A DNA stretch of 57,110 bases from assembly GCA_017522065.1 (NCBI GenBank), contig JAFXAD010000023.1, positions 1 through 57,110 on the forward strand. The letters are read 5' to 3'. The DNA comes from Bacteroidales bacterium (GTDB lineage: Bacteria; Bacteroidota; Bacteroidia; Bacteroidales; P3). This document shows, in pieces, positions 1-57,110 of the stretch. Position 1 is the first letter of the stretch. Every line of letters begins with the position of its first letter. A program made the position numbers and the translations under genes. A model generated the notes under the pieces. It was not told where the DNA came from, ran no database searches, and saw nothing but the letters and a program-made list of their open reading frames with translations.

Positions 1-41
1 GAAAACCAAAACGAAAACCAAAACGAAAACCAAAACGAAAT
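1..41 (+). repeat. Purine-rich simple repeat (gaaaac/caaaac units)
   Basis: Six-base units gaaaac/caaaac are repeated to the window edge. The same kind of repeat recurs about ten times in the window. It is purine-rich on the sense strand of the neighbouring gene each time, here the plus strand ahead of the dipeptidase gene. Confidence 0.8.
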
Positions 42-96
42 CTTCAGATACAAATCTATTGTCCCCTTCACTCCCCCTTCACTTCCCTCTCACTCC

Positions 97-148
97 CCCT
101 AAAATCCTAAACCCCTAAAACTCTAAAACCCTCCAACCCCCTCCCCCC
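97..148 (+). repeat. Telomere-like CCTAAA-type degenerate repeat leader
   Basis: Degenerate ccctaaa/cctaaaac units lead into a C-rich tract that runs directly into the ATG of the dipeptidase gene. Similar tracts occur near 2030-2060, 30808-30832, 31090-31170 and 35372-35392, all next to start or stop codons. Confidence 0.6.
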
Positions 149-907
149 ATGAAAAAAATAATCCCCGTTTTCATCCTCGGCATGTTTTTTGTAGCATGCT
201 GCAGCAAGACCGAAGTGCAGTCCGACCCCCTGCAGGACAACAGCCAATTCGTTACCCTGACTGACGCCGTACCCGACGCAATACTCGAGATAAGATACTT
301 CGGCACATACAACTTCGTAGGCTCGCGCATCGACGGCTACCAGCAGCCTACAGCCCTCCTTACGCGTGTTGCCGCCGACAGCCTGCGCGCCGTCAGCAAC
401 GACCTCATGGCTCTCGGCTACCGCCTGAAGATATACGACGCCTATCGCCCACAGTGCGCCGTAGACCATTTCGTTCGCTGGGCAGCAAACCTCGCCGACA
501 CAGCCATGAAGCCCTATTTCTACCCCGACCTCGACAAAAGTGTCCTCTTCGAGCAGGAATACATCATGGAAAAAAGCGGACACACACGCGGCTCCACCGT
601 CGACCTGACACTCTTCGACATGCGCACCGAGAAGGAAGTCGACATGGGAGGCACCTTCGACTGGTTCGGCCCTGAAAGCCACCCCGACTTCTGTGGCGAC
701 CCGCTGACGGGAGAATACAACGCCGACAACTCGTCCTCTCCTGCCGGCCGCTCCATTACCGCCGAACAGTTCGCCAATCGCATGATTCTGCGCAATGCCA
801 TGATGCGCCACGGTTTCAAACCCCTCGACAGCGAATGGTGGCATTTCACCCTCGCCACCGAGCCATTCCCCGACACCTATTTCACCTTCCCAGTCAAGCA
901 ACTGTAG
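149..907 (+). CDS. D-alanyl-D-alanine dipeptidase, VanX/DdpX family lipoprotein
   Basis: The 252-residue protein begins with a lipoprotein signal whose lipobox ends at Cys17, so it should be anchored in the envelope. The VanX-type (M15D) zinc peptidase signature is complete: Tyr-Arg-Pro around Arg100, SGHTRGSTVD with ligands His145 and Asp152, and EWWH with catalytic Glu229 and ligand His232. The family hydrolyses D-Ala-D-Ala. Outside vancomycin clusters this usually serves peptidoglycan turnover or dipeptide scavenging. No vanH/vanA partner is present, so a resistance role is not supported. It is followed by a repeat and a separate DUF2147 gene. Confidence 0.88.
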   Translation: MKKIIPVFILGMFFVACCSKTEVQSDPLQDNSQFVTLTDAVPDAILEIRYFGTYNFVGSRIDGYQQPTALLTRVAADSLRAVSNDLMALGYRLKIYDAYRPQCAVDHFVRWAANLADTAMKPYFYPDLDKSVLFEQEYIMEKSGHTRGSTVDLTLFDMRTEKEVDMGGTFDWFGPESHPDFCGDPLTGEYNADNSSSPAGRSITAEQFANRMILRNAMMRHGFKPLDSEWWHFTLATEPFPDTYFTFPVKQL

Positions 908-945
908 GTTACCAACCCCACACATACCCATCCGTGCATGGTAAT

Positions 946-1017
946 TCACGGCCATTTATGGGCATTCACGTTCTAAAACATAATTTCCGGTTAATTCCTG
1001 GTAATTCCTGTTAAAAG
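946..1017 (+). repeat. Dispersed ~75-bp intergenic repeat, copy 1
   Basis: The segment with cattcacgttctaaaaca followed by two 'ttaattcctgg'-type units recurs almost exactly at 43948-44021. Shorter relatives of its first half (attcacggncatttacgg) lie at 43108-43145 and 43743-43775. Here it fills the gap between the dipeptidase and DUF2147 genes, ending 3 bases before the ATG. Confidence 0.8.
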
Positions 1018-1020
1018 AAA

Positions 1021-1488
1021 ATGAAAGTTATTATTAACCATTTGCTTATCGCACTCTTCCTCCTCGTGCCCTTCGTGTCCACTACGGCTCAGAATGCACT
1101 CAACAACAAGGCCGACAATATCGTCGGAACCTATTCCGGCAAGCAGGGCAGCGACCGCTTCAAGGCCAAGATAGAGAAGATGGCAGACGCCACTTACCGC
1201 TGCCGCGTCATCTGGCTTGAACACGACAAGGATGCCGATGGCAACAAAATCCTCGACCGGAAAAACCCGGACAAGAAACTCCGCTCAACGCCAGCCGACA
1301 GGATTGTCATCTTCTCCGGCCTGAAATACGACTCGAAAAACCACAGGTGGAACGGCACCAAGATTTACGACCCTCTAAGGGGTATCCGCGCCAACCTGGT
1401 CGCCGACTTCTGCGACGATGGACGTCTGCGACTGAAAGGATCACTAATGGGCATCAGCGAATCGGTGTACTGGAAAAAGATAGATTGA
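1021..1488 (+). CDS. DUF2147 domain secreted protein
   Basis: The 155-residue product has an N-terminal signal peptide (hydrophobic LLIALFLLVPF, cleavage near AQN). One DUF2147 domain covers roughly residues 35-155, with the features IVGTYSG, CRVIWLEHDKDADGNK, GLKYD and a C-terminal VYWKKID. The family is small, secreted and of unknown biochemical function, common in Bacteroidetes and Proteobacteria. The 5' flank is the dispersed repeat ending just before the ATG. It converges on the gamma-carbonic anhydrase gene, whose stop lies 3 bases away. Confidence 0.85.
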   Translation: MKVIINHLLIALFLLVPFVSTTAQNALNNKADNIVGTYSGKQGSDRFKAKIEKMADATYRCRVIWLEHDKDADGNKILDRKNPDKKLRSTPADRIVIFSGLKYDSKNHRWNGTKIYDPLRGIRANLVADFCDDGRLRLKGSLMGISESVYWKKID

Positions 1489-1491
1489 CGC

Positions 1492-2019
1492 CTATTCCTC
1501 CGATTCCTCGCCGGACTGCTCGCGCATGTATACTTTGGCATACTCTACATAGTGGGCAGCATTGTCGGTCTGCCCGGGACGGGTAGGCTTGATGTAGCGG
1601 GCTGGAACTCCACCCCATATCTCGTGTGGCGGTATTTGGGTGCCCTGCAGCACAAGGGCTCCTGCAGCGACAATGGCCCCTTCGCCAACAACGCAGTCGT
1701 CGAGCAAGGTGGCTCCCATGCCGATGAGTGCACCGTCACAAATGGTACAGGCATGTACCGTTACGTTGTGCCCTATGGTGACGTCGCTGCCGATATGTGT
1801 GGGCCCAGTCTCGTGGGTCACATGAATACAGCTCCCGTCTTGCACATTTGTCCGGTCGCCTATGGTGATGGGGGCCACGTCGCCTCGCACTACGGCTCCG
1901 AACCACACCGAACATTCGTCACCCATCTTGACATCGCCCACTATTGTGGCGTTTTCGCTGAAATAGCAGTCCTTACCCCACTGGGGTCTCCGACCTTTGT
2001 ATGTTTTTATTAATGCCAT
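1492..2019 (-). CDS. Gamma-class carbonic anhydrase / YrdA-like hexapeptide protein
   Basis: The 175-residue left-handed beta-helix protein has repeated hexapeptides such as VGDVKMG and VVRGDVAPI. The three histidines of the gamma-carbonic anhydrase zinc site are visible at His66, His84 and His89. This family (YrdA/PaaY/CaiE-like) forms trimers, and members are either active CO2 hydratases or acyltransferase-like proteins. Length and ligands are complete, so it should bind metal. It is the last gene of the minus-strand run TfoX-N, ogt, gamma-CA, and a CCTAAA-like repeat lies between it and ogt. Confidence 0.88.
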   Translation of the reverse strand: MALIKTYKGRRPQWGKDCYFSENATIVGDVKMGDECSVWFGAVVRGDVAPITIGDRTNVQDGSCIHVTHETGPTHIGSDVTIGHNVTVHACTICDGALIGMGATLLDDCVVGEGAIVAAGALVLQGTQIPPHEIWGGVPARYIKPTRPGQTDNAAHYVEYAKVYMREQSGEESEE

Positions 2020-2060
2020 ATTTTTTTTAAAACCTTATAACCTTAAAACCCTAAAACCCA
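2020..2060 (-). repeat. Telomere-like degenerate repeat between ogt and gamma-CA
   Basis: The plus strand shows aaaccttataaccttaaaaccctaaaaccc-like units (unit about 7-9 nt). They cover the ogt stop region and the space ahead of the gamma-CA start. Same family as the tract at 97-148. Confidence 0.5.
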
Positions 2061-2486
2061 CTTCTCAATCAACAACAGTCGCCGTTTGATGTCACTCCCG
2101 TATGCGTAGCCGCCAATGCCGTCCGAAGCCACCACGCGGTGACACGGAATGACGATGGCGATTGGGTTGCGCGCAACGGCCTGACCTACTGCTTGTGGTG
2201 AACGGCAACCCAGACGCTTCGCCAATTCGCCGTATGTCACGGTCTGTCCGTAGGGTACCGTTAGCAATTCCCGCCACACGCGTCGCTGGAACGCCGTACC
2301 ATGCGGTGCTATTGACGGAACGAAGTCGGGCTCGCGTCCGGCGAAGTAGGTGTCGAGCCAATGGCGTATGCGCGTGTCGTCGTGACTATGTGTTGATGCG
2401 CTTGTGCCTGATACAATGCGCAACGCCACAAGTGTCTCATCCTTAATATCAAGCTCCAGAAGGCCTATGGGCGAAATGTACGTCAT
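2043..2486 (-). CDS. ogt: Methylated-DNA--protein-cysteine methyltransferase
   Basis: The 147-residue protein has the canonical O6-alkylguanine transferase active site IPCHRVV with acceptor Cys115. The helix-turn-helix upstream reads PYGQTVTYGELAKRLG, and an Asn lies at NPIAIVIPCH. The family repairs O6-methylguanine and O4-methylthymine by suicide transfer to the cysteine. It overlaps the upstream TfoX-N gene by 4 bases (ATGA), which implies translational coupling. Start taken at the ATGA overlap. Confidence 0.93.
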   Translation of the reverse strand: MTYISPIGLLELDIKDETLVALRIVSGTSASTHSHDDTRIRHWLDTYFAGREPDFVPSIAPHGTAFQRRVWRELLTVPYGQTVTYGELAKRLGCRSPQAVGQAVARNPIAIVIPCHRVVASDGIGGYAYGSDIKRRLLLIEKWVLGF

Positions 2487-2815
2487 TTCTTAGTTTTCGT
2501 TTTCGTCTTTGCACGAGGTTCTGGCAGCTCGGCGCAGCTGGCCGCAACCAGTTCCGAAAGGTATTCGCGATCGTCGACATCCTCGATGTAGAAATAGGGC
2601 TTTGCCCCTTCGTAGGGCGGACGAAGCATCTCGCTGCGCAGCATTTTGCGTCCAGCCTCGGTGGGCTTCACATAGAATCCGTTGTCGCTTACAAGACCAA
2701 AAATCTTGCCGTTGCAGTACATGCCCCAGTCGCCAAACATCTTCCGGGCTTCTATCTCACCCGCGCCGCTACATTGGTCGGTGATGTATTGTACAAAGTC
2801 GATATTGCTTGCCAT
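2483..2815 (-). CDS. TfoX N-terminal domain protein
   Basis: The 110-residue product is a stand-alone TfoX_N domain, recognisable from ARKMFGDWGMYCNGKIFGLV and YVKPTEAGRKML. TfoX proteins are tied to competence regulation in gammaproteobacteria, but this short form has no assigned role in Bacteroidetes. Its last residues, AKTKTKTKK, are encoded by the purine repeat (sense cgaaaacgaaaac), so the repeat has extended the C terminus in frame. The gene overlaps ogt by 4 bases. Confidence 0.8.
   Translation of the reverse strand: MASNIDFVQYITDQCSGAGEIEARKMFGDWGMYCNGKIFGLVSDNGFYVKPTEAGRKMLRSEMLRPPYEGAKPYFYIEDVDDREYLSELVAASCAELPEPRAKTKTKTKK
2489..2512 (-). repeat. Purine repeat forming the TfoX-N C terminus
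   Basis: Plus strand shows ttttcgttttcgtctttg. On the coding strand it is purine-rich and encodes alternating Lys-Thr at the end of the TfoX-N protein, immediately before its stop codon and the ogt start. Confidence 0.7.
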
Positions 2816-3032
2816 ATATATTTCTTTTTATATGCACCATTAACGCAAATCGTGCCGCTTTATTTGATACTGCGTGATTTATTTCCACCCACATCGCCGG
2901 TGAAGCTAATCGGGGGGCTGCCACGCGCAAGGAGTCCTGCACCACAGGCACTTGTGCCTCTTGTAACATTATCGTAACAAAATCTTAACTGAAACGTAAC
3001 CGCCATGTAACCGTTTCGTAACATCGGCAACG

Positions 3033-3040
3033 TACTTTTG
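3033..3040 (+). promoter_or_regulatory. -7 promoter element TACTTTTG of the Na/Pi symporter gene
   Basis: TACTTTTG matches the Bacteroidetes TAnnTTTG consensus and lies 27 nt before the ATG at 3068. Its position rules out a start codon at 3038. Confidence 0.7.
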
Positions 3041-3067
3041 CACTCAGAAAACATTAATTATACGCTT

Positions 3068-4762
3068 ATGAATATTATTGAAATCCTGATGATTGTGATA
3101 AAATTTGCCGGTGCTCTGGCGGTTTTTCTCTATGCAATGAAAGAAATGAGTGAGGGTTTGCAGAAGGCTGCCGGCAGCCGCATGCGTGCCATCCTGGGCA
3201 AGATTACAGGCAACCCCTTCAGCGGTATCCTCACAGGTACCGCCGTGACCGCCGTCATCCAGTCGTCCTCGGCTACCACCGTCATGGTCGTCAGTTTCGT
3301 CAACGCTGGCCTCCTCTCACTCGCAGGGGCTGTGGCCGTCATCATGGGTGCCAATATCGGTACCACTGCCACATCGTGGATCATCGCCCTCCTCGGCCTC
3401 GGCGAAGGCGAGGGTATCTTTTCGCTCCCCATGTTCCTCGCCACTATAAGCCTTTTCTTCATCTTCTCTAAACGCGACAAGCTGAAGCCCGTCGGACAGA
3501 CCGTCATCGGCCTCGCACTGCTGCTCGTAGGCATGGATCTCCTCCAGGAGGCTATGCCCGACCTCGAGCAATATCCCGCTATCCTCGAAGGCATTGCGTC
3601 GCTCAGCGGCTTCGGTTTTTGGTCCATACTCCTCTTTATCGTTATCGGTACCGTGCTGACCTGCCTCGTCCAGTCGTCGTCGGCAATGATGGCTATCACT
3701 CTCCTTATGTGCTACAACGGCCTGCTATCCATCGAGATGGCTATAGCCCTCGTCATGGGACAGAATATCGGTACCACCATTACTGCCAACATCGCTGCAG
3801 CTGTGGCCAACACCGCAGGCAAGCGCGCCGCTCGCGCCCACCTGCTGTTCAACGTCGTTGGTGTCGTCGTAGCCCTTATCCTCTATCGCCCAACACTCGC
3901 GCTGATCCTCTCCATTTTCCCGACAGATGTGCCTATGGCTATCACCCTCTTCCACACTCTCTTCAATGTGGGCAACACGCTGCTCCTCGTCTGGTTCATA
4001 CCTCAGATACTGAAAATCGTCGAACGTATGGTTCCTGAACCCAAAGACGCCGATGCCGACACCGACGACGAATACCACCTCAGCTACATAAGCCGCGGAC
4101 CCGTGAGCACCGCCGAGCTTAACCTCCAAAGCGCAAAACGCGAAATTCAACTCTTCTCTAAGAAGATTCTGAACATGTACGCTCTCCTGCCCGGACTCCG
4201 CAAAGCACAGAACGAGAAGGATTTCGACGCCGTCATGGAACGCATCGAACGCTACGAGCAGCTGACCGACCGCATGGAAATGGAAATCACCCGTTTCCTC
4301 ACCGCTGTAGGAAGCGGCAACCTCAGTCCTCACGGTTCCGAACGCGTCAGCTCCATGCTCCGCATCATCGACAACCTCGAAAGCATTGGCGACAGCATTT
4401 TGCAGATAGCACTCGTCCGAAAAAACAAACGCGCCGACGCTGTCCACTTCAGCGAACACCTTAACGCTAACCTCAGAATGATCAACGCAATGGTGAATAA
4501 CGCTCTCGTCGTGATGGATGGCAACCTGCTCGACTACGACAATATCGACCTCAAGGGTGCTTACGATGCCGAGCGCGAAATCAACGCCTGCCGCGACCGT
4601 CTGCGCGCCGAGCATCTCGAGTCGCTCAAAAAAGGCATCTACGGCTATGCCGTCGGCAACGCCTACAGCTCGCTCTATGCCCTCTATGAGAAACTTGCTG
4701 ACTATGTCATCAATGTCAGCGAATCCATTGACGATTCAGTCAAACATAATGTTCGCAAATAA
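3068..4762 (+). CDS. Na+/phosphate cotransporter family protein with PhoU-like C-terminal domain
   Basis: From the ATG at 3068 the protein is 564 residues. The N-terminal half is a membrane domain with the two Na/Pi-cotransporter repeats and their QSSS signatures (AVIQSSSATTVMVV and LVQSSSAMMAI), each followed by a GANIGTT or GQNIGTT motif. The C-terminal part (about 345-564) is helical and soluble, resembling PhoU. The family (NptA/YjbB) moves phosphate coupled to sodium, and bacterial members often act as exporters. An in-frame TTG at 3038 lies inside the promoter, so the start is the internal ATG. The gene is monocistronic and ends at a hairpin. Confidence 0.9.
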   Translation: MNIIEILMIVIKFAGALAVFLYAMKEMSEGLQKAAGSRMRAILGKITGNPFSGILTGTAVTAVIQSSSATTVMVVSFVNAGLLSLAGAVAVIMGANIGTTATSWIIALLGLGEGEGIFSLPMFLATISLFFIFSKRDKLKPVGQTVIGLALLLVGMDLLQEAMPDLEQYPAILEGIASLSGFGFWSILLFIVIGTVLTCLVQSSSAMMAITLLMCYNGLLSIEMAIALVMGQNIGTTITANIAAAVANTAGKRAARAHLLFNVVGVVVALILYRPTLALILSIFPTDVPMAITLFHTLFNVGNTLLLVWFIPQILKIVERMVPEPKDADADTDDEYHLSYISRGPVSTAELNLQSAKREIQLFSKKILNMYALLPGLRKAQNEKDFDAVMERIERYEQLTDRMEMEITRFLTAVGSGNLSPHGSERVSSMLRIIDNLESIGDSILQIALVRKNKRADAVHFSEHLNANLRMINAMVNNALVVMDGNLLDYDNIDLKGAYDAEREINACRDRLRAEHLESLKKGIYGYAVGNAYSSLYALYEKLADYVINVSESIDDSVKHNVRK

Positions 4763-4772
4763 ACCATCCATA

Positions 4773-4791
4773 CCCAGGGCGATGCCCTGGG
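4773..4791 (+). terminator. GC-rich hairpin after the Na/Pi symporter gene
   Basis: Perfect 8-bp stem CCCAGGGC-GAT-GCCCTGGG lies 11 nt after the stop. It lacks a clear T-tract, so it is either a weak terminator or a member of the variable-stem hairpin family. Confidence 0.45.
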
Positions 4792-4837
4792 CTGTAAGAT
4801 ATTGACCTTTCAGGCCAGTTTGTCTACTTCAGAAACT

Positions 4838-4915
4838 TGAATTTTTAATTTGAAAGATTTGAAAAGAATTGTAAGATTTCTCGCCATAGGCGACTTGATA
4901 ATTATTAATTATTAA
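4838..4915 (+). repeat. Variable-stem hairpin repeat, copy with TCGCC-ATA-GGCGA
   Basis: The flank gaaagatttgaaaag and ttgtaagatttc is followed by a 5-bp hairpin (4881-4893) and an AT tail of attattaattattaac. The same arrangement in inverse orientation occurs at 25300-25400 with the same hairpin. Relatives with other stem sequences occur in the 43.1-44.0 kb array. Confidence 0.65.
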
Positions 4916-5790
4916 CGAATTGTTACAATTTTACGTGCTTTGTGATTTCCGGCGCGGACAATGTAGACGCCTGCCGCCGAGGTGTTGATTCGCTCGATGT
5001 GCGCCGCACTGTGGATGCTGTAGATGGGGCGGCCAACGATGTCGAAGACCTGTAGCGGCACCCCTTCAGCACCGGTGACGACGATGTCGCGGCCTGTGGC
5101 GGTGACGCTGATGCTGTCGGTGAGGGTCTCGCCGATGGCATCCAAGCCGGCATAGACAGCACGTACCTGGCAACCGACGATGCGCGGAGCCAAACGCAAA
5201 ACATAATGGTTCACGGTGCGTGGCGTGAAGCGCAGCACATGGGCAAAGTCGGCGTTGAAGGTGATGACCTCGCCCGACCAGTAGTAGCCCTCGTGGGTGT
5301 CGAGCGTCAGGGCATCGCCAGAATACATGCCGCTGGCGGGCAGAAATATGTGGTTGCCGTTGGGCCCCGTCACCCTGTAGCCTGGATGCGTAGCGTCATT
5401 GACCCAAAGCCAGGTACATTGCTCGGCCAACTCGGTGATTTCGGCGTAGGTCGGCATGCGCCATCCCTCACCGAGGGCAGTGGTCGCAATGTCGTCTTCG
5501 GGCTCGAGGTATCGCAGGTTGTCGGGCTCACTGGTGGTTTCCTTCGACGGGAAAACATATTTCGTCATCGCACGGTAGTCGCCCATGCCGAAGCGATAGT
5601 TATCGATGGAGTATTCCTGCTTGGGCGTCAGTTCGCCCCACGCGAGGTACCAGCCTGCATCAGTGGCACTGACGGATCCCATATTGCGGTCGGCCCACCG
5701 TACGCTGAGTCCCAGGTCCACGGCTTGCTGGGCGTTGGCGGCAACAGTATATATGATTGTTGTCAGTATTATGAATATCAGTTTTTTCAT
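4912..5790 (-). CDS. Secreted T9SS-sorted protein with major-paralogous/DUF1566-like domain
   Basis: Starting at MKKLIF (5790), the protein is 292 residues with a signal peptide ending near ANAQ. Residues about 22-200 have the VDLGLSVRWADRNMG, GWYLAWGE and GWRMPTYAEITEL pattern of the Bacteroidetes/Fibrobacter major paralogous (DUF1566-like) fold. The last ~75 residues (LQVFDIVGRPIY, GVYIVRAGN, KIVTIR) form a type A T9SS sorting domain. It is therefore an exported surface protein; its ligand is unknown. Longer in-frame starts at 5796 or 5847 lie in the purine repeat and are less likely. Confidence 0.78.
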   Translation of the reverse strand: MKKLIFIILTTIIYTVAANAQQAVDLGLSVRWADRNMGSVSATDAGWYLAWGELTPKQEYSIDNYRFGMGDYRAMTKYVFPSKETTSEPDNLRYLEPEDDIATTALGEGWRMPTYAEITELAEQCTWLWVNDATHPGYRVTGPNGNHIFLPASGMYSGDALTLDTHEGYYWSGEVITFNADFAHVLRFTPRTVNHYVLRLAPRIVGCQVRAVYAGLDAIGETLTDSISVTATGRDIVVTGAEGVPLQVFDIVGRPIYSIHSAAHIERINTSAAGVYIVRAGNHKARKIVTIR

Positions 5791-5820
5791 TTTCATCTTC
5801 GTTTTCGTACGATTTTTGTG
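5791..5820 (-). repeat. Purine repeat at the translation start of the T9SS protein
   Basis: Sense strand reads cgtacgaaaacgaagatgaaaatg, abutting the chosen ATG. It could supply a purine-rich leader or ribosome-binding context; no better Shine-Dalgarno is seen. Confidence 0.6.
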
Positions 5821-5931
5821 GAGTGAAAGGGGAGTGAAATAGGACAATTGTTTCGTATCTAAAGTACTACCTGCTCTGTAGGCCTGCGACCTTGTGGAGC
5901 AACCGTTAAGGTTAATGTTAAAGTTTTTTCG

Positions 5932-7215
5932 TTAATGCCGGTATGGTGCCAGAAGTTCTGTAAGTCGCGCGTGGCTGCGTTGGTACCACAGTATCATGTA
6001 GTCCGCTTCCCGTTGGGCAGTTTCGTAGAAATATATTGGATTGTCATTCCACTTGGCGCGGTCGTGCTGCCAGCCTTGTGTGGCGTCGAGTTGCGTGGCG
6101 TAGCCTTGGATGATGGTGCAAACGCTGTCGACCGACAAGGGGCCATCCTTCAGTTCATACCATCGAGTGGCCAATGCCTCATAAAAACCTGATTCTTCAT
6201 TTGCGAGCAGTCGACGGAAGGGGTGCACGCGCCACAGGTTGCTCTGACCACGAAGGGTGACTGGCGTGTTCATATAGCAGGCGTTCCAGGTGCTGCCAAA
6301 ACTGTGGTCCAAATCCCACGGTACAACAACGAAGCGGCTGTCGGCCTGGATATTGGGACAAGCCAGATAGCAGTTCTTATAGCCGAAGTCGCCTATTCCC
6401 GACATTATGACAAAGAGGTATACATCAACCAGGTTGTCATAATAGAAATGGCTTTGGACGAGACCAGCGTATGCGCTGTCGGGAATGCTGTCCCAAGAAA
6501 CGTTCATCAACTGCTGCAGCGGTAGCCAGGCCTCGGGCGTAGGGTTGTTGGGGTATTTCATCGTCCAGGCGTTCCACTCGTCAGTGTTGCCTGGGGCTGT
6601 GCCGTTGGACTCCAGAAAGGCACCGTCGCCATAGCTGCCACACTTGTAGAGCACACCGCGCACCAGCCCATTCTGGGGTTTCTTGCAGCCCAGCAACTTG
6701 CGGTTGACGGGGTCCGACAGACAGAAGAGTCCTTCGTATTCTCCCTCAATCCATACCTCCACAAAGCGGCCCACGGTGCTGTAGCGCTGGCCGTAGTCGG
6801 TGCTGTAGGGCAGGCGGGCAAAGCTGGTGAAAATGTCCATTGCCACACGGTTGCGTATATGCGAACGGTCGGCGGCTACCGCGTCGAGGATGTACTTATC
6901 CAAACCTGTGCGAATGCCCAGTAGGTTGACATCTAAGTCGTCGCCTGTAGAGTCGACAAAACGTACTTCCATTGAATTCTTGTCGTAGAGCATCGAGGTG
7001 GCACCGCGAAGGTTCACAAGGCAGGCATAGCTTTCAACACGTTCGGAGGCCCAAGCGGTGTCATAATATGTTATCGTGAAAGATGCGGTTACAGGGATAT
7101 CCTCACTGAGGGTGTCGCTGAGGGCCGTGAGATCGATGCGCGGCAATGTCTGTGCCGTCGTCAGTTGCAAAAAGGGAAGTAGTGCAAAGAGTAAAAATAA
7201 TAATCTGAGTTTCAT
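5932..7215 (-). CDS. CotH kinase-like secreted protein
   Basis: The 427-residue product has a signal peptide (LLFLLFALLPFLQLTTAQ). It then shows CotH family features: a beta-rich start with VNLRGATSMLYDKNS, IRNRVAMDIF, the loop YEGLFCLSDPVNRKLLG, and the kinase-like PWDLDHSFGSTW. CotH proteins are atypical secreted protein kinases or structural surface proteins. Bacteroidetes versions usually lie in cell-surface loci. It is followed 14 bases later by an LD-carboxypeptidase gene running the other way in order (upstream on the minus strand), so the two may share a transcript. No sorting domain is visible. Confidence 0.8.
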   Translation of the reverse strand: MKLRLLFLLFALLPFLQLTTAQTLPRIDLTALSDTLSEDIPVTASFTITYYDTAWASERVESYACLVNLRGATSMLYDKNSMEVRFVDSTGDDLDVNLLGIRTGLDKYILDAVAADRSHIRNRVAMDIFTSFARLPYSTDYGQRYSTVGRFVEVWIEGEYEGLFCLSDPVNRKLLGCKKPQNGLVRGVLYKCGSYGDGAFLESNGTAPGNTDEWNAWTMKYPNNPTPEAWLPLQQLMNVSWDSIPDSAYAGLVQSHFYYDNLVDVYLFVIMSGIGDFGYKNCYLACPNIQADSRFVVVPWDLDHSFGSTWNACYMNTPVTLRGQSNLWRVHPFRRLLANEESGFYEALATRWYELKDGPLSVDSVCTIIQGYATQLDATQGWQHDRAKWNDNPIYFYETAQREADYMILWYQRSHARLTELLAPYRH

Positions 7216-7229
7216 TAGTTATGTCGTTA

Positions 7230-8324
7230 TCAAAGTCTTTTTCCTGCCAGTTTCATGCGATGTTCGAGTGGCGTTTTTGTTGCGTTGATGTCGGCAGTGG
7301 AGATGTCGTACTGTTGACCATCGATGTCGAATTGCAGCGTGGAACCGTCGTTGCGTACGTCTATGGTGACGGGTGCACCCATGACGAGCGGCAGGTTCAC
7401 GTCGCCGTGGCCTGCAGGAAATCCGCAGAGCATCGGAATGCCGTAAGGCTCTACAATCTGGCGTATCATCGCCTCAACGTTCTCGTAGGTGAACTCCGAA
7501 CCGCAGTCGGTGAACTCGCCCAGCACCACGCCTTTGCAGCGGTCAAGCACGCCGTTCATCTGCAAGATGCGCATCTGACGGTCGATGTTGTGCATCGATT
7601 CTCCTACCTCCTCGACGAAGAGGATGATGTCTTTGCCCAGCGTGGCATCGGCTTGACTGCCCAGATTGGGCGCGAAGGTGCAGATGTTGCCGCCCACCAG
7701 CACTCCAGAGGCAGTGCCGGTGATGTTCTGCTGATGTGCCGGCACATGATAGCGGGGTACTTGCCCCATCAACAGGTCGCGCATCATAGTGCTGGTCGCG
7801 TCGGTGCCACCCTGCGCCAGGAACGAACTCATGGTGGCGTGCATACTCATCACTCCTGCGCGACTGAGCAGGCCGTGCAAGGTGCTGATGTCGCTGAAGC
7901 CGACAAGCCATTTCGGGGATGCCGACAGGCGCGACAGGGGTATTTTGTCGATAAGCTGGATGGTGCCGTAACCGCCGCGGTTGCAGATGATAGCCTTGAT
8001 GCCGGGACGGTCGAAAGCCCACAGCAGGTCGCTGACGCGCTCGGCCACGGTGCCGGCATATTTGCCGTCGACCACTTTGCCAACGTTGGGACCGATGATG
8101 GGCACCAGACCCCACGACTGCAGCAGTTCGGCAGTGCGCTCCACATTCTCCATCGGCGTGAAGTATGAGGGCGAAATCAGCGCAACAGTGTCGCCGGACT
8201 TCAAGTAATCGGGCTTTACGCAATTCAGCGTCACAGGCTCGTTTTGTATCGGTTTGACGTTTTCTTTCTCGCACGACACCAGTGTCAGTGCGGCAATTGT
8301 AAGTATAAGCAGTGTTTTTCTCAT
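7230..8324 (-). CDS. LD-carboxypeptidase (S66 family) lipoprotein
   Basis: The start at 8324 gives 364 residues with a lipoprotein signal (LTIAALTLVSC). S66 features are present: GDTVALISPS, NRGGYGTIQLID, WLVGFSDISTLHG (nucleophile Ser region), FVEEVGE (Glu region) and FPAGHGDVN (His region). The family removes the terminal D-Ala from murein tetrapeptides during recycling; a lipoprotein form would act at the periplasmic face. A much longer open frame reaches 8747, but the promoter at 8348-8355 lies within that extension, so it is rejected. Confidence 0.88.
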   Translation of the reverse strand: MRKTLLILTIAALTLVSCEKENVKPIQNEPVTLNCVKPDYLKSGDTVALISPSYFTPMENVERTAELLQSWGLVPIIGPNVGKVVDGKYAGTVAERVSDLLWAFDRPGIKAIICNRGGYGTIQLIDKIPLSRLSASPKWLVGFSDISTLHGLLSRAGVMSMHATMSSFLAQGGTDATSTMMRDLLMGQVPRYHVPAHQQNITGTASGVLVGGNICTFAPNLGSQADATLGKDIILFVEEVGESMHNIDRQMRILQMNGVLDRCKGVVLGEFTDCGSEFTYENVEAMIRQIVEPYGIPMLCGFPAGHGDVNLPLVMGAPVTIDVRNDGSTLQFDIDGQQYDISTADINATKTPLEHRMKLAGKRL

Positions 8325-8347
8325 TCTGAGTGTTTTTTTTGGAATTG

Positions 8348-8355
8348 CAAAAGTA
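8348..8355 (-). promoter_or_regulatory. -7 element TACTTTTG of the LD-carboxypeptidase gene
   Basis: The minus strand shows TACTTTTGCA, 24 nt before the start codon. It fixes the start at 8324. Confidence 0.75.
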
Positions 8356-8570
8356 CAAAAAAAAAGCCAGCTGGCAAAATAAAATGTCAGACCGTTCTTT
8401 TTTTGTGTTTTCGTACCCGAATTCGTCACTGAAGCGGATACACCCATTTCGCACCTGAAACAGTCAAGGTTAGAATGCGTGTCTGTGTGGACATATTTTT
8501 GTAACTGATGCAATAAAATACTGTATCTGAAGTTAAAGTTAATGTTAAAGATTTTCGTTATCAAAAACAG

Positions 8571-9080
8571 ATGACAGCGATACACATAGACGAAATAAAA
8601 TCCATTGCTCGGCAGGCCAACGCCGACCCCGATGTGCGTGAGCGGCTCGTGGCCGATGTCCTCGGCTCGGAACGCGACACAGCCGTCCAGTCGGCATGGG
8701 CATTGACGCATCTGTCCAAGGGCGGATATGTGAGTTTGGCCACACACCGCGAAGCTCTTACCGTCAAGGCCATATCCACAGCCGATACCTCTCTACGGCG
8801 CCTCTCGCTTGCACTCCTCGAACGCCTCGATTGGCCAACCGAAGACGAACCCCCGGAGTACTACGTGCGTCTGCTCGATTTCTGCCTCACACACATGATG
8901 CTCGCCACCGAACCCTATGGTGTGCGCGCACTCTGCATGAAGTTGGCCTACCGCATCGCACAGCCATATCCCGACCTGCTTGGTGAACTGCACCGAAGCC
9001 TGCTGCTACTTGAGCCCTCGGAGCTTAGCCCAGGTGTGCGCTGTACATACAACAAGATACTTAAATGGTCGAAGCCGTGA
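8571..9080 (+). CDS. Conserved hypothetical HEAT-like helical protein
   Basis: The 169-residue protein has no signal peptide. It looks all-helical, with two-helix units such as VQSAWALTHLSKGG and LRRLSLALLERLDWP that resemble HEAT/ARM-type repeats. I recognise no catalytic motif. Proteins of this type occur as single copies in Bacteroidales, but I can assign no function. It is a lone gene, divergent from the LD-carboxypeptidase and converging on beta-carbonic anhydrase. Confidence 0.65.
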   Translation: MTAIHIDEIKSIARQANADPDVRERLVADVLGSERDTAVQSAWALTHLSKGGYVSLATHREALTVKAISTADTSLRRLSLALLERLDWPTEDEPPEYYVRLLDFCLTHMMLATEPYGVRALCMKLAYRIAQPYPDLLGELHRSLLLLEPSELSPGVRCTYNKILKWSKP

Positions 9081-9127
9081 GTCTTGTCATTAGGGGTGCG
9101 AATAATTGAAAGGGTGCTTGGCCGCAG

Positions 9128-9670
9128 TTATTGTACCTCCTCCAGCGCACCGGTTTCGCTGTCGATGATAAAGCCGCGAACAGTGACATCCTTGGGCACA
9201 AGGGGATGCGTACGGATTGTCTCCACCGTACGACGCACACTCTCTTCAGTGTCGCGGAAGCCTTCGAGCCAGTGGTTGAGGTCGATGCCGCACTTGCGGA
9301 TGGTGTCGAGTGTCTGGTCGGTGACGCCACGAGCCAGCATCTGGTCGTGAAAGTGGTCGTAGCTCATGTGGCAAGCACCGCAGTGCGAATGGGCTACCAC
9401 CATAATACTGTCAACGCCAAGTTCATAGATTGCGACGACGAGGCTGCGGATGGTCGAGTCGAAGGGGGTGATGACAAGGCCGCCGGCATTCTTGATAATC
9501 TTGGCATCGCCATTGCGCAGCCCTAGGGCAGCGGGCAGCAACTCGGTGAGGCGCGTGTCCATACAGGACAGCACGGCGAGCTTCTTGTCTGGGTACTTGT
9601 CGGTGATGAAGCGCTCGTAGCCCTTTTCGGCCACAAACTTCTTGTTGTATTCGAGAATTTGGTCTATCAT
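9128..9670 (-). CDS. Beta-class carbonic anhydrase
   Basis: The 180-residue protein carries the beta-CA zinc site: SCMDTRLTEL with Cys36, Asp38 and Arg40, and HSHCGAC with His94 and Cys97. Reaction: CO2 + H2O to bicarbonate. Its length fits the short, single-domain beta-CA clade. It lies 10 bases after the flavoprotein gene on the same strand, so the two are likely co-transcribed. Confidence 0.92.
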   Translation of the reverse strand: MIDQILEYNKKFVAEKGYERFITDKYPDKKLAVLSCMDTRLTELLPAALGLRNGDAKIIKNAGGLVITPFDSTIRSLVVAIYELGVDSIMVVAHSHCGACHMSYDHFHDQMLARGVTDQTLDTIRKCGIDLNHWLEGFRDTEESVRRTVETIRTHPLVPKDVTVRGFIIDSETGALEEVQ

Positions 9671-9680
9671 AAATAACTGA

Positions 9681-10325
9681 TTATTTCAAGATTGTCTCCG
9701 CCATGTGGCGTCCGGCGTCGTGGGCCTGCTGCAGGTCGTTCTGCCAATGCTCGTCGCGGTAGCGGCGCTTGGCCTCCTCGCTGAATCCCGCCAGCTCGTA
9801 GCGCGAGTAGTCCTTTACCTGATAGGTGTTGTGTGCGAAGAGGCGTTCGGGTTCGCCGAGGGCGCGCGCGATGGGACCCTCCATAGTGCCGTAGCCGTTG
9901 CAGTTGTTGCCCATGGGCGAGCCGTTCTGCGTCTCCACCAGCACCACGGGCATCCGTTTCGGCGCGGTGATGCTGTAGTCGTTATACGAGAGCCACGGAA
10001 ACGCCAGACGTTCAAGGAAAGCGCGCATCTGACCCGTTATCTCGCCGAAGTAGTTGGGCGAGCCCAGCACCAGGCCGTCGGCTGTGGCAATATCTTCAAG
10101 CACAGGCGTCAGCGCATCCTTGTATTTGCACACGTTCGAGGCCTTGTCCTTGAGCTTGCAGGCCAGGCACGAGATGCAGCCTTTGTAGTCGAGACCGTAT
10201 AGGCGCACTGTTTTCACTTCAATCTGGTCGCTCACCGAGGCAGCGCCCTCGGCAAAACTCTGCAGCATCGAGGCCGTATTGAAGTTCTTGCGCGGACCTC
10301 CGTCTATGATGATTATTTTCTTCAT
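9681..10325 (-). CDS. NADPH-dependent FMN reductase / iron-sulfur flavoprotein-like
   Basis: The 214-residue flavodoxin-fold protein starts with IIIIDGGPRKNFNTASML (FMN phosphate loop). It has GCISCLACKLKD, a CxxCxxC cluster as in iron-sulfur flavoproteins, and GSPNYFGEITGQMRAFLER. It should reduce quinones, nitro compounds or another protein partner with FMN. The substrate is not readable from sequence. It is encoded between the SPL-type radical SAM gene and beta-CA, all on the minus strand. Confidence 0.85.
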   Translation of the reverse strand: MKKIIIIDGGPRKNFNTASMLQSFAEGAASVSDQIEVKTVRLYGLDYKGCISCLACKLKDKASNVCKYKDALTPVLEDIATADGLVLGSPNYFGEITGQMRAFLERLAFPWLSYNDYSITAPKRMPVVLVETQNGSPMGNNCNGYGTMEGPIARALGEPERLFAHNTYQVKDYSRYELAGFSEEAKRRYRDEHWQNDLQQAHDAGRHMAETILK

Positions 10326-10384
10326 TATGAAATTTTATTATTTAGTCTTTTTCAAATAGTAACTTGTAAAAACTAATTGTACTA

Positions 10385-10440
10385 AGTTTTTTCGTTTTCG
10401 TCATCGTTTTCGTTTTCGTGCCGAAGGCTTTTTCGTACAA
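10385..10440 (-). repeat. Purine repeat with gccgaaggcttttt tail
   Basis: The plus strand has three to four cgttttcgt units and then cgtgccgaaggcttttt. The same composite repeat is at 27205-27243 and 30835-30900. It separates the radical SAM gene from the flavoprotein gene inside one apparent operon. Confidence 0.8.
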
Positions 10441-10442
10441 AG

Positions 10443-11348
10443 TCAGCAGCAAGTCCTTGTCTGGCGTAGCTGTTCTTTGCGGGCCGAGGGAATGATTTCC
10501 TCGTGATAGAAGTAGTTGACCACCACGGGCGGCTCGCCGTGGCGGGCGCGGACGCTGTCGTCGTTGCGGACGTAGCGCAGACCTTCGTCGGCGCAGAAGT
10601 GGCGCATATCGGCGTCGAGTTCGCTCCAGTAGGCGCGGTCCTTGCGGGTGTAGATGTCGCGGTAAAGGCTATCAAGCTCGGGGTGATGCTCGTGGATCCA
10701 ACTTAGTATGCGGCCCCGGTAGTCGCCACGCAGGTTGAGGTTCTCCAACCACACGAGGTTGCACTGCCCTTTGGCGCGGCGGATGATAGCCTCCACGTCG
10801 GTGATGCCGGGGAAGATGGGCGAGATGAAGCAGGTGGTTTCGATACCCGCCTCGTAGAACTGGCGCATGGCCTCTAGACGGCGCTCGATGCTCACTCCGA
10901 GGTCCATCTCTTTGCGGAACTCTTCGTCGAGGGTGTTGATGCTCCAGCTCACGCGTGAACCGGGGAAACTTTTAATCAGGTCGAGATCACGCAAAATGAG
11001 GTCGCTCTTGGTCGAGATGCTGATACGGATGCCCGTGCCCTGCAGCTGCTCCAGCACGCGACGGGTGCGCTGGTATTTGGCCTCGTGGGGCTGGTAGGGG
11101 TCGGTGACAGAGCTGAAGAAAGCCTCCTTGCCGCGGAACTGCCCGCGGTCCTTGATGGCGGGCCAGTTCTTCACGTCGAGGAACTCGCCCCACGGCTCGG
11201 GATGGTCCGTGAAACGCTTCATGAACGAGGCGTAGCAGTACTTGCAGGCGTGCAGACAACCTACGTAGGGGTTCACCGAGAAGTCGGCCACCGGCAAGTT
11301 CGACTTCGACATCACCGACTTCACTTCTATTTCCTGTATCTTGAGCAT
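10443..11348 (-). CDS. SPL-family radical SAM protein
   Basis: The 301-residue protein has the 4Fe-4S/SAM signature CLHACKYCYA (Cx3Cx2C) near residue 31. It is followed by FFSSVTDPYQPHEAKYQRTR, and later by the ISTKSDLILRDLDLI and SRVSWSINTLDEE motifs of the SPL/Rv2578c-like family. Family members include spore photoproduct lyase, but most bacterial copies in non-sporeformers have unknown substrates. It is the promoter-proximal gene of a three-gene minus run with the flavoprotein, a plausible electron donor, and beta-CA. Confidence 0.85.
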   Translation of the reverse strand: MLKIQEIEVKSVMSKSNLPVADFSVNPYVGCLHACKYCYASFMKRFTDHPEPWGEFLDVKNWPAIKDRGQFRGKEAFFSSVTDPYQPHEAKYQRTRRVLEQLQGTGIRISISTKSDLILRDLDLIKSFPGSRVSWSINTLDEEFRKEMDLGVSIERRLEAMRQFYEAGIETTCFISPIFPGITDVEAIIRRAKGQCNLVWLENLNLRGDYRGRILSWIHEHHPELDSLYRDIYTRKDRAYWSELDADMRHFCADEGLRYVRNDDSVRARHGEPPVVVNYFYHEEIIPSARKEQLRQTRTCC

Positions 11349-11399
11349 GAGATATTTACTGTTTGTTGGCTATTCAGTTTCTGTTAGTTAATGAAAGTG

Positions 11400-11407
11400 C
11401 AAAGATA
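11400..11407 (-). promoter_or_regulatory. -7 element TATCTTTG of the radical SAM gene
   Basis: Minus strand TATCTTTGCA lies about 51 nt upstream of the start codon and matches TAnnTTTG. Confidence 0.65.
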
Positions 11408-11531
11408 CGAAAATTCCCCGTCATCGGCCTTGCCGACAATTTCCGCAGTAGGTCGAATGTCAGCAAATAAATTTTGCCATATAGGGAAATAGTTGTTCTT
11501 TTGCAAATTGAAATAAGATTCTAAGATTAGA

Positions 11532-11813
11532 ATGGAAACGAATGCTACATATCATAGTGCTTCACCGGAAGATGCCTTGTGGACGCTATATCGTCAGCAG
11601 ACGCTAAAAGTGCGCAACGCCTTCCTTGCCCGTGTCAGGATGGAAGACCGTGAGGTTTGTGATGCAGTCCAAATGCCTGGAATGCACAGCCGCGAGGAGA
11701 TGATGGAACTGTCGAAACAACGCATGCAAGACATCCTCAGCGAACGAGAGCAGACACTCTCGCACGAAGATGTGATGCAGCTTGTCGACAATGCAATAGC
11801 CAAGGCTGTATGA
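11532..11813 (+). CDS. Probable antitoxin of a decayed ParE-type pair
   Basis: This small 93-residue protein has no recognised domain. It is charged and mostly helical (REEMMELSKQRMQDILSEREQ). Its stop overlaps the ATG of a ParE-like remnant by the ATGA arrangement typical of antitoxin-toxin pairs, and that context is the main reason for the call. Since the toxin gene is broken, this may be an orphan antitoxin. Confidence 0.5.
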   Translation: METNATYHSASPEDALWTLYRQQTLKVRNAFLARVRMEDREVCDAVQMPGMHSREEMMELSKQRMQDILSEREQTLSHEDVMQLVDNAIAKAV

Positions 11814-11969
11814 AGGTAAGGTGGTCAGAACGTGCTGCTTTAGAATTTGCAGAGACAGCCGCATACCTCCATATATAAAGACGAGATTTACATTGTCAGT
11901 ATTTGGAGCAACCGCCAGAGCCGCGCCAAACTTTACTCTTCTTTACGTGCCGATGCCAAGGGTATGTAA
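11810..11969 (+). pseudogene. ParE/RelE-family toxin remnant
   Basis: The ATG overlaps the antitoxin stop and opens MKVRWSERAALEFAETAAYL, a ParE N terminus. It then stops at 11876-11878. Two bases later, in another frame, DEIYIVSIWSNRQSRAKL continues to a stop at 11967. That matches the C-terminal strand and arginine of ParE toxins. The middle (~45 residues) is missing, so a deletion plus frameshift has inactivated the toxin. Confidence 0.75.
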
Positions 11970-12053
11970 TATGATTGCATAGTAAAATAGGAAACGTGTA
12001 ATATTAATTCCACCCTATCAAGCAGGAGAACTGACGTCTACGGCATCATCAAA
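11970..12053. other. Non-coding spacer
   Basis: No open frame, promoter match or repeat recognised here. Confidence 0.5.
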
Positions 12054-12115
12054 TCCCCAAATTCATATATAATTTGGGGAATGAAATCCCCAAATTCATA
12101 TTAATTTTGGCGATT
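12054..12115. repeat. Palindrome TCCCCAAATT...AATTTGGGGA plus degraded second copy
   Basis: A perfect 10-bp inverted repeat (arms 12054-12063 and 12071-12080, 7-nt spacer) is followed at 12087-12110 by a second, imperfect copy with the same left arm. It lies between the ParE remnant and the family A1 promoter. It could be an operator, a recombination site or an old hairpin terminator. Confidence 0.6.
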
Positions 12116-12170
12116 ATATCAAAAAAAGTTCGTTTAGTCATTCTCACAAATTATAAAGAATTTTAGCGGT

Positions 12171-12207
12171 GTGTCATGATGTGGCGCACCGCTTTGATAT
12201 TTTTGCA
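12171..12207 (+). promoter_or_regulatory. Shared box + promoter, copy A (family A1)
   Basis: Box GTGTCATGATGTGGC (12171-12185) lies exactly 27 nt (start to start) before the -7 element TATTTTTG (12198-12205). The same box and spacing recur at 16502 and 18129, upstream of the family A2 and family B1 genes. The box covers the -33 region, so it is a candidate operator or specialised -33 element. Confidence 0.75.
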
Positions 12208-12227
12208 GCCGAAAAAATAATCATAAA

Positions 12228-12899
12228 ATGCAAGAACAAAAAGACAATATCAGCCAGCTGCGCAAGCGGCTGCAGGATTGTGAGGATTATATTCTGCGTA
12301 TTGCAAAGCCCTTCAAGGGCTATTGGGACAAGGCGTCGGAGGATGTGATCGATGACCATCTCGGCACCCGGCAGTGGATTCTCAACGAGATGTTTGCGAA
12401 GCATGCCACCAAGGCCGAGGTGCGGCGCTTCGAGGTGGTCAACGAGCGGCTTCTGGCACTGACCAAGCAGTTGAACGAGCGCCACCGCATGTTGCAGGAT
12501 CAGATGGCCGCCATCCACACCCTCGGCGGCGAACCTTTCGAATTGGAGACCACCCTCTTCTATAGTCACAACGACGAAGATCCGCAACTCTTCGCGATGG
12601 AGGAGGATGCTTTCTATGGCTCGCGGTGGAACGAGATGCTGTGGGTCATTTGCCAGAACTCGCGATTGGATGATATCGGCTGGTGCTGTGGTGACCACAT
12701 CTGTGACCTCGACGATGGGCAGACCTGGGCCGAAGGTCCCCTCCGCATCCCCCAGCTCGACCACCTCTGCGTCTGCTACGCCGTCCACGCCCTCTGCACC
12801 CACATGAACTACTCTATCCCCGACCTCCTCCGCATGACCACATACGCCTTCAACTACCAGATAAACACGAATGTCGACCCTGTGCCGCTTGAAGGATAA
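12228..12899 (+). CDS. Family A paralogue 1, unrecognised
   Basis: The 223-residue protein has no signal peptide and I know no family for it. It shares three blocks with the genes at 16566 and 17260: LNEMFAKHATKAEVRRF followed by a coiled-coil-like EVNERLLALTKQL, then EEDAFYGSRWNEMLWVI, and a C-terminal YSIPDLLRM. These suggest a helical N-terminal half and a mixed C-terminal domain with conserved Trp, Glu and Met. It is more GC-rich than its paralogues and stands alone behind the shared box promoter. Function unknown. Confidence 0.75.
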   Translation: MQEQKDNISQLRKRLQDCEDYILRIAKPFKGYWDKASEDVIDDHLGTRQWILNEMFAKHATKAEVRRFEVVNERLLALTKQLNERHRMLQDQMAAIHTLGGEPFELETTLFYSHNDEDPQLFAMEEDAFYGSRWNEMLWVICQNSRLDDIGWCCGDHICDLDDGQTWAEGPLRIPQLDHLCVCYAVHALCTHMNYSIPDLLRMTTYAFNYQINTNVDPVPLEG

Positions 12900-12925
12900 A
12901 ATGTATTGATATCAGAAAATATTCG

Positions 12926-12933
12926 TATCTTTG
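12926..12933 (+). promoter_or_regulatory. -7 element TATCTTTG upstream of the DUF6140-like gene
   Basis: TATCTTTGCA matches TAnnTTTG and lies 118 nt before the DUF6140-like start. A 17-codon open frame sits in the leader. Confidence 0.6.
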
Positions 12934-12954
12934 CACCATAAAACAAAACCACCT

Positions 12955-13008
12955 ATGAAAAGATCTATGTTCACCGATGGATTGAATAATCCGGATTATG
13001 AATTATAG
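12955..13008 (+). CDS. Possible 17-residue leader ORF
   Basis: An ATG at 12955 opens MKRSMFTDGLNNPDYEL, 22 nt after the -7 element. Evidence for translation is only its position just behind the promoter. It may equally be the worn 5' end of a lost gene. Confidence 0.2.
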   Translation: MKRSMFTDGLNNPDYEL

Positions 13009-13043
13009 ATAGAACAATTATTAACCGAATAAATCAACTCATT

Positions 13044-13262
13044 ATGTTGTACAAAGTAACCGTAAAAAACAATTTGAATGCCAATGGCGTTCGTTTAGAA
13101 AAGGGGATGTCTGTTGAAGTGGCATCTCAATCATTTCCCTTGTTAAGTACCCTGCAGGGGAAAGAGGCCGTAAACAATGCCTTCAAAGCCAAATATGGCG
13201 TTGACGTAAGGAAAGCCTGTGCGTTACAATCTATCTATTTGGATGTGGTAAAAATCAACTAA
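13044..13262 (+). CDS. DUF6140-like small protein
   Basis: The 72-residue protein contains LYKVTVKNNLNANGVRLEKGMSVEV-like strands and ends YLDVVKIN. This pattern matches, from memory, the DUF6140 family of small Bacteroidetes proteins frequently found on mobile or accessory DNA. It is beta-rich with one central helix (EAVNNAFKAKYGVD). No function is known. It opens an AT-rich block clearly different in base use from the flanks, which suggests transfer. Confidence 0.6.
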   Translation: MLYKVTVKNNLNANGVRLEKGMSVEVASQSFPLLSTLQGKEAVNNAFKAKYGVDVRKACALQSIYLDVVKIN

Positions 13263-13292
13263 TACACTTAATTATCACAGAGTGAAGAAGAA

Positions 13293-14120
13293 ATGATAAA
13301 AATGAATACAATGAATAAATTGACCGACTCATTGATAAAAGAAGCATTTTCACAAATAGGGGTGAATGAACGGTTTTTCCCAATTTTTGAATCTTTTGCA
13401 AAACAAACATATGAGGAAATTCAACATGACCAACCAGATGAAAAGGATACACCCTATGAAGAAAGTAACGCAGCATGGTGTCTTCAACATTCATGCGAGT
13501 ACATTAAATCTTTTGTGAGAGAAATTGAGAAAGGTCATGGTGAAAACTGGGCAGATGCTTATGCACGAAATAGTTTCGATAAAAACATAAAAGATTTCAC
13601 GACATATAATACTTGGATCTCAATTCAAGACCCTGAAGAGAAAGAGAGGGAGCTTGAAGTTCACGCAAACTCGTTGAGCAAAGACCCTGTTTTCAAGGAG
13701 GTCTATAAAAAAATGGTTGTTGAATTATTTGAGAATTCGGAAGAAAATGCAAGAATCTATACAGAAGCATATCATAGATGTATAAACAATGGGGAAAGCG
13801 AGTCTTTCGCTAAAGCATATACCTATGCTTTAGTTTTTTTAGAATATAATTATCATATCTGCGATATTTATGCACATGCGTATGAGAAGGCGATAATGAA
13901 CGGTATGGACGAACCTGAGGCGACGCATTTTGCTAATTTCTGCATAGACGCTGCGGATCACGGTCTTTTTGCAATGGCACATGATTTCTCGAAGAAATAC
14001 AAGAAAGACTGGCAGCAAGAGCTTTATCTCAAACTAGTATTCTCAGATATCGAAGAGAAAGAAAAAAGGCAACTTTCTGACAAAGAAAAAGAAAGTATCC
14101 AAATTAACTTATTTAAGTAA
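13293..14120 (+). CDS. Unrecognised helical-repeat protein
   Basis: The 275-residue acidic, soluble protein is AT-rich at the DNA level. Residues about 145-235 hold three imperfect helix-pair units built on 'YxxAYxxAxxNGxxEPExxxFA' spacing (IYTEAYHRCINNGESES, DIYAHAYEKAIMNGMDEPEA), a TPR/Sel1-like solenoid by appearance. I see no catalytic motif. It lies 30 bases after the DUF6140-like gene and 57 before a PD-(D/E)XK nuclease gene, so the three look like one transcriptional unit. The start could also be the ATG at 13302 or 13311. Confidence 0.65.
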   Translation: MIKMNTMNKLTDSLIKEAFSQIGVNERFFPIFESFAKQTYEEIQHDQPDEKDTPYEESNAAWCLQHSCEYIKSFVREIEKGHGENWADAYARNSFDKNIKDFTTYNTWISIQDPEEKERELEVHANSLSKDPVFKEVYKKMVVELFENSEENARIYTEAYHRCINNGESESFAKAYTYALVFLEYNYHICDIYAHAYEKAIMNGMDEPEATHFANFCIDAADHGLFAMAHDFSKKYKKDWQQELYLKLVFSDIEEKEKRQLSDKEKESIQINLFK

Positions 14121-14177
14121 TAATGTATTTTGCATTAACATCAATACTGAACAGTCAGACATTGTAAAATAAGTATT

Positions 14178-15395
14178 ATGACATCAGATAGTTATTCTAA
14201 TCAGGATTGGAATCAGATTGTAAATTTCATTACATCAAGTGAAATAATTAATATTTGCAATGATTTCCTCGAAAAAAAAGCCAAAGAAGATCAAATTGGT
14301 TTTAATATTTTTCAAATAATATCTGACAAATACCATCGAGAAGATTTCCATTCCGATTTTCTAGCACTTCTACTTAATCCACAAGAAAAACATGGGGCTG
14401 GTAACTTGTTCTTGAACCTATTTATTTCTATGCTCGAAAAGGCGATGAACAAATATCATGGAAACGATGTTCATTTTGCTCATTATTATCCGAATTCTGA
14501 AGTGTATCGTGAGTATCCGACGAATGATGGGAGAATTGATATTTTAATTTTATCATCCCCAAATAAGAGAGCTATTGTTGTTGAAAATAAGATGAATGGA
14601 GCCCCAGATATGCCCAAGCAGCTCCCTAGATATTATGATTTTTTATCCGAAAAAGGGATAGCCGTAGATGCTATTGTTCATTTATCACTTGATGGAAACA
14701 AAACAATATCACGTGAGGGTTGGTCCAAAGAAGATGAAAAACACGTTAACCAAGTTCTTGTGAGAATTCCTGCATATAATCACACTCACATGATTAATCT
14801 TGTTGATGATTTTTTTTATCAAGCTATTCCATTATCAAATTCTATAGACGTTGTTGCTTCACTTCGCCAGTATTCTCAAATAATAAAACATTTAAATCAA
14901 AATAATATGGATAAATCCTCCATGGAAAAATTCTATCAGGAATTACAAAAAGATAATAATTTAAAAATAGCATTGTCTATTAGAGACATGCTTAATAATT
15001 TTCAAACGTTCTTTGCACAATATATTGCGGATAAATATAACGAAAATGGAAGGTGCCAACCATTTCCTAGAGTGGTTTTTGTACCTTCGTATGGTGGATA
15101 TGCCCTTTTTGAGAGATATGAAATACATGGACTAAAACTAAATATTAATGTAAACGGGAATGTAGATGGATATTGGATAAGACTTGAATGTCAAGAAACG
15201 AGAAGTAGTGATGGTTTTAAGAAGTTTACAGAGGGTTTAGCTGTTTGTAAGAATAATCAAGACAGACTTTATAAATATAAATCCACAGAAGAAAATGATC
15301 CATGGAGTGTATGGTATAAATTTGATTTTGATGAAGAACAAGAATTAATTTATTTCTTGGATAATCTCCTGATGGAGTTAAGAGATTTGTCATGA
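14178..15395 (+). CDS. PD-(D/E)XK superfamily nuclease (PDDEXK_4 type)
   Basis: The 405-residue protein has the hallmark core of PDDEXK_4-like proteins: FHSDFLALLLNPQEKHG near residues 55-75, then GRIDILIL (acidic residue) and AIVVENKMNGAPDM (E-x-K) near 115-145. The C-terminal ~200 residues are a substrate or partner domain without recognised motif. Such proteins are common in defence islands and next to restriction genes, but their targets are mostly unproven. The gene is strongly AT-rich and follows the helical-repeat protein. Confidence 0.8.
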   Translation: MTSDSYSNQDWNQIVNFITSSEIINICNDFLEKKAKEDQIGFNIFQIISDKYHREDFHSDFLALLLNPQEKHGAGNLFLNLFISMLEKAMNKYHGNDVHFAHYYPNSEVYREYPTNDGRIDILILSSPNKRAIVVENKMNGAPDMPKQLPRYYDFLSEKGIAVDAIVHLSLDGNKTISREGWSKEDEKHVNQVLVRIPAYNHTHMINLVDDFFYQAIPLSNSIDVVASLRQYSQIIKHLNQNNMDKSSMEKFYQELQKDNNLKIALSIRDMLNNFQTFFAQYIADKYNENGRCQPFPRVVFVPSYGGYALFERYEIHGLKLNINVNGNVDGYWIRLECQETRSSDGFKKFTEGLAVCKNNQDRLYKYKSTEENDPWSVWYKFDFDEEQELIYFLDNLLMELRDLS

Positions 15396-15685
15396 CATCG
15401 AGAATAACCATTCAAAAAGGGGGTTTTTGAGATTTTTTCCAACCATGCCACCATTTGTAACGTATTAACAAGGCCTTGTTGGAGAATTTCAAGACGAATA
15501 AACAGATTAGGTAAACGACATGAATATGAGGCTTGGAGATACCAATATCTCGGTGGAAAAATAATTGATAAAAAGATACAGAAAAACAGTTACGGAGTTA
15601 TCAACAAAACTAACAATCTTAATAAATATCAATATTTTATAAAAGAAGATATTATTATTTGTTATACTTGTTGAAAGTTGAAAAG
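15396..15685. other. Gene-free spacer with weak hairpins
   Basis: Just after the nuclease stop there is a weak caaaaa-ggggg-tttttg hairpin with a following T-run (15412-15437), a possible terminator. A perfect 14-nt palindrome AACAAGGCCTTGTT lies at 15467-15480. A stop-free frame runs from about 15491 to 15674 without a usable start and has no recognisable homology. Confidence 0.4.
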
Positions 15686-16201
15686 ATGATACAATACATC
15701 GCAGACAAGGAACACTACACAAAAGTCCTCTCGCTGTGTGAGAAGGTCAAGCACGACCTGTGGATTGGTACGGCCGACCTGAAAGACCTCTATGTCAGCA
15801 GCGGCAAGAATGTGGTGCCGTTCCTGTCGGTGCTCGACAAGCTGCTGAAACGTGGTGTCGATGTGCGTCTGCTTCACGCCAAAGAACCGGGCGAAAACTT
15901 CCGCGAGGACTTTGACAAGTATCCTTGATTGTGGAGCAGGTTGGAACGGAGGCTTTGTCCGCGGGTGCATTTCAAGATAATGATTTTCGACTGCGCTACC
16001 GCCTACATCGGTTCCGCCAACCTCACAGGCGCCGGCATAGGCATGAAAGTCGACAACAACCGCAACTTCGAGGCCGGTATCCTCACCGACGACCTCCAAC
16101 TGGTAGATGCCGCAGCCGACCACCTCGACAGCATTTGGCAAGGGATACGATGTACAAAGTGCAAGAGAAAAGCCTTCTGTGGAGACAGAATATCCAAATA
16201 A
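15686..16201 (+). pseudogene. Phospholipase-D-like (HKD) protein interrupted by one in-frame TGA
   Basis: The ATG at 15686 opens MIQYIADKEHYTKVL and runs 80 codons to TGA at 15926-15928. The same frame continues with LWSRLERRLCPRVHFKIM and then the HKD motif HFKIMIFD, GSANLTGAG and a normal stop at 16201. The two halves make one PLD-like domain of about 172 codons with no frameshift, and TGA is one base from TTA (Leu). This is either a nonsense mutation or a sequence error. Only one HKD motif is present, so it may act as a dimer like other single-HKD nucleases. Confidence 0.82.
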
Positions 16202-16219
16202 AAACCACTAATAAGATAA

Positions 16220-16465
16220 ATGGAAGAAGAATCAAAAGTCGATTCTGAGAACATGACAGATTTACAAGCGAATCATAAATCGCAACTGAAACAAGGCCAC
16301 AAGGTACGTATTATTGATGGGGAATTTGTCAATAAGGAAGGCGTACTTATCAGCGACTGCGAGGATGGTACTTATTGTGTCAACATATCAGGGTTTGAAT
16401 TTCCCCTAGTGGTCACCATTGAGAAGAGTGCCTTAATCCCATTCGAAGAAGGCACTAAGCATTAG
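16220..16465 (+). CDS. KOW-domain mini-protein (NusG/UpxY C-terminal-like)
   Basis: The 81-residue protein has a charged lead of ~28 residues. One KOW-type beta-barrel then follows: QGHKVRIIDGEFVNKEGVL, a short hairpin, and VVTIEKSALIPF. This resembles the C-terminal KOW domain of NusG-like antiterminators (UpxY, LoaP) without the NGN domain. KOW modules bind ribosomal protein S10, Rho or RNA. A free-standing one beside unknown paralogues is odd. It could be a remnant of a longer gene. It starts 18 bases after the PLD stop. Confidence 0.6.
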   Translation: MEEESKVDSENMTDLQANHKSQLKQGHKVRIIDGEFVNKEGVLISDCEDGTYCVNISGFEFPLVVTIEKSALIPFEEGTKH

Positions 16466-16501
16466 GGAAGAACAATCGTATAAAAAAATATTTTTGGTGG
16501 T

Positions 16502-16538
16502 GTGTCACGAAATGGCATACCGTTATTGTATTTTTGCA
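16502..16538 (+). promoter_or_regulatory. Shared box + promoter, copy B (family A2/A3)
   Basis: Box GTGTCACGAAATGGC (16502-16516) lies 27 nt, start to start, before TATTTTTG (16529-16536). It also shares the downstream catctcgaaa leader with copy C. This rules out a start codon at 16494, which would place the promoter inside the gene. Confidence 0.75.
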
Positions 16539-16565
16539 TCTCGAAACAAGTTAATAACAAAGGTT

Positions 16566-17249
16566 ATGGAAGTATACAAAAATGAAGATTTCGAGGTGTT
16601 GCGAAAGTATTTGAGAAGGTATGAGTGGGATGTTATCTTTTACTCAAAGCCTTTTGATGACTCGCATTGTCCAGATGCTTGGGGCGGATCAAAAATAGAA
16701 AATAGGCTCAATATCAGAGCTGATATCTTGAACAAAATGTTTGCCATGCATGCCACCGAGGCAGAACTGGAAAGGTTCAAAGAAGTTAATAATAGATTGA
16801 TGCAGTTGACCGAACAGCTTTGTAAATGCCACCGCGATTTACAATACAATGTGAATCTGATACATAGGGCAGATGGCAGCTCTTTTAAAATACGAACAGA
16901 CATTTGTCCTTATTCGGGAATCAACGAGGCAACAGAATTCGAGGAATTGGCAGAAGACACATTTTATGACTCAAAATGGAAAGAAATGATATGGTGCATT
17001 AAGGGGTTAAAGTATGGGAGTGGTCTTTTCTGTGAGGGGAATAATATTCCAAAAATAACTGAAAATGTTGTTGACAGGGAAGCTCCTTTTGATATTCCCA
17101 TTTTGAAAAATATCAATGTATGCTCACTGTTTTATGCATTGTGCACCGAACGGAAATACAGTATTCCAGACGTACTTCGCATCAAAAACTATAAAATAAA
17201 GCAAGAGATTTGTGGTTGGGGTGGTGATGAAATACAGATAACCATTTAA
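16566..17249 (+). CDS. Family A paralogue 2, unrecognised
   Basis: The start at 16566 gives 227 residues. It carries the same blocks as the 12228 gene: LNKMFAMHATEAELERF plus EVNNRLMQLTEQLCKCHRDL, then AEDTFYDSKWKEMIWCI, then YSIPDVLRI. An extra segment, YSKPFDDSHCPDAW near residue 25, is echoed in the broken chimera at 17892. The protein is predicted cytoplasmic with a coiled-coil-like centre. It is 10 bases ahead of paralogue 3, so the two form an operon from the shared box promoter. Confidence 0.75.
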   Translation: MEVYKNEDFEVLRKYLRRYEWDVIFYSKPFDDSHCPDAWGGSKIENRLNIRADILNKMFAMHATEAELERFKEVNNRLMQLTEQLCKCHRDLQYNVNLIHRADGSSFKIRTDICPYSGINEATEFEELAEDTFYDSKWKEMIWCIKGLKYGSGLFCEGNNIPKITENVVDREAPFDIPILKNINVCSLFYALCTERKYSIPDVLRIKNYKIKQEICGWGGDEIQITI

Positions 17250-17259
17250 AGAAATTGTC

Positions 17260-17880
17260 ATGAAAAAAGATGCAAAAAAAGAGTTTAATGAGTTAAGAAA
17301 ACAACTGAAAAAGGTTGAACAGAATATCCTACTTGACAACAAGGAATATGAAGATTTGGTTTTCGGATTACAGGAGCGTCTTCTATTATTGAACCAGATG
17401 TTTTCTATACATGCCACTGAAAACGAGATTCGACGATTGACAGAAGTCAATGATAAACTCCACCAATTGGAAAAAGATTATCTTGACTGGGATAAACATA
17501 TTCACGCAAGTTTCAAAACAATAAAAGATATAGAAGGAGAACAATTCCTTATTGAAACAGAACTCATGCCAAATTTGAAACCACCACTCAATTGCAAATT
17601 ACATATCATGGAAGAAGATTTCGACTATGGTTCTCGATGGCAAGAGATGATAGGTGTTATTGGAAGAGAATGTACTGGGAAAAATCTCCCTATTATTTCT
17701 GCACAAAATAAAATCAGTATGAATATCGGTGCATTGAAATATATACAACAGATGGATGATTTGTGCGTTTCCGAATTGTTTTGGCAGCTGACAGATAAGT
17801 TTTATCTCAGTGTTCCTGACATATTAAAAATACAGTATTATCATTACCGCTATAGTCGATATTGGAAATCTGCAGAGTGA
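17260..17880 (+). CDS. Family A paralogue 3, unrecognised
   Basis: The 206-residue protein starts with a charged helix (KKEFNELRKQLKKVEQNIL). It repeats the family A blocks in diverged form: LNQMFSIHATENEIRRL, EVNDKLHQLEKDY, EEDFDYGSRWQEMIGVI and LSVPDILKI. The conserved SRW.EMI and P-D-[LVI]-L-[RK] positions across all three copies mark likely functional residues. AT-rich. Placed 10 bases after paralogue 2 and just before the chimeric pseudogene. Confidence 0.75.
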   Translation: MKKDAKKEFNELRKQLKKVEQNILLDNKEYEDLVFGLQERLLLLNQMFSIHATENEIRRLTEVNDKLHQLEKDYLDWDKHIHASFKTIKDIEGEQFLIETELMPNLKPPLNCKLHIMEEDFDYGSRWQEMIGVIGRECTGKNLPIISAQNKISMNIGALKYIQQMDDLCVSELFWQLTDKFYLSVPDILKIQYYHYRYSRYWKSAE

Positions 17881-17891
17881 GCTTTTGTGAT

Positions 17892-18092
17892 ATGAAACTA
17901 TTTGTAGATTATGAGTTGTCGGAAACGGGGCACAATATGGTTGTAATAACGTCATAATATCTTGACTGCCTTGTGGATGCTGCCACAGTTTTCGAGAAGA
18001 TCAATTATAGTACACATGCTTTTGATGAAAAGGAATGTCCATGCGCAACAGAACCAATAGATTTATTATGCGGTGATAGTCAATATGATTGA
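17892..18092 (+). pseudogene. Family B pseudogene with a family A-like tail
   Basis: The ATG at 17892 opens MKLFVDYELSETGHNMVVITS, then TAA at 17955-17957. The frame goes on as YLDCLVDAATVFEKINYST. This aligns with the 18193 gene (MKLYIDYEVYG, TPEYIDALIEKASGIEKIDYST), the stop replacing its Glu codon (GAA to TAA). After YST the sequence changes to HAFDEKECPCA, which resembles family A2's KPFDDSHCPDA. The frame closes at 18090. So this is a B-headed, A-tailed chimera killed by one nonsense codon. Confidence 0.75.
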
Positions 18093-18128
18093 AACAATCA
18101 TACACTCCAGTAAAGAAAGATAATATAT

Positions 18129-18165
18129 GTGTCATGATATGGCATATTGTTGCTGTGTTTTTGCA
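18129..18165 (+). promoter_or_regulatory. Shared box + promoter, copy C (family B1)
   Basis: Box GTGTCATGATATGGC (18129-18143) lies 27 nt, start to start, before TGTTTTTG (18156-18163), followed by the same catctcgaaa leader as copy B. It drives family B1, B2 and possibly the RhuM-Fic and WYL genes. Confidence 0.75.
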
Positions 18166-18192
18166 TCTCGAAATAAAATAATTTATATTGCT

Positions 18193-18552
18193 ATGAAACT
18201 ATACATTGATTATGAAGTCTATGGTAAAAATGGGGAGCTGTTGAAACCAGTGGAGATTACTCCCGAATACATTGATGCACTTATTGAGAAGGCCTCGGGG
18301 ATTGAAAAGATTGATTATAGCACGCAGGTGATAGCCGAAATTACAGTCAACCGGCCAGACAAGAAGATTGGCAGCGTTCAGCAGATGATGGACGAGTATG
18401 GTGTATCGCGACAACAGGCGGAATTCGCACTGAACATACCTATGAAGTATGTTCCGCTTTTCTTCGACGAAGAAGAATACCCCAAACAGATAGAACGTAT
18501 GACTATCATGCGACGTATACTTCAAGAGATACAAGATATTTTAAATAATTGA
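18193..18552 (+). CDS. Family B paralogue 1, unrecognised
   Basis: The start at 18193 gives 119 residues; an upstream ATG at 18127 precedes the promoter and is rejected. The protein contains EITPEYIDALIEKASGIEKID, a central helix-turn-helix-like stretch (SVQQMMDEYGVSRQQAEFAL), and VPLFFDEEEYPKQIERM. The central part may be DNA-binding or a protein-interaction helix pair; that is inference. It is paired with paralogue 2 only 4 bases downstream. Confidence 0.7.
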   Translation: MKLYIDYEVYGKNGELLKPVEITPEYIDALIEKASGIEKIDYSTQVIAEITVNRPDKKIGSVQQMMDEYGVSRQQAEFALNIPMKYVPLFFDEEEYPKQIERMTIMRRILQEIQDILNN

Positions 18553-18556
18553 TGAT

Positions 18557-18898
18557 ATGGAACTTTACGGAAAACCTATTATTACAACGTCGGATGACGG
18601 CACCATCAACATAAAGGTGCTGCCTATTACCCCGGAGTATATAGATACACGTCTGGCAGAGCTGGCTGTTTTTGGACAGATAAACTACAATATTGAAGAG
18701 GTGGTCGCAGCCGTACAAAATGCCGCTTCTCTCAAGCAAGCGGCAAAAAGACTAAAGACAACACTCGGCATCGGGCCCGCAGAAACAGACTTCCTTTTGG
18801 ATTTAACCATCGAAGAGATGTCATACTATTTCGATCGGGACAACTGCGAGAAAGAGATTGTAAAATGGAACAATCTAAAGGTGCTGCTTGTGCAATAA
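18557..18898 (+). CDS. Family B paralogue 2, unrecognised
   Basis: The 113-residue protein is homologous to the gene before it: PITPEYIDTRLAELAVFGQIN, SLKQAAKRLKTTLGIGPAETDFLL and MSYYFDRDNCEKEIVKWN line up with B1 in the same order. Two adjacent diverged copies suggest a heterodimer or sub-functional pair. It is 27 bases ahead of the RhuM-Fic gene. No catalytic residues recognised. Confidence 0.7.
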   Translation: MELYGKPIITTSDDGTINIKVLPITPEYIDTRLAELAVFGQINYNIEEVVAAVQNAASLKQAAKRLKTTLGIGPAETDFLLDLTIEEMSYYFDRDNCEKEIVKWNNLKVLLVQ

Positions 18899-18925
18899 AA
18901 TGACATAAATGGCGTTATTCCATGC

Positions 18926-19921
18926 ATGGAGAATATCAACGACAAGATAATCATCTATCAGACCGACGACGGGCAAACTGCTATCGATGTGCGGTTGGAG
19001 AACGAAACCGTGTGGCTGACACAGGCACAGATGGCGTTGCTCTTTGAGAAAACGCCGCAGAATATAACTATGCATATACGAAATGCTTATAGCGAGGGTG
19101 AATTGGACGAACGTGCAACTTGTAAGGAATTCTTACAAGTTCGAAGGGAAGGTGTAAGAGAAATAAAGCGTATGCAAAAGTTTTATGACCTTGATGTCAT
19201 TATCTCTGTTGGCTATCGCGTGAAGAGTCAGCGAGGTACTGCATTCCGTATCTGGGCAAGAAATGTATTGAAGGACTATCTCGTCAAGGGCTATGCTGTG
19301 AACGAGCGCATCCACAAGGAGCAGATTGGCGAGCTGCGGCAGCTGGTGGGCATGCTCGGACGGACCATACAAAACCAGCCGCTGCTTTCGACCGACGAGA
19401 CCAATGCACTCTTCGACGTGGTGACCGACTACACCTACGCCCTCGACACCCTCGACAGTTACGACTACCAGCGGCTCACCGTCAGCGACACCACCAGCGA
19501 GGCTCCTTTCCGTGCCACCTACGACAACGCCATGCAGGCCATCCACTCGTTGAAGGAACGTTTCGGCGAGAGCACCCTCTTCGGCAACGAGAAGGACGAG
19601 TCGTTCAAGAGCTCCATCGGGCAGATATACCAGACCTTCGACGGTGTGGAGCTCTACCCCAGCACCGAAGAGAAGGCCGCCATGCTGCTCTATCTCGTCA
19701 CCAAGAACCATTCGTTCAGCGACGGCAACAAACGCATCGCCGCCACGCTGTTCTTGTGGTTTCTGAACAACAACCGCATCCTCTACCGCGAGGACGGCAG
19801 CAAGCGCATCGCCGACAACACCCTCGTGGCCCTCACGCTTATGATTGCCGAGAGCCGCCCTGAGGAGAAGGATGTGATGGTGAAGGTGGTGGTGAACCTT
19901 ATCAACAAGAACAACCTATGA
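18926..19921 (+). CDS. rhuM: RhuM-family protein with C-terminal Fic domain
   Basis: The 331-residue protein opens with the RhuM domain (TVWLTQAQMALLFEKTPQNI; later VISVGYRVKSQRGTAFRIWA). The C-terminal half is a Fic/DOC fold with active site HSFSDGNKRIAATLF near residue 260, matching HxFx[D/E]GNxR. Fic enzymes transfer AMP or other nucleotide moieties to proteins. RhuM-Fic genes are typical of pathogenicity and defence islands, but their targets are unknown. The catalytic His, Asp, Asn and Arg are all present. It overlaps the WYL gene by 4 bases (ATGA). Confidence 0.88.
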   Translation: MENINDKIIIYQTDDGQTAIDVRLENETVWLTQAQMALLFEKTPQNITMHIRNAYSEGELDERATCKEFLQVRREGVREIKRMQKFYDLDVIISVGYRVKSQRGTAFRIWARNVLKDYLVKGYAVNERIHKEQIGELRQLVGMLGRTIQNQPLLSTDETNALFDVVTDYTYALDTLDSYDYQRLTVSDTTSEAPFRATYDNAMQAIHSLKERFGESTLFGNEKDESFKSSIGQIYQTFDGVELYPSTEEKAAMLLYLVTKNHSFSDGNKRIAATLFLWFLNNNRILYREDGSKRIADNTLVALTLMIAESRPEEKDVMVKVVVNLINKNNL

Positions 19922-20808
19922 ACGTACTGAAGAAATACACTTGGCTGGTGGGAACGCTGATGCGAGCGGGGAGCAAGGGGCTGACGCTGGAACAGATTGC
20001 AGACCGTTGGAACGCCACGGATGAACTGCACGAAGAGGGCGCCTTCGCACGGCGCAGTTTCCACCGCCACCGCAGCGAGATTCTCGACCTCTTCGGCATC
20101 GAGGTTGAGTGTTACATGGACGGTGGTCAGTATCGCTACCGTCTGGTCGACGACGGAGGCAGGGAGTACTTCCGCCAGTGGATGATGGATTCCATAGCGG
20201 TGCATCATGTCGTGGCCGACAGCCGCGAGGCGGCACAGTATATCATGGTGGAAACCACGGACAGCCGAATGCTTCCGGCGCTCTTGGAAGCGTTGAAAGA
20301 GCAGCGCACGCTGAAATTCACGTATGCACCCTATTGGAGTGAAGCACCCTACGACTACAGTGGCGTGCAGCCCTATGCCCTCAAGATGTTCGAACGGCGG
20401 TGGTACCTCATCGCCCGCCGCGACGGCGACTACCGTATTTTCGCCCTCGACCGCATGTCGAAGGTGGAGCAGCAGGCGGAAACCTACAAGCGCGACCCGA
20501 AGTTCGACCTGAAGGAGATGTTCGAGGGTGCCTACGGCATCATTGTGGACGATACACCTACGGAGTCCATCCGTCTGAAAGTGGACGCCTACCAAGCCAA
20601 CTACCTGCGCTCGCTGCCCTTGCACAGCAGCCAGCACGAACTGAAGCGCACCGAAGAGTATTCCATTTTCTCTCTGCGTGTGCGTCCCACCTACGATTTC
20701 AAACAGAAACTCCTTTCCCTCGGCAGCACCGTCGAAGTGCTCCAACCCGAAAGTCTCCGTGCCGACATGCGTGGCGAGATACAGGAGATGGTGAAAAAAT
20801 ATCGCTAA
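19918..20808 (+). CDS. WYL-domain transcriptional regulator
   Basis: The 296-residue protein has an N-terminal winged-helix half (GLTLEQIADRW, ARRSFHRHRSEILDLFG) and a WYL ligand-sensing domain around residues 115-210 (LKFTYAPYWSE, PYALKMFERRWYLIAR, RIFALDRM). WYL proteins are common regulators in phage-defence islands, often silencing neighbouring genes until a nucleic-acid or nucleotide ligand appears. It is translationally coupled to RhuM-Fic by an ATGA overlap. It is the best local candidate to bind the three shared boxes; this is inference. Confidence 0.87.
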   Translation: MNVLKKYTWLVGTLMRAGSKGLTLEQIADRWNATDELHEEGAFARRSFHRHRSEILDLFGIEVECYMDGGQYRYRLVDDGGREYFRQWMMDSIAVHHVVADSREAAQYIMVETTDSRMLPALLEALKEQRTLKFTYAPYWSEAPYDYSGVQPYALKMFERRWYLIARRDGDYRIFALDRMSKVEQQAETYKRDPKFDLKEMFEGAYGIIVDDTPTESIRLKVDAYQANYLRSLPLHSSQHELKRTEEYSIFSLRVRPTYDFKQKLLSLGSTVEVLQPESLRADMRGEIQEMVKKYR

Positions 20809-20836
20809 ATGTCGATTGAGTGAACGTTTTAAGGTT

Positions 20837-21766
20837 TTATTTCTTCGTCCGGCGAGACAGGAACATTCCCGCAAGTATGAACCAAGCGGCGCCGGCGGCG
20901 ACCAGCAGGGGGAACCATAGCAGAACATCTGTGGGCAGCAGCATCGGCACAACAGCTATGGCCAGCGCGGGTGCGAAGGGCTTCAGACGGCGGAAGAGCA
21001 ACAGCATCAGAGCTACTGCAACCAGTGTGCCGACAGCCATCGGAAGACTGTAGAGGATACTCAACAGATAGCGAGCCATGGTGCCCAGCACGGAGGCACA
21101 AACCAGCAAAGCCCATATAGTCCACGGACGCTCACGGAAACCACTGCGACGGCCCGCAAACTCTATCATCGTCACCACCAATGGCGGAACGACAAGAAAA
21201 TGGACGGTTTGGATGTTAACGACAAGCATTATCGCAAGCGGAACGGCAAGTGCAATGAAAAGAAAAGCGAACTGCGCGAAGCTGAAAGGATGATACTCAA
21301 TACGTTGCTCCTGCTGCAATAGCCGCTGCCCTGCGACGAGCATAAGTGCTATGGCCAGCACGCTCAGCGGGTAGACCCACGACGTAGTGCCCACCAGCAC
21401 GGGCAACATGGCGGCAGATACGGCGGGGTACATGTTGCAACGCGCCAGACGCAACATCGTCATCGCAAGCACAAATGCCAGCAGGAAACGCACTTCGAAG
21501 AATACTGGCAACATGTTTAAACCCAAGCCGATGAATGCAGCCGCAACGAGCAACAGCGGAATATGCCACCAGCGCACACTCCACACCGCCTTGGGCATCA
21601 GCCACAAGCCTACACCCAGTGCCGCAGCTTCGGGGAAGACGACCTCGCGTTGCCCCGTAGCCTCGGCCACCGCTACCATTGCTGTCAGCAGAAGCAGAAC
21701 GGCAGCATTGCGGATTATTGAATTATTTGAATCAGATTTTTTTAAATCTTTGATCGCGGCGACCAT
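20837..21766 (-). CDS. Multipass integral membrane protein, unassigned
   Basis: The 309-residue protein is almost wholly hydrophobic with about 9-10 predicted membrane segments. Its fifth or so segment contains MLPVLVGTTSWVYPLSVLAI. The layout loosely resembles HPP-type membrane proteins, but I cannot name a family with confidence. No transporter signature is seen. It lies 47 bases after the flavin-reductase-like gene on the same strand. Confidence 0.6.
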   Translation of the reverse strand: MVAAIKDLKKSDSNNSIIRNAAVLLLLTAMVAVAEATGQREVVFPEAAALGVGLWLMPKAVWSVRWWHIPLLLVAAAFIGLGLNMLPVFFEVRFLLAFVLAMTMLRLARCNMYPAVSAAMLPVLVGTTSWVYPLSVLAIALMLVAGQRLLQQEQRIEYHPFSFAQFAFLFIALAVPLAIMLVVNIQTVHFLVVPPLVVTMIEFAGRRSGFRERPWTIWALLVCASVLGTMARYLLSILYSLPMAVGTLVAVALMLLLFRRLKPFAPALAIAVVPMLLPTDVLLWFPLLVAAGAAWFILAGMFLSRRTKK

Positions 21767-21813
21767 TATAATGATGAAAAAATCTCAGAAACAAACTGGT
21801 AAGGCAGCATCGC

Positions 21814-22473
21814 CTATCGTCTCCATGCGCCGAGCACCTCGCCGATATAGACGGTGTGGATGCCGGCCTCGAAACCGTCGTACCACTCGCGTGGAGTCCG
21901 GTTGCGGAAATCCTTCTCCGTCTGGTGCCAGGCGGTCATTGTCTCGCATTCTATGACCAGGCTGGCCTCTTCGTAGTATGGCGTGCCGTTCTCGGTGTAG
22001 GCTACATGCAGCCCCATCGCAGCGGCCTTGGGGTCGGCTGCGGTGCTGTCAGCGAACTCGCGGCCGCTGCGCTTACCGAAAAACTGCCACACCTCGGGGT
22101 CGTCAAATTCCATGATGGTGAAGCGATTGTGACGCTCCATGAAGTCGTAGGTGTAGCGTGCCGGCGCCACATAGACCGTCACCGCCGGACGTTCGTGGCC
22201 CAGATAGTTGCCTATGCCGCCCCAGCCGATGGTCATAGCGTTGCTCTCTGTCGTGTCGCCCACGCAGAGCACCAGGTTCTTGGTGAAAAAAGTGAAGCCA
22301 TTGTCGGCGAAATCCTTTTGCACATCGAAGGGATGAAGCTCACTGGTTATTGCGGAACTGTTTGTTGTTGTGTTCATTGTTGTGTCTTTGTCTTGGTTCT
22401 TGTTGCCGTTGCATCCTGCCATTGCAACTGTTATCAGGGCTGCTGCCATCAATCGGCGGAATGTTGGTTTCAT
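21814..22473 (-). CDS. Flavin reductase-like domain lipoprotein
   Basis: The 219-residue protein has a lipoprotein signal (ALITVAMAGC), then a Ser/Thr-rich linker and a flavin-reductase (flavoredoxin-like) domain. FMN-binding features include ESNAMTIGWGGIGNYLG, PAVTVYVAPARYTYDFM and FTIMEFDD. Flavoredoxins are normally cytoplasmic. An exported, lipid-anchored version is unusual and suggests extracytoplasmic flavin redox work or covalent/periplasmic FMN. A TATTTTTGC-like promoter lies about 85 nt upstream on the minus strand. Confidence 0.78.
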   Translation of the reverse strand: MKPTFRRLMAAALITVAMAGCNGNKNQDKDTTMNTTTNSSAITSELHPFDVQKDFADNGFTFFTKNLVLCVGDTTESNAMTIGWGGIGNYLGHERPAVTVYVAPARYTYDFMERHNRFTIMEFDDPEVWQFFGKRSGREFADSTAADPKAAAMGLHVAYTENGTPYYEEASLVIECETMTAWHQTEKDFRNRTPREWYDGFEAGIHTVYIGEVLGAWRR

Positions 22474-22663
22474 TGGTTCAATTATATGAATGTTATGTCG
22501 ATAATATCTTATTTGTCAAATTGTTAGTGCGGAGTATGTCGGTTTTGAAATCAGTGCAAAAATAAAAAAAACTTTTATGCATTCCGACAGAAAACACAAT
22601 AATATCTTTAGGAGTGCGTTAAAAGAGGAAATCACAAAACGTCAACACGAAAAACTCACCCAC

Positions 22664-23284
22664 ATGAAGAAAATCATTGTCACCATAAACAGGGAGTGTG
22701 GAAGCGGAGGCGGCACCATCGCCACCCTTCTGGGACAGAAACTGAATATGAAGGTCTATGGCCGTCATCTGCTTGAGAGTGTGGCTAAAGAATACGGTAT
22801 CACTATGGAGGAGATGGATAGCATCAAAGCACAGAAGACCTCGTGGTGGGACGATTTCTGCCGTTTCTACCAGCAGTTCGGTGCTGCGTCGCACACCGTT
22901 GGTTCGGACAAGCCGACACCGACGAGCATCTTCTATGCCGAGTCCCGACTGTTACGTGCCCTTGCCGAAAAGGAGAGCTGCATCATCGTTGGTCGTGCCG
23001 GATTCCACATCTTTCGTGACAATCCCGATGCCCACCATATCCTTATTACCGCGCGTCGCGAGAACCGCATAGCCAGACTGGCATCGAAGTACCACATGTC
23101 GCCTGAGGAGGCAGCTCGGACCATTGACCGCGTTGACAGAGAAAGAGAAACCTTCATTACTACTGTTGCGCAGACATCGCGCTACGATGCCCGCAACTAT
23201 AATCTTTGCCTCGATGTCAGTGATTTGGACATCAATCTGTTGACCGATTTTCTGGCCGAGAACATCAGAAAAGTCATCGCTTAG
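22664..23284 (+). CDS. Cytidylate kinase-like family protein
   Basis: From the ATG at 22664 the protein is 206 residues. It starts KKIIVTINRECGSGGGTIA, the P-loop variant of AAA-fold 'cytidylate kinase-like' proteins (CMP kinase superfamily). It then has the YGRHLLESVAKEYG and IIVGRAGFHIF motifs and the lid segment RENRIARLASKY. The true CMP kinase gene cmk is a separate, longer-conserved gene, so the substrate here is uncertain. A longer in-frame start at 22577 is possible but lacks support. Confidence 0.8.
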   Translation: MKKIIVTINRECGSGGGTIATLLGQKLNMKVYGRHLLESVAKEYGITMEEMDSIKAQKTSWWDDFCRFYQQFGAASHTVGSDKPTPTSIFYAESRLLRALAEKESCIIVGRAGFHIFRDNPDAHHILITARRENRIARLASKYHMSPEEAARTIDRVDRERETFITTVAQTSRYDARNYNLCLDVSDLDINLLTDFLAENIRKVIA

Positions 23285-23291
23285 CCGTAGG

Positions 23292-23927
23292 TCATAATTC
23301 TTTCACGAAACTCCAGCTACCCATCCTCGTTCCGCGGCAGTCAAGTTCTTGATAGTCTGCTACTTCGAATCCGAGGTGACGGTAGAAGGCTAGGTTGTAT
23401 TCGCTGTTTGTGAAGAAACAGAGTCGGTTGCCGCCGTGTTCGCGGACATAGTGGGCAACGACATCCGTCAGCATCTCGCGTCCGTAACCTTTGCCTTGGT
23501 GCGAAGGGTTGACTGTGAGCGAACTAAGATACCATGTTGTGCCGCCCAACAACGTATGGCAGTAGTGTCCGGCACGGGTGTCCATCTCCAGCCACTGCTT
23601 CACGATGTCCTGTTTTGGCAGTCGCAGTACATGCCCCCATCCGTGCAGCAGATATTGCAAGTCCGATGGTTTCTTCCAATCCGGAGGGAAAAGGTCGGCT
23701 ACGGCCACAGGCACCCCGTCGTTGCGTCCGACGAGGAAATGTGCACGCTTGCGTGTGGTGCGGTATTCGCTGCGTATCATGGCCCGCATAAAGGCCAGCC
23801 GCTCCTCGCGGTCGGCAAAGTAGTTCGTGAAATACTCGTATTCGGCGAAAGCCTGAACCGACAGTTCAGCGCAGGCCTTGATGTCACCGCGACGCATAGG
23901 TGTTATGGTCAATTTCCGACTGTTCAT
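23292..23927 (-). CDS. GNAT family N-acetyltransferase
   Basis: The 211-residue protein has the GNAT acetyl-CoA site LSSLTVNPSHQGKGYGREML (R/Q-x-x-G-x-G/A as QGKGYG) around residues 135-155. The FTNSEYNLAFYRHLGFEVAD strand-helix typical of the fold is followed by a C-terminal WSFVKEL. Substrate is unknown. It is a stand-alone gene converging on the kinase-like gene; the stops are 8 bases apart. Confidence 0.85.
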   Translation of the reverse strand: MNSRKLTITPMRRGDIKACAELSVQAFAEYEYFTNYFADREERLAFMRAMIRSEYRTTRKRAHFLVGRNDGVPVAVADLFPPDWKKPSDLQYLLHGWGHVLRLPKQDIVKQWLEMDTRAGHYCHTLLGGTTWYLSSLTVNPSHQGKGYGREMLTDVVAHYVREHGGNRLCFFTNSEYNLAFYRHLGFEVADYQELDCRGTRMGSWSFVKEL

Positions 23928-24023
23928 ATTTTATTTTCAGTGAGTTTAGTAATTGTAAAAATAATAGTTGTAGTCAATTCACTGACAACGAAAGATTACC
24001 TTTAAAACTAATTAGAACTTTAC

Positions 24024-24857
24024 TTAATAAACATATATAAGACCGTATTTTTCGGTCAACTGGCGGAGGGTGCCGTCGGCTTTCATCTGTCGTATGATGC
24101 TGTTGACGAGTTGTAGCAGGTCGTCCTGTCCTTTGCGCATCAGCACACCGATTTCGCCATGGGTGAAAGGCGTATCGAGCAGTGGTGCCGCCAGTCGCGT
24201 GTCGGTCTGCACATAGTAGGGAGCCTCGGTTATCTCGGTGATCATCACATCGGCTTCGCCCTGTGCGATGAGAGAAGGAATCTCCTCGTTGTTGGGGTGT
24301 ACGATGAGGGTTGCGTGTGTGAGGTGCTGGCGTGCGAACTGCTCGTTGAGACCGCCGGGGTTGACCATGACGCGCACTTCGGGCCGGTCGATGTCCTCGA
24401 GCGAGCGGAATCGCGACGAGTCTTCTGTGCGGCAGAGGATGGTCTTGCCGTTGGCAAGGTAGCCTTCGCTCATCAGCATCGTGGCGCAACGAGCCTCGGT
24501 GATGGTGATGCCGCCCATGGCCATGTCGAACAGCTGCGGTTCTGCCTGTACATCAGCAGTCAGCGTGGGCCACGAGGTGTGGACGAACTGCACAACGACG
24601 CCCATCCTTGCTGCGATTGCCTCGGCCAGCTCGATGCCGAAGCCCCAATACTCGCCCGTCGCAGGCTCGCAGAACGTAAGTGGACGATAGTCGCCAGTGG
24701 TGCCAACTATCAGAACGCCACGCTGTTCGATGTGTTCTACGGTGGGGCGTGCAGCAGCGGTGTCCGTTCTGTCGCTGCAGGCGGCTAATGATGTTGCTCC
24801 CACGAATGAGAGGAGTAGGGCTGTAAGCAGCAGCGCTTTTAATTTATTAATTTTCAT
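24024..24857 (-). CDS. PheC-like cyclohexadienyl dehydratase / solute-binding lipoprotein
   Basis: From MKINKLK (24857) the protein is 277 residues with a lipoprotein-type signal ending near LAAC. The body is a type-2 periplasmic binding fold. The order VGTTGDYRPLTF, FGIELAEAIAARMGV, TSWPTL, FDMAMGGITIT, VNPGGLNEQFARQHL and EADVMITEITEA follows Pseudomonas PheC closely. PheC converts prephenate/arogenate to phenylpyruvate/phenylalanine in the periplasm. Plain amino-acid-binding proteins share the fold but not all of these motifs. No ABC permease or ATPase is adjacent, which favours the enzyme reading. It overlaps the previous minus-strand gene by 11 bases. Confidence 0.75.
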   Translation of the reverse strand: MKINKLKALLLTALLLSFVGATSLAACSDRTDTAAARPTVEHIEQRGVLIVGTTGDYRPLTFCEPATGEYWGFGIELAEAIAARMGVVVQFVHTSWPTLTADVQAEPQLFDMAMGGITITEARCATMLMSEGYLANGKTILCRTEDSSRFRSLEDIDRPEVRVMVNPGGLNEQFARQHLTHATLIVHPNNEEIPSLIAQGEADVMITEITEAPYYVQTDTRLAAPLLDTPFTHGEIGVLMRKGQDDLLQLVNSIIRQMKADGTLRQLTEKYGLIYVY

Positions 24858-25290
24858 ATTGAGATGTGTCAATGGCGGTTATCTTGTAATAACGTTTCCG
24901 TATTATCACCAGGCGAATCAGCCAAAGGGCGAAGAAGGCATCGGAGATGACCTTGTAGAGTGGCGGCATTGTGACGAACCACGACACCACCCAAGCCACG
25001 AGGTCGATGTCGAACAGGATGTTCCATATGCGTTCGCGGTCGTGGAACGTGCATTCCGTGTTGCTTCCGCGATGCACCTCGACCTGCTTCGTCGCTGATA
25101 CCGACAGGTCGATGCTGCGACCTTTTTTTCCGACGGGGATGCGTCCACCGAACTGCACCCTCAGGCTGTAGTTTCCCGGTGGTGCATCTATCTGCAGGCG
25201 GTCGTCCTGCAGCATGCCGGCATATAGACCGTCTATAAATACCGTGTGCGGCAGCTTGGGCTCGTACCAGTGGCGTATATGTTTTATTGT
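24847..25290 (-). pseudogene. 5'-truncated PEGA-like membrane protein
   Basis: An ATG at 25215 gives 122 residues, but clear coding continues upstream without a start codon (HWYEPKLPHTVFIDGLYAG) until about 25290. The N-terminal part resembles a PEGA-type surface fold (VFIDGLYAG, APPGNYSLRVQFGG). The C-terminal part has membrane segments (LVAWVVSWFVTMPPLYKV and FFALWLIRLVII). The 5' end meets an AT-rich repeat and hairpin element, so the native start seems lost, although a rare start codon cannot be excluded. It overlaps the PheC-like start by 11 bases. Confidence 0.5.
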
Positions 25291-25465
25291 TAGTACTTTA
25301 AAAATTAAAAATTAACAATTAATAATTCAAGTTTTGTATGTATGCGAAATATTTGATATTAAGTCGCCTATGGCGAGAAATTTTACAAATCTACTCAAAT
25401 CAAACAGATTAATATTGAAAGATTTGAAAGGATTTGCATGATTTCTGTCGCGAAGTGACACTCAC
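25291..25465. repeat. Variable-stem hairpin repeats between PEGA-like and MFS genes
   Basis: An AT-rich stretch is followed by hairpin TCGCC-TAT-GGCGA (25364-25376), the inverse of the 4838 copy. Then come gatttgaaaggatttg flanks and a second hairpin TGTCGC-GAA-GTGACA (25446-25460). Flanks are similar while stems differ. Confidence 0.65.
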
Positions 25466-25526
25466 ATATGATGCTACAAAAACGAGAAAAAACACATTTT
25501 ATGATTAAGCTATAAAGTTTTTTTCA

Positions 25527-25586
25527 TACTTTTGCAAGCGAAAATCAGGCTATTTACTTACAGTTAATTGCCTGTTTTCTTGCTTG
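25527..25586 (+). promoter_or_regulatory. Promoter and 5'-terminal hairpin of the MFS gene
   Basis: -7 element TACTTTTG (25527-25534) is followed at once by arms gcaagcgaaaatcaggc (25534-25550) and gcctgttttcttgcttg (25570-25586), an imperfect ~16-bp stem with a 19-nt loop. The hairpin would sit at the very 5' end of the mRNA. It may protect or attenuate the transcript. Confidence 0.6.
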
Positions 25587-25633
25587 GTAGAGCAGACAAC
25601 TCCACAAAGTTTTATTAATCAAATTCGAAAAAA

Positions 25634-26782
25634 ATGAAGAAAAACGTGCGTGGTTTGACTGCCGCCATCCTTTCCATCAGCCTGCTCACCGTTATGGCAG
25701 GTGCCGCCATGGCTCCGGCATTGGGAGCTATCAAAGAGCATTTCGATTCAAGCAGCCCATTGACTGTTCAGTTCATCGTTAGCCTGCCAGCACTACTGAT
25801 TATTGTTACTACTTTCTTTTTCCGTCCGTTATGCAGACTGATGCCGACACGGACGCTTGCCCTTGTGGGTCTGACACTTTATGTGGTTGCCGGTGCCGGT
25901 GCTTTCTTTGTCGATGGTATCGGGGTGCTGTTGGTGCTACGTGCCCTGCTGGGCGTAAGCGTGGGCATGATTATGCCGCTGTCGACAGGACTATTGTCAT
26001 TTTACTTTCCGCCCGAGGAGCAGAGCCGTTTGATGGGCCTTTCGGCTGCAATGAACCAGTTGGGTGGTGTGGTGGCTACATTGATGGCTGGAGTGCTGGC
26101 CACGGTGGATTGGAGTTACGCTTTCCTTGTCTATCTGGCAGGCTTGTTAGCCATAATCCTCGTTGCTGCAAAGCTGCCCAACGAACGTCTTGCATCACGC
26201 GGCAGTAGGCTGGAGCTGACGACTCTGTTGCGCTTCCATCCATCCGTTACGGCCATGTTGCTGATCATGCTGCTATTCTTCGTCTATCCCACCAACTTTG
26301 CGCTGACGAGCAGCGAGCAGGGGGTCGATACTATTGCCACCACGGTTATAATGATGGGATTAGATGTAGTAGCCTTTCTTGTAGGTCTGCTGTTCGGCTG
26401 GCTGATGCGCCATCTGCGCAGGTCGATGAAGTATGTCGCTCCGCTGTTCTTCATAGGAGGGTATGCAGTGTTGGCTTATTGGGGTGGTGTGACAGGAATG
26501 ATTGTAGGCTCGGTGCTTATCGGCATTGCCAACGGTATGGGCGTGCCATACGTCAACACCATTGCCAGTATCAAAGGTGGCCGCGACGCTGCCATCACAG
26601 TGATGCCGCTCATATCAGCAGCACTCTATCTCGGCCAGTTTCTCTCGCCCCTCATTGTGTCACCCCTTGCTGCCGCTCTTGGTACAGCGAATGCGCCGTA
26701 TGTCGTTGCTATGTGTCTGGCGGTGGTATTCCTGCTGCAGGTCTACATCACCCGTCGCCACCAAGCGTTGCCGCCAGCGTAA
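25634..26782 (+). CDS. MFS transporter
   Basis: The 382-residue protein has 12 predicted membrane segments and major-facilitator features: PALGAIKEHF after TM1, a cytoplasmic RPLCRLMPTR loop between TM2 and TM3, and GVSVGMIMPLSTGLLSFYFPPEEQSRLMG in the region of TM4-5 (drug/proton antiporter-like). Likely a proton-coupled efflux pump; substrate unknown. It converges on an HxlR regulator gene 17 bases away and is preceded by a promoter with a 5'-terminal hairpin. Confidence 0.88.
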   Translation: MKKNVRGLTAAILSISLLTVMAGAAMAPALGAIKEHFDSSSPLTVQFIVSLPALLIIVTTFFFRPLCRLMPTRTLALVGLTLYVVAGAGAFFVDGIGVLLVLRALLGVSVGMIMPLSTGLLSFYFPPEEQSRLMGLSAAMNQLGGVVATLMAGVLATVDWSYAFLVYLAGLLAIILVAAKLPNERLASRGSRLELTTLLRFHPSVTAMLLIMLLFFVYPTNFALTSSEQGVDTIATTVIMMGLDVVAFLVGLLFGWLMRHLRRSMKYVAPLFFIGGYAVLAYWGGVTGMIVGSVLIGIANGMGVPYVNTIASIKGGRDAAITVMPLISAALYLGQFLSPLIVSPLAAALGTANAPYVVAMCLAVVFLLQVYITRRHQALPPA

Positions 26783-26799
26783 TTTGTTTTGTCTACAGA

Positions 26800-27180
26800 T
26801 TACAGCGTATTGCTTTTGACGTAATTTTCGCGGTCGGTTATGATGGCATGGAGGTTGTGGTAAGCCCAGTCCATCAGTTGCTGCATGACGGGCATAAAGC
26901 TGCGCCCACGGTCGGTGAGTTCGTATTCCACGCGTGGCGGCATCTCTGGATATACTTTGCGGCAGATGAGACCGTCGGCTTCGAGCCCGCGGAGGGTCTG
27001 CGTGAGCATCTTCTGTGAGCAGTCGGGGTTGGCAGCGGCGATGTCGCGGAAGCGCATAGGCGAGTCCTCCTTGTTGATGGTGTAAAGTGCTGCGAGTGTC
27101 CACTTGTTTCCTATGCGTGCCAGCACGTTGCGGATGGGGCACTCGGGGAATATGGGGTCTTGGATGAAGTCTTTATGCAT
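26800..27180 (-). CDS. HxlR-family winged-helix regulator
   Basis: The 126-residue protein shows the HxlR pattern: CPIRNVLARIGNKWTLAALY, MRFRDIAAANPDCSQKMLTQTLRGLEADGLI and PPRVEYELTDRG. The conserved Cys near residue 14 (FPECPIR) is the redox- or aldehyde-sensing position in characterised members (HypR, QorR, HxlR). It follows the LRR gene after a purine repeat, so it may belong to the sirtuin-macrodomain transcript; the convergent MFS gene is another possible target. Confidence 0.9.
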   Translation of the reverse strand: MHKDFIQDPIFPECPIRNVLARIGNKWTLAALYTINKEDSPMRFRDIAAANPDCSQKMLTQTLRGLEADGLICRKVYPEMPPRVEYELTDRGRSFMPVMQQLMDWAYHNLHAIITDRENYVKSNTL

Positions 27181-27199
27181 GAATCTGATAGGGTTGAAA

Positions 27200-27243
27200 T
27201 GGTTTTAGTTATCGTTTTAGTTATCGTTTTCGTGCCGAAGGCT
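27200..27243 (-). repeat. Purine repeat with gccgaaggct tail
   Basis: Plus strand has atcgttttagttatcgtttt units and then cgtgccgaaggctttg, like 10385-10440 and 30835-30900. It lies between the LRR stop and the HxlR start on the minus strand. Confidence 0.8.
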
Positions 27244-27251
27244 TTGATGTT

Positions 27252-27734
27252 TTATTTTTTGTAATCGTGGTCGATGTCGACATCTGGACTGCATTGGAGG
27301 TCGGTCAGACTGTCGCAGCCTTTGAAGGCGTGGGCGTAGATTTTCTTCATTCCGCTGCCGCAGACCACCTGTCGCAGCGACTTGCAGTCCAGGAATGTGA
27401 AAGGGATAATCTGGGTGTAGCGGTTAGGCAGAACGATGCTTTCCACCCCGCAGCGGGCAAAGGCATACTGCCACATGCTCTCGAGCGCGGCAGGCAACTT
27501 GACGTGTTTCAGATTGTTGCAGCCGTCGAAGACAAAGCCGCCGATTTCGGTCACCGTGTCGGGAATGCTGACAGAGCGGATTTCGGTGTGACCCTTGAAG
27601 AGGTCGTCGAAGAGAATGGTTACCGGCTTGCCCCAGTGCAGGGGCGGGATGACGACGTCGGCTTCGTCGCCCTCATAGTGTATGGCGCAGAAGCTGTCGC
27701 TCTCTTCGACGTATTTGAACAGGAATTCTTGCAT
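27252..27734 (-). CDS. Leucine-rich-repeat (BspA-like LRR_5) protein
   Basis: The 160-residue protein has four to five LRR_5 units (IRSVSIPDTVTEIGGFVFDG, LKHVKLPAALESMWQYAFAR, VESIVLPNRYTQIIPFTFLD, LRQVVCGSGMKKIYAHAFKG). There is no signal peptide and the N-terminal ~45 residues are acidic, so it appears cytoplasmic, unlike surface BspA proteins. Its start is only 2 bases after the sirtuin stop, indicating translational coupling and perhaps a role as partner or target of the ADP-ribosylation pair. Confidence 0.8.
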   Translation of the reverse strand: MQEFLFKYVEESDSFCAIHYEGDEADVVIPPLHWGKPVTILFDDLFKGHTEIRSVSIPDTVTEIGGFVFDGCNNLKHVKLPAALESMWQYAFARCGVESIVLPNRYTQIIPFTFLDCKSLRQVVCGSGMKKIYAHAFKGCDSLTDLQCSPDVDIDHDYKK

Positions 27735-27736
27735 GA

Positions 27737-28582
27737 TTACGATTTGCTTATATCGTTCAGTATCTGGTTGATGTCTTCGGTAAAGGGGACGAATCGGGGC
27801 AAGTCTTGCAGGTAGGGTTCGGGGTCGCCCGGGTTGAAACGGACCAGGGTGGTGTGCGGGAACTTCTGTGCGAACTGTTCGAACGGGAGACGTATGATGC
27901 CGGGGGTGTTGTAGCCGATGCCGAACTCGAGCAGCAGCAGTCGACCTTGCGAGGCGTCGCCAACGAAATTGGTATAGCGGCGCGCCTGTTGCTGCCAGTG
28001 GAAGTCCTCGACGAAAGTGTCGTCGACCCGCAGGTTCATCGCGGCCGGTTGTCCATCGGGCATCGTGGGAATCATTTCCGAAGGGATGCGACAGTCGCTG
28101 ATGAGTGGCAACACCCGTTCAACCCATTCGCGGTTGCTTATCAACTTCTTGGGCGAACCACTTGCGGGCTGAAAACAGCCATAGTCGCCCTGTGTGGCGA
28201 AGATGTTCCCAGTGGGAAATCCTGCCAGCTCGAATTGGGCGTCGACGTTGGTGGTTACGACGAAGGCCTGGGGGAACAGCGCCAGCAGCCGGTGATAGAG
28301 CGGCAGCGCGCCCGTGCGGTAGCGGCAGAACCAGATGTGTTTGGCCCAAAAGGCCCAGTATTCTTCTTGGCTCTCGAAGGGGTGGAAGCCGCCGGTGTAG
28401 AGGTCGGTGATGCCGAAGCGTTCAATCCACGGCGCGAACTCGCGGCGGAAGTCGTCGCCGGCATAGTCCAACCCTGCGGCGGTGCTGAGGCCTGCTCCGG
28501 CGCCGATGATGATTGCGTAGGTTTCAGCAATGGCTTGGCGCAAGGCGTCAATCCTTTGAGAGTAGCTCTCGGTAGATGTCAT
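27737..28582 (-). CDS. Class M sirtuin (SirTM) ADP-ribosyltransferase-like protein
   Basis: From MTSTES (28582) the protein is 281 residues. Sirtuin NAD motifs are IIIGAGAGLSTAAGLDY and TTNVDAQFELAGF. The catalytic-loop histidine is replaced in ATQGDYGCFQ, as known for SirTM enzymes, which ADP-ribosylate lipoylated carrier proteins instead of deacetylating. The CxxC pairs of a zinc ribbon are not visible: the place where many homologues have CPxCG reads PTMPDGQPAAMNLR. It overlaps the Zn-macrodomain gene, the standard SirTM pairing, but no gcvH-L or lplA gene is near. A start at 28612 is possible. Confidence 0.87.
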   Translation of the reverse strand: MTSTESYSQRIDALRQAIAETYAIIIGAGAGLSTAAGLDYAGDDFRREFAPWIERFGITDLYTGGFHPFESQEEYWAFWAKHIWFCRYRTGALPLYHRLLALFPQAFVVTTNVDAQFELAGFPTGNIFATQGDYGCFQPASGSPKKLISNREWVERVLPLISDCRIPSEMIPTMPDGQPAAMNLRVDDTFVEDFHWQQQARRYTNFVGDASQGRLLLLEFGIGYNTPGIIRLPFEQFAQKFPHTTLVRFNPGDPEPYLQDLPRFVPFTEDINQILNDISKS

Positions 28583-29366
28583 AGTCGATGTCTTTGAAAA
28601 CGTTGAAGACAACAGTAAAATGCTTGTCTTTAAATTCGTGATTCTTAACCGTCTCGATGGCTATTTCGGCGGCGCGACGGTTGGGGAAGTGAAATTCGCC
28701 GGTCGATATGCAGCAGAAGGCGATGCTGCGGCAACCATTGCTTTCGGCAAGTCCGAGGCAGTTACGGTAGCAGTCGGCCAGCTGCTCCTCCTGCTTGCGG
28801 GTGGGCACGCCGTCGGGGATGATGGGACCCACGGTGTGGATGACATGGCGGCACGGCAGGTTGTAGGCTTTGGTGATGCGTGCCTCAGATGTGAAGGCAT
28901 GCCGATAGGTGGTGCCGCCCATCGTGTATTCCGGATGCACCGGCGGGCACTCGGCACCACTCATGGCCTCGGCGCATTCGGCGCGGAGTTGCAGGCCGGC
29001 GGCGCTGTGGATGCAGTTGTCAATGCAGGCGTGCAGCGGATGCCAGCAGCCCATCATCTGGCTGTTGGCAGCGTTGACGATGGCGTCGACACGCAAACGT
29101 GTGATGTCGCCCTGCCAGAGGAGGGGAGTGTCAGCAGACGTGGCGATGTCTTCCAAACCCACCACCCCCTTGTCCTGCAGCTGGGTCTGCAACTCGGCGT
29201 CCTGCGCCTGTAGAAACTCCTCGCTCAACTGCTGTGGCTGCCAGATGTTTTCCAATGCCCGCAGCAGGCGTTGCTTCTCGGCCAGCGTGGCCGGAATGTC
29301 GGTCTCTACGTCGTTCTGCCGCAACAGGTAGCGGATGCAAAAGTCCAAGTTTTCCAGTCGGTCCAT
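28548..29366 (-). CDS. Zn-macrodomain protein-ADP-ribose hydrolase
   Basis: The 272-residue protein has a ~95-residue helical N-terminal region and a macrodomain. Visible are QGDITRLRVDAIVNAANSQM, the zinc-macro loop GCWHPLHACIDNCIHSAAG with its Cys/His ligands, HVIHTVGP, and AFCCISTGEFHFP. Zn-macrodomains paired with SirTM reverse its ADP-ribosylation. The stop overlaps the sirtuin start region, so synthesis of writer and eraser is coupled. Confidence 0.92.
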   Translation of the reverse strand: MDRLENLDFCIRYLLRQNDVETDIPATLAEKQRLLRALENIWQPQQLSEEFLQAQDAELQTQLQDKGVVGLEDIATSADTPLLWQGDITRLRVDAIVNAANSQMMGCWHPLHACIDNCIHSAAGLQLRAECAEAMSGAECPPVHPEYTMGGTTYRHAFTSEARITKAYNLPCRHVIHTVGPIIPDGVPTRKQEEQLADCYRNCLGLAESNGCRSIAFCCISTGEFHFPNRRAAEIAIETVKNHEFKDKHFTVVFNVFKDIDYDIYRELLSKD

Positions 29367-29402
29367 AGTGCGTACTGTTATTTTCGAGAATTATTTCAAG
29401 AA

Positions 29403-29852
29403 TTATTTCGAGAATCGTGCGCCGACGAAGCCGTCGCGTACGTCGCCGGTGGCGAGGTCGAACGACTTGTGTATGGGCGGTGTGGGCCGCAGGTCGTAGT
29501 AGTCCATCCGCTCGATGGGGAGCCGGAAGTAGGCCATCGTGTCGTAGCTCGGATAGAGGCGGCGCAGCACCTCGTTGTGGTCGTAGATCCAGCGCTTGTC
29601 GGCGTCGTCCACGTCGAAGTCGACCCGTCCCGAGCAGCGCACCGACACACGGTCGTGCATCACGAGGAACTCCGCCCGCGGGTTCTGCCGCAGCTGGCGG
29701 TACACCTCCTTGCGCTCGGAGGTGGCGAAAAAGAGGGTCGTACCCTCCTGCTTCATAATCTGGAAGGCCCGGAGGCAGGGACGGTCGCCGTCCACCGTGG
29801 CCAAAACGCCTTCAACGTGAGTGTTAAGAAATTCCAATGCTTGTTCAATCAT
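29403..29852 (-). CDS. Pyridoxamine 5'-phosphate oxidase family (PPOX) flavoprotein
   Basis: From ATG 29852 the protein is 149 residues with the split-barrel FMN-binding fold: GVLATVDGDRPCLRAFQIMK, TLFFATSERKEVYRQL, NPRAEFLVMHDRVSVRCSG. Such proteins reduce F420-/FMN-linked substrates or act on nitro/heme compounds; the substrate is unknown. It is the first gene of the minus-strand run leading to the macrodomain gene 36 bases on. The promoter lies only 4 nt from the ATG, so the mRNA seems leaderless. Confidence 0.83.
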   Translation of the reverse strand: MIEQALEFLNTHVEGVLATVDGDRPCLRAFQIMKQEGTTLFFATSERKEVYRQLRQNPRAEFLVMHDRVSVRCSGRVDFDVDDADKRWIYDHNEVLRRLYPSYDTMAYFRLPIERMDYYDLRPTPPIHKSFDLATGDVRDGFVGARFSK

Positions 29853-29856
29853 GATG

Positions 29857-29864
29857 CAAAAGTA
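29857..29864 (-). promoter_or_regulatory. -7 element TACTTTTG with 4-nt gap to the start codon
   Basis: Minus strand reads TACTTTTG-CATC-ATG. With the usual Bacteroidetes TSS a few bases after TTTG, transcription would begin at or beside the ATG. No downstream in-frame Met is near, supporting a leaderless transcript. Confidence 0.65.
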
Positions 29865-29942
29865 CTTTTTTTTTTGCAAACAGGCAGGCATCTTGCGAAA
29901 CCTGCCTGTAGTGCGACTATTTAGGTGAAGAAAGTATTTTTT

Positions 29943-30362
29943 TTATTTGTAGAGGGATTCAGCCAGCGGAGCGATGTCGCCGGGCATGTCGGGATAGGCG
30001 GCCTTGAGCGCTTCGGCGAAGCTGGCGGCATTCTTATTCTCGGCGCGGAGCTTCTTCAAGCATTCCAGGTAGGCGATGCGGGCTTCGACGGCAGGCTTCT
30101 CGACCAAGCCGCCATGGCCGCCGATGAAGTATTTGGCACCAGTGGCCAGCTCGGCCTTGGTGGCGGCCAGTTCGGCGTCGATAGCATCTTTGCTGCCCAG
30201 CTGCAGGGGGCTCATGTGCATCTGATAGGGAGCCCAATGGGTGTAGCACACCTGGCTGCCGATGAGGATCATCGAACCGGGGAAGTCGCTGATGGCGCCA
30301 TGGTCGAAGCGGAAGTCGACGCCGGCATACTGCTCTATATCGTTATTTAATTGTTTACCAAT
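29943..30362 (-). pseudogene. N-terminally truncated MBL-fold hydrolase
   Basis: Coding similarity begins right behind a TGA at 30363-30365 with no start codon (NNDIEQYAGVDFRFDHGAI) and ends at 29943. An internal Met could give only 109 residues. GSQVCYTHWAPYQMHM and YFIGGHGG resemble the C-terminal third of metallo-beta-lactamase-fold hydrolases. The HxHxDH metal site that should lie upstream is absent. The 5' part appears deleted up to the end of the cupin gene, whose last 8 bases overlap. Confidence 0.65.
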
Positions 30363-30807
30363 TCAGTGGGTCGCTGAGGATGTTGCCGTCGGTCATGGGG
30401 CTGTCGGCATCGGTGAAGTTGTTGGCCTTGTACTGGATGCAGAGCATGGTGAGGTTCTCGCTGCCTGTGTTCTTCAGGGCGCGGCGTCCGTCGGGGCTGA
30501 CGCGGACGATGGTGCCTTCGCTGACGGGGAACTGCTCGCCGTCCACCTGATAGGTGCCCTGGCCACGCAGGATGATGTAGAGTTCCTCGTGGGTCTTGTG
30601 GGTGTGGAGGAATCCGCTGTCCTGACCGGGGACGAGGGTCTGGAATGACAGCTCGCTACCGGTGGTGCCTACAGCCTGGCCTACGAAGACCTTGCCTTTG
30701 ATGACGTTGGGGCCCATGGGCAGTTCGTGTTCGATAATCTGGTCGATTGTTCCTACGCTGACGGCCTTGTAGTTGCGGCCACTCTTGATGGTTTCTAATG
30801 TTCTCAT
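30355..30807 (-). CDS. Cupin-domain protein
   Basis: The 150-residue protein has one cupin barrel: PGQDSGFLHTHKTHEELYIIL (metal His/His/Glu, with HTHKTHEE) and the second motif GTIVRVSPDGRRALKNTG. The second-motif histidine is replaced by Arg, so the metal site may be incomplete. Function is unknown; family members are sugar isomerases, dioxygenases or binding proteins. Its leader contains a purine repeat and a CCTAAA-like tract. Confidence 0.85.
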   Translation of the reverse strand: MRTLETIKSGRNYKAVSVGTIDQIIEHELPMGPNVIKGKVFVGQAVGTTGSELSFQTLVPGQDSGFLHTHKTHEELYIILRGQGTYQVDGEQFPVSEGTIVRVSPDGRRALKNTGSENLTMLCIQYKANNFTDADSPMTDGNILSDPLNW

Positions 30808-30905
30808 GGTTTTAAGGGTTTTAGGGTTTAAAAGTTTTCGTTTTCGTTATCGTTTTCGTGCCGAAGGCCTTTTTGTTTTCGAGCCAAAGGCTTTTTCGTT
30901 GTTTT
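30808..30905 (-). repeat. CCTAAA-like tract plus two purine-repeat units in the cupin leader
   Basis: Plus strand: ttttaagggttttagggttt, then cgttttcgttatcgtttt, then gtgccgaaggccttttt and again gagccaaaggctttttcg. The last unit is duplicated here. All lies between the -7 element and the cupin ATG, so it would be transcribed as 5' UTR. Confidence 0.75.
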
Positions 30906-30912
30906 TCGGTTG

Positions 30913-30920
30913 CAAAAGTA
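30913..30920 (-). promoter_or_regulatory. -7 element TACTTTTG of the cupin gene
   Basis: Minus strand TACTTTTGCA, 105 nt before the ATG. Confidence 0.7.
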
Positions 30921-31089
30921 CGTTACTTTCCAAAACCCCGCAAGAAGGTACCAGACGGTAAGCCACTTACCTTTTGGTAAGCAATACTGCCTATACTAAC
31001 TTTCTTTTTGAAACTTTTATGATTTTTAACATTTTGTGTCAGACGAAAGATCTATCAAAAACCGTTTTCAGGATAAGAAAAGTGCGGAA

Positions 31090-31172
31090 ATAGGGTTTGA
31101 GGGTTAAAGGGTTTGAGGGTTAAAGGGTTAAAGTGTTTGAGGGTTAAAGTGTTTGAGGGTTTTAGGTCTAAG
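31090..31172 (+). repeat. Telomere-like gggtttgagggttaaa tandem repeat
   Basis: Six to seven units of gggtttgag/gggttaaag in tandem, then gggttttaggtctaa. The strand orientation differs from the tracts at 97 and 30808. It precedes the promoter of the cyclophilin-like gene. Confidence 0.75.
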
Positions 31173-31203
31173 GGGGGTGGTTTGGTATATTGGAAATTAT
31201 CTG

Positions 31204-31211
31204 TAACTTTG
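31204..31211 (+). promoter_or_regulatory. -7 element TAACTTTG of the cyclophilin-like gene
   Basis: TAACTTTGCA fits TAnnTTTG and lies 31 nt before the ATG at 31243. Confidence 0.65.
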
Positions 31212-31242
31212 CAGATGTAATTAGCGTCGACAAGAAAACAAT

Positions 31243-31698
31243 ATGAATCATACAATGAAACTGTTAGCCGCTATCATGATGCTCTTTTGTACCGCATGTT
31301 CACCGGAAGATGAACCTGTCTCGCCATCTGCTGCCACGCTTGGCGACATCACCATCACCGTCGGCAGCCAAACTTTTTCTGCCACGCTGGAGAAAAACAG
31401 CACAGCAGAAGCCTTCAGTGCCATGCTGCCCATGACGCTCGAGATGAGCGATCTGCACGGCAACGAGAAATACCACTACCTCAGCCAATCACTACCAACT
31501 AACCGCACTAGCATCGGCACTATCCATGCTGGCGATATTATGCTCTATCAGGACAACTGTGTGGTGCTCTTCTACGAGACCTTCAACACATCGTACAGAT
31601 ATTCCCGCATCGGCCATATCGCTGACACCGAAGGACTCAAGCAGGCTCTTGGTGGTGGCAATGTAACAATCACTTTCTCAATTCAAAACGATAACTAA
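31243..31698 (+). CDS. Cyclophilin-like fold lipoprotein
   Basis: The 151-residue protein has a lipoprotein signal (AAIMMLFCTAC) and a cyclophilin-like barrel (ITVGSQTFSATLEKN, LPMTLEMSDLHGNEKYHYL, GDIMLYQDNCVVLFYETF, YSRIGHI). This small family lacks the peptidyl-prolyl isomerase active site of true cyclophilins and has no proven role. It is 3 bases ahead of the hydrolase gene, so the pair is co-translated; such pairs often occur near oxidoreductases in Bacteroidetes. Confidence 0.8.
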   Translation: MNHTMKLLAAIMMLFCTACSPEDEPVSPSAATLGDITITVGSQTFSATLEKNSTAEAFSAMLPMTLEMSDLHGNEKYHYLSQSLPTNRTSIGTIHAGDIMLYQDNCVVLFYETFNTSYRYSRIGHIADTEGLKQALGGGNVTITFSIQNDN

Positions 31699-31701
31699 AA
31701 A

Positions 31702-32802
31702 ATGAAGCTCAGACACACTTTGGCCGTCGGCGTCATGACGGCAACCCTGGCCTTGGCCGGATGCAATAACGAAAATCAAATAAAAGAACAAACAGATATG
31801 ACTAAACTGACACTGACACAAGAGTGGGACAAGGTGTTCCCGCTCAGCGACAAGGTGGAACACCGTAAGGTGACTTTCCACAACCGTTTCGGCATCGAAC
31901 TGGCTGCGGATATGTACACGCCCAAAGACGCCTCGGGCAAACTGGCTGCAATAGCCGTCTGCGGTCCCTTCGGGGCCGTCAAGGAGCAGAGCAGCGGTCT
32001 CTACGCACAACACATGGCAGAACGCGGATTCATCGCCATAGCTTTCGACCCCAGCTTCACGGGTGAGAGTGGCGGAGAACCCCGCCGTATGGCCAGCCCC
32101 GACATCAACACCGAGGACTTCCTGGCAGCCGTCGATTTCCTCTCGGTACAGCCCAATGTCGACCCTGAACGTATCGGCATCATCGGCATCTGCGGATGGG
32201 GTGGCATGGCAGTCAACGCTGCTGCCCTCGACCCACGCATCAAAGCTACCGTGGCCAGCACGATGTACGATATGAGCAAGATAGCCCGCGAAGGCTACTT
32301 TGGCAGTGCCGACAGCCGCGAGGCCCGAGACGAGCAGCGTCGTGCATGGGCTACACAGCGCATAGAGGACTATCGTACAGGTAGCTACAAACGAGGTGGC
32401 GGTGTGGTCGACCCTCTGCCCGACGATGCTCCGTGGTTCGTCAAGGATTATCACGCCTACTACAAATGTCCGCGCGGCTACCATGAGCGCAGCGGCAACT
32501 CGACTGACGGCTGGAACGTCACCGGCACGATGAGTTTCATCAATCAGCCCCTGCTCGATATGGCATGCGAGATTGGCAGTCCCGTGCTGCTTATCCACGG
32601 CGAGAATGCCCACAGCCGCTACTTCAGCGAATATGCTTTCGAGAAGATGACCGGAAAGAAATGTGACGGCAAGAGCATGACTGTCGGCAACAAGGAGATT
32701 ATGATTATCCCCAGAGCCAGCCACGTGGACCTCTACGACGATGTGGCCGGTGTGATTCCTTACGACAAGATTGAACGTTTCTTCTCCGACAATCTGAAGT
32801 AA
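31702..32802 (+). CDS. Alpha/beta-hydrolase lipoprotein with Cys nucleophile
   Basis: The 366-residue protein has a lipoprotein signal ending LALAGC and an alpha/beta hydrolase domain. The nucleophile elbow reads GICGWGG, with Cys in place of Ser as in dienelactone hydrolases. FDPSFTGESGGEP precedes it; a C-terminal segment has LLIHGENAHS and the general-base His in RASHVDLYDD. It should cleave an ester, lactone or thioester in the envelope; substrate unknown. Ends at a strong terminator. Confidence 0.85.
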   Translation: MKLRHTLAVGVMTATLALAGCNNENQIKEQTDMTKLTLTQEWDKVFPLSDKVEHRKVTFHNRFGIELAADMYTPKDASGKLAAIAVCGPFGAVKEQSSGLYAQHMAERGFIAIAFDPSFTGESGGEPRRMASPDINTEDFLAAVDFLSVQPNVDPERIGIIGICGWGGMAVNAAALDPRIKATVASTMYDMSKIAREGYFGSADSREARDEQRRAWATQRIEDYRTGSYKRGGGVVDPLPDDAPWFVKDYHAYYKCPRGYHERSGNSTDGWNVTGTMSFINQPLLDMACEIGSPVLLIHGENAHSRYFSEYAFEKMTGKKCDGKSMTVGNKEIMIIPRASHVDLYDDVAGVIPYDKIERFFSDNLK

Positions 32803-32820
32803 ATCAGTTTGTCATGCGTA

Positions 32821-32850
32821 AAAAAGCGGAGCCGTAAGGCTCCGCTTTTT
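32821..32850 (+). terminator. Intrinsic terminator
   Basis: Perfect stem aaaaagcggagcc-gtaa-ggctccgcttttt with T-tract, 18 nt after the hydrolase stop. Confidence 0.9.
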
Positions 32851-32921
32851 CTTTGCCTGAAAGCGGGTGGTCCGCCAGGCAACAATTGATTCAATTATAA
32901 CTAAATCTTTAGTTTCATTTC

Positions 32922-33083
32922 ATGAGCCATTGCCTCGCCTCGCTGTCGGTGCGCCATTTTTCGTCCCTCATACTGCATTATACGGGCCAGACGCCGATGC
33001 AGTGGATTCACCTTTTCATCATCGGACAGGCTAAGCACCTAATACCGCAAGAGGATGCAATAGGCGGATGGATTTCAGGATAG
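32922..33083 (+). pseudogene. AraC-family regulator remnant
   Basis: A 53-codon frame from ATG 32922 reads LSVRHFSSLILHYTGQTPMQ and then WIHLFIIGQAKHLI. This is the second helix-turn-helix of AraC/XylS proteins (consensus 'tGxtPxqWi...r...AkxLL'). Everything before it is missing and it ends early, overlapping the uvrA stop. It is too short for a functional regulator, so it is best read as a relic. Confidence 0.6.
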
Positions 33084-35372
33084 ATAGGGCCTTGTTACTG
33101 AGTCTTTTGATTGTGTCATCTCGAGTGGGGTGCCTTCGAAGATGATGCGGCCGCCAGTGGCGCCACCTCCGGGACCGAGTTCTATGATATAGTCGCACGA
33201 CTTGAGCATGTCGATGTTGTGTTCGATGAGGAAGATGCTACTACCGGCATCGACCATCGCGTCGAAGAGGTTGAGGATGCGTCGTATGTCGCCTGCGTGG
33301 AGGCCGTCGCTGGGCTCGTCGAGGATGAAGATTTTGCCTTTCTCGCGAAGGCTGGAAGCGAGCTTGATGCGCTGCAGTTCGCCGCCGCTGAGGGTGGAGA
33401 GCGACTGGTTGAGATGCAGGTATCCGAGTCCTACCTGTCGTAGGGGTTCGAGCTTTTCGGCAATGACGGTGCCGGCGAAGAACTCGGCAGCGCGGTTGAC
33501 GGTGAGGTCCATCACCTCGGCAATATTTAGACCCTGCAATTTGTACTGCATCACCTCGGGTGCATAGCGGAGTCCGCCACAGGCCTCGCAGGTGGTCTCG
33601 ATGGCGTCCATGAAGGCCATGTCGTTGACGATGACTCCTTTGCCGCCACAGACGGGGCAGCCTCCCTTGCCGTTGAACGAGAAGAGGTCGGCCTTCACCT
33701 TGTTGGCTTTTGCGAAGAGGCGTCGGATGTCGTCGGCGACGTCGAGATATGTTGCGGGTGTGGAACGTAGGCTGATGCCGATGTTTTTCTGGCTGATGTA
33801 GACGATGTCGTCGGGCTTCGGCCACGCCTGGCGGAAACACTCCATCAGCGAGCTTTTGCCGGAGCCCGCCACGCCGGCAATGCCGCACATCACGCCCAGT
33901 GGCAGTCGCACGTTGAGGTGCTGCAGGTTGTGCAGGGAGGCATCCTGTATCGTGAAGAATCCCTTGGACTTACGCACTTTTTCCTTGATGGTGCTCTGCG
34001 TGCTGAGCATCGTGCCGGTGAGGGTGGAGGAGTGGAGCAGTTCGTCGTAGGAGCCTTCGAAGACGACCTCGCCGCCTTTCATTCCGGCACCGGGACCCAT
34101 GTCGATAATGTGGTCGGCGATGCGTATCATCTCCTTGTGGTGTTCGACGAGGATGACGGTGTTTGCTCCTCTTTGGCCGGAGTCTACTTCGGAAGGGGTC
34201 AGGCCGTGGTTTTTAAGTTTCTGCACCGAGCGCTGCATCAGCAGTATGTCGTGGTTGTGGAGCCCGACGCTGGGTTCGTCGAGGATGTACATGACGTCGG
34301 ACAGTGGCGAGTTGATGTATTTGGCTATGCGACAGCGTTGTGCCTCACCTCCGCTTAGGGTGCCTATGGCGCGGTCGAGGGTCAGGTAGCCGAGACCAAT
34401 CTCCTCGAGGGCTGTCAGGCGTTCGGTGACGGTGCGTCGGATGTCGTCGGCCAACGGGTCGTTGACGGATTGCATCCAAAGGCGGCAGTCGCTGATGCTC
34501 ATTGCTGTCACCTCGGCGATGTTCAGACCGTTGATTTTGCAGGAGCGAATCTTCTCGTTCAGTCGGGTTCCGCCACAGTCGGGGCATGTGCCCATGGTCA
34601 GCATGGGATTGATGGCGGCGGCGTGGAGGAGGCCCTCTTCGGAGTTGATGATGCTGCGGTACATGCGAGGCACGAGACCTTCGTATTTGGCCGTCTTGGG
34701 CCAGTTGGCTGGTGGGTTTTTGAGCTTGATTTGAGGCGAATAGAGGAACAGGTCGAGTTCTTCGGGGGTGTAGTCTTTGATTTTCTTGTCGAGGTCGAAG
34801 AGTCCGCTATAGGCGTAGCGTATCCAGCGCCAGCCGCCTTTGCCGAAGGCGATGTAGTGGATAGTGTCCTCGTCGTTGAGCGACTTGTTGAAGTCGACGA
34901 GTTTGTGGATGTCGAGTTCGCGTATTTCGCCGAGACCGCTGCAGCGCGGGCAGCTGCCAGCCGGGTGATTGAACGAGAAGGCGTCGCTGTAGCCCACGAA
35001 GGGTTTGCCGACGCGCGAGAAGAGTAGTCGGAGGAGGGCGTAGATGTCGGTGTAGGTGCCCACTGTGGAGCGAGAGTTGGCGGCGGGTTTGCGCTGGTCG
35101 ATGACGATGGCGATGGGGAGGTTTTCGATGCTGGCGACGTGAGGGCGCCCGTATTTGGGCAGATATTGCTGAGTGAAAGAGGGGAAGGTGTCGTTCAGTT
35201 CGCGTCGCGACTTGGCGGCAATGGTGTCGAGCACGAGCGACGACTTGCCCGAGCCCGAAACGCCTGTCACCACGGTGATTTGTCCTTTAGGGATGCTGAC
35301 GCTGACGTGCTTCAGGTTGTTTTCTGTTGCGTCTCGGACGATGATATGGTCGAAAGAGGGGTTTTGTTGCAT
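33075..35372 (-). CDS. Short UvrA-like ABC ATPase (UvrA2 type)
   Basis: The 765-residue protein has two ABC ATPase halves: Walker A GVSGSGKSSLVLDT and GVAGSGKSSLMECF, signatures LSGGEAQR and LSGGELQR, Walker B ILDEPSVGLH and ILDEPSDGLH. Zinc-finger CxxC pairs flank the signatures (CPDCGGTR, CPVCGGKG). At 765 rather than ~940 residues it lacks the UvrB-binding insertion, as in UvrA2/DrrC-type proteins linked to drug tolerance or DNA-damage resistance. It is the last gene of the minus run vsr-Nudix-PPOX-uvrA. Confidence 0.93.
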   Translation of the reverse strand: MQQNPSFDHIIVRDATENNLKHVSVSIPKGQITVVTGVSGSGKSSLVLDTIAAKSRRELNDTFPSFTQQYLPKYGRPHVASIENLPIAIVIDQRKPAANSRSTVGTYTDIYALLRLLFSRVGKPFVGYSDAFSFNHPAGSCPRCSGLGEIRELDIHKLVDFNKSLNDEDTIHYIAFGKGGWRWIRYAYSGLFDLDKKIKDYTPEELDLFLYSPQIKLKNPPANWPKTAKYEGLVPRMYRSIINSEEGLLHAAAINPMLTMGTCPDCGGTRLNEKIRSCKINGLNIAEVTAMSISDCRLWMQSVNDPLADDIRRTVTERLTALEEIGLGYLTLDRAIGTLSGGEAQRCRIAKYINSPLSDVMYILDEPSVGLHNHDILLMQRSVQKLKNHGLTPSEVDSGQRGANTVILVEHHKEMIRIADHIIDMGPGAGMKGGEVVFEGSYDELLHSSTLTGTMLSTQSTIKEKVRKSKGFFTIQDASLHNLQHLNVRLPLGVMCGIAGVAGSGKSSLMECFRQAWPKPDDIVYISQKNIGISLRSTPATYLDVADDIRRLFAKANKVKADLFSFNGKGGCPVCGGKGVIVNDMAFMDAIETTCEACGGLRYAPEVMQYKLQGLNIAEVMDLTVNRAAEFFAGTVIAEKLEPLRQVGLGYLHLNQSLSTLSGGELQRIKLASSLREKGKIFILDEPSDGLHAGDIRRILNLFDAMVDAGSSIFLIEHNIDMLKSCDYIIELGPGGGATGGRIIFEGTPLEMTQSKDSVTRPYLS

Positions 35373-35393
35373 GGTTTGAGGGTTTGAGGGGGT
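35372..35393 (-). repeat. CCTCAAA-like degenerate tract at the uvrA start
   Basis: Plus strand tggtttgagggtttgaggggg abuts the uvrA ATG, similar to the tract at 31090-31172 but inverted relative to the gene. Confidence 0.5.
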
Positions 35394-35395
35394 GC

Positions 35396-36166
35396 TTATT
35401 TTTCGCGCACGTGTTTGCCGCTGATGTGTTCGATGTGAAGGTCGAGAACAAAAGCGCGGGGGGCGTTCTTCTGCATATCGTCTTCGAGGTCATAGCCTTG
35501 CGGGAAGTATTTGGCGCCGATTTGTCGTAGCAGAGCATCGGTGCGAGCGGTGTCGTCGACGATGCTGATGCGTCCGAAACATATCACACTTTCAAAGTGA
35601 TACCACCAGCTGTCGGGTTCCTTCTTGCCGTCGCTGAGCACGCAGAAGGAGGCCTTGTTGCAGCGGCGAATGGCGTCGAGCTTGTGACCCTCGCGAGCAC
35701 AGTGGAAGAAGAGGTGGTTGTCGTTGTATAAGAAGTCGAGCGGCACGGTGTAGGGGTATCCGTTGTCGCCGAGGAGCGCGAGGATGCCGCGCGGAGCTTG
35801 TTCGAGCAACGCCACGCACTCCTCGTTGCTCATCTGCTGCTTGAAGCGTCGCATGGGGCGGAAGGTGCCGTCGGTGTCATCCGTCTGGCCAATCGTCGCC
35901 AATTCTTTTTTCAGCTCACGGTTGTGCTCTAAGAGGTTCCAGATGGCATCTTCGCTGAGCACGCCGCGTTTGAGACCTTGTGGCAGCCGTCCGGCAGCAT
36001 CGTCGTTGCGGTCATTGTGCCATTCGGGGCTGCCGAGGTAGGTGTTGAGAGTGTCGATGTCGTTGTGAACGTTTTCGTATTGATCGAGAGCTGTTTGGAG
36101 TGCTGACAGAGCTGCCGTTGCGCGGTCGAGGCGTTGCTCCATGAGAGAGATGCGTTCGGTGTTCAT
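35396..36166 (-). CDS. DUF4298 + NimA-like PPOX fusion protein
   Basis: The 256-residue protein has two parts. Residues 1-95 match DUF4298 (ERISLMEQRLDRATAAL, LNTYLGSPEWHNDR, LKRGVLSEDAIWNLL). Residues 105-256 are a NimA-like split-barrel flavoprotein (APRGILALLGDNGYPYTVPL, FFHCAREGHKLDAIRRC, FESVICFGRISIVDD). NimA-type proteins give nitroimidazole reduction/resistance; stand-alone forms lack the DUF4298 head. DUF4298 itself has no known function. Overlaps the Nudix gene by 4 bases. Confidence 0.83.
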   Translation of the reverse strand: MNTERISLMEQRLDRATAALSALQTALDQYENVHNDIDTLNTYLGSPEWHNDRNDDAAGRLPQGLKRGVLSEDAIWNLLEHNRELKKELATIGQTDDTDGTFRPMRRFKQQMSNEECVALLEQAPRGILALLGDNGYPYTVPLDFLYNDNHLFFHCAREGHKLDAIRRCNKASFCVLSDGKKEPDSWWYHFESVICFGRISIVDDTARTDALLRQIGAKYFPQGYDLEDDMQKNAPRAFVLDLHIEHISGKHVREK

Positions 36167-36549
36167 AATTGTTTCAGTGTGTTTATCAGGTTTTTGTCGG
36201 CCGGGAGCCAGTTTACGCTATCCAGTTCGTTGAGAGCCAGCCAACGTGCGTCTTCGTGTTCCTTCAGTTTCAAGGTTCCGCTTGCGAGGTGGCAGAGGAA
36301 GCAATGCATGGTGAGGTGGAACTCGGGGTAGTCGTATTCGATAGTTTGAAGTAGATGTTCCACAGTGATTTGCGATTCCAGTTCCTCCCATATTTCGCGA
36401 TGCAGGGCCTCGACAGGGGTCTCGCCGGGTTCAATTTTCCCGCCGGGGAACTCCCAGTAGTCCTTAAAGTTGCCATAGCCCCGTTGGGTGGCGAAAATGC
36501 GACCGTTGTTGTCGTGAATGATAGCTGCTACGACTTCGATGTGTTTCAT
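36163..36549 (-). CDS. MutT-like Nudix hydrolase ((d)NTP pyrophosphohydrolase)
   Basis: The 128-residue protein has a full Nudix box, GGKIEPGETPVEALHREIWE followed by EL. The MutT-like start VVAAIIHDNNGRIFATQRG is preceded by KHIE. MutT removes oxidised nucleotides such as 8-oxo-dGTP. Given its neighbours (Vsr, UvrA2, nitroreductase-like PPOX), nucleotide-pool sanitation fits. ATGA overlap with the following DUF4298-PPOX gene. Confidence 0.92.
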   Translation of the reverse strand: MKHIEVVAAIIHDNNGRIFATQRGYGNFKDYWEFPGGKIEPGETPVEALHREIWEELESQITVEHLLQTIEYDYPEFHLTMHCFLCHLASGTLKLKEHEDARWLALNELDSVNWLPADKNLINTLKQL

Positions 36550-36576
36550 GTAGATGATAACGCGGTCCTGCTGTCT

Positions 36577-37194
36577 TTATTGCCCGGCAGGGTCTTCGGC
36601 GGCCATAGGGGGAGCGGATTCCTCTTGAGCGGAGTAGGGTAGAGGATTGTGTCTGAACCGGGAGAGGAGTTTGTCGTTCAGCAGCAGTTCCACCTCGCGC
36701 ATGGTGCGTTCCATCTTGTCGGGCTTCAGCTGGCATTCCCAGACTACGATGACCTGCCAACCATTTTGTTGCAGCAAGGAGTAGTTGCGCTGGTCGCGCT
36801 CCTGGTTGCGTAAAATCTTGTTGACCCAAAAGTCGCGGTTGGTGAGCGGAATCTTGCAGCAGTCGGAGTTCAGTAGTTCCTTGTCTTTATTTTCCTGCTC
36901 GAACTTCGTGCTTGCGAAATATTGTGGATTTTGTGGATTGTTTCCGCTTTGTGCAACGGCATTTTCACGCATTCTCACGTTATGTCCGTGCCAGAAGCAC
37001 CCGTTGACGAAAATCGCTGTCCGGTAGGGCCGTAGCACGATGTCCGGCTTGCCTGGCACGCTCTTGACGTTCAGCCGATACCTGTATCCATGACCCAACA
37101 GCCACCGCCGCACCAGCAGCTCCGGCTTCGTGGCCTTGCTGCGGATGTGCGACATGCATCGGTGCCGCTGTTCGGGTGTCATTCGGTCAGTCAT
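36577..37194 (-). CDS. vsr: Very short patch repair endonuclease Vsr
   Basis: The 205-residue protein starts with the Vsr signature MTPEQRHRCMSHIRSKATKP. It has LLGHGYRYRLNVKSVPGKPD, containing the catalytic Asp of PGKPDIVL, and FVNGCFWHGHN. A ~40-residue insertion follows the FWHGH motif where classical Vsr has ~10, and the C terminus has a ~25-residue tail. Vsr nicks T:G mismatches made by deamination of 5-methylcytosine. The matching cytosine methyltransferase of this window is at 40231-41562, with the PAP2 gene and HpaII in between. Confidence 0.92.
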   Translation of the reverse strand: MTDRMTPEQRHRCMSHIRSKATKPELLVRRWLLGHGYRYRLNVKSVPGKPDIVLRPYRTAIFVNGCFWHGHNVRMRENAVAQSGNNPQNPQYFASTKFEQENKDKELLNSDCCKIPLTNRDFWVNKILRNQERDQRNYSLLQQNGWQVIVVWECQLKPDKMERTMREVELLLNDKLLSRFRHNPLPYSAQEESAPPMAAEDPAGQ

Positions 37195-37225
37195 ACAAGT
37201 ACATCATAACTTGGTAGAAAAGTAC

Positions 37226-38833
37226 TTAGAATGTGGTTTTAAGACTGACGAAAGATGTGTGGCCGGTGAATGTGGCGATATAGACTCCGTGGGGCAACCC
37301 TGCAAGGCTGGTGGAGGTGTCTCCGCTTACATTCATGCTCTTAAGAACTTTCCCGTCAATAGAGTAGATGTTGAGCACACCGGTCTCCTGTCCATTTGCA
37401 AAGGTCAGCACCACGTTTTCGCCGTTGCGGACAAGTGTGGCGGTGGTGGCAGGATCGACGGGCGTAATGCCGGCATATCCACGCAGGGCAGCGTATTCGT
37501 TGCGTGCGGCTGCAACCAGCGTTTGGAATTCCGGCTCGCGCTGCAGGCGCACGAAGGTGTAGGAGGCCAGAAGGCGTGCTGCCTGTACATCGGAAGCCCA
37601 GTGGTAGCCTGCAATGACACGGCTATATCCATACTCAAAGCCTCGTTCGAGGATGGCGTTCATGCTGTCGGGGGTCAGCTGCACCATGGCCAGCGCCATT
37701 CCCCATCCCAGGGTGGAATGGGTGGAGGGGTAGGACGAGTCGGTGGACTCTTCTTCCTCCTCCTCGGGAATCATCGATCCGTCGCCCAGCTGGGCGTAGG
37801 GACGGCGGCGGAAACCGCTGTTCTTCAGGCGTCGCGACTCGGTGCGCAGCGTCGTGTACACATGGGTCAGATAGGCCGTGATGTTGGGTGCCACGGTGGT
37901 GTCGAGCGGCATATCGAGACAGTCGGAATACTGGCTCAGGAAGTCTTCCACATGTTTTGAATTGTCGACCAGGGCCTGAACGCCACGCGGCGTGTTGCGC
38001 AGGCTTCGGGCAAGCCAGTGGGCCGCCACATCGCCCTGGTAGCGGTAGGATGCCGTGTCGATGGGTGGCGGCAGGATGCGGCGACTGTTGGGATAAGGCA
38101 CGTTGGCCGGTGCTGTGCCGTGCCAAAGCAGGTATTCGGTACGTGCGGCGGCGAGGTCGGAACGGTATTCGGGACTGGCCTGAATACGCGCCACACAGCT
38201 GCTGGCTGCCAGGCGTGCTGCGTCGACATCGCTCTGCCAGTGGGCTCCGACGATGACGCGGTTCTCGCCGTATTCCCATCCGCGACGCAGTATGGTATCC
38301 TGCTGTTCGGGTGCCATCTGCGCTAGGATTAGTGCGGTGGTCCATCCCAGCGAGGTGTGCCCCGACGGATAGGAACCGTTGCCACGCAGGTGCTCTTCGT
38401 CATCGAAGGCACCAGCCACATGCTCGTTCATTCTGGCAAACGGGCGTATTCGCATATATCTAGCCTTGGTCCTGTCGACAGCCTGGGCAGCAGTCTTTTG
38501 TCCGCGCGACACAAGCCGGTAGATGGCCGGTGTGGTCTCCTTGCTGATAGTGAATCCAAGTGCGTCGCTATAGATCTGGCACATACGTGCAACACTGTTT
38601 TCCGACTCCCAGCTGGCACGCTGCCCGCGTGCTGTGGCGCGCATTGACTTCCCCCATATCCATTGCTGGAAGTCGTCGATAAAGAGCATGCTGTTAGTGT
38701 CGGGCGGTGCTGGCAGATAGATGCCTGCATCGGGCATCTGGTTGTCGTCATAGTAGGGTACGGTGTCCAGGTTTTGGGCCGCAAGGTGCATATACAATAT
38801 GCATACAGAAAAAAATAGTATGGTCTTCTTCAT
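37226..38833 (-). CDS. Tandem PAP2 acid phosphatase with T9SS sorting domain
   Basis: The 535-residue protein has a signal peptide (HLAAQ) and two class A PAP2 domains. Domain 1 shows KARYMRIRP, PSGHTSLGW and NRVIVGAHWQSD, with Ser-Arg changed to Asn-Arg. Domain 2 shows KNSGFRRRP, PSTHSTLGW and SRVIAGYHWASD. The first keeps PSGH; the second has PSTH but full SR...H...D. The last ~80 residues (VLNIYSIDGKVLKSMNVSG, GVYIATFTG) are a type A T9SS sorting domain. It should be a surface or secreted phosphatase. A duplicated PAP2 chain is unusual. Confidence 0.88.
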   Translation of the reverse strand: MKKTILFFSVCILYMHLAAQNLDTVPYYDDNQMPDAGIYLPAPPDTNSMLFIDDFQQWIWGKSMRATARGQRASWESENSVARMCQIYSDALGFTISKETTPAIYRLVSRGQKTAAQAVDRTKARYMRIRPFARMNEHVAGAFDDEEHLRGNGSYPSGHTSLGWTTALILAQMAPEQQDTILRRGWEYGENRVIVGAHWQSDVDAARLAASSCVARIQASPEYRSDLAAARTEYLLWHGTAPANVPYPNSRRILPPPIDTASYRYQGDVAAHWLARSLRNTPRGVQALVDNSKHVEDFLSQYSDCLDMPLDTTVAPNITAYLTHVYTTLRTESRRLKNSGFRRRPYAQLGDGSMIPEEEEEESTDSSYPSTHSTLGWGMALAMVQLTPDSMNAILERGFEYGYSRVIAGYHWASDVQAARLLASYTFVRLQREPEFQTLVAAARNEYAALRGYAGITPVDPATTATLVRNGENVVLTFANGQETGVLNIYSIDGKVLKSMNVSGDTSTSLAGLPHGVYIATFTGHTSFVSLKTTF

Positions 38834-39141
38834 TCTTTTTATTCTTGTTTGAATCGTTTTTTTTTGGTGTCAGATACTTTTCTATATGTCCGATGTCAGG
38901 AGAATCCGACGGCTTTCAATCTTCTCAGCCTTCCTTTTCTTTTTTTACCTGTTGTTATGTAGTACAAAAGTGGTACGTTTCACTGGATTGACCAAATAAT
39001 TCCGTGCTTTGACATCCAGCCTCCTCGTTCATGCATTATTTCGTATAAGCGTAATTGTATCCTTTTTTTCCCAAGAGCAAATATTCGAAAAAAACCGTTT
39101 TCCCAGCATTACGTTTCTATTTTTTATGGCGAAAAAGCTGT
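38834..39141 (-). other. Promoter region of the PAP2 gene; otherwise empty
   Basis: About 300 bases without a gene. On the minus strand a near-consensus CACTTTTG (CcaCTTTTGtac) lies near 38961-38970 and may be the PAP2 promoter -7 element. No repeat or open frame of note. Confidence 0.35.
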
Positions 39142-40224
39142 TTATTGAATAAATCGTATTTGTAGGTTCAGTTTAATGTATACCTTACCATCATTCTCGC
39201 GATATATTTTTCCGTAATGATGTCTGGTGCGACTACCTCGTTCGAAGCGTGTGTTGTTGTACAGATAGTCTTCAACATCATTACGATTGTAGAAATGGTA
39301 GCAGACAATTTCGCCATCATTTCGGACAACAAGGTAGCCTCCATTTGCGTCATAACGTCCTTTCCATTCTTTGGCGGGAGTCATGCCAAGTGCGGCATCT
39401 ATCAGCAATACTTTCATTTTATGTTCATAGAATGCCAAAACATTATTTCCCGTAAAACCCAAAGGATTTTTCCTTGCAACGAACTCTACGGCATCTTTTA
39501 TTTTTGATGTTTGGTTTGGTATGCTATTGTAAATGAGACATTGGGCAATAAATTCAGGCATTCCGCAGTCAAGGAAGAGTAGGTTGTTTTTGAATGTTTG
39601 ATGTTCAATATCAGAATACTCGAGTTTGTAGCCATTGTCTGAAAGAGCTTTCATTCGTGGCAGGTGACCATTAATATTGTTAATCTCTTCTATCTCTGCA
39701 TCAGTCATTTCCTTACCCACAATTCTGTAACGGATATTGGTGGCTTCAGTGGCATTGAGTAGAGTAGATGCACTTCCGAGTTGCGATTTAATACTAAATC
39801 CTAGCATCGGTGTCATGTTGGTACGCAGGTCGTGAATGACAATGTGAATGTCGGCTTTATCTTTTGATGGTGCTTTCAGTTTGGCGCAACCAATTCTACA
39901 CATGAAGCTTTCTGCATTAGGTACAGCGAAGGTACGTTTGTTGTTATTTTTGATTTCTAGTAATAGAGATTCGGATTCGGACAGAAACCTATCCATCGAA
40001 ATACGTGCGTACTCATGTCCCTCCTCATTGATAACAACAATGTGTTGCTCCTGGTTAGGCTTGTATTCATGACGTTTGCTTTCTTCTCGAATAATGCTAA
40101 TGATAGGATAGTAGAGATTTAACTTGTTTAAGTTGGCATCCCCAGCATGAACTTTACCCTCACCAAGCAGTCTAAATAGTGTGTATATTTCACTCCATTC
40201 TCCTTTGTTACCTGTAATTGCCAT
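39142..40224 (-). CDS. HpaII-family type II restriction endonuclease
   Basis: The 360-residue protein opens GNKGEWSEIYTLFRLLGEGK and continues with AGDANLNKL, LGFSIKSQLGSASTLLNA and LGFTGNNVLAFYEH. This is the RE_HpaII family (length of HpaII: ~358). Members cut CCGG. SIKSQ lies in the likely PD-(D/E)XK core. It starts 6 bases after the methyltransferase stop, so modification precedes restriction in the operon, a common order that protects the host first. Confidence 0.9.
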   Translation of the reverse strand: MAITGNKGEWSEIYTLFRLLGEGKVHAGDANLNKLNLYYPIISIIREESKRHEYKPNQEQHIVVINEEGHEYARISMDRFLSESESLLLEIKNNNKRTFAVPNAESFMCRIGCAKLKAPSKDKADIHIVIHDLRTNMTPMLGFSIKSQLGSASTLLNATEATNIRYRIVGKEMTDAEIEEINNINGHLPRMKALSDNGYKLEYSDIEHQTFKNNLLFLDCGMPEFIAQCLIYNSIPNQTSKIKDAVEFVARKNPLGFTGNNVLAFYEHKMKVLLIDAALGMTPAKEWKGRYDANGGYLVVRNDGEIVCYHFYNRNDVEDYLYNNTRFERGSRTRHHYGKIYRENDGKVYIKLNLQIRFIQ

Positions 40225-40230
40225 ATTTGT

Positions 40231-41562
40231 TTAAATTAATCCTAATACTTTTAATTCTTCCTTTGCAGTCGCTTGTATTGCTGGAATTGCGACGGAATTA
40301 CCAAATTGTTTGTATGCAGAAGCATCTGCAACTACAATTTTAAATGTATCCGGAAATCCCTGTAATCTCGCCCACTCTCTTGGTGTCATTTTGCGTATTC
40401 CATCCTTATTAACCTCACCTTTGATTCTGGTTATAGGAGTAAAGTTGGTCAGTCTTTTGTCAATAATGAGATTGCACTCTCTTCCCATGCCACCAACGAC
40501 TATTGCATTGGCCACTCCGTCAATATCAATTATTTTGTAACCAAAGCCATTGCCAGCAGCCTCGTGTCTGGCTTTGTGTTTGATTAATGTTTCAACATAA
40601 GCAGTAGATAGGTAGTACTTTACAGATACTTCGTTCTCTTCCATTACATCGCGAAACTTGGGGCGTTTTTCCCCAAGCGTTGTTGGCTGTGGGTAGTGAA
40701 AATCGGAGATGTTGATGTGCAGATTTTTACGAAAACCAATAATATATATGCGTTCGCGATGCTGTGGCACTCCGTAATCCATAGCATTAAGAATTTGTGG
40801 TGGCACAACATCATAACCAGCATCGTCAAGGTGCTTAAGGATTGTTTCTAATGTTCTGCCTCGGTCGTGAATGGCTAAGCCTTTTACGTTTTCCAAGAAG
40901 AAAGCCTTTGGCTGGTGTTTGCGGAGAATCGCTTCTATCTCAAAGAACAGAGTTCCACGTGTTTCATCCTTAAATCCAAGACGCTTTCCCGCCAGTGAAA
41001 ATGCTTGGCAGGGAAATCCTCCACACAAAATGTCAAATTTCCTCGGTATGAAACTTTTGGTGGATTCTTTTGTAATGTCACCGAATGGCATTTCTCCATA
41101 ATTTGCAAGATATGTCTCTTGTGCTTTGGCATCAAACTCCGATGAATAGACACATTTGCCTCCAAGATTTTGCATTGCGATACGGAACCCTCCAATACCA
41201 GCAAAAAGGTCAATAAATGTGAATTTCGGATTGCCTGGAGACGGAAATGGCACATCGAAAAACTGGTCAAACAGTCCATATTGCGCTGGGTCTTCGGCTG
41301 CTTGCAGTACTTGTTCATCGCTCCAGTCTGAAATGTCAATTTTTTGTCTCATTTCTTTGCGTGAAAGAAAGTTTCGAACAGCATTAATGATTTCCGACTG
41401 CTCCTTCTTTGTCAGTCTCTTTCGATGATTATGCAAAAAGTGGCTTAACACAGCCATCTGGTTCTCAAAAGAGGTTTCGCCATAAACTTTCACGCCAACG
41501 TTTCCGACAACTTTCTCTTCTTCGGGGAAATCCACCATTGATATATTCTGTTTCTTCGCCAT
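40231..41562 (-). CDS. C5-cytosine DNA methyltransferase of the HpaII-type system
   Basis: The 443-residue protein has motif I FIDLFAGIGGFRIAMQNLGG, motif IV GGFPCQAFSLAGKRLGF with catalytic Cys, motif VI FFLENVKGL, motif VIII RERIYIIGF and motifs IX-X (RLQGFPDTF, QFGNSVAIPAI). An N-terminal ~100-residue extension (LTKKEQSEIINAVRNFLSR) precedes motif I, as in CCGG methylases of this type. By its partner it should make the inner or outer C of CCGG 5-methylated. Lies 38 nt downstream of an ncRNA terminator. Confidence 0.93.
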   Translation of the reverse strand: MAKKQNISMVDFPEEEKVVGNVGVKVYGETSFENQMAVLSHFLHNHRKRLTKKEQSEIINAVRNFLSRKEMRQKIDISDWSDEQVLQAAEDPAQYGLFDQFFDVPFPSPGNPKFTFIDLFAGIGGFRIAMQNLGGKCVYSSEFDAKAQETYLANYGEMPFGDITKESTKSFIPRKFDILCGGFPCQAFSLAGKRLGFKDETRGTLFFEIEAILRKHQPKAFFLENVKGLAIHDRGRTLETILKHLDDAGYDVVPPQILNAMDYGVPQHRERIYIIGFRKNLHINISDFHYPQPTTLGEKRPKFRDVMEENEVSVKYYLSTAYVETLIKHKARHEAAGNGFGYKIIDIDGVANAIVVGGMGRECNLIIDKRLTNFTPITRIKGEVNKDGIRKMTPREWARLQGFPDTFKIVVADASAYKQFGNSVAIPAIQATAKEELKVLGLI

Positions 41563-41608
41563 TATGTGTACTTGCTTGTTGTTTTCAAAAAAATGGGTAA
41601 AAAAAAAT

Positions 41609-41634
41609 CCCCCTTTTGTTTTTTCAAAAGAGGG
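41609..41634 (-). terminator. Intrinsic terminator of the structured RNA
   Basis: Minus-strand stem CCCTCTTTTG/CAAAAGGGGG, loop of six A, then ATTTTTTTT. It lies 47 nt before the methyltransferase start. Confidence 0.8.
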
Positions 41635-41858
41635 CGCAGAAGAGTGATGTGCTTAACCAAGGCTTACGACGGCCCACATCAGACAACAACCATTCTGTCC
41701 ACGCCCTTTGTCCGGAGCGCAAACATCCGATGGCTTGTCCGACTGATGTGTTCCCTATGTGTCGTAATTCTGGTTAATCAGTCAATTCAAGGATGCTTAT
41801 CTACTCGTTAGTTTATTATTCTATATCCCTGTCTATAAATTTATTAATTATCATTTCC

Positions 41859-41879
41859 ACCGCCGCCGCAGGCGGCGGT
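41859..41879. repeat. Perfect 9-bp GC hairpin ACCGCCGCC-GCA-GGCGGCGGT
   Basis: Lies just after the predicted start of the structured RNA. It may cap its 5' end or be a member of the variable-stem hairpin family. Confidence 0.6.
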
Positions 41880-41888
41880 ATCATCGTG

Positions 41889-41896
41889 CAAATTTA
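41889..41896 (-). promoter_or_regulatory. -7 element TAAATTTG of the structured RNA
   Basis: Matches TAnnTTTG. A TTG lies about 22 nt upstream as a -33 element. Confidence 0.55.
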
Positions 41897-42050
41897 CGAA
41901 ATTTTTCCGACACGTGGGCAAGCATACTGCAGAAACTCTGCAAAATGCTGAATATTACAAATATACCATATAGGCAAAACGCACATTATGCCACTCTTCC
42001 ATAGGGTAGTGGGGAGGGCTTGTCTGTAATTCCGCTCGGCTATATGTCAT

Positions 42051-42070
42051 CGCAGGCGGGGACGCCTGCG
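42051..42070. repeat. Hairpin CGCAGGCG-GGGA-CGCCTGCG
   Basis: Perfect 8-bp stem with a 4-nt loop in the gene-free stretch between the nuclease stop and the structured RNA. No other function visible. Confidence 0.6.
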
Positions 42071-42200
42071 TACCAGTCTTGTCCGCTTGTTGCAGGTGCG
42101 ACACAAACACGTGGTCGCGGTGGTACGCCAGGAAGTCGCGGTTGTTTAACAAGATGGGGCTATACGACAGTCGGGTATTTATATAGCCCATCCACAATGC

Positions 42201-43109
42201 TTAGTTCTCTGAAATCAGGCGTTTCATCTCTTCTTCTGGCGGGAGCAGCTCACGCAGGCGGTTCTGCATGTGCTGGTAGGTGGCTACACCCATTGGCTTG
42301 AGATAGTCCTGAAGCACGTAGTCGACGTATGCTTTGTCGGCTTTCTTGCAAAGAATGATGCCAACCGAGGGATTCTCGCCGGGCAGTCTTTCGTCGTCGT
42401 CAAGAATTCTGAGATAGGCGGCCAATTGCCCCAGATAAGATGGATTGAACTGTCCTTTCTTGAGTTCCACGACCACGAGAGATTGCAATTCACGATTGAA
42501 GAAGAGCAAGTCTATCCAATGGTCGTGACCGAACTTGTCGTAGTGTACCTGATGGCCTTTGTAGGTGAAGGATTTTCCAAAGGTCATGATGAAGTTCTTG
42601 ATATTCATCACAATTTGGCTCTCTATCACATTCTTGTCCACATCAATGGGATCGGAGACGTCAATGTCCTCCACATTGATGTAGTCGAGAAGATAGGAAT
42701 CTTTGAACATCTGCAGTGTGCGCAGGGCGAGTGTCTTGTCGGGAATTGCTTTGAAGAAATTGTTTGGCAGGCTTGTACGATGACTGTAGGTGTCGGCTTT
42801 TGTCATCTGCTCCAGATCGTCCACCTTCAGGCGTTGCTGGTATGCCAACTGGATGTAGTATTTCCTCTCATCATACTCTTTGGCGTAACGGAAAATGGCT
42901 ACATGGTGCGAGAACGATATGTTGAGAAATGCCGTAACAGGAAAGGCATCGTCATTGGTAAGTTGCAGTTGTTGTATGTCTTCAGAATGAGCAGACTGCA
43001 ATTCGGTAGTCGTGTCTACCGAATTGTCGGGAAGGCTTCTCTCTGTTTCGGTAGTCCGTCCTGCGTAGCCTTCGAGAAATTCGAGTAATTCGCCGTTAAA
43101 AAAATTCAT
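42201..43109 (-). CDS. YhcG/DUF1016-type PD-(D/E)XK nuclease, N-terminus replaced by repeat
   Basis: The 302-residue protein contains the C-terminal nuclease domain of YhcG-like proteins: DYINVEDIDVSDPIDVDKNVI, HYDKFGHDHWIDLLFFNREL (Asp of the core) and LVVVELKKGQFNPSYLGQL (E-x-K), then VGIILCKKADKAYVDYVL. The DUF1016 N-terminal helical domain of full-length members is missing. The first ~19 residues (MNFFNGELLEFLEGYAGRT) are encoded by a repeat unit that recurs almost exactly at 43692-43746. Thus the 5' end looks replaced; activity is uncertain. Confidence 0.75.
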   Translation of the reverse strand: MNFFNGELLEFLEGYAGRTTETERSLPDNSVDTTTELQSAHSEDIQQLQLTNDDAFPVTAFLNISFSHHVAIFRYAKEYDERKYYIQLAYQQRLKVDDLEQMTKADTYSHRTSLPNNFFKAIPDKTLALRTLQMFKDSYLLDYINVEDIDVSDPIDVDKNVIESQIVMNIKNFIMTFGKSFTYKGHQVHYDKFGHDHWIDLLFFNRELQSLVVVELKKGQFNPSYLGQLAAYLRILDDDERLPGENPSVGIILCKKADKAYVDYVLQDYLKPMGVATYQHMQNRLRELLPPEEEMKRLISEN

Positions 43110-44021
43110 TTATGGTCATTCACGGGCATTTACGGCAATTTACGTTGAAAATCTCCTTGCCGCGAATGCGGCAGAAATCTTGTAGATCTTGTAGATTTAT
43201 TCCGCTAACGCGGAATTATGATGTTGCTTGCGCCTCCGTGTCATAATCCATAGTTGTTCTAATCAATTTGAAAAATTTGAATTTGATTTTTGAAAAATTT
43301 CTGCGCGGAGCGCATCCACAAAAGACTCGAGTAATCCGAACATATTAGTACAATTCACGTTTTTATTCTCCTTGCCGCGAAGGCGGCAGAGATCTTGTAG
43401 ATCTTGTAGATTTATTCCGCTAACGCGGAATTATGATGTTGCTTGCGCCTCCGTGTCTTAATCAATTAGTGTTCTAATCAATTTGAAAAATTTGAATTTG
43501 ATTTTTGAAAAATTTCTGCGCGGAGCGCATCCACAAAAGACTCGAGTAATCCGAACATACTAGTACAATTCACGTTCTTATTCTCCTTGCCGCGAAGGCG
43601 GCAGAAATCTTGTAAATCTTATAAATTAAATCCGCCTACGGCGAAAAAGCATACGCGGTTATATTTATTAGAGTAATTAGCATGTAATCAAGTCCGTCCT
43701 GCGTAGCCTTCGAGAAATTCGAGTAATTCGCCGTTAAAAAAATCATTCACGGTCATTTACGGACATTCGCGTTCTTATTCTCCTTGCCGCTAACGCGGCA
43801 GAAATCTTGTAAATCTTATAAATTAATTCCGCCTACGGCGGCAATACTGACGCGGTTATATTTATTAGAGTAATTAGCCCGTAATTATATCCTGCGTAGC
43901 CTTCGCGTAATTCGCGTAATTCGCCGTTAAAAAAACTCATTTATGGCCATTCACGGTCATTCACGTTCTAAAACATAATTTCTGGTTAATTCCTGGCCAA
44001 TTCCTGGTAATTCCTGTTAAA
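43054..44021. repeat. Tandem array of ~200-215-bp hairpin-rich repeat units
   Basis: Four units start near 43154, 43369, 43584 and 43784, each opening with 'ttctccttgccgc' or a close variant. Units 1 and 2 are nearly identical (~215 bp). Units 3 and 4 share a different middle with gcgtagccttcg. Every unit has small hairpins (TGCCGC-GAAT-GCGGCA, TCCGC-TAAC-GCGGA, TCCGCC-TAC-GGCGGA) and rows of atcttgtag. The gene-side end (43054-43109) codes the YhcG-like N terminus; the far end is copy 2 of the dispersed 75-bp repeat. No ORF. Confidence 0.85.
43948..44021 (+). repeat. Dispersed ~75-bp repeat, copy 2
   Basis: Near-identical to 946-1017 apart from two short insertions that duplicate internal units (gccattcacggt, ccaattcctgg). 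Confidence 0.8.
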
Positions 44022-44033
44022 ATGTCTGCGGAT

Positions 44034-45395
44034 TCATCTTACGACCAGCTTACGTACAACAATACCAGTTGCGGTAACGATATGCAAAAGATAGATACCT
44101 GATTCATAGCCGTTAAGCGACAAGACTGTCGGACCGTCGGCGGTTCTGACTTGGAATGCTTCTTTCTGTCGGCCGTAGAGGTCGGTCACGACGAGCCTCT
44201 CTACTTGGTTGTTCTGTGGTAATGTGATATTTACGATGCCATCTGTCGGGTTGGGAAAGACGCCGAAGTCGAGGCAGGCGTCTGTCGTGGGAACGGCCAC
44301 GGGGTCGGGAGGTGTAGACGTGGTGTCGCCAACGATGTGGACAGACGCGGAGGCGGTGTCCGAGAGGCAGTGGCGCAAGGCAATCAGTGTGACAAGGTGG
44401 GTGCCAGTGTCGGTGAAGGTGTGGGTCAGCGTGGGGTTGGTTGTGCAGACGGTTTCATCGTTGTCGAACAGCCATTGCAGACTGTCGGCATGCAGCGAGG
44501 TGGAGTTTAGGATGACCGACATGGGGTCGCCGTCGTCGACAGGGCTTTCGAAACTGGCCACGGGCTGTGGGCGTCGCCATTGTCCAAGATGCTGATACAC
44601 TATGGAGTCGACAGCATTGCGGATGGCCGACGCAACGTCGTCGGACAGCGTGGAACGGTATGTGATTTCCGTCGGGTCGCGGTGGAAGAAAACGGTGTAG
44701 AAAGCACAAGCCGCCGCGTAGGTGCCGGCCAGGGAGGGGTGGCTCCCGTCAGACTGGTAGAGCTCGATGTCGGGGTGCTCCGTGCGCAGGTAGCGCCATA
44801 CGCGACCGACGGGACACAGCGAGGCGTCGTTGGCTTCGGCCATATATGTGTAGCGCAGACACAACATGCTGTCCATGCCCTCGTAGGTGCCCAGGACGGG
44901 GAAGATGGGGGCATTGCCGGCGTCGCCATTCTTGCGTCCCCACGTCATGTAGAATACCGGCTCGGCACAGGGCGAATGGCGGTAGATGGAGTCGACAAGC
45001 CGCTGGGCGTAGGGAAAGACCTCGTTTTCGACCTGATACTGCGGAAATGACGGATACTGGCTTTGTTCCTGAAGGACAACGATGTCCCATCCACCCTGAC
45101 GGATGAGCTCCATGGAACGGTTTGTACAGTGCTGGCTGAAGGTGCAGCCGCCGGGGGTGTTGCTCTGATAGTTGAGACAGTTACCCGTCGAGAGGGCAAT
45201 CTGAGACACCATTTCGGGCAGGTTGTTGACCTCGGTGTAGCTGTTGCCTATAAAAAGTGCGTTGAGTGTCTGTTGGGCATGGCAGAAGATATTGGCAATC
45301 AGAATAAAAAATATGAATATGGCTATCGCCGGTCTGTTGCCTTTGCTCGATGGCCTGCTAGATGGTGTTTTGTGTTCGGAATATGATTCTTTCAT
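44034..45395 (-). CDS. Secreted SGNH-hydrolase-like (DUF4886) protein with PKD and T9SS domains
   Basis: The 453-residue protein has a basic N terminus and signal segment (AIFIFFILIANIFCHAQ). An SGNH-like domain follows, with LFIGNSYTEVNNLP (nucleophile Ser region), GWDIVVLQEQSQYP and YQSDGSHPSLAGTY (Asp-x-x-His). A PKD-like segment (LNSTSLHADSLQWLFDND, HTFTDTGTHLVTL) and a type A T9SS sorting domain (FGVFPNPTDGIVNI, GIYLLHIVTATG) complete it. It is probably a surface esterase/deacetylase on a glycan; substrate unknown. Confidence 0.85.
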   Translation of the reverse strand: MKESYSEHKTPSSRPSSKGNRPAIAIFIFFILIANIFCHAQQTLNALFIGNSYTEVNNLPEMVSQIALSTGNCLNYQSNTPGGCTFSQHCTNRSMELIRQGGWDIVVLQEQSQYPSFPQYQVENEVFPYAQRLVDSIYRHSPCAEPVFYMTWGRKNGDAGNAPIFPVLGTYEGMDSMLCLRYTYMAEANDASLCPVGRVWRYLRTEHPDIELYQSDGSHPSLAGTYAAACAFYTVFFHRDPTEITYRSTLSDDVASAIRNAVDSIVYQHLGQWRRPQPVASFESPVDDGDPMSVILNSTSLHADSLQWLFDNDETVCTTNPTLTHTFTDTGTHLVTLIALRHCLSDTASASVHIVGDTTSTPPDPVAVPTTDACLDFGVFPNPTDGIVNITLPQNNQVERLVVTDLYGRQKEAFQVRTADGPTVLSLNGYESGIYLLHIVTATGIVVRKLVVR

Positions 45396-45475
45396 AGTTT
45401 TATGGTTGTGTTATATATTGAAACAGTGATGTTTGTCTATTCGGTTGGCAGAGAGCAACGCTGTGAATGCCGATG

Positions 45476-45483
45476 CAAATATA
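45476..45483 (-). promoter_or_regulatory. -7 element TATATTTG of the SGNH/PKD gene
   Basis: TATATTTGCA on the minus strand, 80 nt before the start codon. Confidence 0.6.
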
Positions 45484-45561
45484 CGAAATAAAGATGAAAC
45501 TCCAGGACGTGCACAGGATAAAATATTGGAAAGAAAATCTGAAAGTTCCGACTTTTTATAG

Positions 45562-45569
45562 TATTTTTG
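45562..45569 (+). promoter_or_regulatory. -7 element TATTTTTG of the YD-repeat gene
   Basis: TATTTTTGCA, 26 nt before the ATG at 45596. Confidence 0.7.
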
Positions 45570-45595
45570 CATCTGAAAAATAATTGTAAGATTAG

Positions 45596-46948
45596 ATGAA
45601 AAAGCTTATATCGTTCTTATTTGTAGCGTCTTGTGTCGTGTGCGCAGTTCAAGCACAGGATGTTGTTAATCTGCGTATGGACCGCTCGCAGATGGGTCTC
45701 CGCGGTTCGGTTGCTTCGGTCGACGAGGACATACTGCTCCGTAAAGACTATTTCCGCGAGGATTGGCCTGAACGCAAGTGGTTTGTGAAAGACTTGCGCA
45801 ACGTTTTGCGTGAGGAGGAAGGCCGCATAATCACATTCAACCCTGCCGGAAGAATGCTCACGGTGACCTACACCTATCAGGGCAAAAACGGACGCACGAC
45901 GGCATGCACATACGCTTCGAACGGCCTGCTGACATCGTTTGCAGGCGAAGGCTGCAAGGTTGTGGCCAACTATTCGGGCAACATGGCGGACATCAACGTC
46001 TATGCCGAAACCAAGGACTACAAGACTCCGAACCTCAGCAAGGCAGACCTGAAGACGACGCCGTTCTCGTACAATTACCCGTTCGACCTCAAGTGTCGGC
46101 AGGAACTCTCGGAAGAGGGCCAAGTGCTTCGTTCCGAGTATTTTTACGTCGATAGCATGCCTGCCAAGGTCTGCGAATACAGCTACAATGCCGCCGGACT
46201 GCTGGTCTCGGAAAAGAATATCGAATATACCGCTTCGGGCAACGACCGCTCGACGGTGAAATACACCTACGACAATCGTGGTTTCCTCATTAAGAAGGTC
46301 ACGCATAGCCGCGCGCTCGACGAGACATGCACCTACGAGAACAACGAGTATGGCGACTGCACAAAGAAGACGGTGGAACGCCCTTACGGAACGATTGTCT
46401 ACACTTTCGACTATGTCTACGACTCGATGCAGAACTGGACTGTCCGCCTGCAGTTTGAAGATGGAGTCTTCAACAACGCCACGCTACGTACGCTGACCTA
46501 CCACAAGGCCGTGAAGGAGAAAGCGAAGAAAGCGGAAAGCGGAGAACGGAAAACGAAGAACGTGGATAAAACCGATAAGGAGCGCATAGCCGCTGAGAAG
46601 AAAGTCGCCAAGGAGGAGAAGGCACGTCTGGCTGCTGAGAAAAAGGCTGAAAAAGAGCGCATCAAAGAGGCTGAAAAGAACATGACGAAGGCTGAACGCA
46701 AAGCTGCACAAGCTGAGCGCAAAGCAGCTGAGAAAGCCGAGAAGGAACGCGTAGCCGCCGAAGAGAAGGCCGAAAAGGAACGCATTGCTGCCGAGAAGAA
46801 AGCCGCCAAGGAGCGTACTGCTGCCGTAAAGAAGGCTGAAAAGGAACGCGTAGCAGCAGAGAAGAAAGCTGCCAAGGAACGTGCAGCAGCCGAGAAGAAA
46901 GCCGCCAAGGAGCGTACTGCTGCCGAGAAAAAAGCAAAAAAGAAATAA
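45596..46948 (+). CDS. Secreted YD-repeat-like protein with Lys/Ala-rich tail
   Basis: The 450-residue protein has a signal peptide (FLFVASCVVCAVQAQ). About 290 residues of beta-repeat follow, like RHS/YD repeats (YTYQGKNGRTTACTYASNG, VKYTYDNRGFLIKKVTHSR, CTYENNEYGDCTKKTVERP). The last ~130 residues are a low-complexity charged helix of units like AEKKAAKERTA, a single long helix or coiled coil. The junction (AESGERKTKNVDK) is encoded by a purine-repeat segment, so repeat insertion or slippage probably made the tail. Function unknown; envelope location. Confidence 0.75.
   Translation: MKKLISFLFVASCVVCAVQAQDVVNLRMDRSQMGLRGSVASVDEDILLRKDYFREDWPERKWFVKDLRNVLREEEGRIITFNPAGRMLTVTYTYQGKNGRTTACTYASNGLLTSFAGEGCKVVANYSGNMADINVYAETKDYKTPNLSKADLKTTPFSYNYPFDLKCRQELSEEGQVLRSEYFYVDSMPAKVCEYSYNAAGLLVSEKNIEYTASGNDRSTVKYTYDNRGFLIKKVTHSRALDETCTYENNEYGDCTKKTVERPYGTIVYTFDYVYDSMQNWTVRLQFEDGVFNNATLRTLTYHKAVKEKAKKAESGERKTKNVDKTDKERIAAEKKVAKEEKARLAAEKKAEKERIKEAEKNMTKAERKAAQAERKAAEKAEKERVAAEEKAEKERIAAEKKAAKERTAAVKKAEKERVAAEKKAAKERAAAEKKAAKERTAAEKKAKKK
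46530..46940 (+). repeat. In-gene degenerate repeat encoding the Lys/Ala/Glu tail
   Basis: About fifteen ~24-30-bp units of the type gccgagaagaaagccgccaag. It starts at a purine-repeat-like patch (gcggagaacggaaaacgaag, 46538-46557). Prone to slippage, so tail length should vary between strains. Confidence 0.7.
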
Positions 46949-47079
46949 ACCCCATTAGTCTACAGTTAAGTAACAGTAAAAAACTGTAACAATACTTTTA
47001 TTTGTCTGAAATTCATGTGGTAATATTTTTAGTTTTTGACTCATCGACTCTTAGCACTAATAACTACTTGATTGACTAA

Positions 47080-48168
47080 ATGAATTCCCTACAAGACTAC
47101 ATGAGTGGCAGCATACGCAACATCATGACTGCTGCCTATCGTAATGTGCTTTCCAATCCGCACGAGGCAAAGTTTGCATTCCGTATGCAGCAGACCTTTA
47201 TCAAGTCTGAAAAACGCCGAAAAACCATTATGGACAAAGAGGGTTTGGATGTCCCTCCATTCCTCATTTGCAGCATTGCTACCCAGTGTAACCTGCACTG
47301 CAAGGGTTGCTACGCCCGTAGCAACGGCATTGCCAACGATATGAACGACAGTACAAAGCCGACGCTCTCGGCCGAGCAGTGGCTCTCGATATTCAGTGAG
47401 GCTGCCGATTTGGGAGTCAACTTTGCACTCCTTGCAGGTGGCGAGCCGATGACGCGTCGCGATGTGCTGGAGGCGGCCGCCAAGGTAGACAAAATGATTT
47501 TCCCGGTCTTTACGAACGGCACCCTTATCGGTCCTCAGTATATCGAATTTCTGCGGAAGAACTTCAATATTGTACCTATCATAAGCATTGAAGGCAGTGC
47601 GGAGGGTACCGATGAGCGTCGCGGAAAAGGCATCTACCAGCGCGCGATGCTTTCGATGGACATGCTGCAGAACGAGAAACTCTTTTTCGGAACGAGCATT
47701 ACGGTGACCACCGAGAATTTCCGCAACGTGACATCGGCCGAATTTCTCGACGGCCTTCAAGCCAAGGGCTGCAAGCTTGTTTTCTATGTGGAGTATGTGC
47801 CTACAGAGCCATGTACCGAACATTTGGCTTTCGGCGACGATGAGGTCGCCGAGATGGAGGAGCTCGTCGAAGCTGCCCGTAACCGTCATGAGGGCGTGAT
47901 TTTCCTTTCGTTTCCGGGCGACGAGAAGTCTGTCGGTGGATGCCTGGCGTCGGGACGCGGTTTCTTCCACATCGGCCCCGACGGGTCGGCCGAACCTTGT
48001 CCTTTCTCACCCTTCAGCGACAGCAATGTGCTGACACTCGGCGTGAAAGGCGCTTTGCAGTCGCCTCTGTTCCGCAAGTTGCGCGACATGCATGCATTTG
48101 GATGGGGACACACAGGAGGCTGCACGCTGTTCGAACACCGCGAGGAAGTCGAAGCCCTGCTGAAATAA
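47080..48168 (+). CDS. Radical SAM protein
   Basis: The 362-residue protein has CNLHCKGCYA (Cx3Cx2C) near residue 70 and ALLAGGEPMTRRDVLEAAAK, the glycine-rich SAM site. The C-terminal auxiliary cysteines GGCLASGRGFFHIGPDGSAE and PCPFSPFSDSN are SPASM-like. A ~60-residue helical lead (MSGSIRNIMTAAYRNVLSNP) precedes the core. Such enzymes modify peptides or tetrapyrroles, but the substrate cannot be told from sequence and no precursor peptide gene is seen nearby. Ends at a terminator shared with serS. Confidence 0.85.
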   Translation: MNSLQDYMSGSIRNIMTAAYRNVLSNPHEAKFAFRMQQTFIKSEKRRKTIMDKEGLDVPPFLICSIATQCNLHCKGCYARSNGIANDMNDSTKPTLSAEQWLSIFSEAADLGVNFALLAGGEPMTRRDVLEAAAKVDKMIFPVFTNGTLIGPQYIEFLRKNFNIVPIISIEGSAEGTDERRGKGIYQRAMLSMDMLQNEKLFFGTSITVTTENFRNVTSAEFLDGLQAKGCKLVFYVEYVPTEPCTEHLAFGDDEVAEMEELVEAARNRHEGVIFLSFPGDEKSVGGCLASGRGFFHIGPDGSAEPCPFSPFSDSNVLTLGVKGALQSPLFRKLRDMHAFGWGHTGGCTLFEHREEVEALLK

Positions 48169-48200
48169 AAAAAAACTGTTCGTTGGAACAGCTTTTTTTT
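48169..48200. terminator. Bidirectional intrinsic terminator
   Basis: A-run, CTGTTC-GTTG-GAACAG stem, T-run of eight; between the convergent radical SAM gene and serS. Confidence 0.85.
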
Positions 48201-48216
48201 ATGTCGTGTTATAGGG

Positions 48217-49521
48217 TTAGCAGATCTTGTCGAATCCGAGGAAAGGACGCAGGCATTCGGGCATCGTGATGCCGTCCAAATGCAGGTTGCTCCCATCCGG
48301 TCGCGACCAGATTTGGTTGTTCTCGAGCAGAGCGGCGACGATGCGCGGCAGGGCGAGGGCACTGCCGTTGAGGGTGTGGGCGAGCTGGGTCTTGCCTTTC
48401 TCGTCGCGGAAGCGCAGTTTCATACGGTTGGCCTGGAAAGCTTCGAAATTGGATACCGAGCTTACTTCGAGCCAGCGTTTCTGTGCGGCGCTCCAAACTT
48501 CGAAGTCGAAGGTCATTGCCGAGGTGAAGCTGATGTCGCCGCCGCAGAGTTTCAGTATGCGGTAGGGGAGACCCAGCTTGTCGAGCAGGCCGCCGACGTG
48601 TTTCTTCATCTCCTCAAGCTGTTCGTAGCTGCGGTCGGGGTGCTCGATGACGACGATTTCGACTTTCGAGAATTCGTGTAGACGGTTCAGACCGCGCACG
48701 TCCTTGCCGTAGCTGCCAGCCTCGCGGCGGAAACACTCGCTGTAGCCTACGTGACGGATGGGGAAATCCTTGGCGTCGACGATGACGTTGCGGTAGATGT
48801 TGGTGATAGGCACTTCGGCAGTGGGAATCATGTAGAAGCCGTCGAGCGGTATGGCGTACATCTGTCCTTCCTTGTCGGGCAGCTGGCCAGTGCCAAGTCC
48901 GGAGGCCTCGTTGACCATGAGAGGTGGCTGGATTTCGGTGTAGCCGGCATCGACTGCGCTGTTGAGGAAGAAGTTGATGAGGGCTCGTTGCAAGCGTGCG
49001 CCTTTGCCTTTGTATACGGGGAAGCCGGCGCCGGTGATTTTGTTGCCCAGTTCGAAGTCGACGAGGTCGTACTTGGTGCAGAGTTCCCAGTGGGGCAGGG
49101 CGTTGTCGGGAAGTTCGGGCATGGTGCCGAAGCGTCCCACCTCGAGGTTGTCGTCGGCTGTTTTGCCTTTAGGAACGCTCAGATGCGGAGTGTTGGGCAG
49201 CGAGATGAGCTTGGCGTTCAGTTCCTGCTCTACGGCAGCCATCTGGTCGGTCAGCTGCTTCTCTTCGCCTTTGAGGTCGGCGGTACGGGCTTTCTTGGCT
49301 TCGGCTTCGTCGCGTTTGCCCTGTTTGAAGAGCATGCCTATCTCTTTTGCTATGGCGTTCTGTTCGGCTTTGACGGCATCGCTTTTCTGCTGTAGGGCGC
49401 GACGCTGTTCGTCGAGTGAAATGATTTCGTCAATGCGCTGTTCCACATCGGCGACATTCTTTATTTTGAGTCGCTCGATGCATTCGTCACGATTCTCTTT
49501 AATATATTGAAGTTGAATCAT
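48217..49521 (-). CDS. serS: Seryl-tRNA synthetase
   Basis: The 434-residue protein is full length for bacterial SerRS. It has the N-terminal coiled-coil arm (NVADVEQRIDEIISLDEQRR to KAEQNAIAKEIG), class II motif 2 (CFRREAGSYGKDVRGLNRLH) and motif 3 (NGSALALPRIVAALLENNQI). It charges tRNA-Ser (and tRNA-Sec precursors). Start by the conserved MIQLQYIKENRDECIERLKI. An essential gene and a good anchor for comparing gene order. Confidence 0.97.
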   Translation of the reverse strand: MIQLQYIKENRDECIERLKIKNVADVEQRIDEIISLDEQRRALQQKSDAVKAEQNAIAKEIGMLFKQGKRDEAEAKKARTADLKGEEKQLTDQMAAVEQELNAKLISLPNTPHLSVPKGKTADDNLEVGRFGTMPELPDNALPHWELCTKYDLVDFELGNKITGAGFPVYKGKGARLQRALINFFLNSAVDAGYTEIQPPLMVNEASGLGTGQLPDKEGQMYAIPLDGFYMIPTAEVPITNIYRNVIVDAKDFPIRHVGYSECFRREAGSYGKDVRGLNRLHEFSKVEIVVIEHPDRSYEQLEEMKKHVGGLLDKLGLPYRILKLCGGDISFTSAMTFDFEVWSAAQKRWLEVSSVSNFEAFQANRMKLRFRDEKGKTQLAHTLNGSALALPRIVAALLENNQIWSRPDGSNLHLDGITMPECLRPFLGFDKIC

Positions 49522-49596
49522 TGTTGTTTATGTTGATATGTTACTTTTTGTGCTTTTCCCGGATTCGCATTCTTGCAAATTCACCAAACTAATAAA

Positions 49597-49633
49597 GAGG
49601 ATGCACCGCTGGGCGACGCATCCTCTTGTGATG
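49597..49633 (-). terminator. Hairpin after the ferredoxin gene
   Basis: Stem aagaggatgc/gcatcctctt (10 bp) with a 13-nt loop, followed on the minus strand by tttattag; a probable terminator. Confidence 0.65.
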
Positions 49634-49650
49634 TTAGGGAATGATGACGA

Positions 49651-49818
49651 TTAGCCTTCGACGATGGCGCCGGTGGGGCAAGCGTCGGCGCAGGTACCGC
49701 AGCTAACGCAAGCGTTTTCGTCAATCTTGTAGATGTCGCCTTCGGAGATTGCTCCCACGGGGCATTCGCCAGCGCAGGTACCGCAAGCAACACAGGTTTC
49801 GGTGATTTTGTAAGCCAT
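49651..49818 (-). CDS. 2[4Fe-4S] ferredoxin
   Basis: The 55-residue protein starts MAYKITETCVACGTCAGECP and contains a second CVSCGTCADACP, giving two CxxCxxCxxxCP motifs for two 4Fe-4S clusters. A clostridial-type ferredoxin carries electrons for pyruvate:ferredoxin oxidoreductase and similar enzymes. The two halves are internally repeated. Monocistronic with its own promoter and terminator, as expected for a highly expressed carrier. Confidence 0.96.
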   Translation of the reverse strand: MAYKITETCVACGTCAGECPVGAISEGDIYKIDENACVSCGTCADACPTGAIVEG

Positions 49819-49852
49819 TTTTCTTTCTGTTTTTAGGGTTAATAATGTTTTG

Positions 49853-49860
49853 CAAAAGTA
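49853..49860 (-). promoter_or_regulatory. -7 element TACTTTTG of the ferredoxin gene
   Basis: TACTTTTGCA on the minus strand, 34 nt before the ATG. Confidence 0.75.
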
Positions 49861-50011
49861 CTACATTTTTCGCAATAGAGGTATATGTTTTGCAAATAAT
49901 TTTATTACTAAGTTTTATTTGTTTGAAAATCAACTATTGAAATTTCGCGTGCGGGCTGAAAGACGTATGGCGTTGTGGTCAAAAAAAACGTCTCGAAACG
50001 TTAAACTCGCG

Positions 50012-50062
50012 TTTTTTTTCGTTTTCGTTAACGTACTAAATTTTTCGTTTCCGTGCGAAGTA
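50012..50062 (-). repeat. Purine repeat after gpsA
   Basis: Plus strand shows cgttttcgttaacgt, then ttttcgtttccgtgcgaag, directly behind the gpsA stop. Purine-rich on the gpsA sense strand, with a worn version of the gccgaag tail. Confidence 0.65.
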
Positions 50063-51082
50063 TCAGTGCAGATTTTCCAGCAGGCGTTTGATGGTGCGGG
50101 CTATCGATTTCTTTTCGTACAGCACGGCATAGACGGCTTCGACTATAGGCATCGGGAAATCCATGTCGCGACGTATCTTTTCTACACCCTTGGCGGCGTA
50201 GTAGCCTTCGGCGACCATCTTCATTTCGAGTTGGGCCGATTTGACGGTGTAGCCGTAGCCGAGCATGTTGCCAAAGGTGCGGTTGCGGCTGAACTGCGAG
50301 TAGCTGGTAACCAGCAGGTCGCCCAGGTAAGCAAAGCTCTCGAACTGGCGCAAGCGTCCGTCGGCATTGAAGTCGCCGCCGCCTATCATGGGCGAGATGC
50401 GCTGCATGAAGTCGGTCATTTCTTGCAATGCGTTGGATATCAGTACGGCAATAATGTTGTCGCCGTAGCCGAGCCCGCGACACATGCCGGCAGCGATGGC
50501 GTAGATGTTTTTGAGGACTGCGGCGCATTCGATGCCCATCATGTCGGTCGAGTAGGTGGTTTTGATGTAGTTGCAGCTGATTTGGTTGCGTACGTCTTCG
50601 GCGAAGGCGCGGTTGGTCGATGCCACAGCAAGGTAGGTGAGTCGCTGTCGTGCTGCTTCTTCGGCGTGCGAGGGACCGCTGATGACGCACAAATGGCTGT
50701 AGTCCACGCCTATTTGTTCGCGGAGGTATTCGGTGATGATGGTCGTGTATTCGGGCACTATGCCCTTGACGGCCGAGATGAACCTCTTGCTCTGAAGCAA
50801 CTCTTTCGGGATGTCCTTCATGGCTTTATGTATGAATGCAGAGGGGATGACAAGGTATATGTCGTCGCTGCGTTCTATAACCTCGCGGATGTCGCTGCTG
50901 ATGAATACCCGGTCGGTGTCGATATATGCCTCGCTGAGGTATATGGGGTTGTGTTTTTCCTCGCGCAGAACAGGGATGGCCTCTTCTTCGCGTACCCACC
51001 AGTTTATGCGGCGGTCTTTCTTTTCGAGCAGTATTTTGACGATTGCGGTAGCCCAACTACCGCTTCCTAAAAGTCCTATCAT
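50063..51082 (-). CDS. gpsA: NAD(P)H-dependent glycerol-3-phosphate dehydrogenase
   Basis: From MIGLLGSGSWATAIVK (51082) the protein is 339 residues, normal for GpsA. NAD motif GLLGSGSWATA, the loop VISGPSHAEEAARQ, and the catalytic-domain motif AVLKNIYAIAAGMCRGLGYG with Lys are present. It reduces dihydroxyacetone phosphate to sn-glycerol-3-phosphate for phospholipid synthesis. An upstream start at 51154 would include a leader hairpin at 51109-51129, so it is rejected. Confidence 0.96.
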   Translation of the reverse strand: MIGLLGSGSWATAIVKILLEKKDRRINWWVREEEAIPVLREEKHNPIYLSEAYIDTDRVFISSDIREVIERSDDIYLVIPSAFIHKAMKDIPKELLQSKRFISAVKGIVPEYTTIITEYLREQIGVDYSHLCVISGPSHAEEAARQRLTYLAVASTNRAFAEDVRNQISCNYIKTTYSTDMMGIECAAVLKNIYAIAAGMCRGLGYGDNIIAVLISNALQEMTDFMQRISPMIGGGDFNADGRLRQFESFAYLGDLLVTSYSQFSRNRTFGNMLGYGYTVKSAQLEMKMVAEGYYAAKGVEKIRRDMDFPMPIVEAVYAVLYEKKSIARTIKRLLENLH

Positions 51083-51108
51083 GATATGATGTGTTTTGTT
51101 GTTGTTGG

Positions 51109-51129
51109 GCACTCGGGGTTGGCGAGTGC
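51109..51129 (-). promoter_or_regulatory. Hairpin in the gpsA leader
   Basis: GCACTCG/CGAGTGC, 7-bp perfect stem with a 7-nt loop, 27 nt upstream of the ATG. Could modulate translation or be an old repeat hairpin. Confidence 0.45.
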
Positions 51130-51189
51130 TTGATAATATCATTAAATAACACATTTATGATGTTAATATTTTGTCGAAAGCGTTTTTTT

Positions 51190-51202
51190 TTATATTTTTG
51201 CA
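51190..51202 (+). promoter_or_regulatory. -7 element TATTTTTG of the pepD gene
   Basis: The sequence tatatttttgcaaaa contains TATTTTTGCA about 50 nt before the ATG at 51252; an open frame starting at 51171 would span it and is rejected. Confidence 0.65.
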
Positions 51203-51251
51203 AAAATATTCAGAAATTAACAATCCCTCAAAACAACACAGAATAAAGATT

Positions 51252-52697
51252 ATGCTCTCAAATTTGAAACCCGCTGCCGTATGGCACTATTTTGGCGAGA
51301 TTATGCAAATCCCGCGTCCATCGAAACATGAAGAGAAGATTTCGGCATACCTGCAGAATTTTGGCCGCGAACATGGCTTGGAAACCTTGAGCGACGAACT
51401 GGGCAATGTGCTTATCCGCAAGCCCGCCTCGAAGGGCTATGAGCATTCGCAGGGCGTCTGCATGCAGGCCCACATGGATATGGTCTGCGAGAAGAACGGC
51501 GACAAGCAGTTCGACTTCCTCAAAGATGCAATCCAGCCCGTGCTGGATGGCGACTGGCTCACGGCCGACGGTACCACGCTGGGCGCTGACGACGGCATCG
51601 GCGTGGCTGCTATACTGGCCATCCTTGCCGACGACACCATCGAACACGGTCCCCTCGAAGCCCTTTTCACTATCGACGAGGAGACTGGCCTGACCGGTGC
51701 CGGCGGACTTTCGACCGAATGGCTGCGCAGCGATATCCTGCTCAACTTCGACGACGAGGACGAAGGCGAGTTCTGCATCGGCTGCGCTGGCGGTATCGAC
51801 ACCACCGTCGCTATCGACTACAATACCCGCTACTGTCCTGCAGGCGAAGTGGCTTATCGCGTCAAGGTCAGCGGCTTGAAGGGTGGACATAGTGGCGATG
51901 ACATCAACAAGGGTCTCGGCAACGCCAACAAGATGCTGACCCGCATCCTTTGGAATGCCACCGAGAAGTGCAAAATAGGTCTGGCACGTATCGACGGCGG
52001 TAACCTGCGCAACGCCATTGCCCGCGAAGCATGGGCAGACATCGTCGTTGCCAAGGACTTCGACGCCGATTTCCAGAAGATGGTGGCCGACTTCCGCGAA
52101 CACCTCACGTTCGAGTTCCGTAGCACCGAGCCCGACTTGAAAGTCGAGCTTACGCCCATCGATATGCCGCAGCTGCTCATCGACCGCGAAACGCAGTACA
52201 ACCTCCTCAACGCTCTCTTTGCCTGCGCCCACGGCGTGCTGGCCATGAGCCGCGAGATACCCAACTTCGTCGAAACCTCGACCAACTTGGCTTCGGTCAA
52301 GATGGATGAAAAACAGATACATATCGCCACCAGCCAGCGTAGCAGTGTGGAGAGCGCTAAGCTTGCTGCCGCCCAGAAGATCGAGGCAACTTTCCGCATG
52401 ATTGGCGCCCACGTCAACCACGGCGACGGCTATCCCGGTTGGACACCCAACCCCAGCAGTCGCGTGCTGAAAGTCGGTGTCGAGACTTACAAGGCTTTGT
52501 ATGGTAAAGAGCCCATCGTCCGCGCCATCCACGCCGGACTCGAGTGCGGCCTTATCGGTGAGAAGTATCCCAAGATGGATATGATCAGTTACGGTCCCAC
52601 GCTGCGTGGCGTCCACAGCCCTGACGAGCGCATCGAGATCAAGACCGTCCAGATGTTCTGGGATCTCACCCTGCAGATACTCAAGAACCTGAAGTGA
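51252..52697 (+). CDS. pepD: Aminoacyl-histidine dipeptidase (M20C)
   Basis: From MLSNLKPAAVWHYFGEIMQI (51252) the protein is 481 residues, the normal PepD length. Metal motifs: MQAHMDMVCEKN (His, Asp), GADDGIGVA (bridging Asp) and FTIDEETGLTGAGGL (Glu-Glu). Near the C terminus are HAGLECGLIGEKYP and GVHSPDERI, with the His/Glu ligands. It hydrolyses Xaa-His and related dipeptides in the cytoplasm. Monocistronic. Confidence 0.95.
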   Translation: MLSNLKPAAVWHYFGEIMQIPRPSKHEEKISAYLQNFGREHGLETLSDELGNVLIRKPASKGYEHSQGVCMQAHMDMVCEKNGDKQFDFLKDAIQPVLDGDWLTADGTTLGADDGIGVAAILAILADDTIEHGPLEALFTIDEETGLTGAGGLSTEWLRSDILLNFDDEDEGEFCIGCAGGIDTTVAIDYNTRYCPAGEVAYRVKVSGLKGGHSGDDINKGLGNANKMLTRILWNATEKCKIGLARIDGGNLRNAIAREAWADIVVAKDFDADFQKMVADFREHLTFEFRSTEPDLKVELTPIDMPQLLIDRETQYNLLNALFACAHGVLAMSREIPNFVETSTNLASVKMDEKQIHIATSQRSSVESAKLAAAQKIEATFRMIGAHVNHGDGYPGWTPNPSSRVLKVGVETYKALYGKEPIVRAIHAGLECGLIGEKYPKMDMISYGPTLRGVHSPDERIEIKTVQMFWDLTLQILKNLK

Positions 52698-52734
52698 AAA
52701 CTTCGTTGTCGGCCGAGCCGACGGCACACCACAA

Positions 52735-52780
52735 AAATGAAAACCAAAACGAAAAGTACTACGCGGAGAACGGAGATGTG
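52735..52780 (+). repeat. Purine repeat after pepD
   Basis: Sequence aaaatgaaaaccaaaacg continues to gcggagaacggagatgtgag, mixing the gaaaac repeat with the gagaacggag family seen at 55486-55570. It follows the plus-strand pepD gene and is purine-rich on that strand. Confidence 0.7.
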
Positions 52781-52794
52781 AGATTGACAAACCA

Positions 52795-52826
52795 ATTGCG
52801 GCGGATTATTCAAATCCGCCGCAATT
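52795..52826. terminator. Bidirectional intrinsic terminator
   Basis: ttgcggcggatt/aaatccgccgcaa stem followed by ttttattta, between convergent pepD and the DUF2442 gene. Confidence 0.88.
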
Positions 52827-52830
52827 TTAT

Positions 52831-53100
52831 TTATACCCTCTTCCCATATTCGTAAATTGTGTCGGATGGCAAGTCGATATTGTCATTCCAATACACCACT
52901 GTCCTGCTCGAATCCAATTGCGCCTGATACCATAACCCGTTTATCGTTTTTAATTCAGAGAAACAGTCAATAGATGCAATGTCCTCGGCAACATCATATA
53001 TCACCTTGCATCCGTCGTCGAACACAACGGATAGTTTATAGTTGTTCTGTGGAACAATTGATTTTATGCGTGGTATGCTGTTCAGTGCATCAAACATCAT
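52831..53100 (-). CDS. DUF2442 domain protein
   Basis: The ATG at 53100 (or 53097) gives ~89 residues. DUF2442 features: IKSIVPQNNYKLSVVFDDG, YDVAEDIASIDCFSELK, IDLPSDTIYEYGKRV. Usually such genes are paired with DUF4160 or toxin-like partners and may be small antitoxin-like regulators, but no function is proven. The ATG overlaps the 3' end of a HEPN remnant, a remainder of an older gene pair. A TTG start at 53124 is less likely. Confidence 0.78.
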   Translation of the reverse strand: MMFDALNSIPRIKSIVPQNNYKLSVVFDDGCKVIYDVAEDIASIDCFSELKTINGLWYQAQLDSSRTVVYWNDNIDLPSDTIYEYGKRV

Positions 53101-53280
53101 TGCTTTTGAGGATGATGGATTCAATGGTATCCAAGAATTTATTTGCTAATGGAACCAAAGGAAGTACGTCAGCGGATGTGACAACTTTCCAATCGTCATA
53201 GTCGCCACTTTGGCGTAATTCAAACAGTTGACTGTAGAACTTCCCGTCGTAACGGATGTTTCTACGTAGCGGTGGTTGAT
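53090..53280 (-). pseudogene. HEPN-domain protein C-terminal remnant
   Basis: The minus-strand frame ending at 53090 reads IRYDGKFYSQLFELRQSGDY, then DDWKVVTSADVLPLVPLANK and FLDTIESIIL. This is the C-terminal half of HEPN (MNT/HEPN toxin-like) proteins. There is no start codon. Coding similarity stops at the hairpin repeat 53290-53340, so the gene was cut there. Confidence 0.6.
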
Positions 53281-53289
53281 AGGTATCGG

Positions 53290-53341
53290 TTGGGTCGGAT
53301 TTGCAATCCGACCCAATTTAATATAAGGATTTGCAATCCGC
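53290..53341. repeat. Two GGATT-TGC-AATCC hairpins
   Basis: A perfect 12-bp stem TTGGGTCGGATT-TGC-AATCCGACCCAA (53290-53316) is followed by a short copy GGATT-TGC-AATCC (53327-53339). It is at the cut end of the HEPN remnant. Confidence 0.8.
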
Positions 53342-53429
53342 AAAATAGTGAAAAAACTCAGACCAAACGAAGTTGGTGACTAATTGCATATTTTCTCTGT
53401 CGCGAATGGATGAAAAAGAATTAAATAGG

Positions 53430-53681
53430 TTATCCTTGTTGCAGCATTCCGCTGATATCGTTGAGGGTGTATTCGATGCCGGCGGTATGGAGGGCTTCGT
53501 AGTGGTCGATGATGTAGCGGTCGGCGCCACTGCGGTCGAAAAGGTCGTAGGTCTCGCGGCCTTGTGTGCCGTGAATCCGTTTGTATTCTTCAATACAATA
53601 GATTAGGAATTCCAGTGGTTTGCTAATAAATAGACGCTTGAAATGATATGTTGCGGAACAGTTCCCATTCCGCTGGCGCAC
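53430..53681 (-). CDS. DUF3791 domain small protein
   Basis: The frame from a GTG at 53681 gives 83 residues. Residues 22-80 match DUF3791 (LEFLIYCIEEYKRIHGTQGR, ETYDLFDRSGADRYIIDHYE, IEYTLNDISGML). DUF3791 genes usually accompany a DUF3990 ADP-ribosyltransferase-like gene; none is here. The first 21 residues do not look like family sequence, so the native start may be worn. It is 31 bases after the toxin stop. Confidence 0.65.
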   Translation of the reverse strand: MRQRNGNCSATYHFKRLFISKPLEFLIYCIEEYKRIHGTQGRETYDLFDRSGADRYIIDHYEALHTAGIEYTLNDISGMLQQG

Positions 53682-53712
53682 ACATTAGAATGTTGTGTGA
53701 GGAAAGATGGAT

Positions 53713-54033
53713 TCACATTTTTCCGAGCAGGAGAGGTAGGCGGTCGGGGTTCTGTTGGTTGTTCCAGACGTATAGGATCCGAACTGTTGTTCCGACGATG
53801 GAATACACAATGGAAATCTTCTTTACATGCAGCATCCTGATTTCGTATCCGCGATAGTCGAGGTCTTTGTATCGCACTCCGATGCGTGGAAACTGTCGCA
53901 GCTGCGCTATGCGTTCTGTCAACGAGGCGTACACCTGTGCCAGCACTTGATATCCGAATTCTGCACAGACATATTCCAGCTCGGCTTCGAGCGCTTGTCG
54001 CGCTTCGGCGAGCCACACTATCTCATAATCCAT
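53713..54033 (-). CDS. RelE/ParE-family toxin
   Basis: From MDYEIVWLAEARQALEAELE (54033) the protein is 106 residues. ParE features are EYVCAEFGYQVLAQVYASL, LRQFPRIGVRYKDLDYRG and the last strand IVYSIVGTTVRILYVWNNQQ. Such toxins inhibit gyrase (ParE) or cleave mRNA on ribosomes (RelE). The N-terminal extension up to 54105 overlaps the antitoxin coding region and is not needed. Intact, unlike the remnant at 11810. Confidence 0.88.
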   Translation of the reverse strand: MDYEIVWLAEARQALEAELEYVCAEFGYQVLAQVYASLTERIAQLRQFPRIGVRYKDLDYRGYEIRMLHVKKISIVYSIVGTTVRILYVWNNQQNPDRLPLLLGKM

Positions 54034-54298
54034 ATCGTTCGCGGATGCTGGAGAGAACCTCGTCGTTGGAATAGAATGTGGCTTTGCCGCTCTCGATTTG
54101 GTCAATCCGTTTGTGGAGGGTGGATTTCATTTCGTTGTAGGTGTGCGCATTGGGCGACTTGACAGATGTCTCTGCATCGTCGATGTCCATCATGTCGTCG
54201 ACCCAGGCCTGCAACCATTGGCCAAACCGTTCGCTGTCGATGCCGGGATAATTGCGAGACAACAGATTCTCATCCACCGTGATATTGTAGTTGCACAT
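54023..54298 (-). CDS. Antitoxin partner of the RelE/ParE toxin
   Basis: From MCNYNITVDENLLSRNYPGI (54298) the protein is 91 residues. Its start NITVDENLL and the C-terminal SNDEVLSSIRERYGL, the likely toxin-binding tail, match antitoxins that precede ParE genes in Bacteroidetes. The stop overlaps the toxin start by 11 bases. Such antitoxins usually repress their own promoter; here TACTTTTG lies 28 nt upstream. Confidence 0.8.
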   Translation of the reverse strand: MCNYNITVDENLLSRNYPGIDSERFGQWLQAWVDDMMDIDDAETSVKSPNAHTYNEMKSTLHKRIDQIESGKATFYSNDEVLSSIRERYGL

Positions 54299-54325
54299 AA
54301 GCTCTACCTTTTTGTTTTTCTTTTG

Positions 54326-54333
54326 CAAAAGTA
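54326..54333 (-). promoter_or_regulatory. -7 element TACTTTTG of the toxin-antitoxin operon
   Basis: TACTTTTGCA on the minus strand, 28 nt before the antitoxin ATG. Confidence 0.75.
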
Positions 54334-54496
54334 CGTAAATAATCCGATATGACAATAATAAATTCGAAACACACAGGTTTTCAAGTCTGTTTGTTTTCTG
54401 ATTTGTCTGTGTTGCAAAGGTAGATGATCAAAATTTCCAAGCCGTTTATAGATTTAATTTCGAGGTGCCACTTTTTGTCACTTTGCGAAAAGTTAG

Positions 54497-54504
54497 TACT
54501 TTTG
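54497..54504 (+). promoter_or_regulatory. -7 element TACTTTTG with 4-nt gap to a GTG start
   Basis: TACTTTTG-CAGC-GTG: same spacing as at 29857-29864. The EamA protein needs its first residues for TM1, so the GTG is likely the real start and the mRNA leaderless. Confidence 0.65.
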
Positions 54505-54508
54505 CAGC

Positions 54509-55486
54509 GTGAAAAAATCGCAGGTTATAGGACATCTGGCGGCGGCGGTGACGTATGTTATCTTTGGTCTTAACATCGTGTTCTGCCGCGATATAGCTAC
54601 CGAGAGCGGGCTGGCTCCCATCACGCTTTTTGCTATGCGGGCGTTGGTGGCGGCGGCTCTGTTTTGGCTGGTTTCTCTGTTAGACTACGTACGAAAACGA
54701 AGACGAAAACGGAAAGGGCTTCTTGCTGAAACGGAACCTTTGTATGAAAAAGTGCCTTTCCCTGACCTGATGAAGATATTCGGCGCCGCCGTTATAGGCA
54801 TTTTTCTGCCGCAGGTGACGTTCCTCAACGCCATAGCGCAAACCAAGCCGGTCGACCTTTCTATTATCACCACCATAACGCCTATATTGACAATGTTTTC
54901 GGCAGCCATATTCCTGCGCGAACCCATAACGTGGAAGAAGGCAGGGGGTGTGTTGCTCAGCTTTGTGGGCATCGTGTGGATAATACTGCAGAGCAACGCC
55001 CACAAGGGTGCTGCCAACCAAGAGACGACGGCGATGGGCATCACCTATACAATCCTCAACTGCGCCATATTTGCTCTCTATCTGGGCACTTGCCGCAAAT
55101 TGGTGGCGCGCTACTCGGTGGTGACGATGATGAAGTGGATGTTCCTCGTCTCGCTGGTGCTGTCGCTGCCCTTCGCTCTGCCGAAGATGGCGACGAGTGA
55201 TTTCGCTGCCATCAGCACCACGGTGTGGTTGGAGATTGGGTTTCTCATTCTTTTCGCTACCTTTGTGGCCTATTTCCTGCTGCCGATAGGGCAGGCGCGT
55301 ATTCGGCCCACACTGGTGAGCATGTACGGATACCTGCAGCCGCTGATAGCCATTGCCGTGGCTATTGCCTCGGGCAGCGACCGCCTGACATTGACCAAGG
55401 TGGTGGCTGCTCTGCTGGTCTTTGCTGGCGTTTGGATCGTCACCACCAGCAAGGCCGCAGATTTCGATGTGAGAACGAAGAAGTGA
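54509..55486 (+). CDS. EamA/DMT-family transporter
   Basis: The 325-residue protein has ten predicted membrane segments in two EamA repeats (AAAVTYVIFGLNIVFCRDIA ... ITPILTMFSAAIFLREPITW; ITYTILNCAIFALYLGTC ... YLQPLIAIAVAIASGSDRLT). The family exports metabolites and amino acids; substrate unknown. The loop between TM2 and TM3 holds YVRKRRRKRKGLL, encoded by a purine-repeat insertion at 54688-54714. GTG start at 54509. Confidence 0.88.
   Translation: MKKSQVIGHLAAAVTYVIFGLNIVFCRDIATESGLAPITLFAMRALVAAALFWLVSLLDYVRKRRRKRKGLLAETEPLYEKVPFPDLMKIFGAAVIGIFLPQVTFLNAIAQTKPVDLSIITTITPILTMFSAAIFLREPITWKKAGGVLLSFVGIVWIILQSNAHKGAANQETTAMGITYTILNCAIFALYLGTCRKLVARYSVVTMMKWMFLVSLVLSLPFALPKMATSDFAAISTTVWLEIGFLILFATFVAYFLLPIGQARIRPTLVSMYGYLQPLIAIAVAIASGSDRLTLTKVVAALLVFAGVWIVTTSKAADFDVRTKK
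54688..54714 (+). repeat. In-frame purine-repeat insertion inside the EamA gene
   Basis: cgtacgaaaacgaagacg and following aaaacgg lie in frame and code a Lys/Arg-rich cytoplasmic loop. The unit is the same as the intergenic repeats. Confidence 0.75.
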
Positions 55487-55662
55487 GAACGGAAAACCGA
55501 GAAGTGAGAACGGAGAAGTGAGAACGGAGAACGAAGAAGTGAGAACGGAGAACTGAAAACGGAGAACTTTGGAGCGGCAGCCAGTTATCACATCTCACAT
55601 CCCACATCTCACATCCCACATCTCACATCTCACATCCCACATCCCACATTTCCGTTTTCCTT
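55478..55662 (+). repeat. Two adjacent microsatellites: gagaacggagaagt and cacatctcacatccc
   Basis: First, about six degenerate units of gagaacggagaagtg / gaacgaagaagtga (55478-55568). Then nine units of cacatctcacatccc type, 6-8 bases (55589-55650). They fill the gap between the EamA stop and the porin gene. Units of the first type also appear at 46540 and 52763. Confidence 0.85.
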
Positions 55663-55769
55663 GCTCATTCGCTACAATTCATTAGTCATCCGGACTAAAT
55701 CACTAATTGTGGTTATTGTCCGGACTCTTGATGTTGTGGATTTTTGCATTCGACATATTAGAAAGTAGA
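55663..55769 (+). promoter_or_regulatory. Leader/promoter region of the porin gene
   Basis: Two TCCGGACT words about 30 nt apart (55689 and 55719 regions) and a GGATTTTTGCA near 55737-55749 that partly fits TAnnTTTG precede the porin ATG. The repeated TCCGGAC could be an operator; this is inference. Confidence 0.35.
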
Positions 55770-57071
55770 ATGAGTAGAATTGTTTGTAAATTAACACTAT
55801 GCACCGTTTTTGCGTGCTTACTAACGATGCCTGTTTCCGCCCAAACCGACACAACGACTAAAAAATCACGACTCACAATCGGTGGCTATGGAGAGGCGGT
55901 CTATAGTTACCATTTCTATAGTGACAATGTGTTCCGTTATAGCCATGCCGATCGTTATAAGGATGATCCGGGATTTGGGCGTGTAGACATTCCTCATGCA
56001 GTGATAATGCTTGGCTACGACTTTGGCCACGGATGGTCTGTAGGAACTGAAATCGAATTTGAACATGGTGGAATAGAAGCTGCTACCGAGAAGGAATCCG
56101 AAGAGACCGGCGAGTTCGAGCAAGAGATTGAGCGTGGCGGCGAGGTGGCCTTGGAGCAGTTCTGGGTGCAGAAATCGTTCAACAAGCATTTCAACATCAG
56201 GGCCGGCCACATTGTTGTGCCTGTGGGTATGACCAACAACAACCACACTCCCAACATGTTCTTCAGTGTGTACCGTCCCGAGGGTGAGAACACCATCATG
56301 CCATGCACATGGCACGAGACAGGCCTCAGCCTGTGGGGTCGCGCTGGCAGCTGGCGCTACGAGGTGCAGCTGTTACCGTCGCTGAACAGCAATTTCTTCA
56401 ATGATGCCGGATGGATACACAATGGTTCGGCATCGCCCTACGAGTTCCGTCCGGCCAATGGCATTGCGACGGCGCCCCGTATTGACTGGACTGGTATCGA
56501 GGGTCTTAGACTCAGTCTGAGCGGCTATGCCGGCAACAGCTTCAACAACGACATCACCACTACGGTGTACAGCGAAACATCGCGGTACTATGGCGCAAAA
56601 GGTACTGTGCTTGTCGGCGCGTTCGACTTCGCTTACCGCAACCGTTGGCTTACACTCCGCGGCAATCTGGACTACGGTCACCTCGGCGACGCAGCGCTGA
56701 TTTCGAGCCGCAACAAAAACCAGACCACAATGAGCGGCAACCCATACCCGCACACCACTGTCGGCGAGAGCGCATACGACGCCTCTATCGAAGCCGGCGT
56801 CAATCTGCTGACTTGGTGCTACGAACGTGCCAAGAACAGACGGCTCTACCTTTTCGCACGCTACGACCACTACGACAGTTTTGTCCCTGCCGAGGGGCTG
56901 AACGATGTGGAATGGGCTGAACGTCAATACGTGTCGGCAGGTCTGAACTACTATCCTATTCCGGAGATAGCAATCAAGGCCGAGGGTGGAGTTCGTATAC
57001 TGGATAGCCAGTACAACAACGAGCCCTTCTTCGCTCTTGGCATAACCTGGACGGGCTTCTTCAAACACTAA
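55770..57071 (+). CDS. Outer-membrane porin-like beta-barrel
   Basis: From MSRIVCKLTLCTVFACLLTM (55770) the protein is 433 residues with a signal peptide ending SAQ. It is rich in alternating aromatic strands (LTIGGYGEAVYSYHFYS, GWSVGTEIEFEH, FNIRAGHIVVPVGMTNNNH, AIKAEGGVRILD, FFALGITWTGFFKH) like Bacteroidetes phosphate-selective-porin-type barrels, and ends in an aromatic-basic residue as typical for barrels. It has no TonB plug or SusC/D neighbour, so passive diffusion is likely. Substrate unknown. Confidence 0.8.
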   Translation: MSRIVCKLTLCTVFACLLTMPVSAQTDTTTKKSRLTIGGYGEAVYSYHFYSDNVFRYSHADRYKDDPGFGRVDIPHAVIMLGYDFGHGWSVGTEIEFEHGGIEAATEKESEETGEFEQEIERGGEVALEQFWVQKSFNKHFNIRAGHIVVPVGMTNNNHTPNMFFSVYRPEGENTIMPCTWHETGLSLWGRAGSWRYEVQLLPSLNSNFFNDAGWIHNGSASPYEFRPANGIATAPRIDWTGIEGLRLSLSGYAGNSFNNDITTTVYSETSRYYGAKGTVLVGAFDFAYRNRWLTLRGNLDYGHLGDAALISSRNKNQTTMSGNPYPHTTVGESAYDASIEAGVNLLTWCYERAKNRRLYLFARYDHYDSFVPAEGLNDVEWAERQYVSAGLNYYPIPEIAIKAEGGVRILDSQYNNEPFFALGITWTGFFKH

Positions 57072-57075
57072 TAGA

Positions 57076-57110
57076 CGGTAAAACGAAGACGAAGACGAAG
57101 ACGAAAACGA
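57076..57110 (+). repeat. Purine repeat at the right edge
   Basis: aaaacgaagacgaagacg units run to the window end after the porin stop, purine-rich on the sense strand. Confidence 0.8.

Follow-up and report, generated by a model that had tools for sequence, protein, structure and literature searches.

A symmetric promoter tag near a WYL regulator gene may allow joint switching of a mixed defence island in gut bacteria with rumen relatives

Results

Genes of the island and its WYL protein

The window, i.e. the entire 57,110 nt stretch of Bacteroidales DNA that was analysed, contains an island of forward-strand genes, among them three copies of a protein family A and two of a family B (Table 1). 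The original prediction had given their sizes as listed here and described them as unlike known families, and both statements held: no curated family was found above cut-off when all five proteins were searched against Pfam and NCBIfam, A1 and B1 against PADLOC, and A1, A2, B1 and B2 against PHROGs. A supposed chimeric pseudogene, in contrast, proved to be a B-like relic with an inner stop and no match to A. Genes were called as the longest ORF, and an antisense ORF masked the WYL gene in the window and in loci L051, L074, L179, L194 and L197; in these six loci its position was taken from an orthologue search.

Table 1. Features of the island, in order of position in the window.
Feature	Position	Strand	Description
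A1 operator (putative)	12165..12193	+	inverted repeat AGCGGTGTGTCA / TGGCGCACCGCT, 5 nt apart, 83% complementary; includes box 12171-12185
-7 element of A1	12198..12205	+	TATTTTTG
A1, family A, 223 aa	12228..12899	+	no family above cut-off
DUF6140 protein, 72 aa	13044..13262	+	E 3.2e-21; DUF of no assigned function
275-aa ORF	13293..14120	+	unassigned
PDDEXK_4 nuclease	14178..15395	+	PADLOC candidate PDC-S26
PLD-like gene, split into two frames	15686..16201	+	171-aa relative in L199 matches PLDc_2
A2/A3 operator (putative)	16499..16521	+	GGTGTGTCA-CGAAA-TGGCATACC
-7 element of A2/A3	16529..16536	+	TATTTTTG
A2, family A, 227 aa	16566..17249	+	
A3, family A, 206 aa	17260..17880	+	
B gene relic, inner stop	17892..18020	+	B-like fragment
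B operon operator (putative)	18127..18147	+	ATGTGTCA-TGATA-TGGCATAT, imperfect
-7 element of B operon	18156..18163	+	TGTTTTTG
B1, family B, 119 aa	18193..18552	+	
B2, family B, 113 aa	18557..18898	+	
RhuM-Fic protein	18926..19921	+	HSFSDGNKR at Fic motif; PADLOC candidate PDC-S23/PDC-S05
WYL-domain regulator (WYL + WCX)	19918..20808	+	4-nt overlap with RhuM-Fic stop; proposed regulator of the three promoters

The WYL protein matches both PF13280 (E 6.4e-15) and PF25583 (E 1e-13) over cut-off, and thus has the WYL + WCX arrangement. It is also related to WYL regulators of solved structure: ten PDB sequences matched at E ≤ 1 (best 2e-5), including DriD (8tp8, 2.3e-4) and PafBC (6sj9, 0.0086), and none of these ten was named BrxR or CapW.

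The promoter box lies within an inverted repeat

The 15 nt box that had been predicted at three places was found at 12171, 16502 and 18129, with one, two and no mismatches to GTGTCATGATATGGC respectively. Its predicted distance of 27 nt, from box start to the start of the -7 element, was likewise borne out in all three cases (-7 starts at 12198, 16529 and 18156), while the TAnnTTTG form ascribed to the -7 element applies to A1 and A2/A3 and not strictly to the B operon. Searched alone with ≤ 3 mismatches, the 15-mer occurred four times against 1.58 expected; four was reached in 6 of 100 shuffles, which is not significant. In combination with its -7 element, the box does reach significance, as set out below for the whole genome. 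Beyond the original prediction, the box lies within an inverted repeat (consensus GGTGTGTCA-N5-TGGCACACC), which occupies the expected -33 position at a constant distance from the TAnnTTTG-type -7 element, and its likely regulator is encoded by the last gene of the B operon, WYL.

In the organism's own genome (a draft of 2.62 Mb, 90.8% complete), TGNCANNANNTGNC-N11-GTATTTTTGC with ≤ 2 mismatches had four matches, i.e. the three window promoters and one on contig C42 whose letters do not form a dyad. A genome-wide regulon is therefore not supported, as only the three island promoters match, and no housekeeping gene of this genome was found with this promoter, in keeping with the original prediction. 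The single-mismatch 15-mers examined in the same genome (three on C36 and C53 were left out) were not accompanied by a -7 element. At the family level, the correctly spaced pattern was present in 103 of 190 genomes, at about 240 sites versus 14 hits of the reversed control, compared with 26 genomes and 30 sites (versus 17 control hits) for a pattern with one extra spacer base (site sums were counted by hand). The signal was much weaker across the order, where 102 of 295 genomes had the pattern, about threefold the reversed control according to a hand count of the table. Upstream of other -7 elements, a dyad in this position was seen in 1/319 cases at WYL-paralogue loci (L211), 1/160 at Bacteroides-type loci (L247) and 1/145 at order-level loci (L278), in no set above other offsets.

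Symmetry and spacing in related loci

Over 107 unique sites, complementarity of the arm pairs was 73.5% at one centre versus 11.5-39% at the other centres tried. Within 61 non-redundant sites, the outer pair 0/16 was complementary in 47 (31.3 expected), a value obtained in 0 of 2000 permutations, and the outer pairs -2/18 and -3/19 change together (14 and 15 of 2000 permutations respectively). The inner pair 3/13 was mostly non-complementary (13/61 versus 15.0 expected), and pair 1/15 had no complementarity excess in these 61 sites.

A search with the dyad only returned 118 unique stretches, 93 of which have TANNTTTGC at exactly 26 nt and one elsewhere; it is absent from 24, and in 14 of these a variant -7 can be seen by eye in that position. 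Training of the site matrix drew on these same loci, and its selecting pattern included the -7 element. Promoters copied from one another would retain their spacing regardless. TTTG was found 22-25 nt before the TA in none of 85 dyad promoters versus 15% of 123 other promoters, and since ordinary promoters here have it in 15% only, its absence says little. Eighteen of the 85 (21%) have TTTG at 18 nt, formed by the dyad's own bases, so that some promoters may keep a short-spaced -33 element.

The WYL gene is the most constant neighbour of the sites

The stretches fetched for all 44 orthologous WYL loci (≥ 53% identity) contain a site in 39 cases; four of the remaining five stop at a contig end. 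Conversely, of 73 sites with ≤ 1 mismatch in genomes G000-G102, 59 have a WYL homologue no further than 20 kb away and 14 have none within that distance. The dyad directly precedes the WYL gene in L064, L195 and L204, and in L204 and L212 sites lie beside WYL genes of < 40% identity. No gene accompanies the sites more constantly; the next, RhuM/Fic, is missing from e.g. L181, L182, L183, L188 and L199. Genome G096 has an intact A gene and promoter and no WYL orthologue. In Bacteroides caecigallinarum ET21 (L249), a WYL gene of 57% identity lies close to a remote A gene. More broadly, 21 of 55 genomes with at least two pattern matches are without a WYL orthologue, and 9 of 43 genomes with an orthologue have fewer than two matches, two-mismatch matches including chance ones in both counts.

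Specific co-variation of the DNA-binding part of the WYL protein with the operator was not found. Differences in the helix-turn-helix correlated with those of the operator at r 0.33, of the spacer at 0.34, of downstream DNA at 0.50 and of upstream bases at 0.12, and the partial correlation with the operator, given the C-terminal part, was 0.05 (reached by 552 of 2000 permutations).

Mixed cargo behind the same promoter

The 107 unique sites of the fetched loci comprise 25 before A or B, 68 before other ORFs and 14 without a called ORF nearby. Besides A and B, this promoter stands before 27 further ORF clusters in related loci, 18 of them found at least twice; the clusters include AAA ATPases, DnaQ-like exonucleases, GmrSD and PD-(D/E)XK proteins, and L199 has a DnaA-type ATPase. 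Comparing one representative per cluster, we obtained sequence matches to known or candidate defence families, namely PDC-S23/S05, PDC-S26, PDC-S48 (PDC families being candidates only), an IetA/TRIP13-like ATPase and GmrSD; A1, B1 and a 187-aa cargo protein had no PADLOC match. A and B represent two types of cargo in a larger set. The original prediction that the box controls A and B is thus right in that both have this promoter box, and wrong in that other families carry the box too; of its reading as a defence or conflict system, a defence-like island sharing a promoter box remains, with A and B as two of many cargo types.

In 8 of 37 loci that carry it, family A makes up the tail of a longer protein of some 450 aa, and all seven of these fusions that were scanned contain a DnaB_C ATPase. 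This likeness to a DnaB-type helicase is confined to one clade: the RecA-fold ATPase domain was seen in the fused proteins only and is absent from A1-A3, and family A was therefore rejected as such a helicase. Family B weakly resembles a segment of GyrA, judging by matches of 4 of 17 B proteins to PF00521 at E ≤ 1 (best 1.4e-4, below the Pfam cut-off) over about 43-60 residues. A PDB profile search gave gyrase A at E 0.0015 and topoisomerase IV A from 0.0094, and hhalign gave probabilities of 69% for the genome's own GyrA and 0.2% for its own ParC. Family A had no match on plasmids and occurred on one 9 kb viral contig (L256); B1 was found on none of the viral contigs. Decayed A genes behind an intact promoter occur with a WYL orthologue (G088) and without one (G020, G091), and hence are uninformative as to the regulator's sign.

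Discussion

As judged from sequence, the tagged promoters combine dyad symmetry, constant spacing, lack of TTTG at 22-25 nt, clustering with WYL orthologues and cargo of defence candidates. We consider it rather probable that the island's own WYL regulator uses the boxes as its operators, likely acting as an activator of all three promoters. Activation is the most likely mode because the tagged promoters appear to lack a -33 element and their spacing is nearly invariant. We infer that a WYL homodimer would recognise the repeat, whose centre lies 19 nt before the -7 element, in the place of the -33 TTTG normally contacted by sigma. Like DriD and PafBC, such a dimer would assist the housekeeping RNA polymerase in initiating at promoters that lack a proper -33. 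The trigger might be ssDNA from phage or plasmid replication or from DNA damage, bound by the WYL domain. The regulator would then switch on its own operon (B1-B2-RhuM/Fic-WYL) together with the A cassettes, the operator serving as a tag that places unrelated defence-like cassettes, presumably anti-phage in function, under one regulator.

A close parallel is DriD, the Caulobacter WYL activator of a DNA-damage response. According to PMC12340889, DriD binds a pseudo-palindrome of about 20 bp (ATACGAC-N7-GTCGTAT) over a poor -35; the distance of this site from the -10 is constant across its promoters, and bapE, recJ, dnaG and didA are among its targets. The present case is alike in having a WYL protein and a dyad over the -35/-33 at constant distance from the -10/-7 in several promoters, and differs in that its putative targets are a mixed set of defence-like cassettes surrounding the regulator gene. 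PafBC, according to PMC11804915, is a mycobacterial WYL regulator triggered by ssDNA that, from a positioned promoter motif, substitutes for the recognition of a -35 by housekeeping sigma; unlike the symmetric dyad and single WYL gene found here, it is a heterodimer on a -26 motif.

The main rival, quite possible if less probable, keeps the same regulator and operator and reverses the sign: a repressor of the BrxR (BREX) or CapW (CBASS) type would cover the -33 region and hold a costly island silent until released by phage infection. BrxR and CapW, too, are WYL proteins of defence loci that repress from inverted repeats, and the BrxR repeats have the geometry seen here, 11-bp arms 5 bp apart (PMC9122601, PMC9122588). 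In the window, the dyad covers the expected place of sigma region 4, and the WYL gene lies in a defence-like operon with its own putative palindromic operator in the promoter, as for an autorepressor. Yet in the same papers the CapW palindromes overlap the -10, at one site per CBASS promoter, and the BrxR repeat, with two R-boxes per island, lies between promoter and gene (sites at or downstream of the -10), whereas one operator type occupies one promoter position before many different cassettes here. A dyad at one place in about 90 promoters, lacking TTTG at 22-25 nt, seems closer to DriD, although repeat placement and the -33 evidence do not decide the sign of regulation.

It is improbable that another factor, i.e. 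a chromosomal regulator or other sigma factor, reads the dyad with the WYL gene as a frequent passenger: sites without a WYL orthologue and the missing protein-operator co-variation would fit, but the WYL gene is the most constant neighbour and the -7 element is the usual one. Very improbable is a mobile promoter copied along with genes and devoid of a regulatory role, for although the three promoters of the window resemble one another over some 45 nt and conserved bases extend past the -7 element, the outer arm pairs co-vary and remote A genes of other genera (L248, L249, L255) keep, by eye, TGGCATA at an unchanged distance from the -7.

Extending the activator model, we tentatively propose, as a rather unlikely whole, a plug-in regulon in which one WYL activator senses a replication or damage signal, -33-tagged cassettes are swappable yet jointly controlled, and replication proteins are the source or the target of part of the cargo. 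On that proposal, the A-DnaB_C fusion, the GyrA-like B, the DnaA-type ATPase and the DnaQ-like exonucleases would make mimicry or capture of replication machinery a theme.

WYL regulators are already known for single defence systems or DNA-damage genes; in the present case, many different cassettes carry one operator type at a fixed place in the promoter. If this is true, the tag would provide a sequence handle on unknown defence genes, i.e. whatever follows it, and the joint switch-on of multi-system islands would become directly testable. It also brings to the surface two protein families without a curated name, hinting at a link to replication proteins.

The box as part of an inverted repeat at a fixed distance from the −7 element

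A re-scan of the window recovered all three copies of the 15-nt box named in the original prediction, together with the distance of 27 nt claimed between the start of each box and that of its −7 element. By itself, the 15-mer is no rarity: at ≤ 3 mismatches, 4 copies turned up and 1.58 were expected. Combined with the −7 element and allowing ≤ 2 mismatches, it matches four times in the source genome G000 (a draft of 2.62 Mb in 62 contigs), at the three island promoters and at one place on contig C42 that is not a dyad.

At A1, the box lies within an inverted repeat with arms AGCGGTGTGTCA and TGGCGCACCGCT separated by 5 nt; 79 unique promoters from related loci gave the consensus GGTG-TGTCAYGATRTGGCACACC, spacer, TATTTTTGCA. 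Complementarity of the arm pairs reached 73.5% at one centre versus 11.5–39% at the other centres tried (107 unique sites). Among 61 non-redundant sites, pair 0/16 was complementary (G-C or A-T) in 47, with 31.3 expected (0/2000 permutations), and pairs −2/18 and −3/19 were also above chance (14/2000 and 15/2000). Pair −1/17 was barely so (79/2000), pair 1/15 showed no excess (866/2000), and pair 3/13 was mostly mismatched (complementary in 13/61). Such a pattern would be expected where a symmetric protein dimer reads an imperfect site.

The spacing was nearly constant. Scanning related loci with the dyad part only yielded 118 unique windows, in 93 of which the distance from the start of TGTCA to TANNTTTGC was exactly 26 nt, a count not fully independent of the −7 element, because the matrix was built from sites selected with it. 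TANNTTTGC lay elsewhere in one window and was missing from 24, 14 of which carried, by eye, a variant −7 element at the same place. The correctly spaced pattern occurred in 103/190 family genomes (about 240 sites, 14 reversed-control matches), versus 26/190 genomes (30 sites, 17 reversed-control matches) for the pattern with one extra base; the site sums are our own count. With the matrix, 113 sites in 79 stretches scored ≥ 22, and one first-order shuffle of each stretch gave none ≥ 12. TTTG was found 22–25 nt before TA in 0/85 dyad promoters versus 15% of 123 other promoters; at 18 nt, it was present in 21% of the 85, where the dyad itself creates it.

Coordinates of the features (window positions, or genome:contig:positions)
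Feature	Position	Observation
Repeated CCCCAAATTCATAT plus its inverted form	12050-12115	Upstream of the A1 operator
81-aa stand-alone KOW-type protein	16220-16465	Directly before the A2 promoter; below-cut-off match to UpxY antiterminator tail (E 3.4e-6); relative at the same place in locus L051
B relic, one inner TAA	17892-18020	Same profile stretch in all three relics
B relic, one inner TAA	G095:C21:16466-16597
B relic, one inner TAA	G099:C8:45334-45462
WYL-domain regulator gene	19918-20808
Single-mismatch box copies, GTGTCATGATGTTGC	G000:C14:103 and 342	Within a local repeat, without −7 element
Single-mismatch box copies, GTGTCATGATGTTGC	G000:C36:9186 and 9665
Back-to-back pattern-match pair	G308:C31:19110-19198	Other family of the order; TGACA/TGTCA arms; perhaps a diverged form of this design
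Back-to-back pattern-match pair	G308:C52:10877-10965	As for the preceding pair

Genes behind the dyad promoters

Families A and B had been put forward as unrecognised, and indeed none of the five proteins had an above-cut-off match in Pfam or NCBIfam. PADLOC gave no match for A1 and B1, nor did PHROGs for A1, A2, B1 and B2. Among the 190 family genomes, A occurs in 25, B in 23 and both in 16 (3.0 expected). Eight of the 37 A loci encode a ∼450-aa protein with A as its tail (L232, L233, L234, L235, L238, L241, L243 and L244). All seven fusions scanned (all except L234) matched DnaB_C (E 4e-35 to 2e-42), a P-loop is visible in the N-termini inspected, and low-score sites (16–27) lie 107–109 nt before the start in 7/8 (all but L235). 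A had no match in the PDB (best E 0.33). In a PDB profile search, B matched GyrA chains (E 0.0015) and, more weakly, topoisomerase IV A chains (from 0.0094); 4/17 B members matched PF00521 (best E 1.4e-4), and the B alignment fits residues 389–431 of the organism's own GyrA (probability 69%), not its own ParC. We regard the DnaB_C link of A and the GyrA likeness of B as hints. The B relic looks inherited, since it is present in three genomes.

The 113 dyad sites comprised 107 unique ones, each assigned to the nearest called ORF 25–400 nt downstream: A followed 15, B nine, B/A one, no ORF 14 and other ORFs 68. These 68 precede 27 ORF clusters, named from one representative each, 18 with at least two members and nine single ORFs, some of which are short and perhaps not genes. 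The commonest were a 187-aa unknown (14; one representative unmatched in Pfam, PADLOC and PHROGs), an IetA/TRIP13-like AAA ATPase of ∼557 aa (12) and DnaQ-like exonucleases of PDC-S48 (5). GmrSD, FtsK/HerA-like, DUF932, DUF6140 and DUF1835/DUF3658 proteins also follow dyad promoters; among the island neighbours are Nmad3 and DnaA-type proteins. The window's RhuM-Fic belongs to PDC-S23/S05 and its PD-(D/E)XK protein to PDC-S26; PDC families are candidate, not proven, systems. In five loci (L181, L183, L186, L188 and L202), the 187-aa unknown and small zinc-ribbon protein(s) take B's place before the WYL gene.

Association of the WYL gene with the dyad

As predicted, the B operon runs through RhuM-Fic to the WYL gene, its last, which overlaps the RhuM-Fic stop codon by 4 nt. 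WYL homologues occur in 78/190 family genomes (E ≤ 1e-40), and orthologues (≥ 53% identity) at 44 loci in 43 genomes. All 44 loci were fetched, and 39 had a site scoring ≥ 22 in the fetched stretch. Four site-less loci (L179, L088, L189 and L196) have a contig end ∼1.3 kb or less upstream of WYL; in the fetched stretch of the fifth, L180, WYL follows an AAA ATPase gene and no site was found. Sites also accompany five of the 23 other WYL-cluster members, at L064 and L203, which contain an orthologue as well, at L204 and L212, which do not, and at L067, whose membership is doubtful. Loci L064, L195 and L204 have a dyad directly before a WYL gene, which in L204 is a remote homologue. Across genomes G000–G102, 59/73 sites with ≤ 1 mismatch had a WYL homologue within 20 kb, and 14/73 had none there. 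Genomes with at least two matches (55) and those with an orthologue (43) shared 34 members versus 12.4 expected, leaving 21 and nine, respectively, outside the overlap.

Co-variation of the WYL helix-turn-helix with the dyad did not exceed that with neighbouring DNA in 38 islands (r was 0.33 with the dyad and 0.34 with the spacer; DNA downstream gave 0.50 and DNA upstream 0.12), and this test lends the WYL–dyad pairing no support. Among the orthologues inspected, the protein stretch R[ST]FHRHR hardly varies, nor does the operator core, which left little variation to measure.

Named records contained family A at 37 loci, many of them from ruminant MAGs of uncultured Bacteroidales; remote relatives occur in Bacteroides caecigallinarum, Phocaeicola vulgatus ATCC 8482, Parabacteroides, Butyricimonas, Paraprevotella and Muribaculum. 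L248, L249 and L255 each have a WYL gene of 57% identity near A, and inspection by eye showed TGGCATA in their A promoters, with unchanged spacing to TATTTTTG. L247 has a dyad of different sequence upstream of A, centred 19 nt before the −7 element, one instance, as many as the scan would yield by chance. The stretch examined in P. vulgatus contained neither site nor WYL gene.

Possible activation or repression by a WYL dimer

A MAG survey states that WYL domains adjoin defence genes (PMC10924106). No paper on a dyad-type WYL regulon appeared among the titles and abstract openings listed from the open-licence literature (20 of 2,006 for the broadest query), which does not prove novelty. Reports on BrxR and CapW describe palindromes used to repress defence operons (PMC9122601, PMC9122588); a WYL dimer may silence the dyad promoters in this manner, the less probable reading. 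Favoured, at slightly better than even odds, is a WYL dimer that would help RNA polymerase at these promoters. Activation has precedents: PafBC acts by sigma adaptation with ssDNA as the trigger (PMC11804915), and DriD activates through a 20-bp pseudo-palindrome over the −35 region, at constant distance to the −10 and with poor −35 elements (PMC12340889). Judged, like everything here, from sequence, the position and spacing of the dyad fit DriD best.
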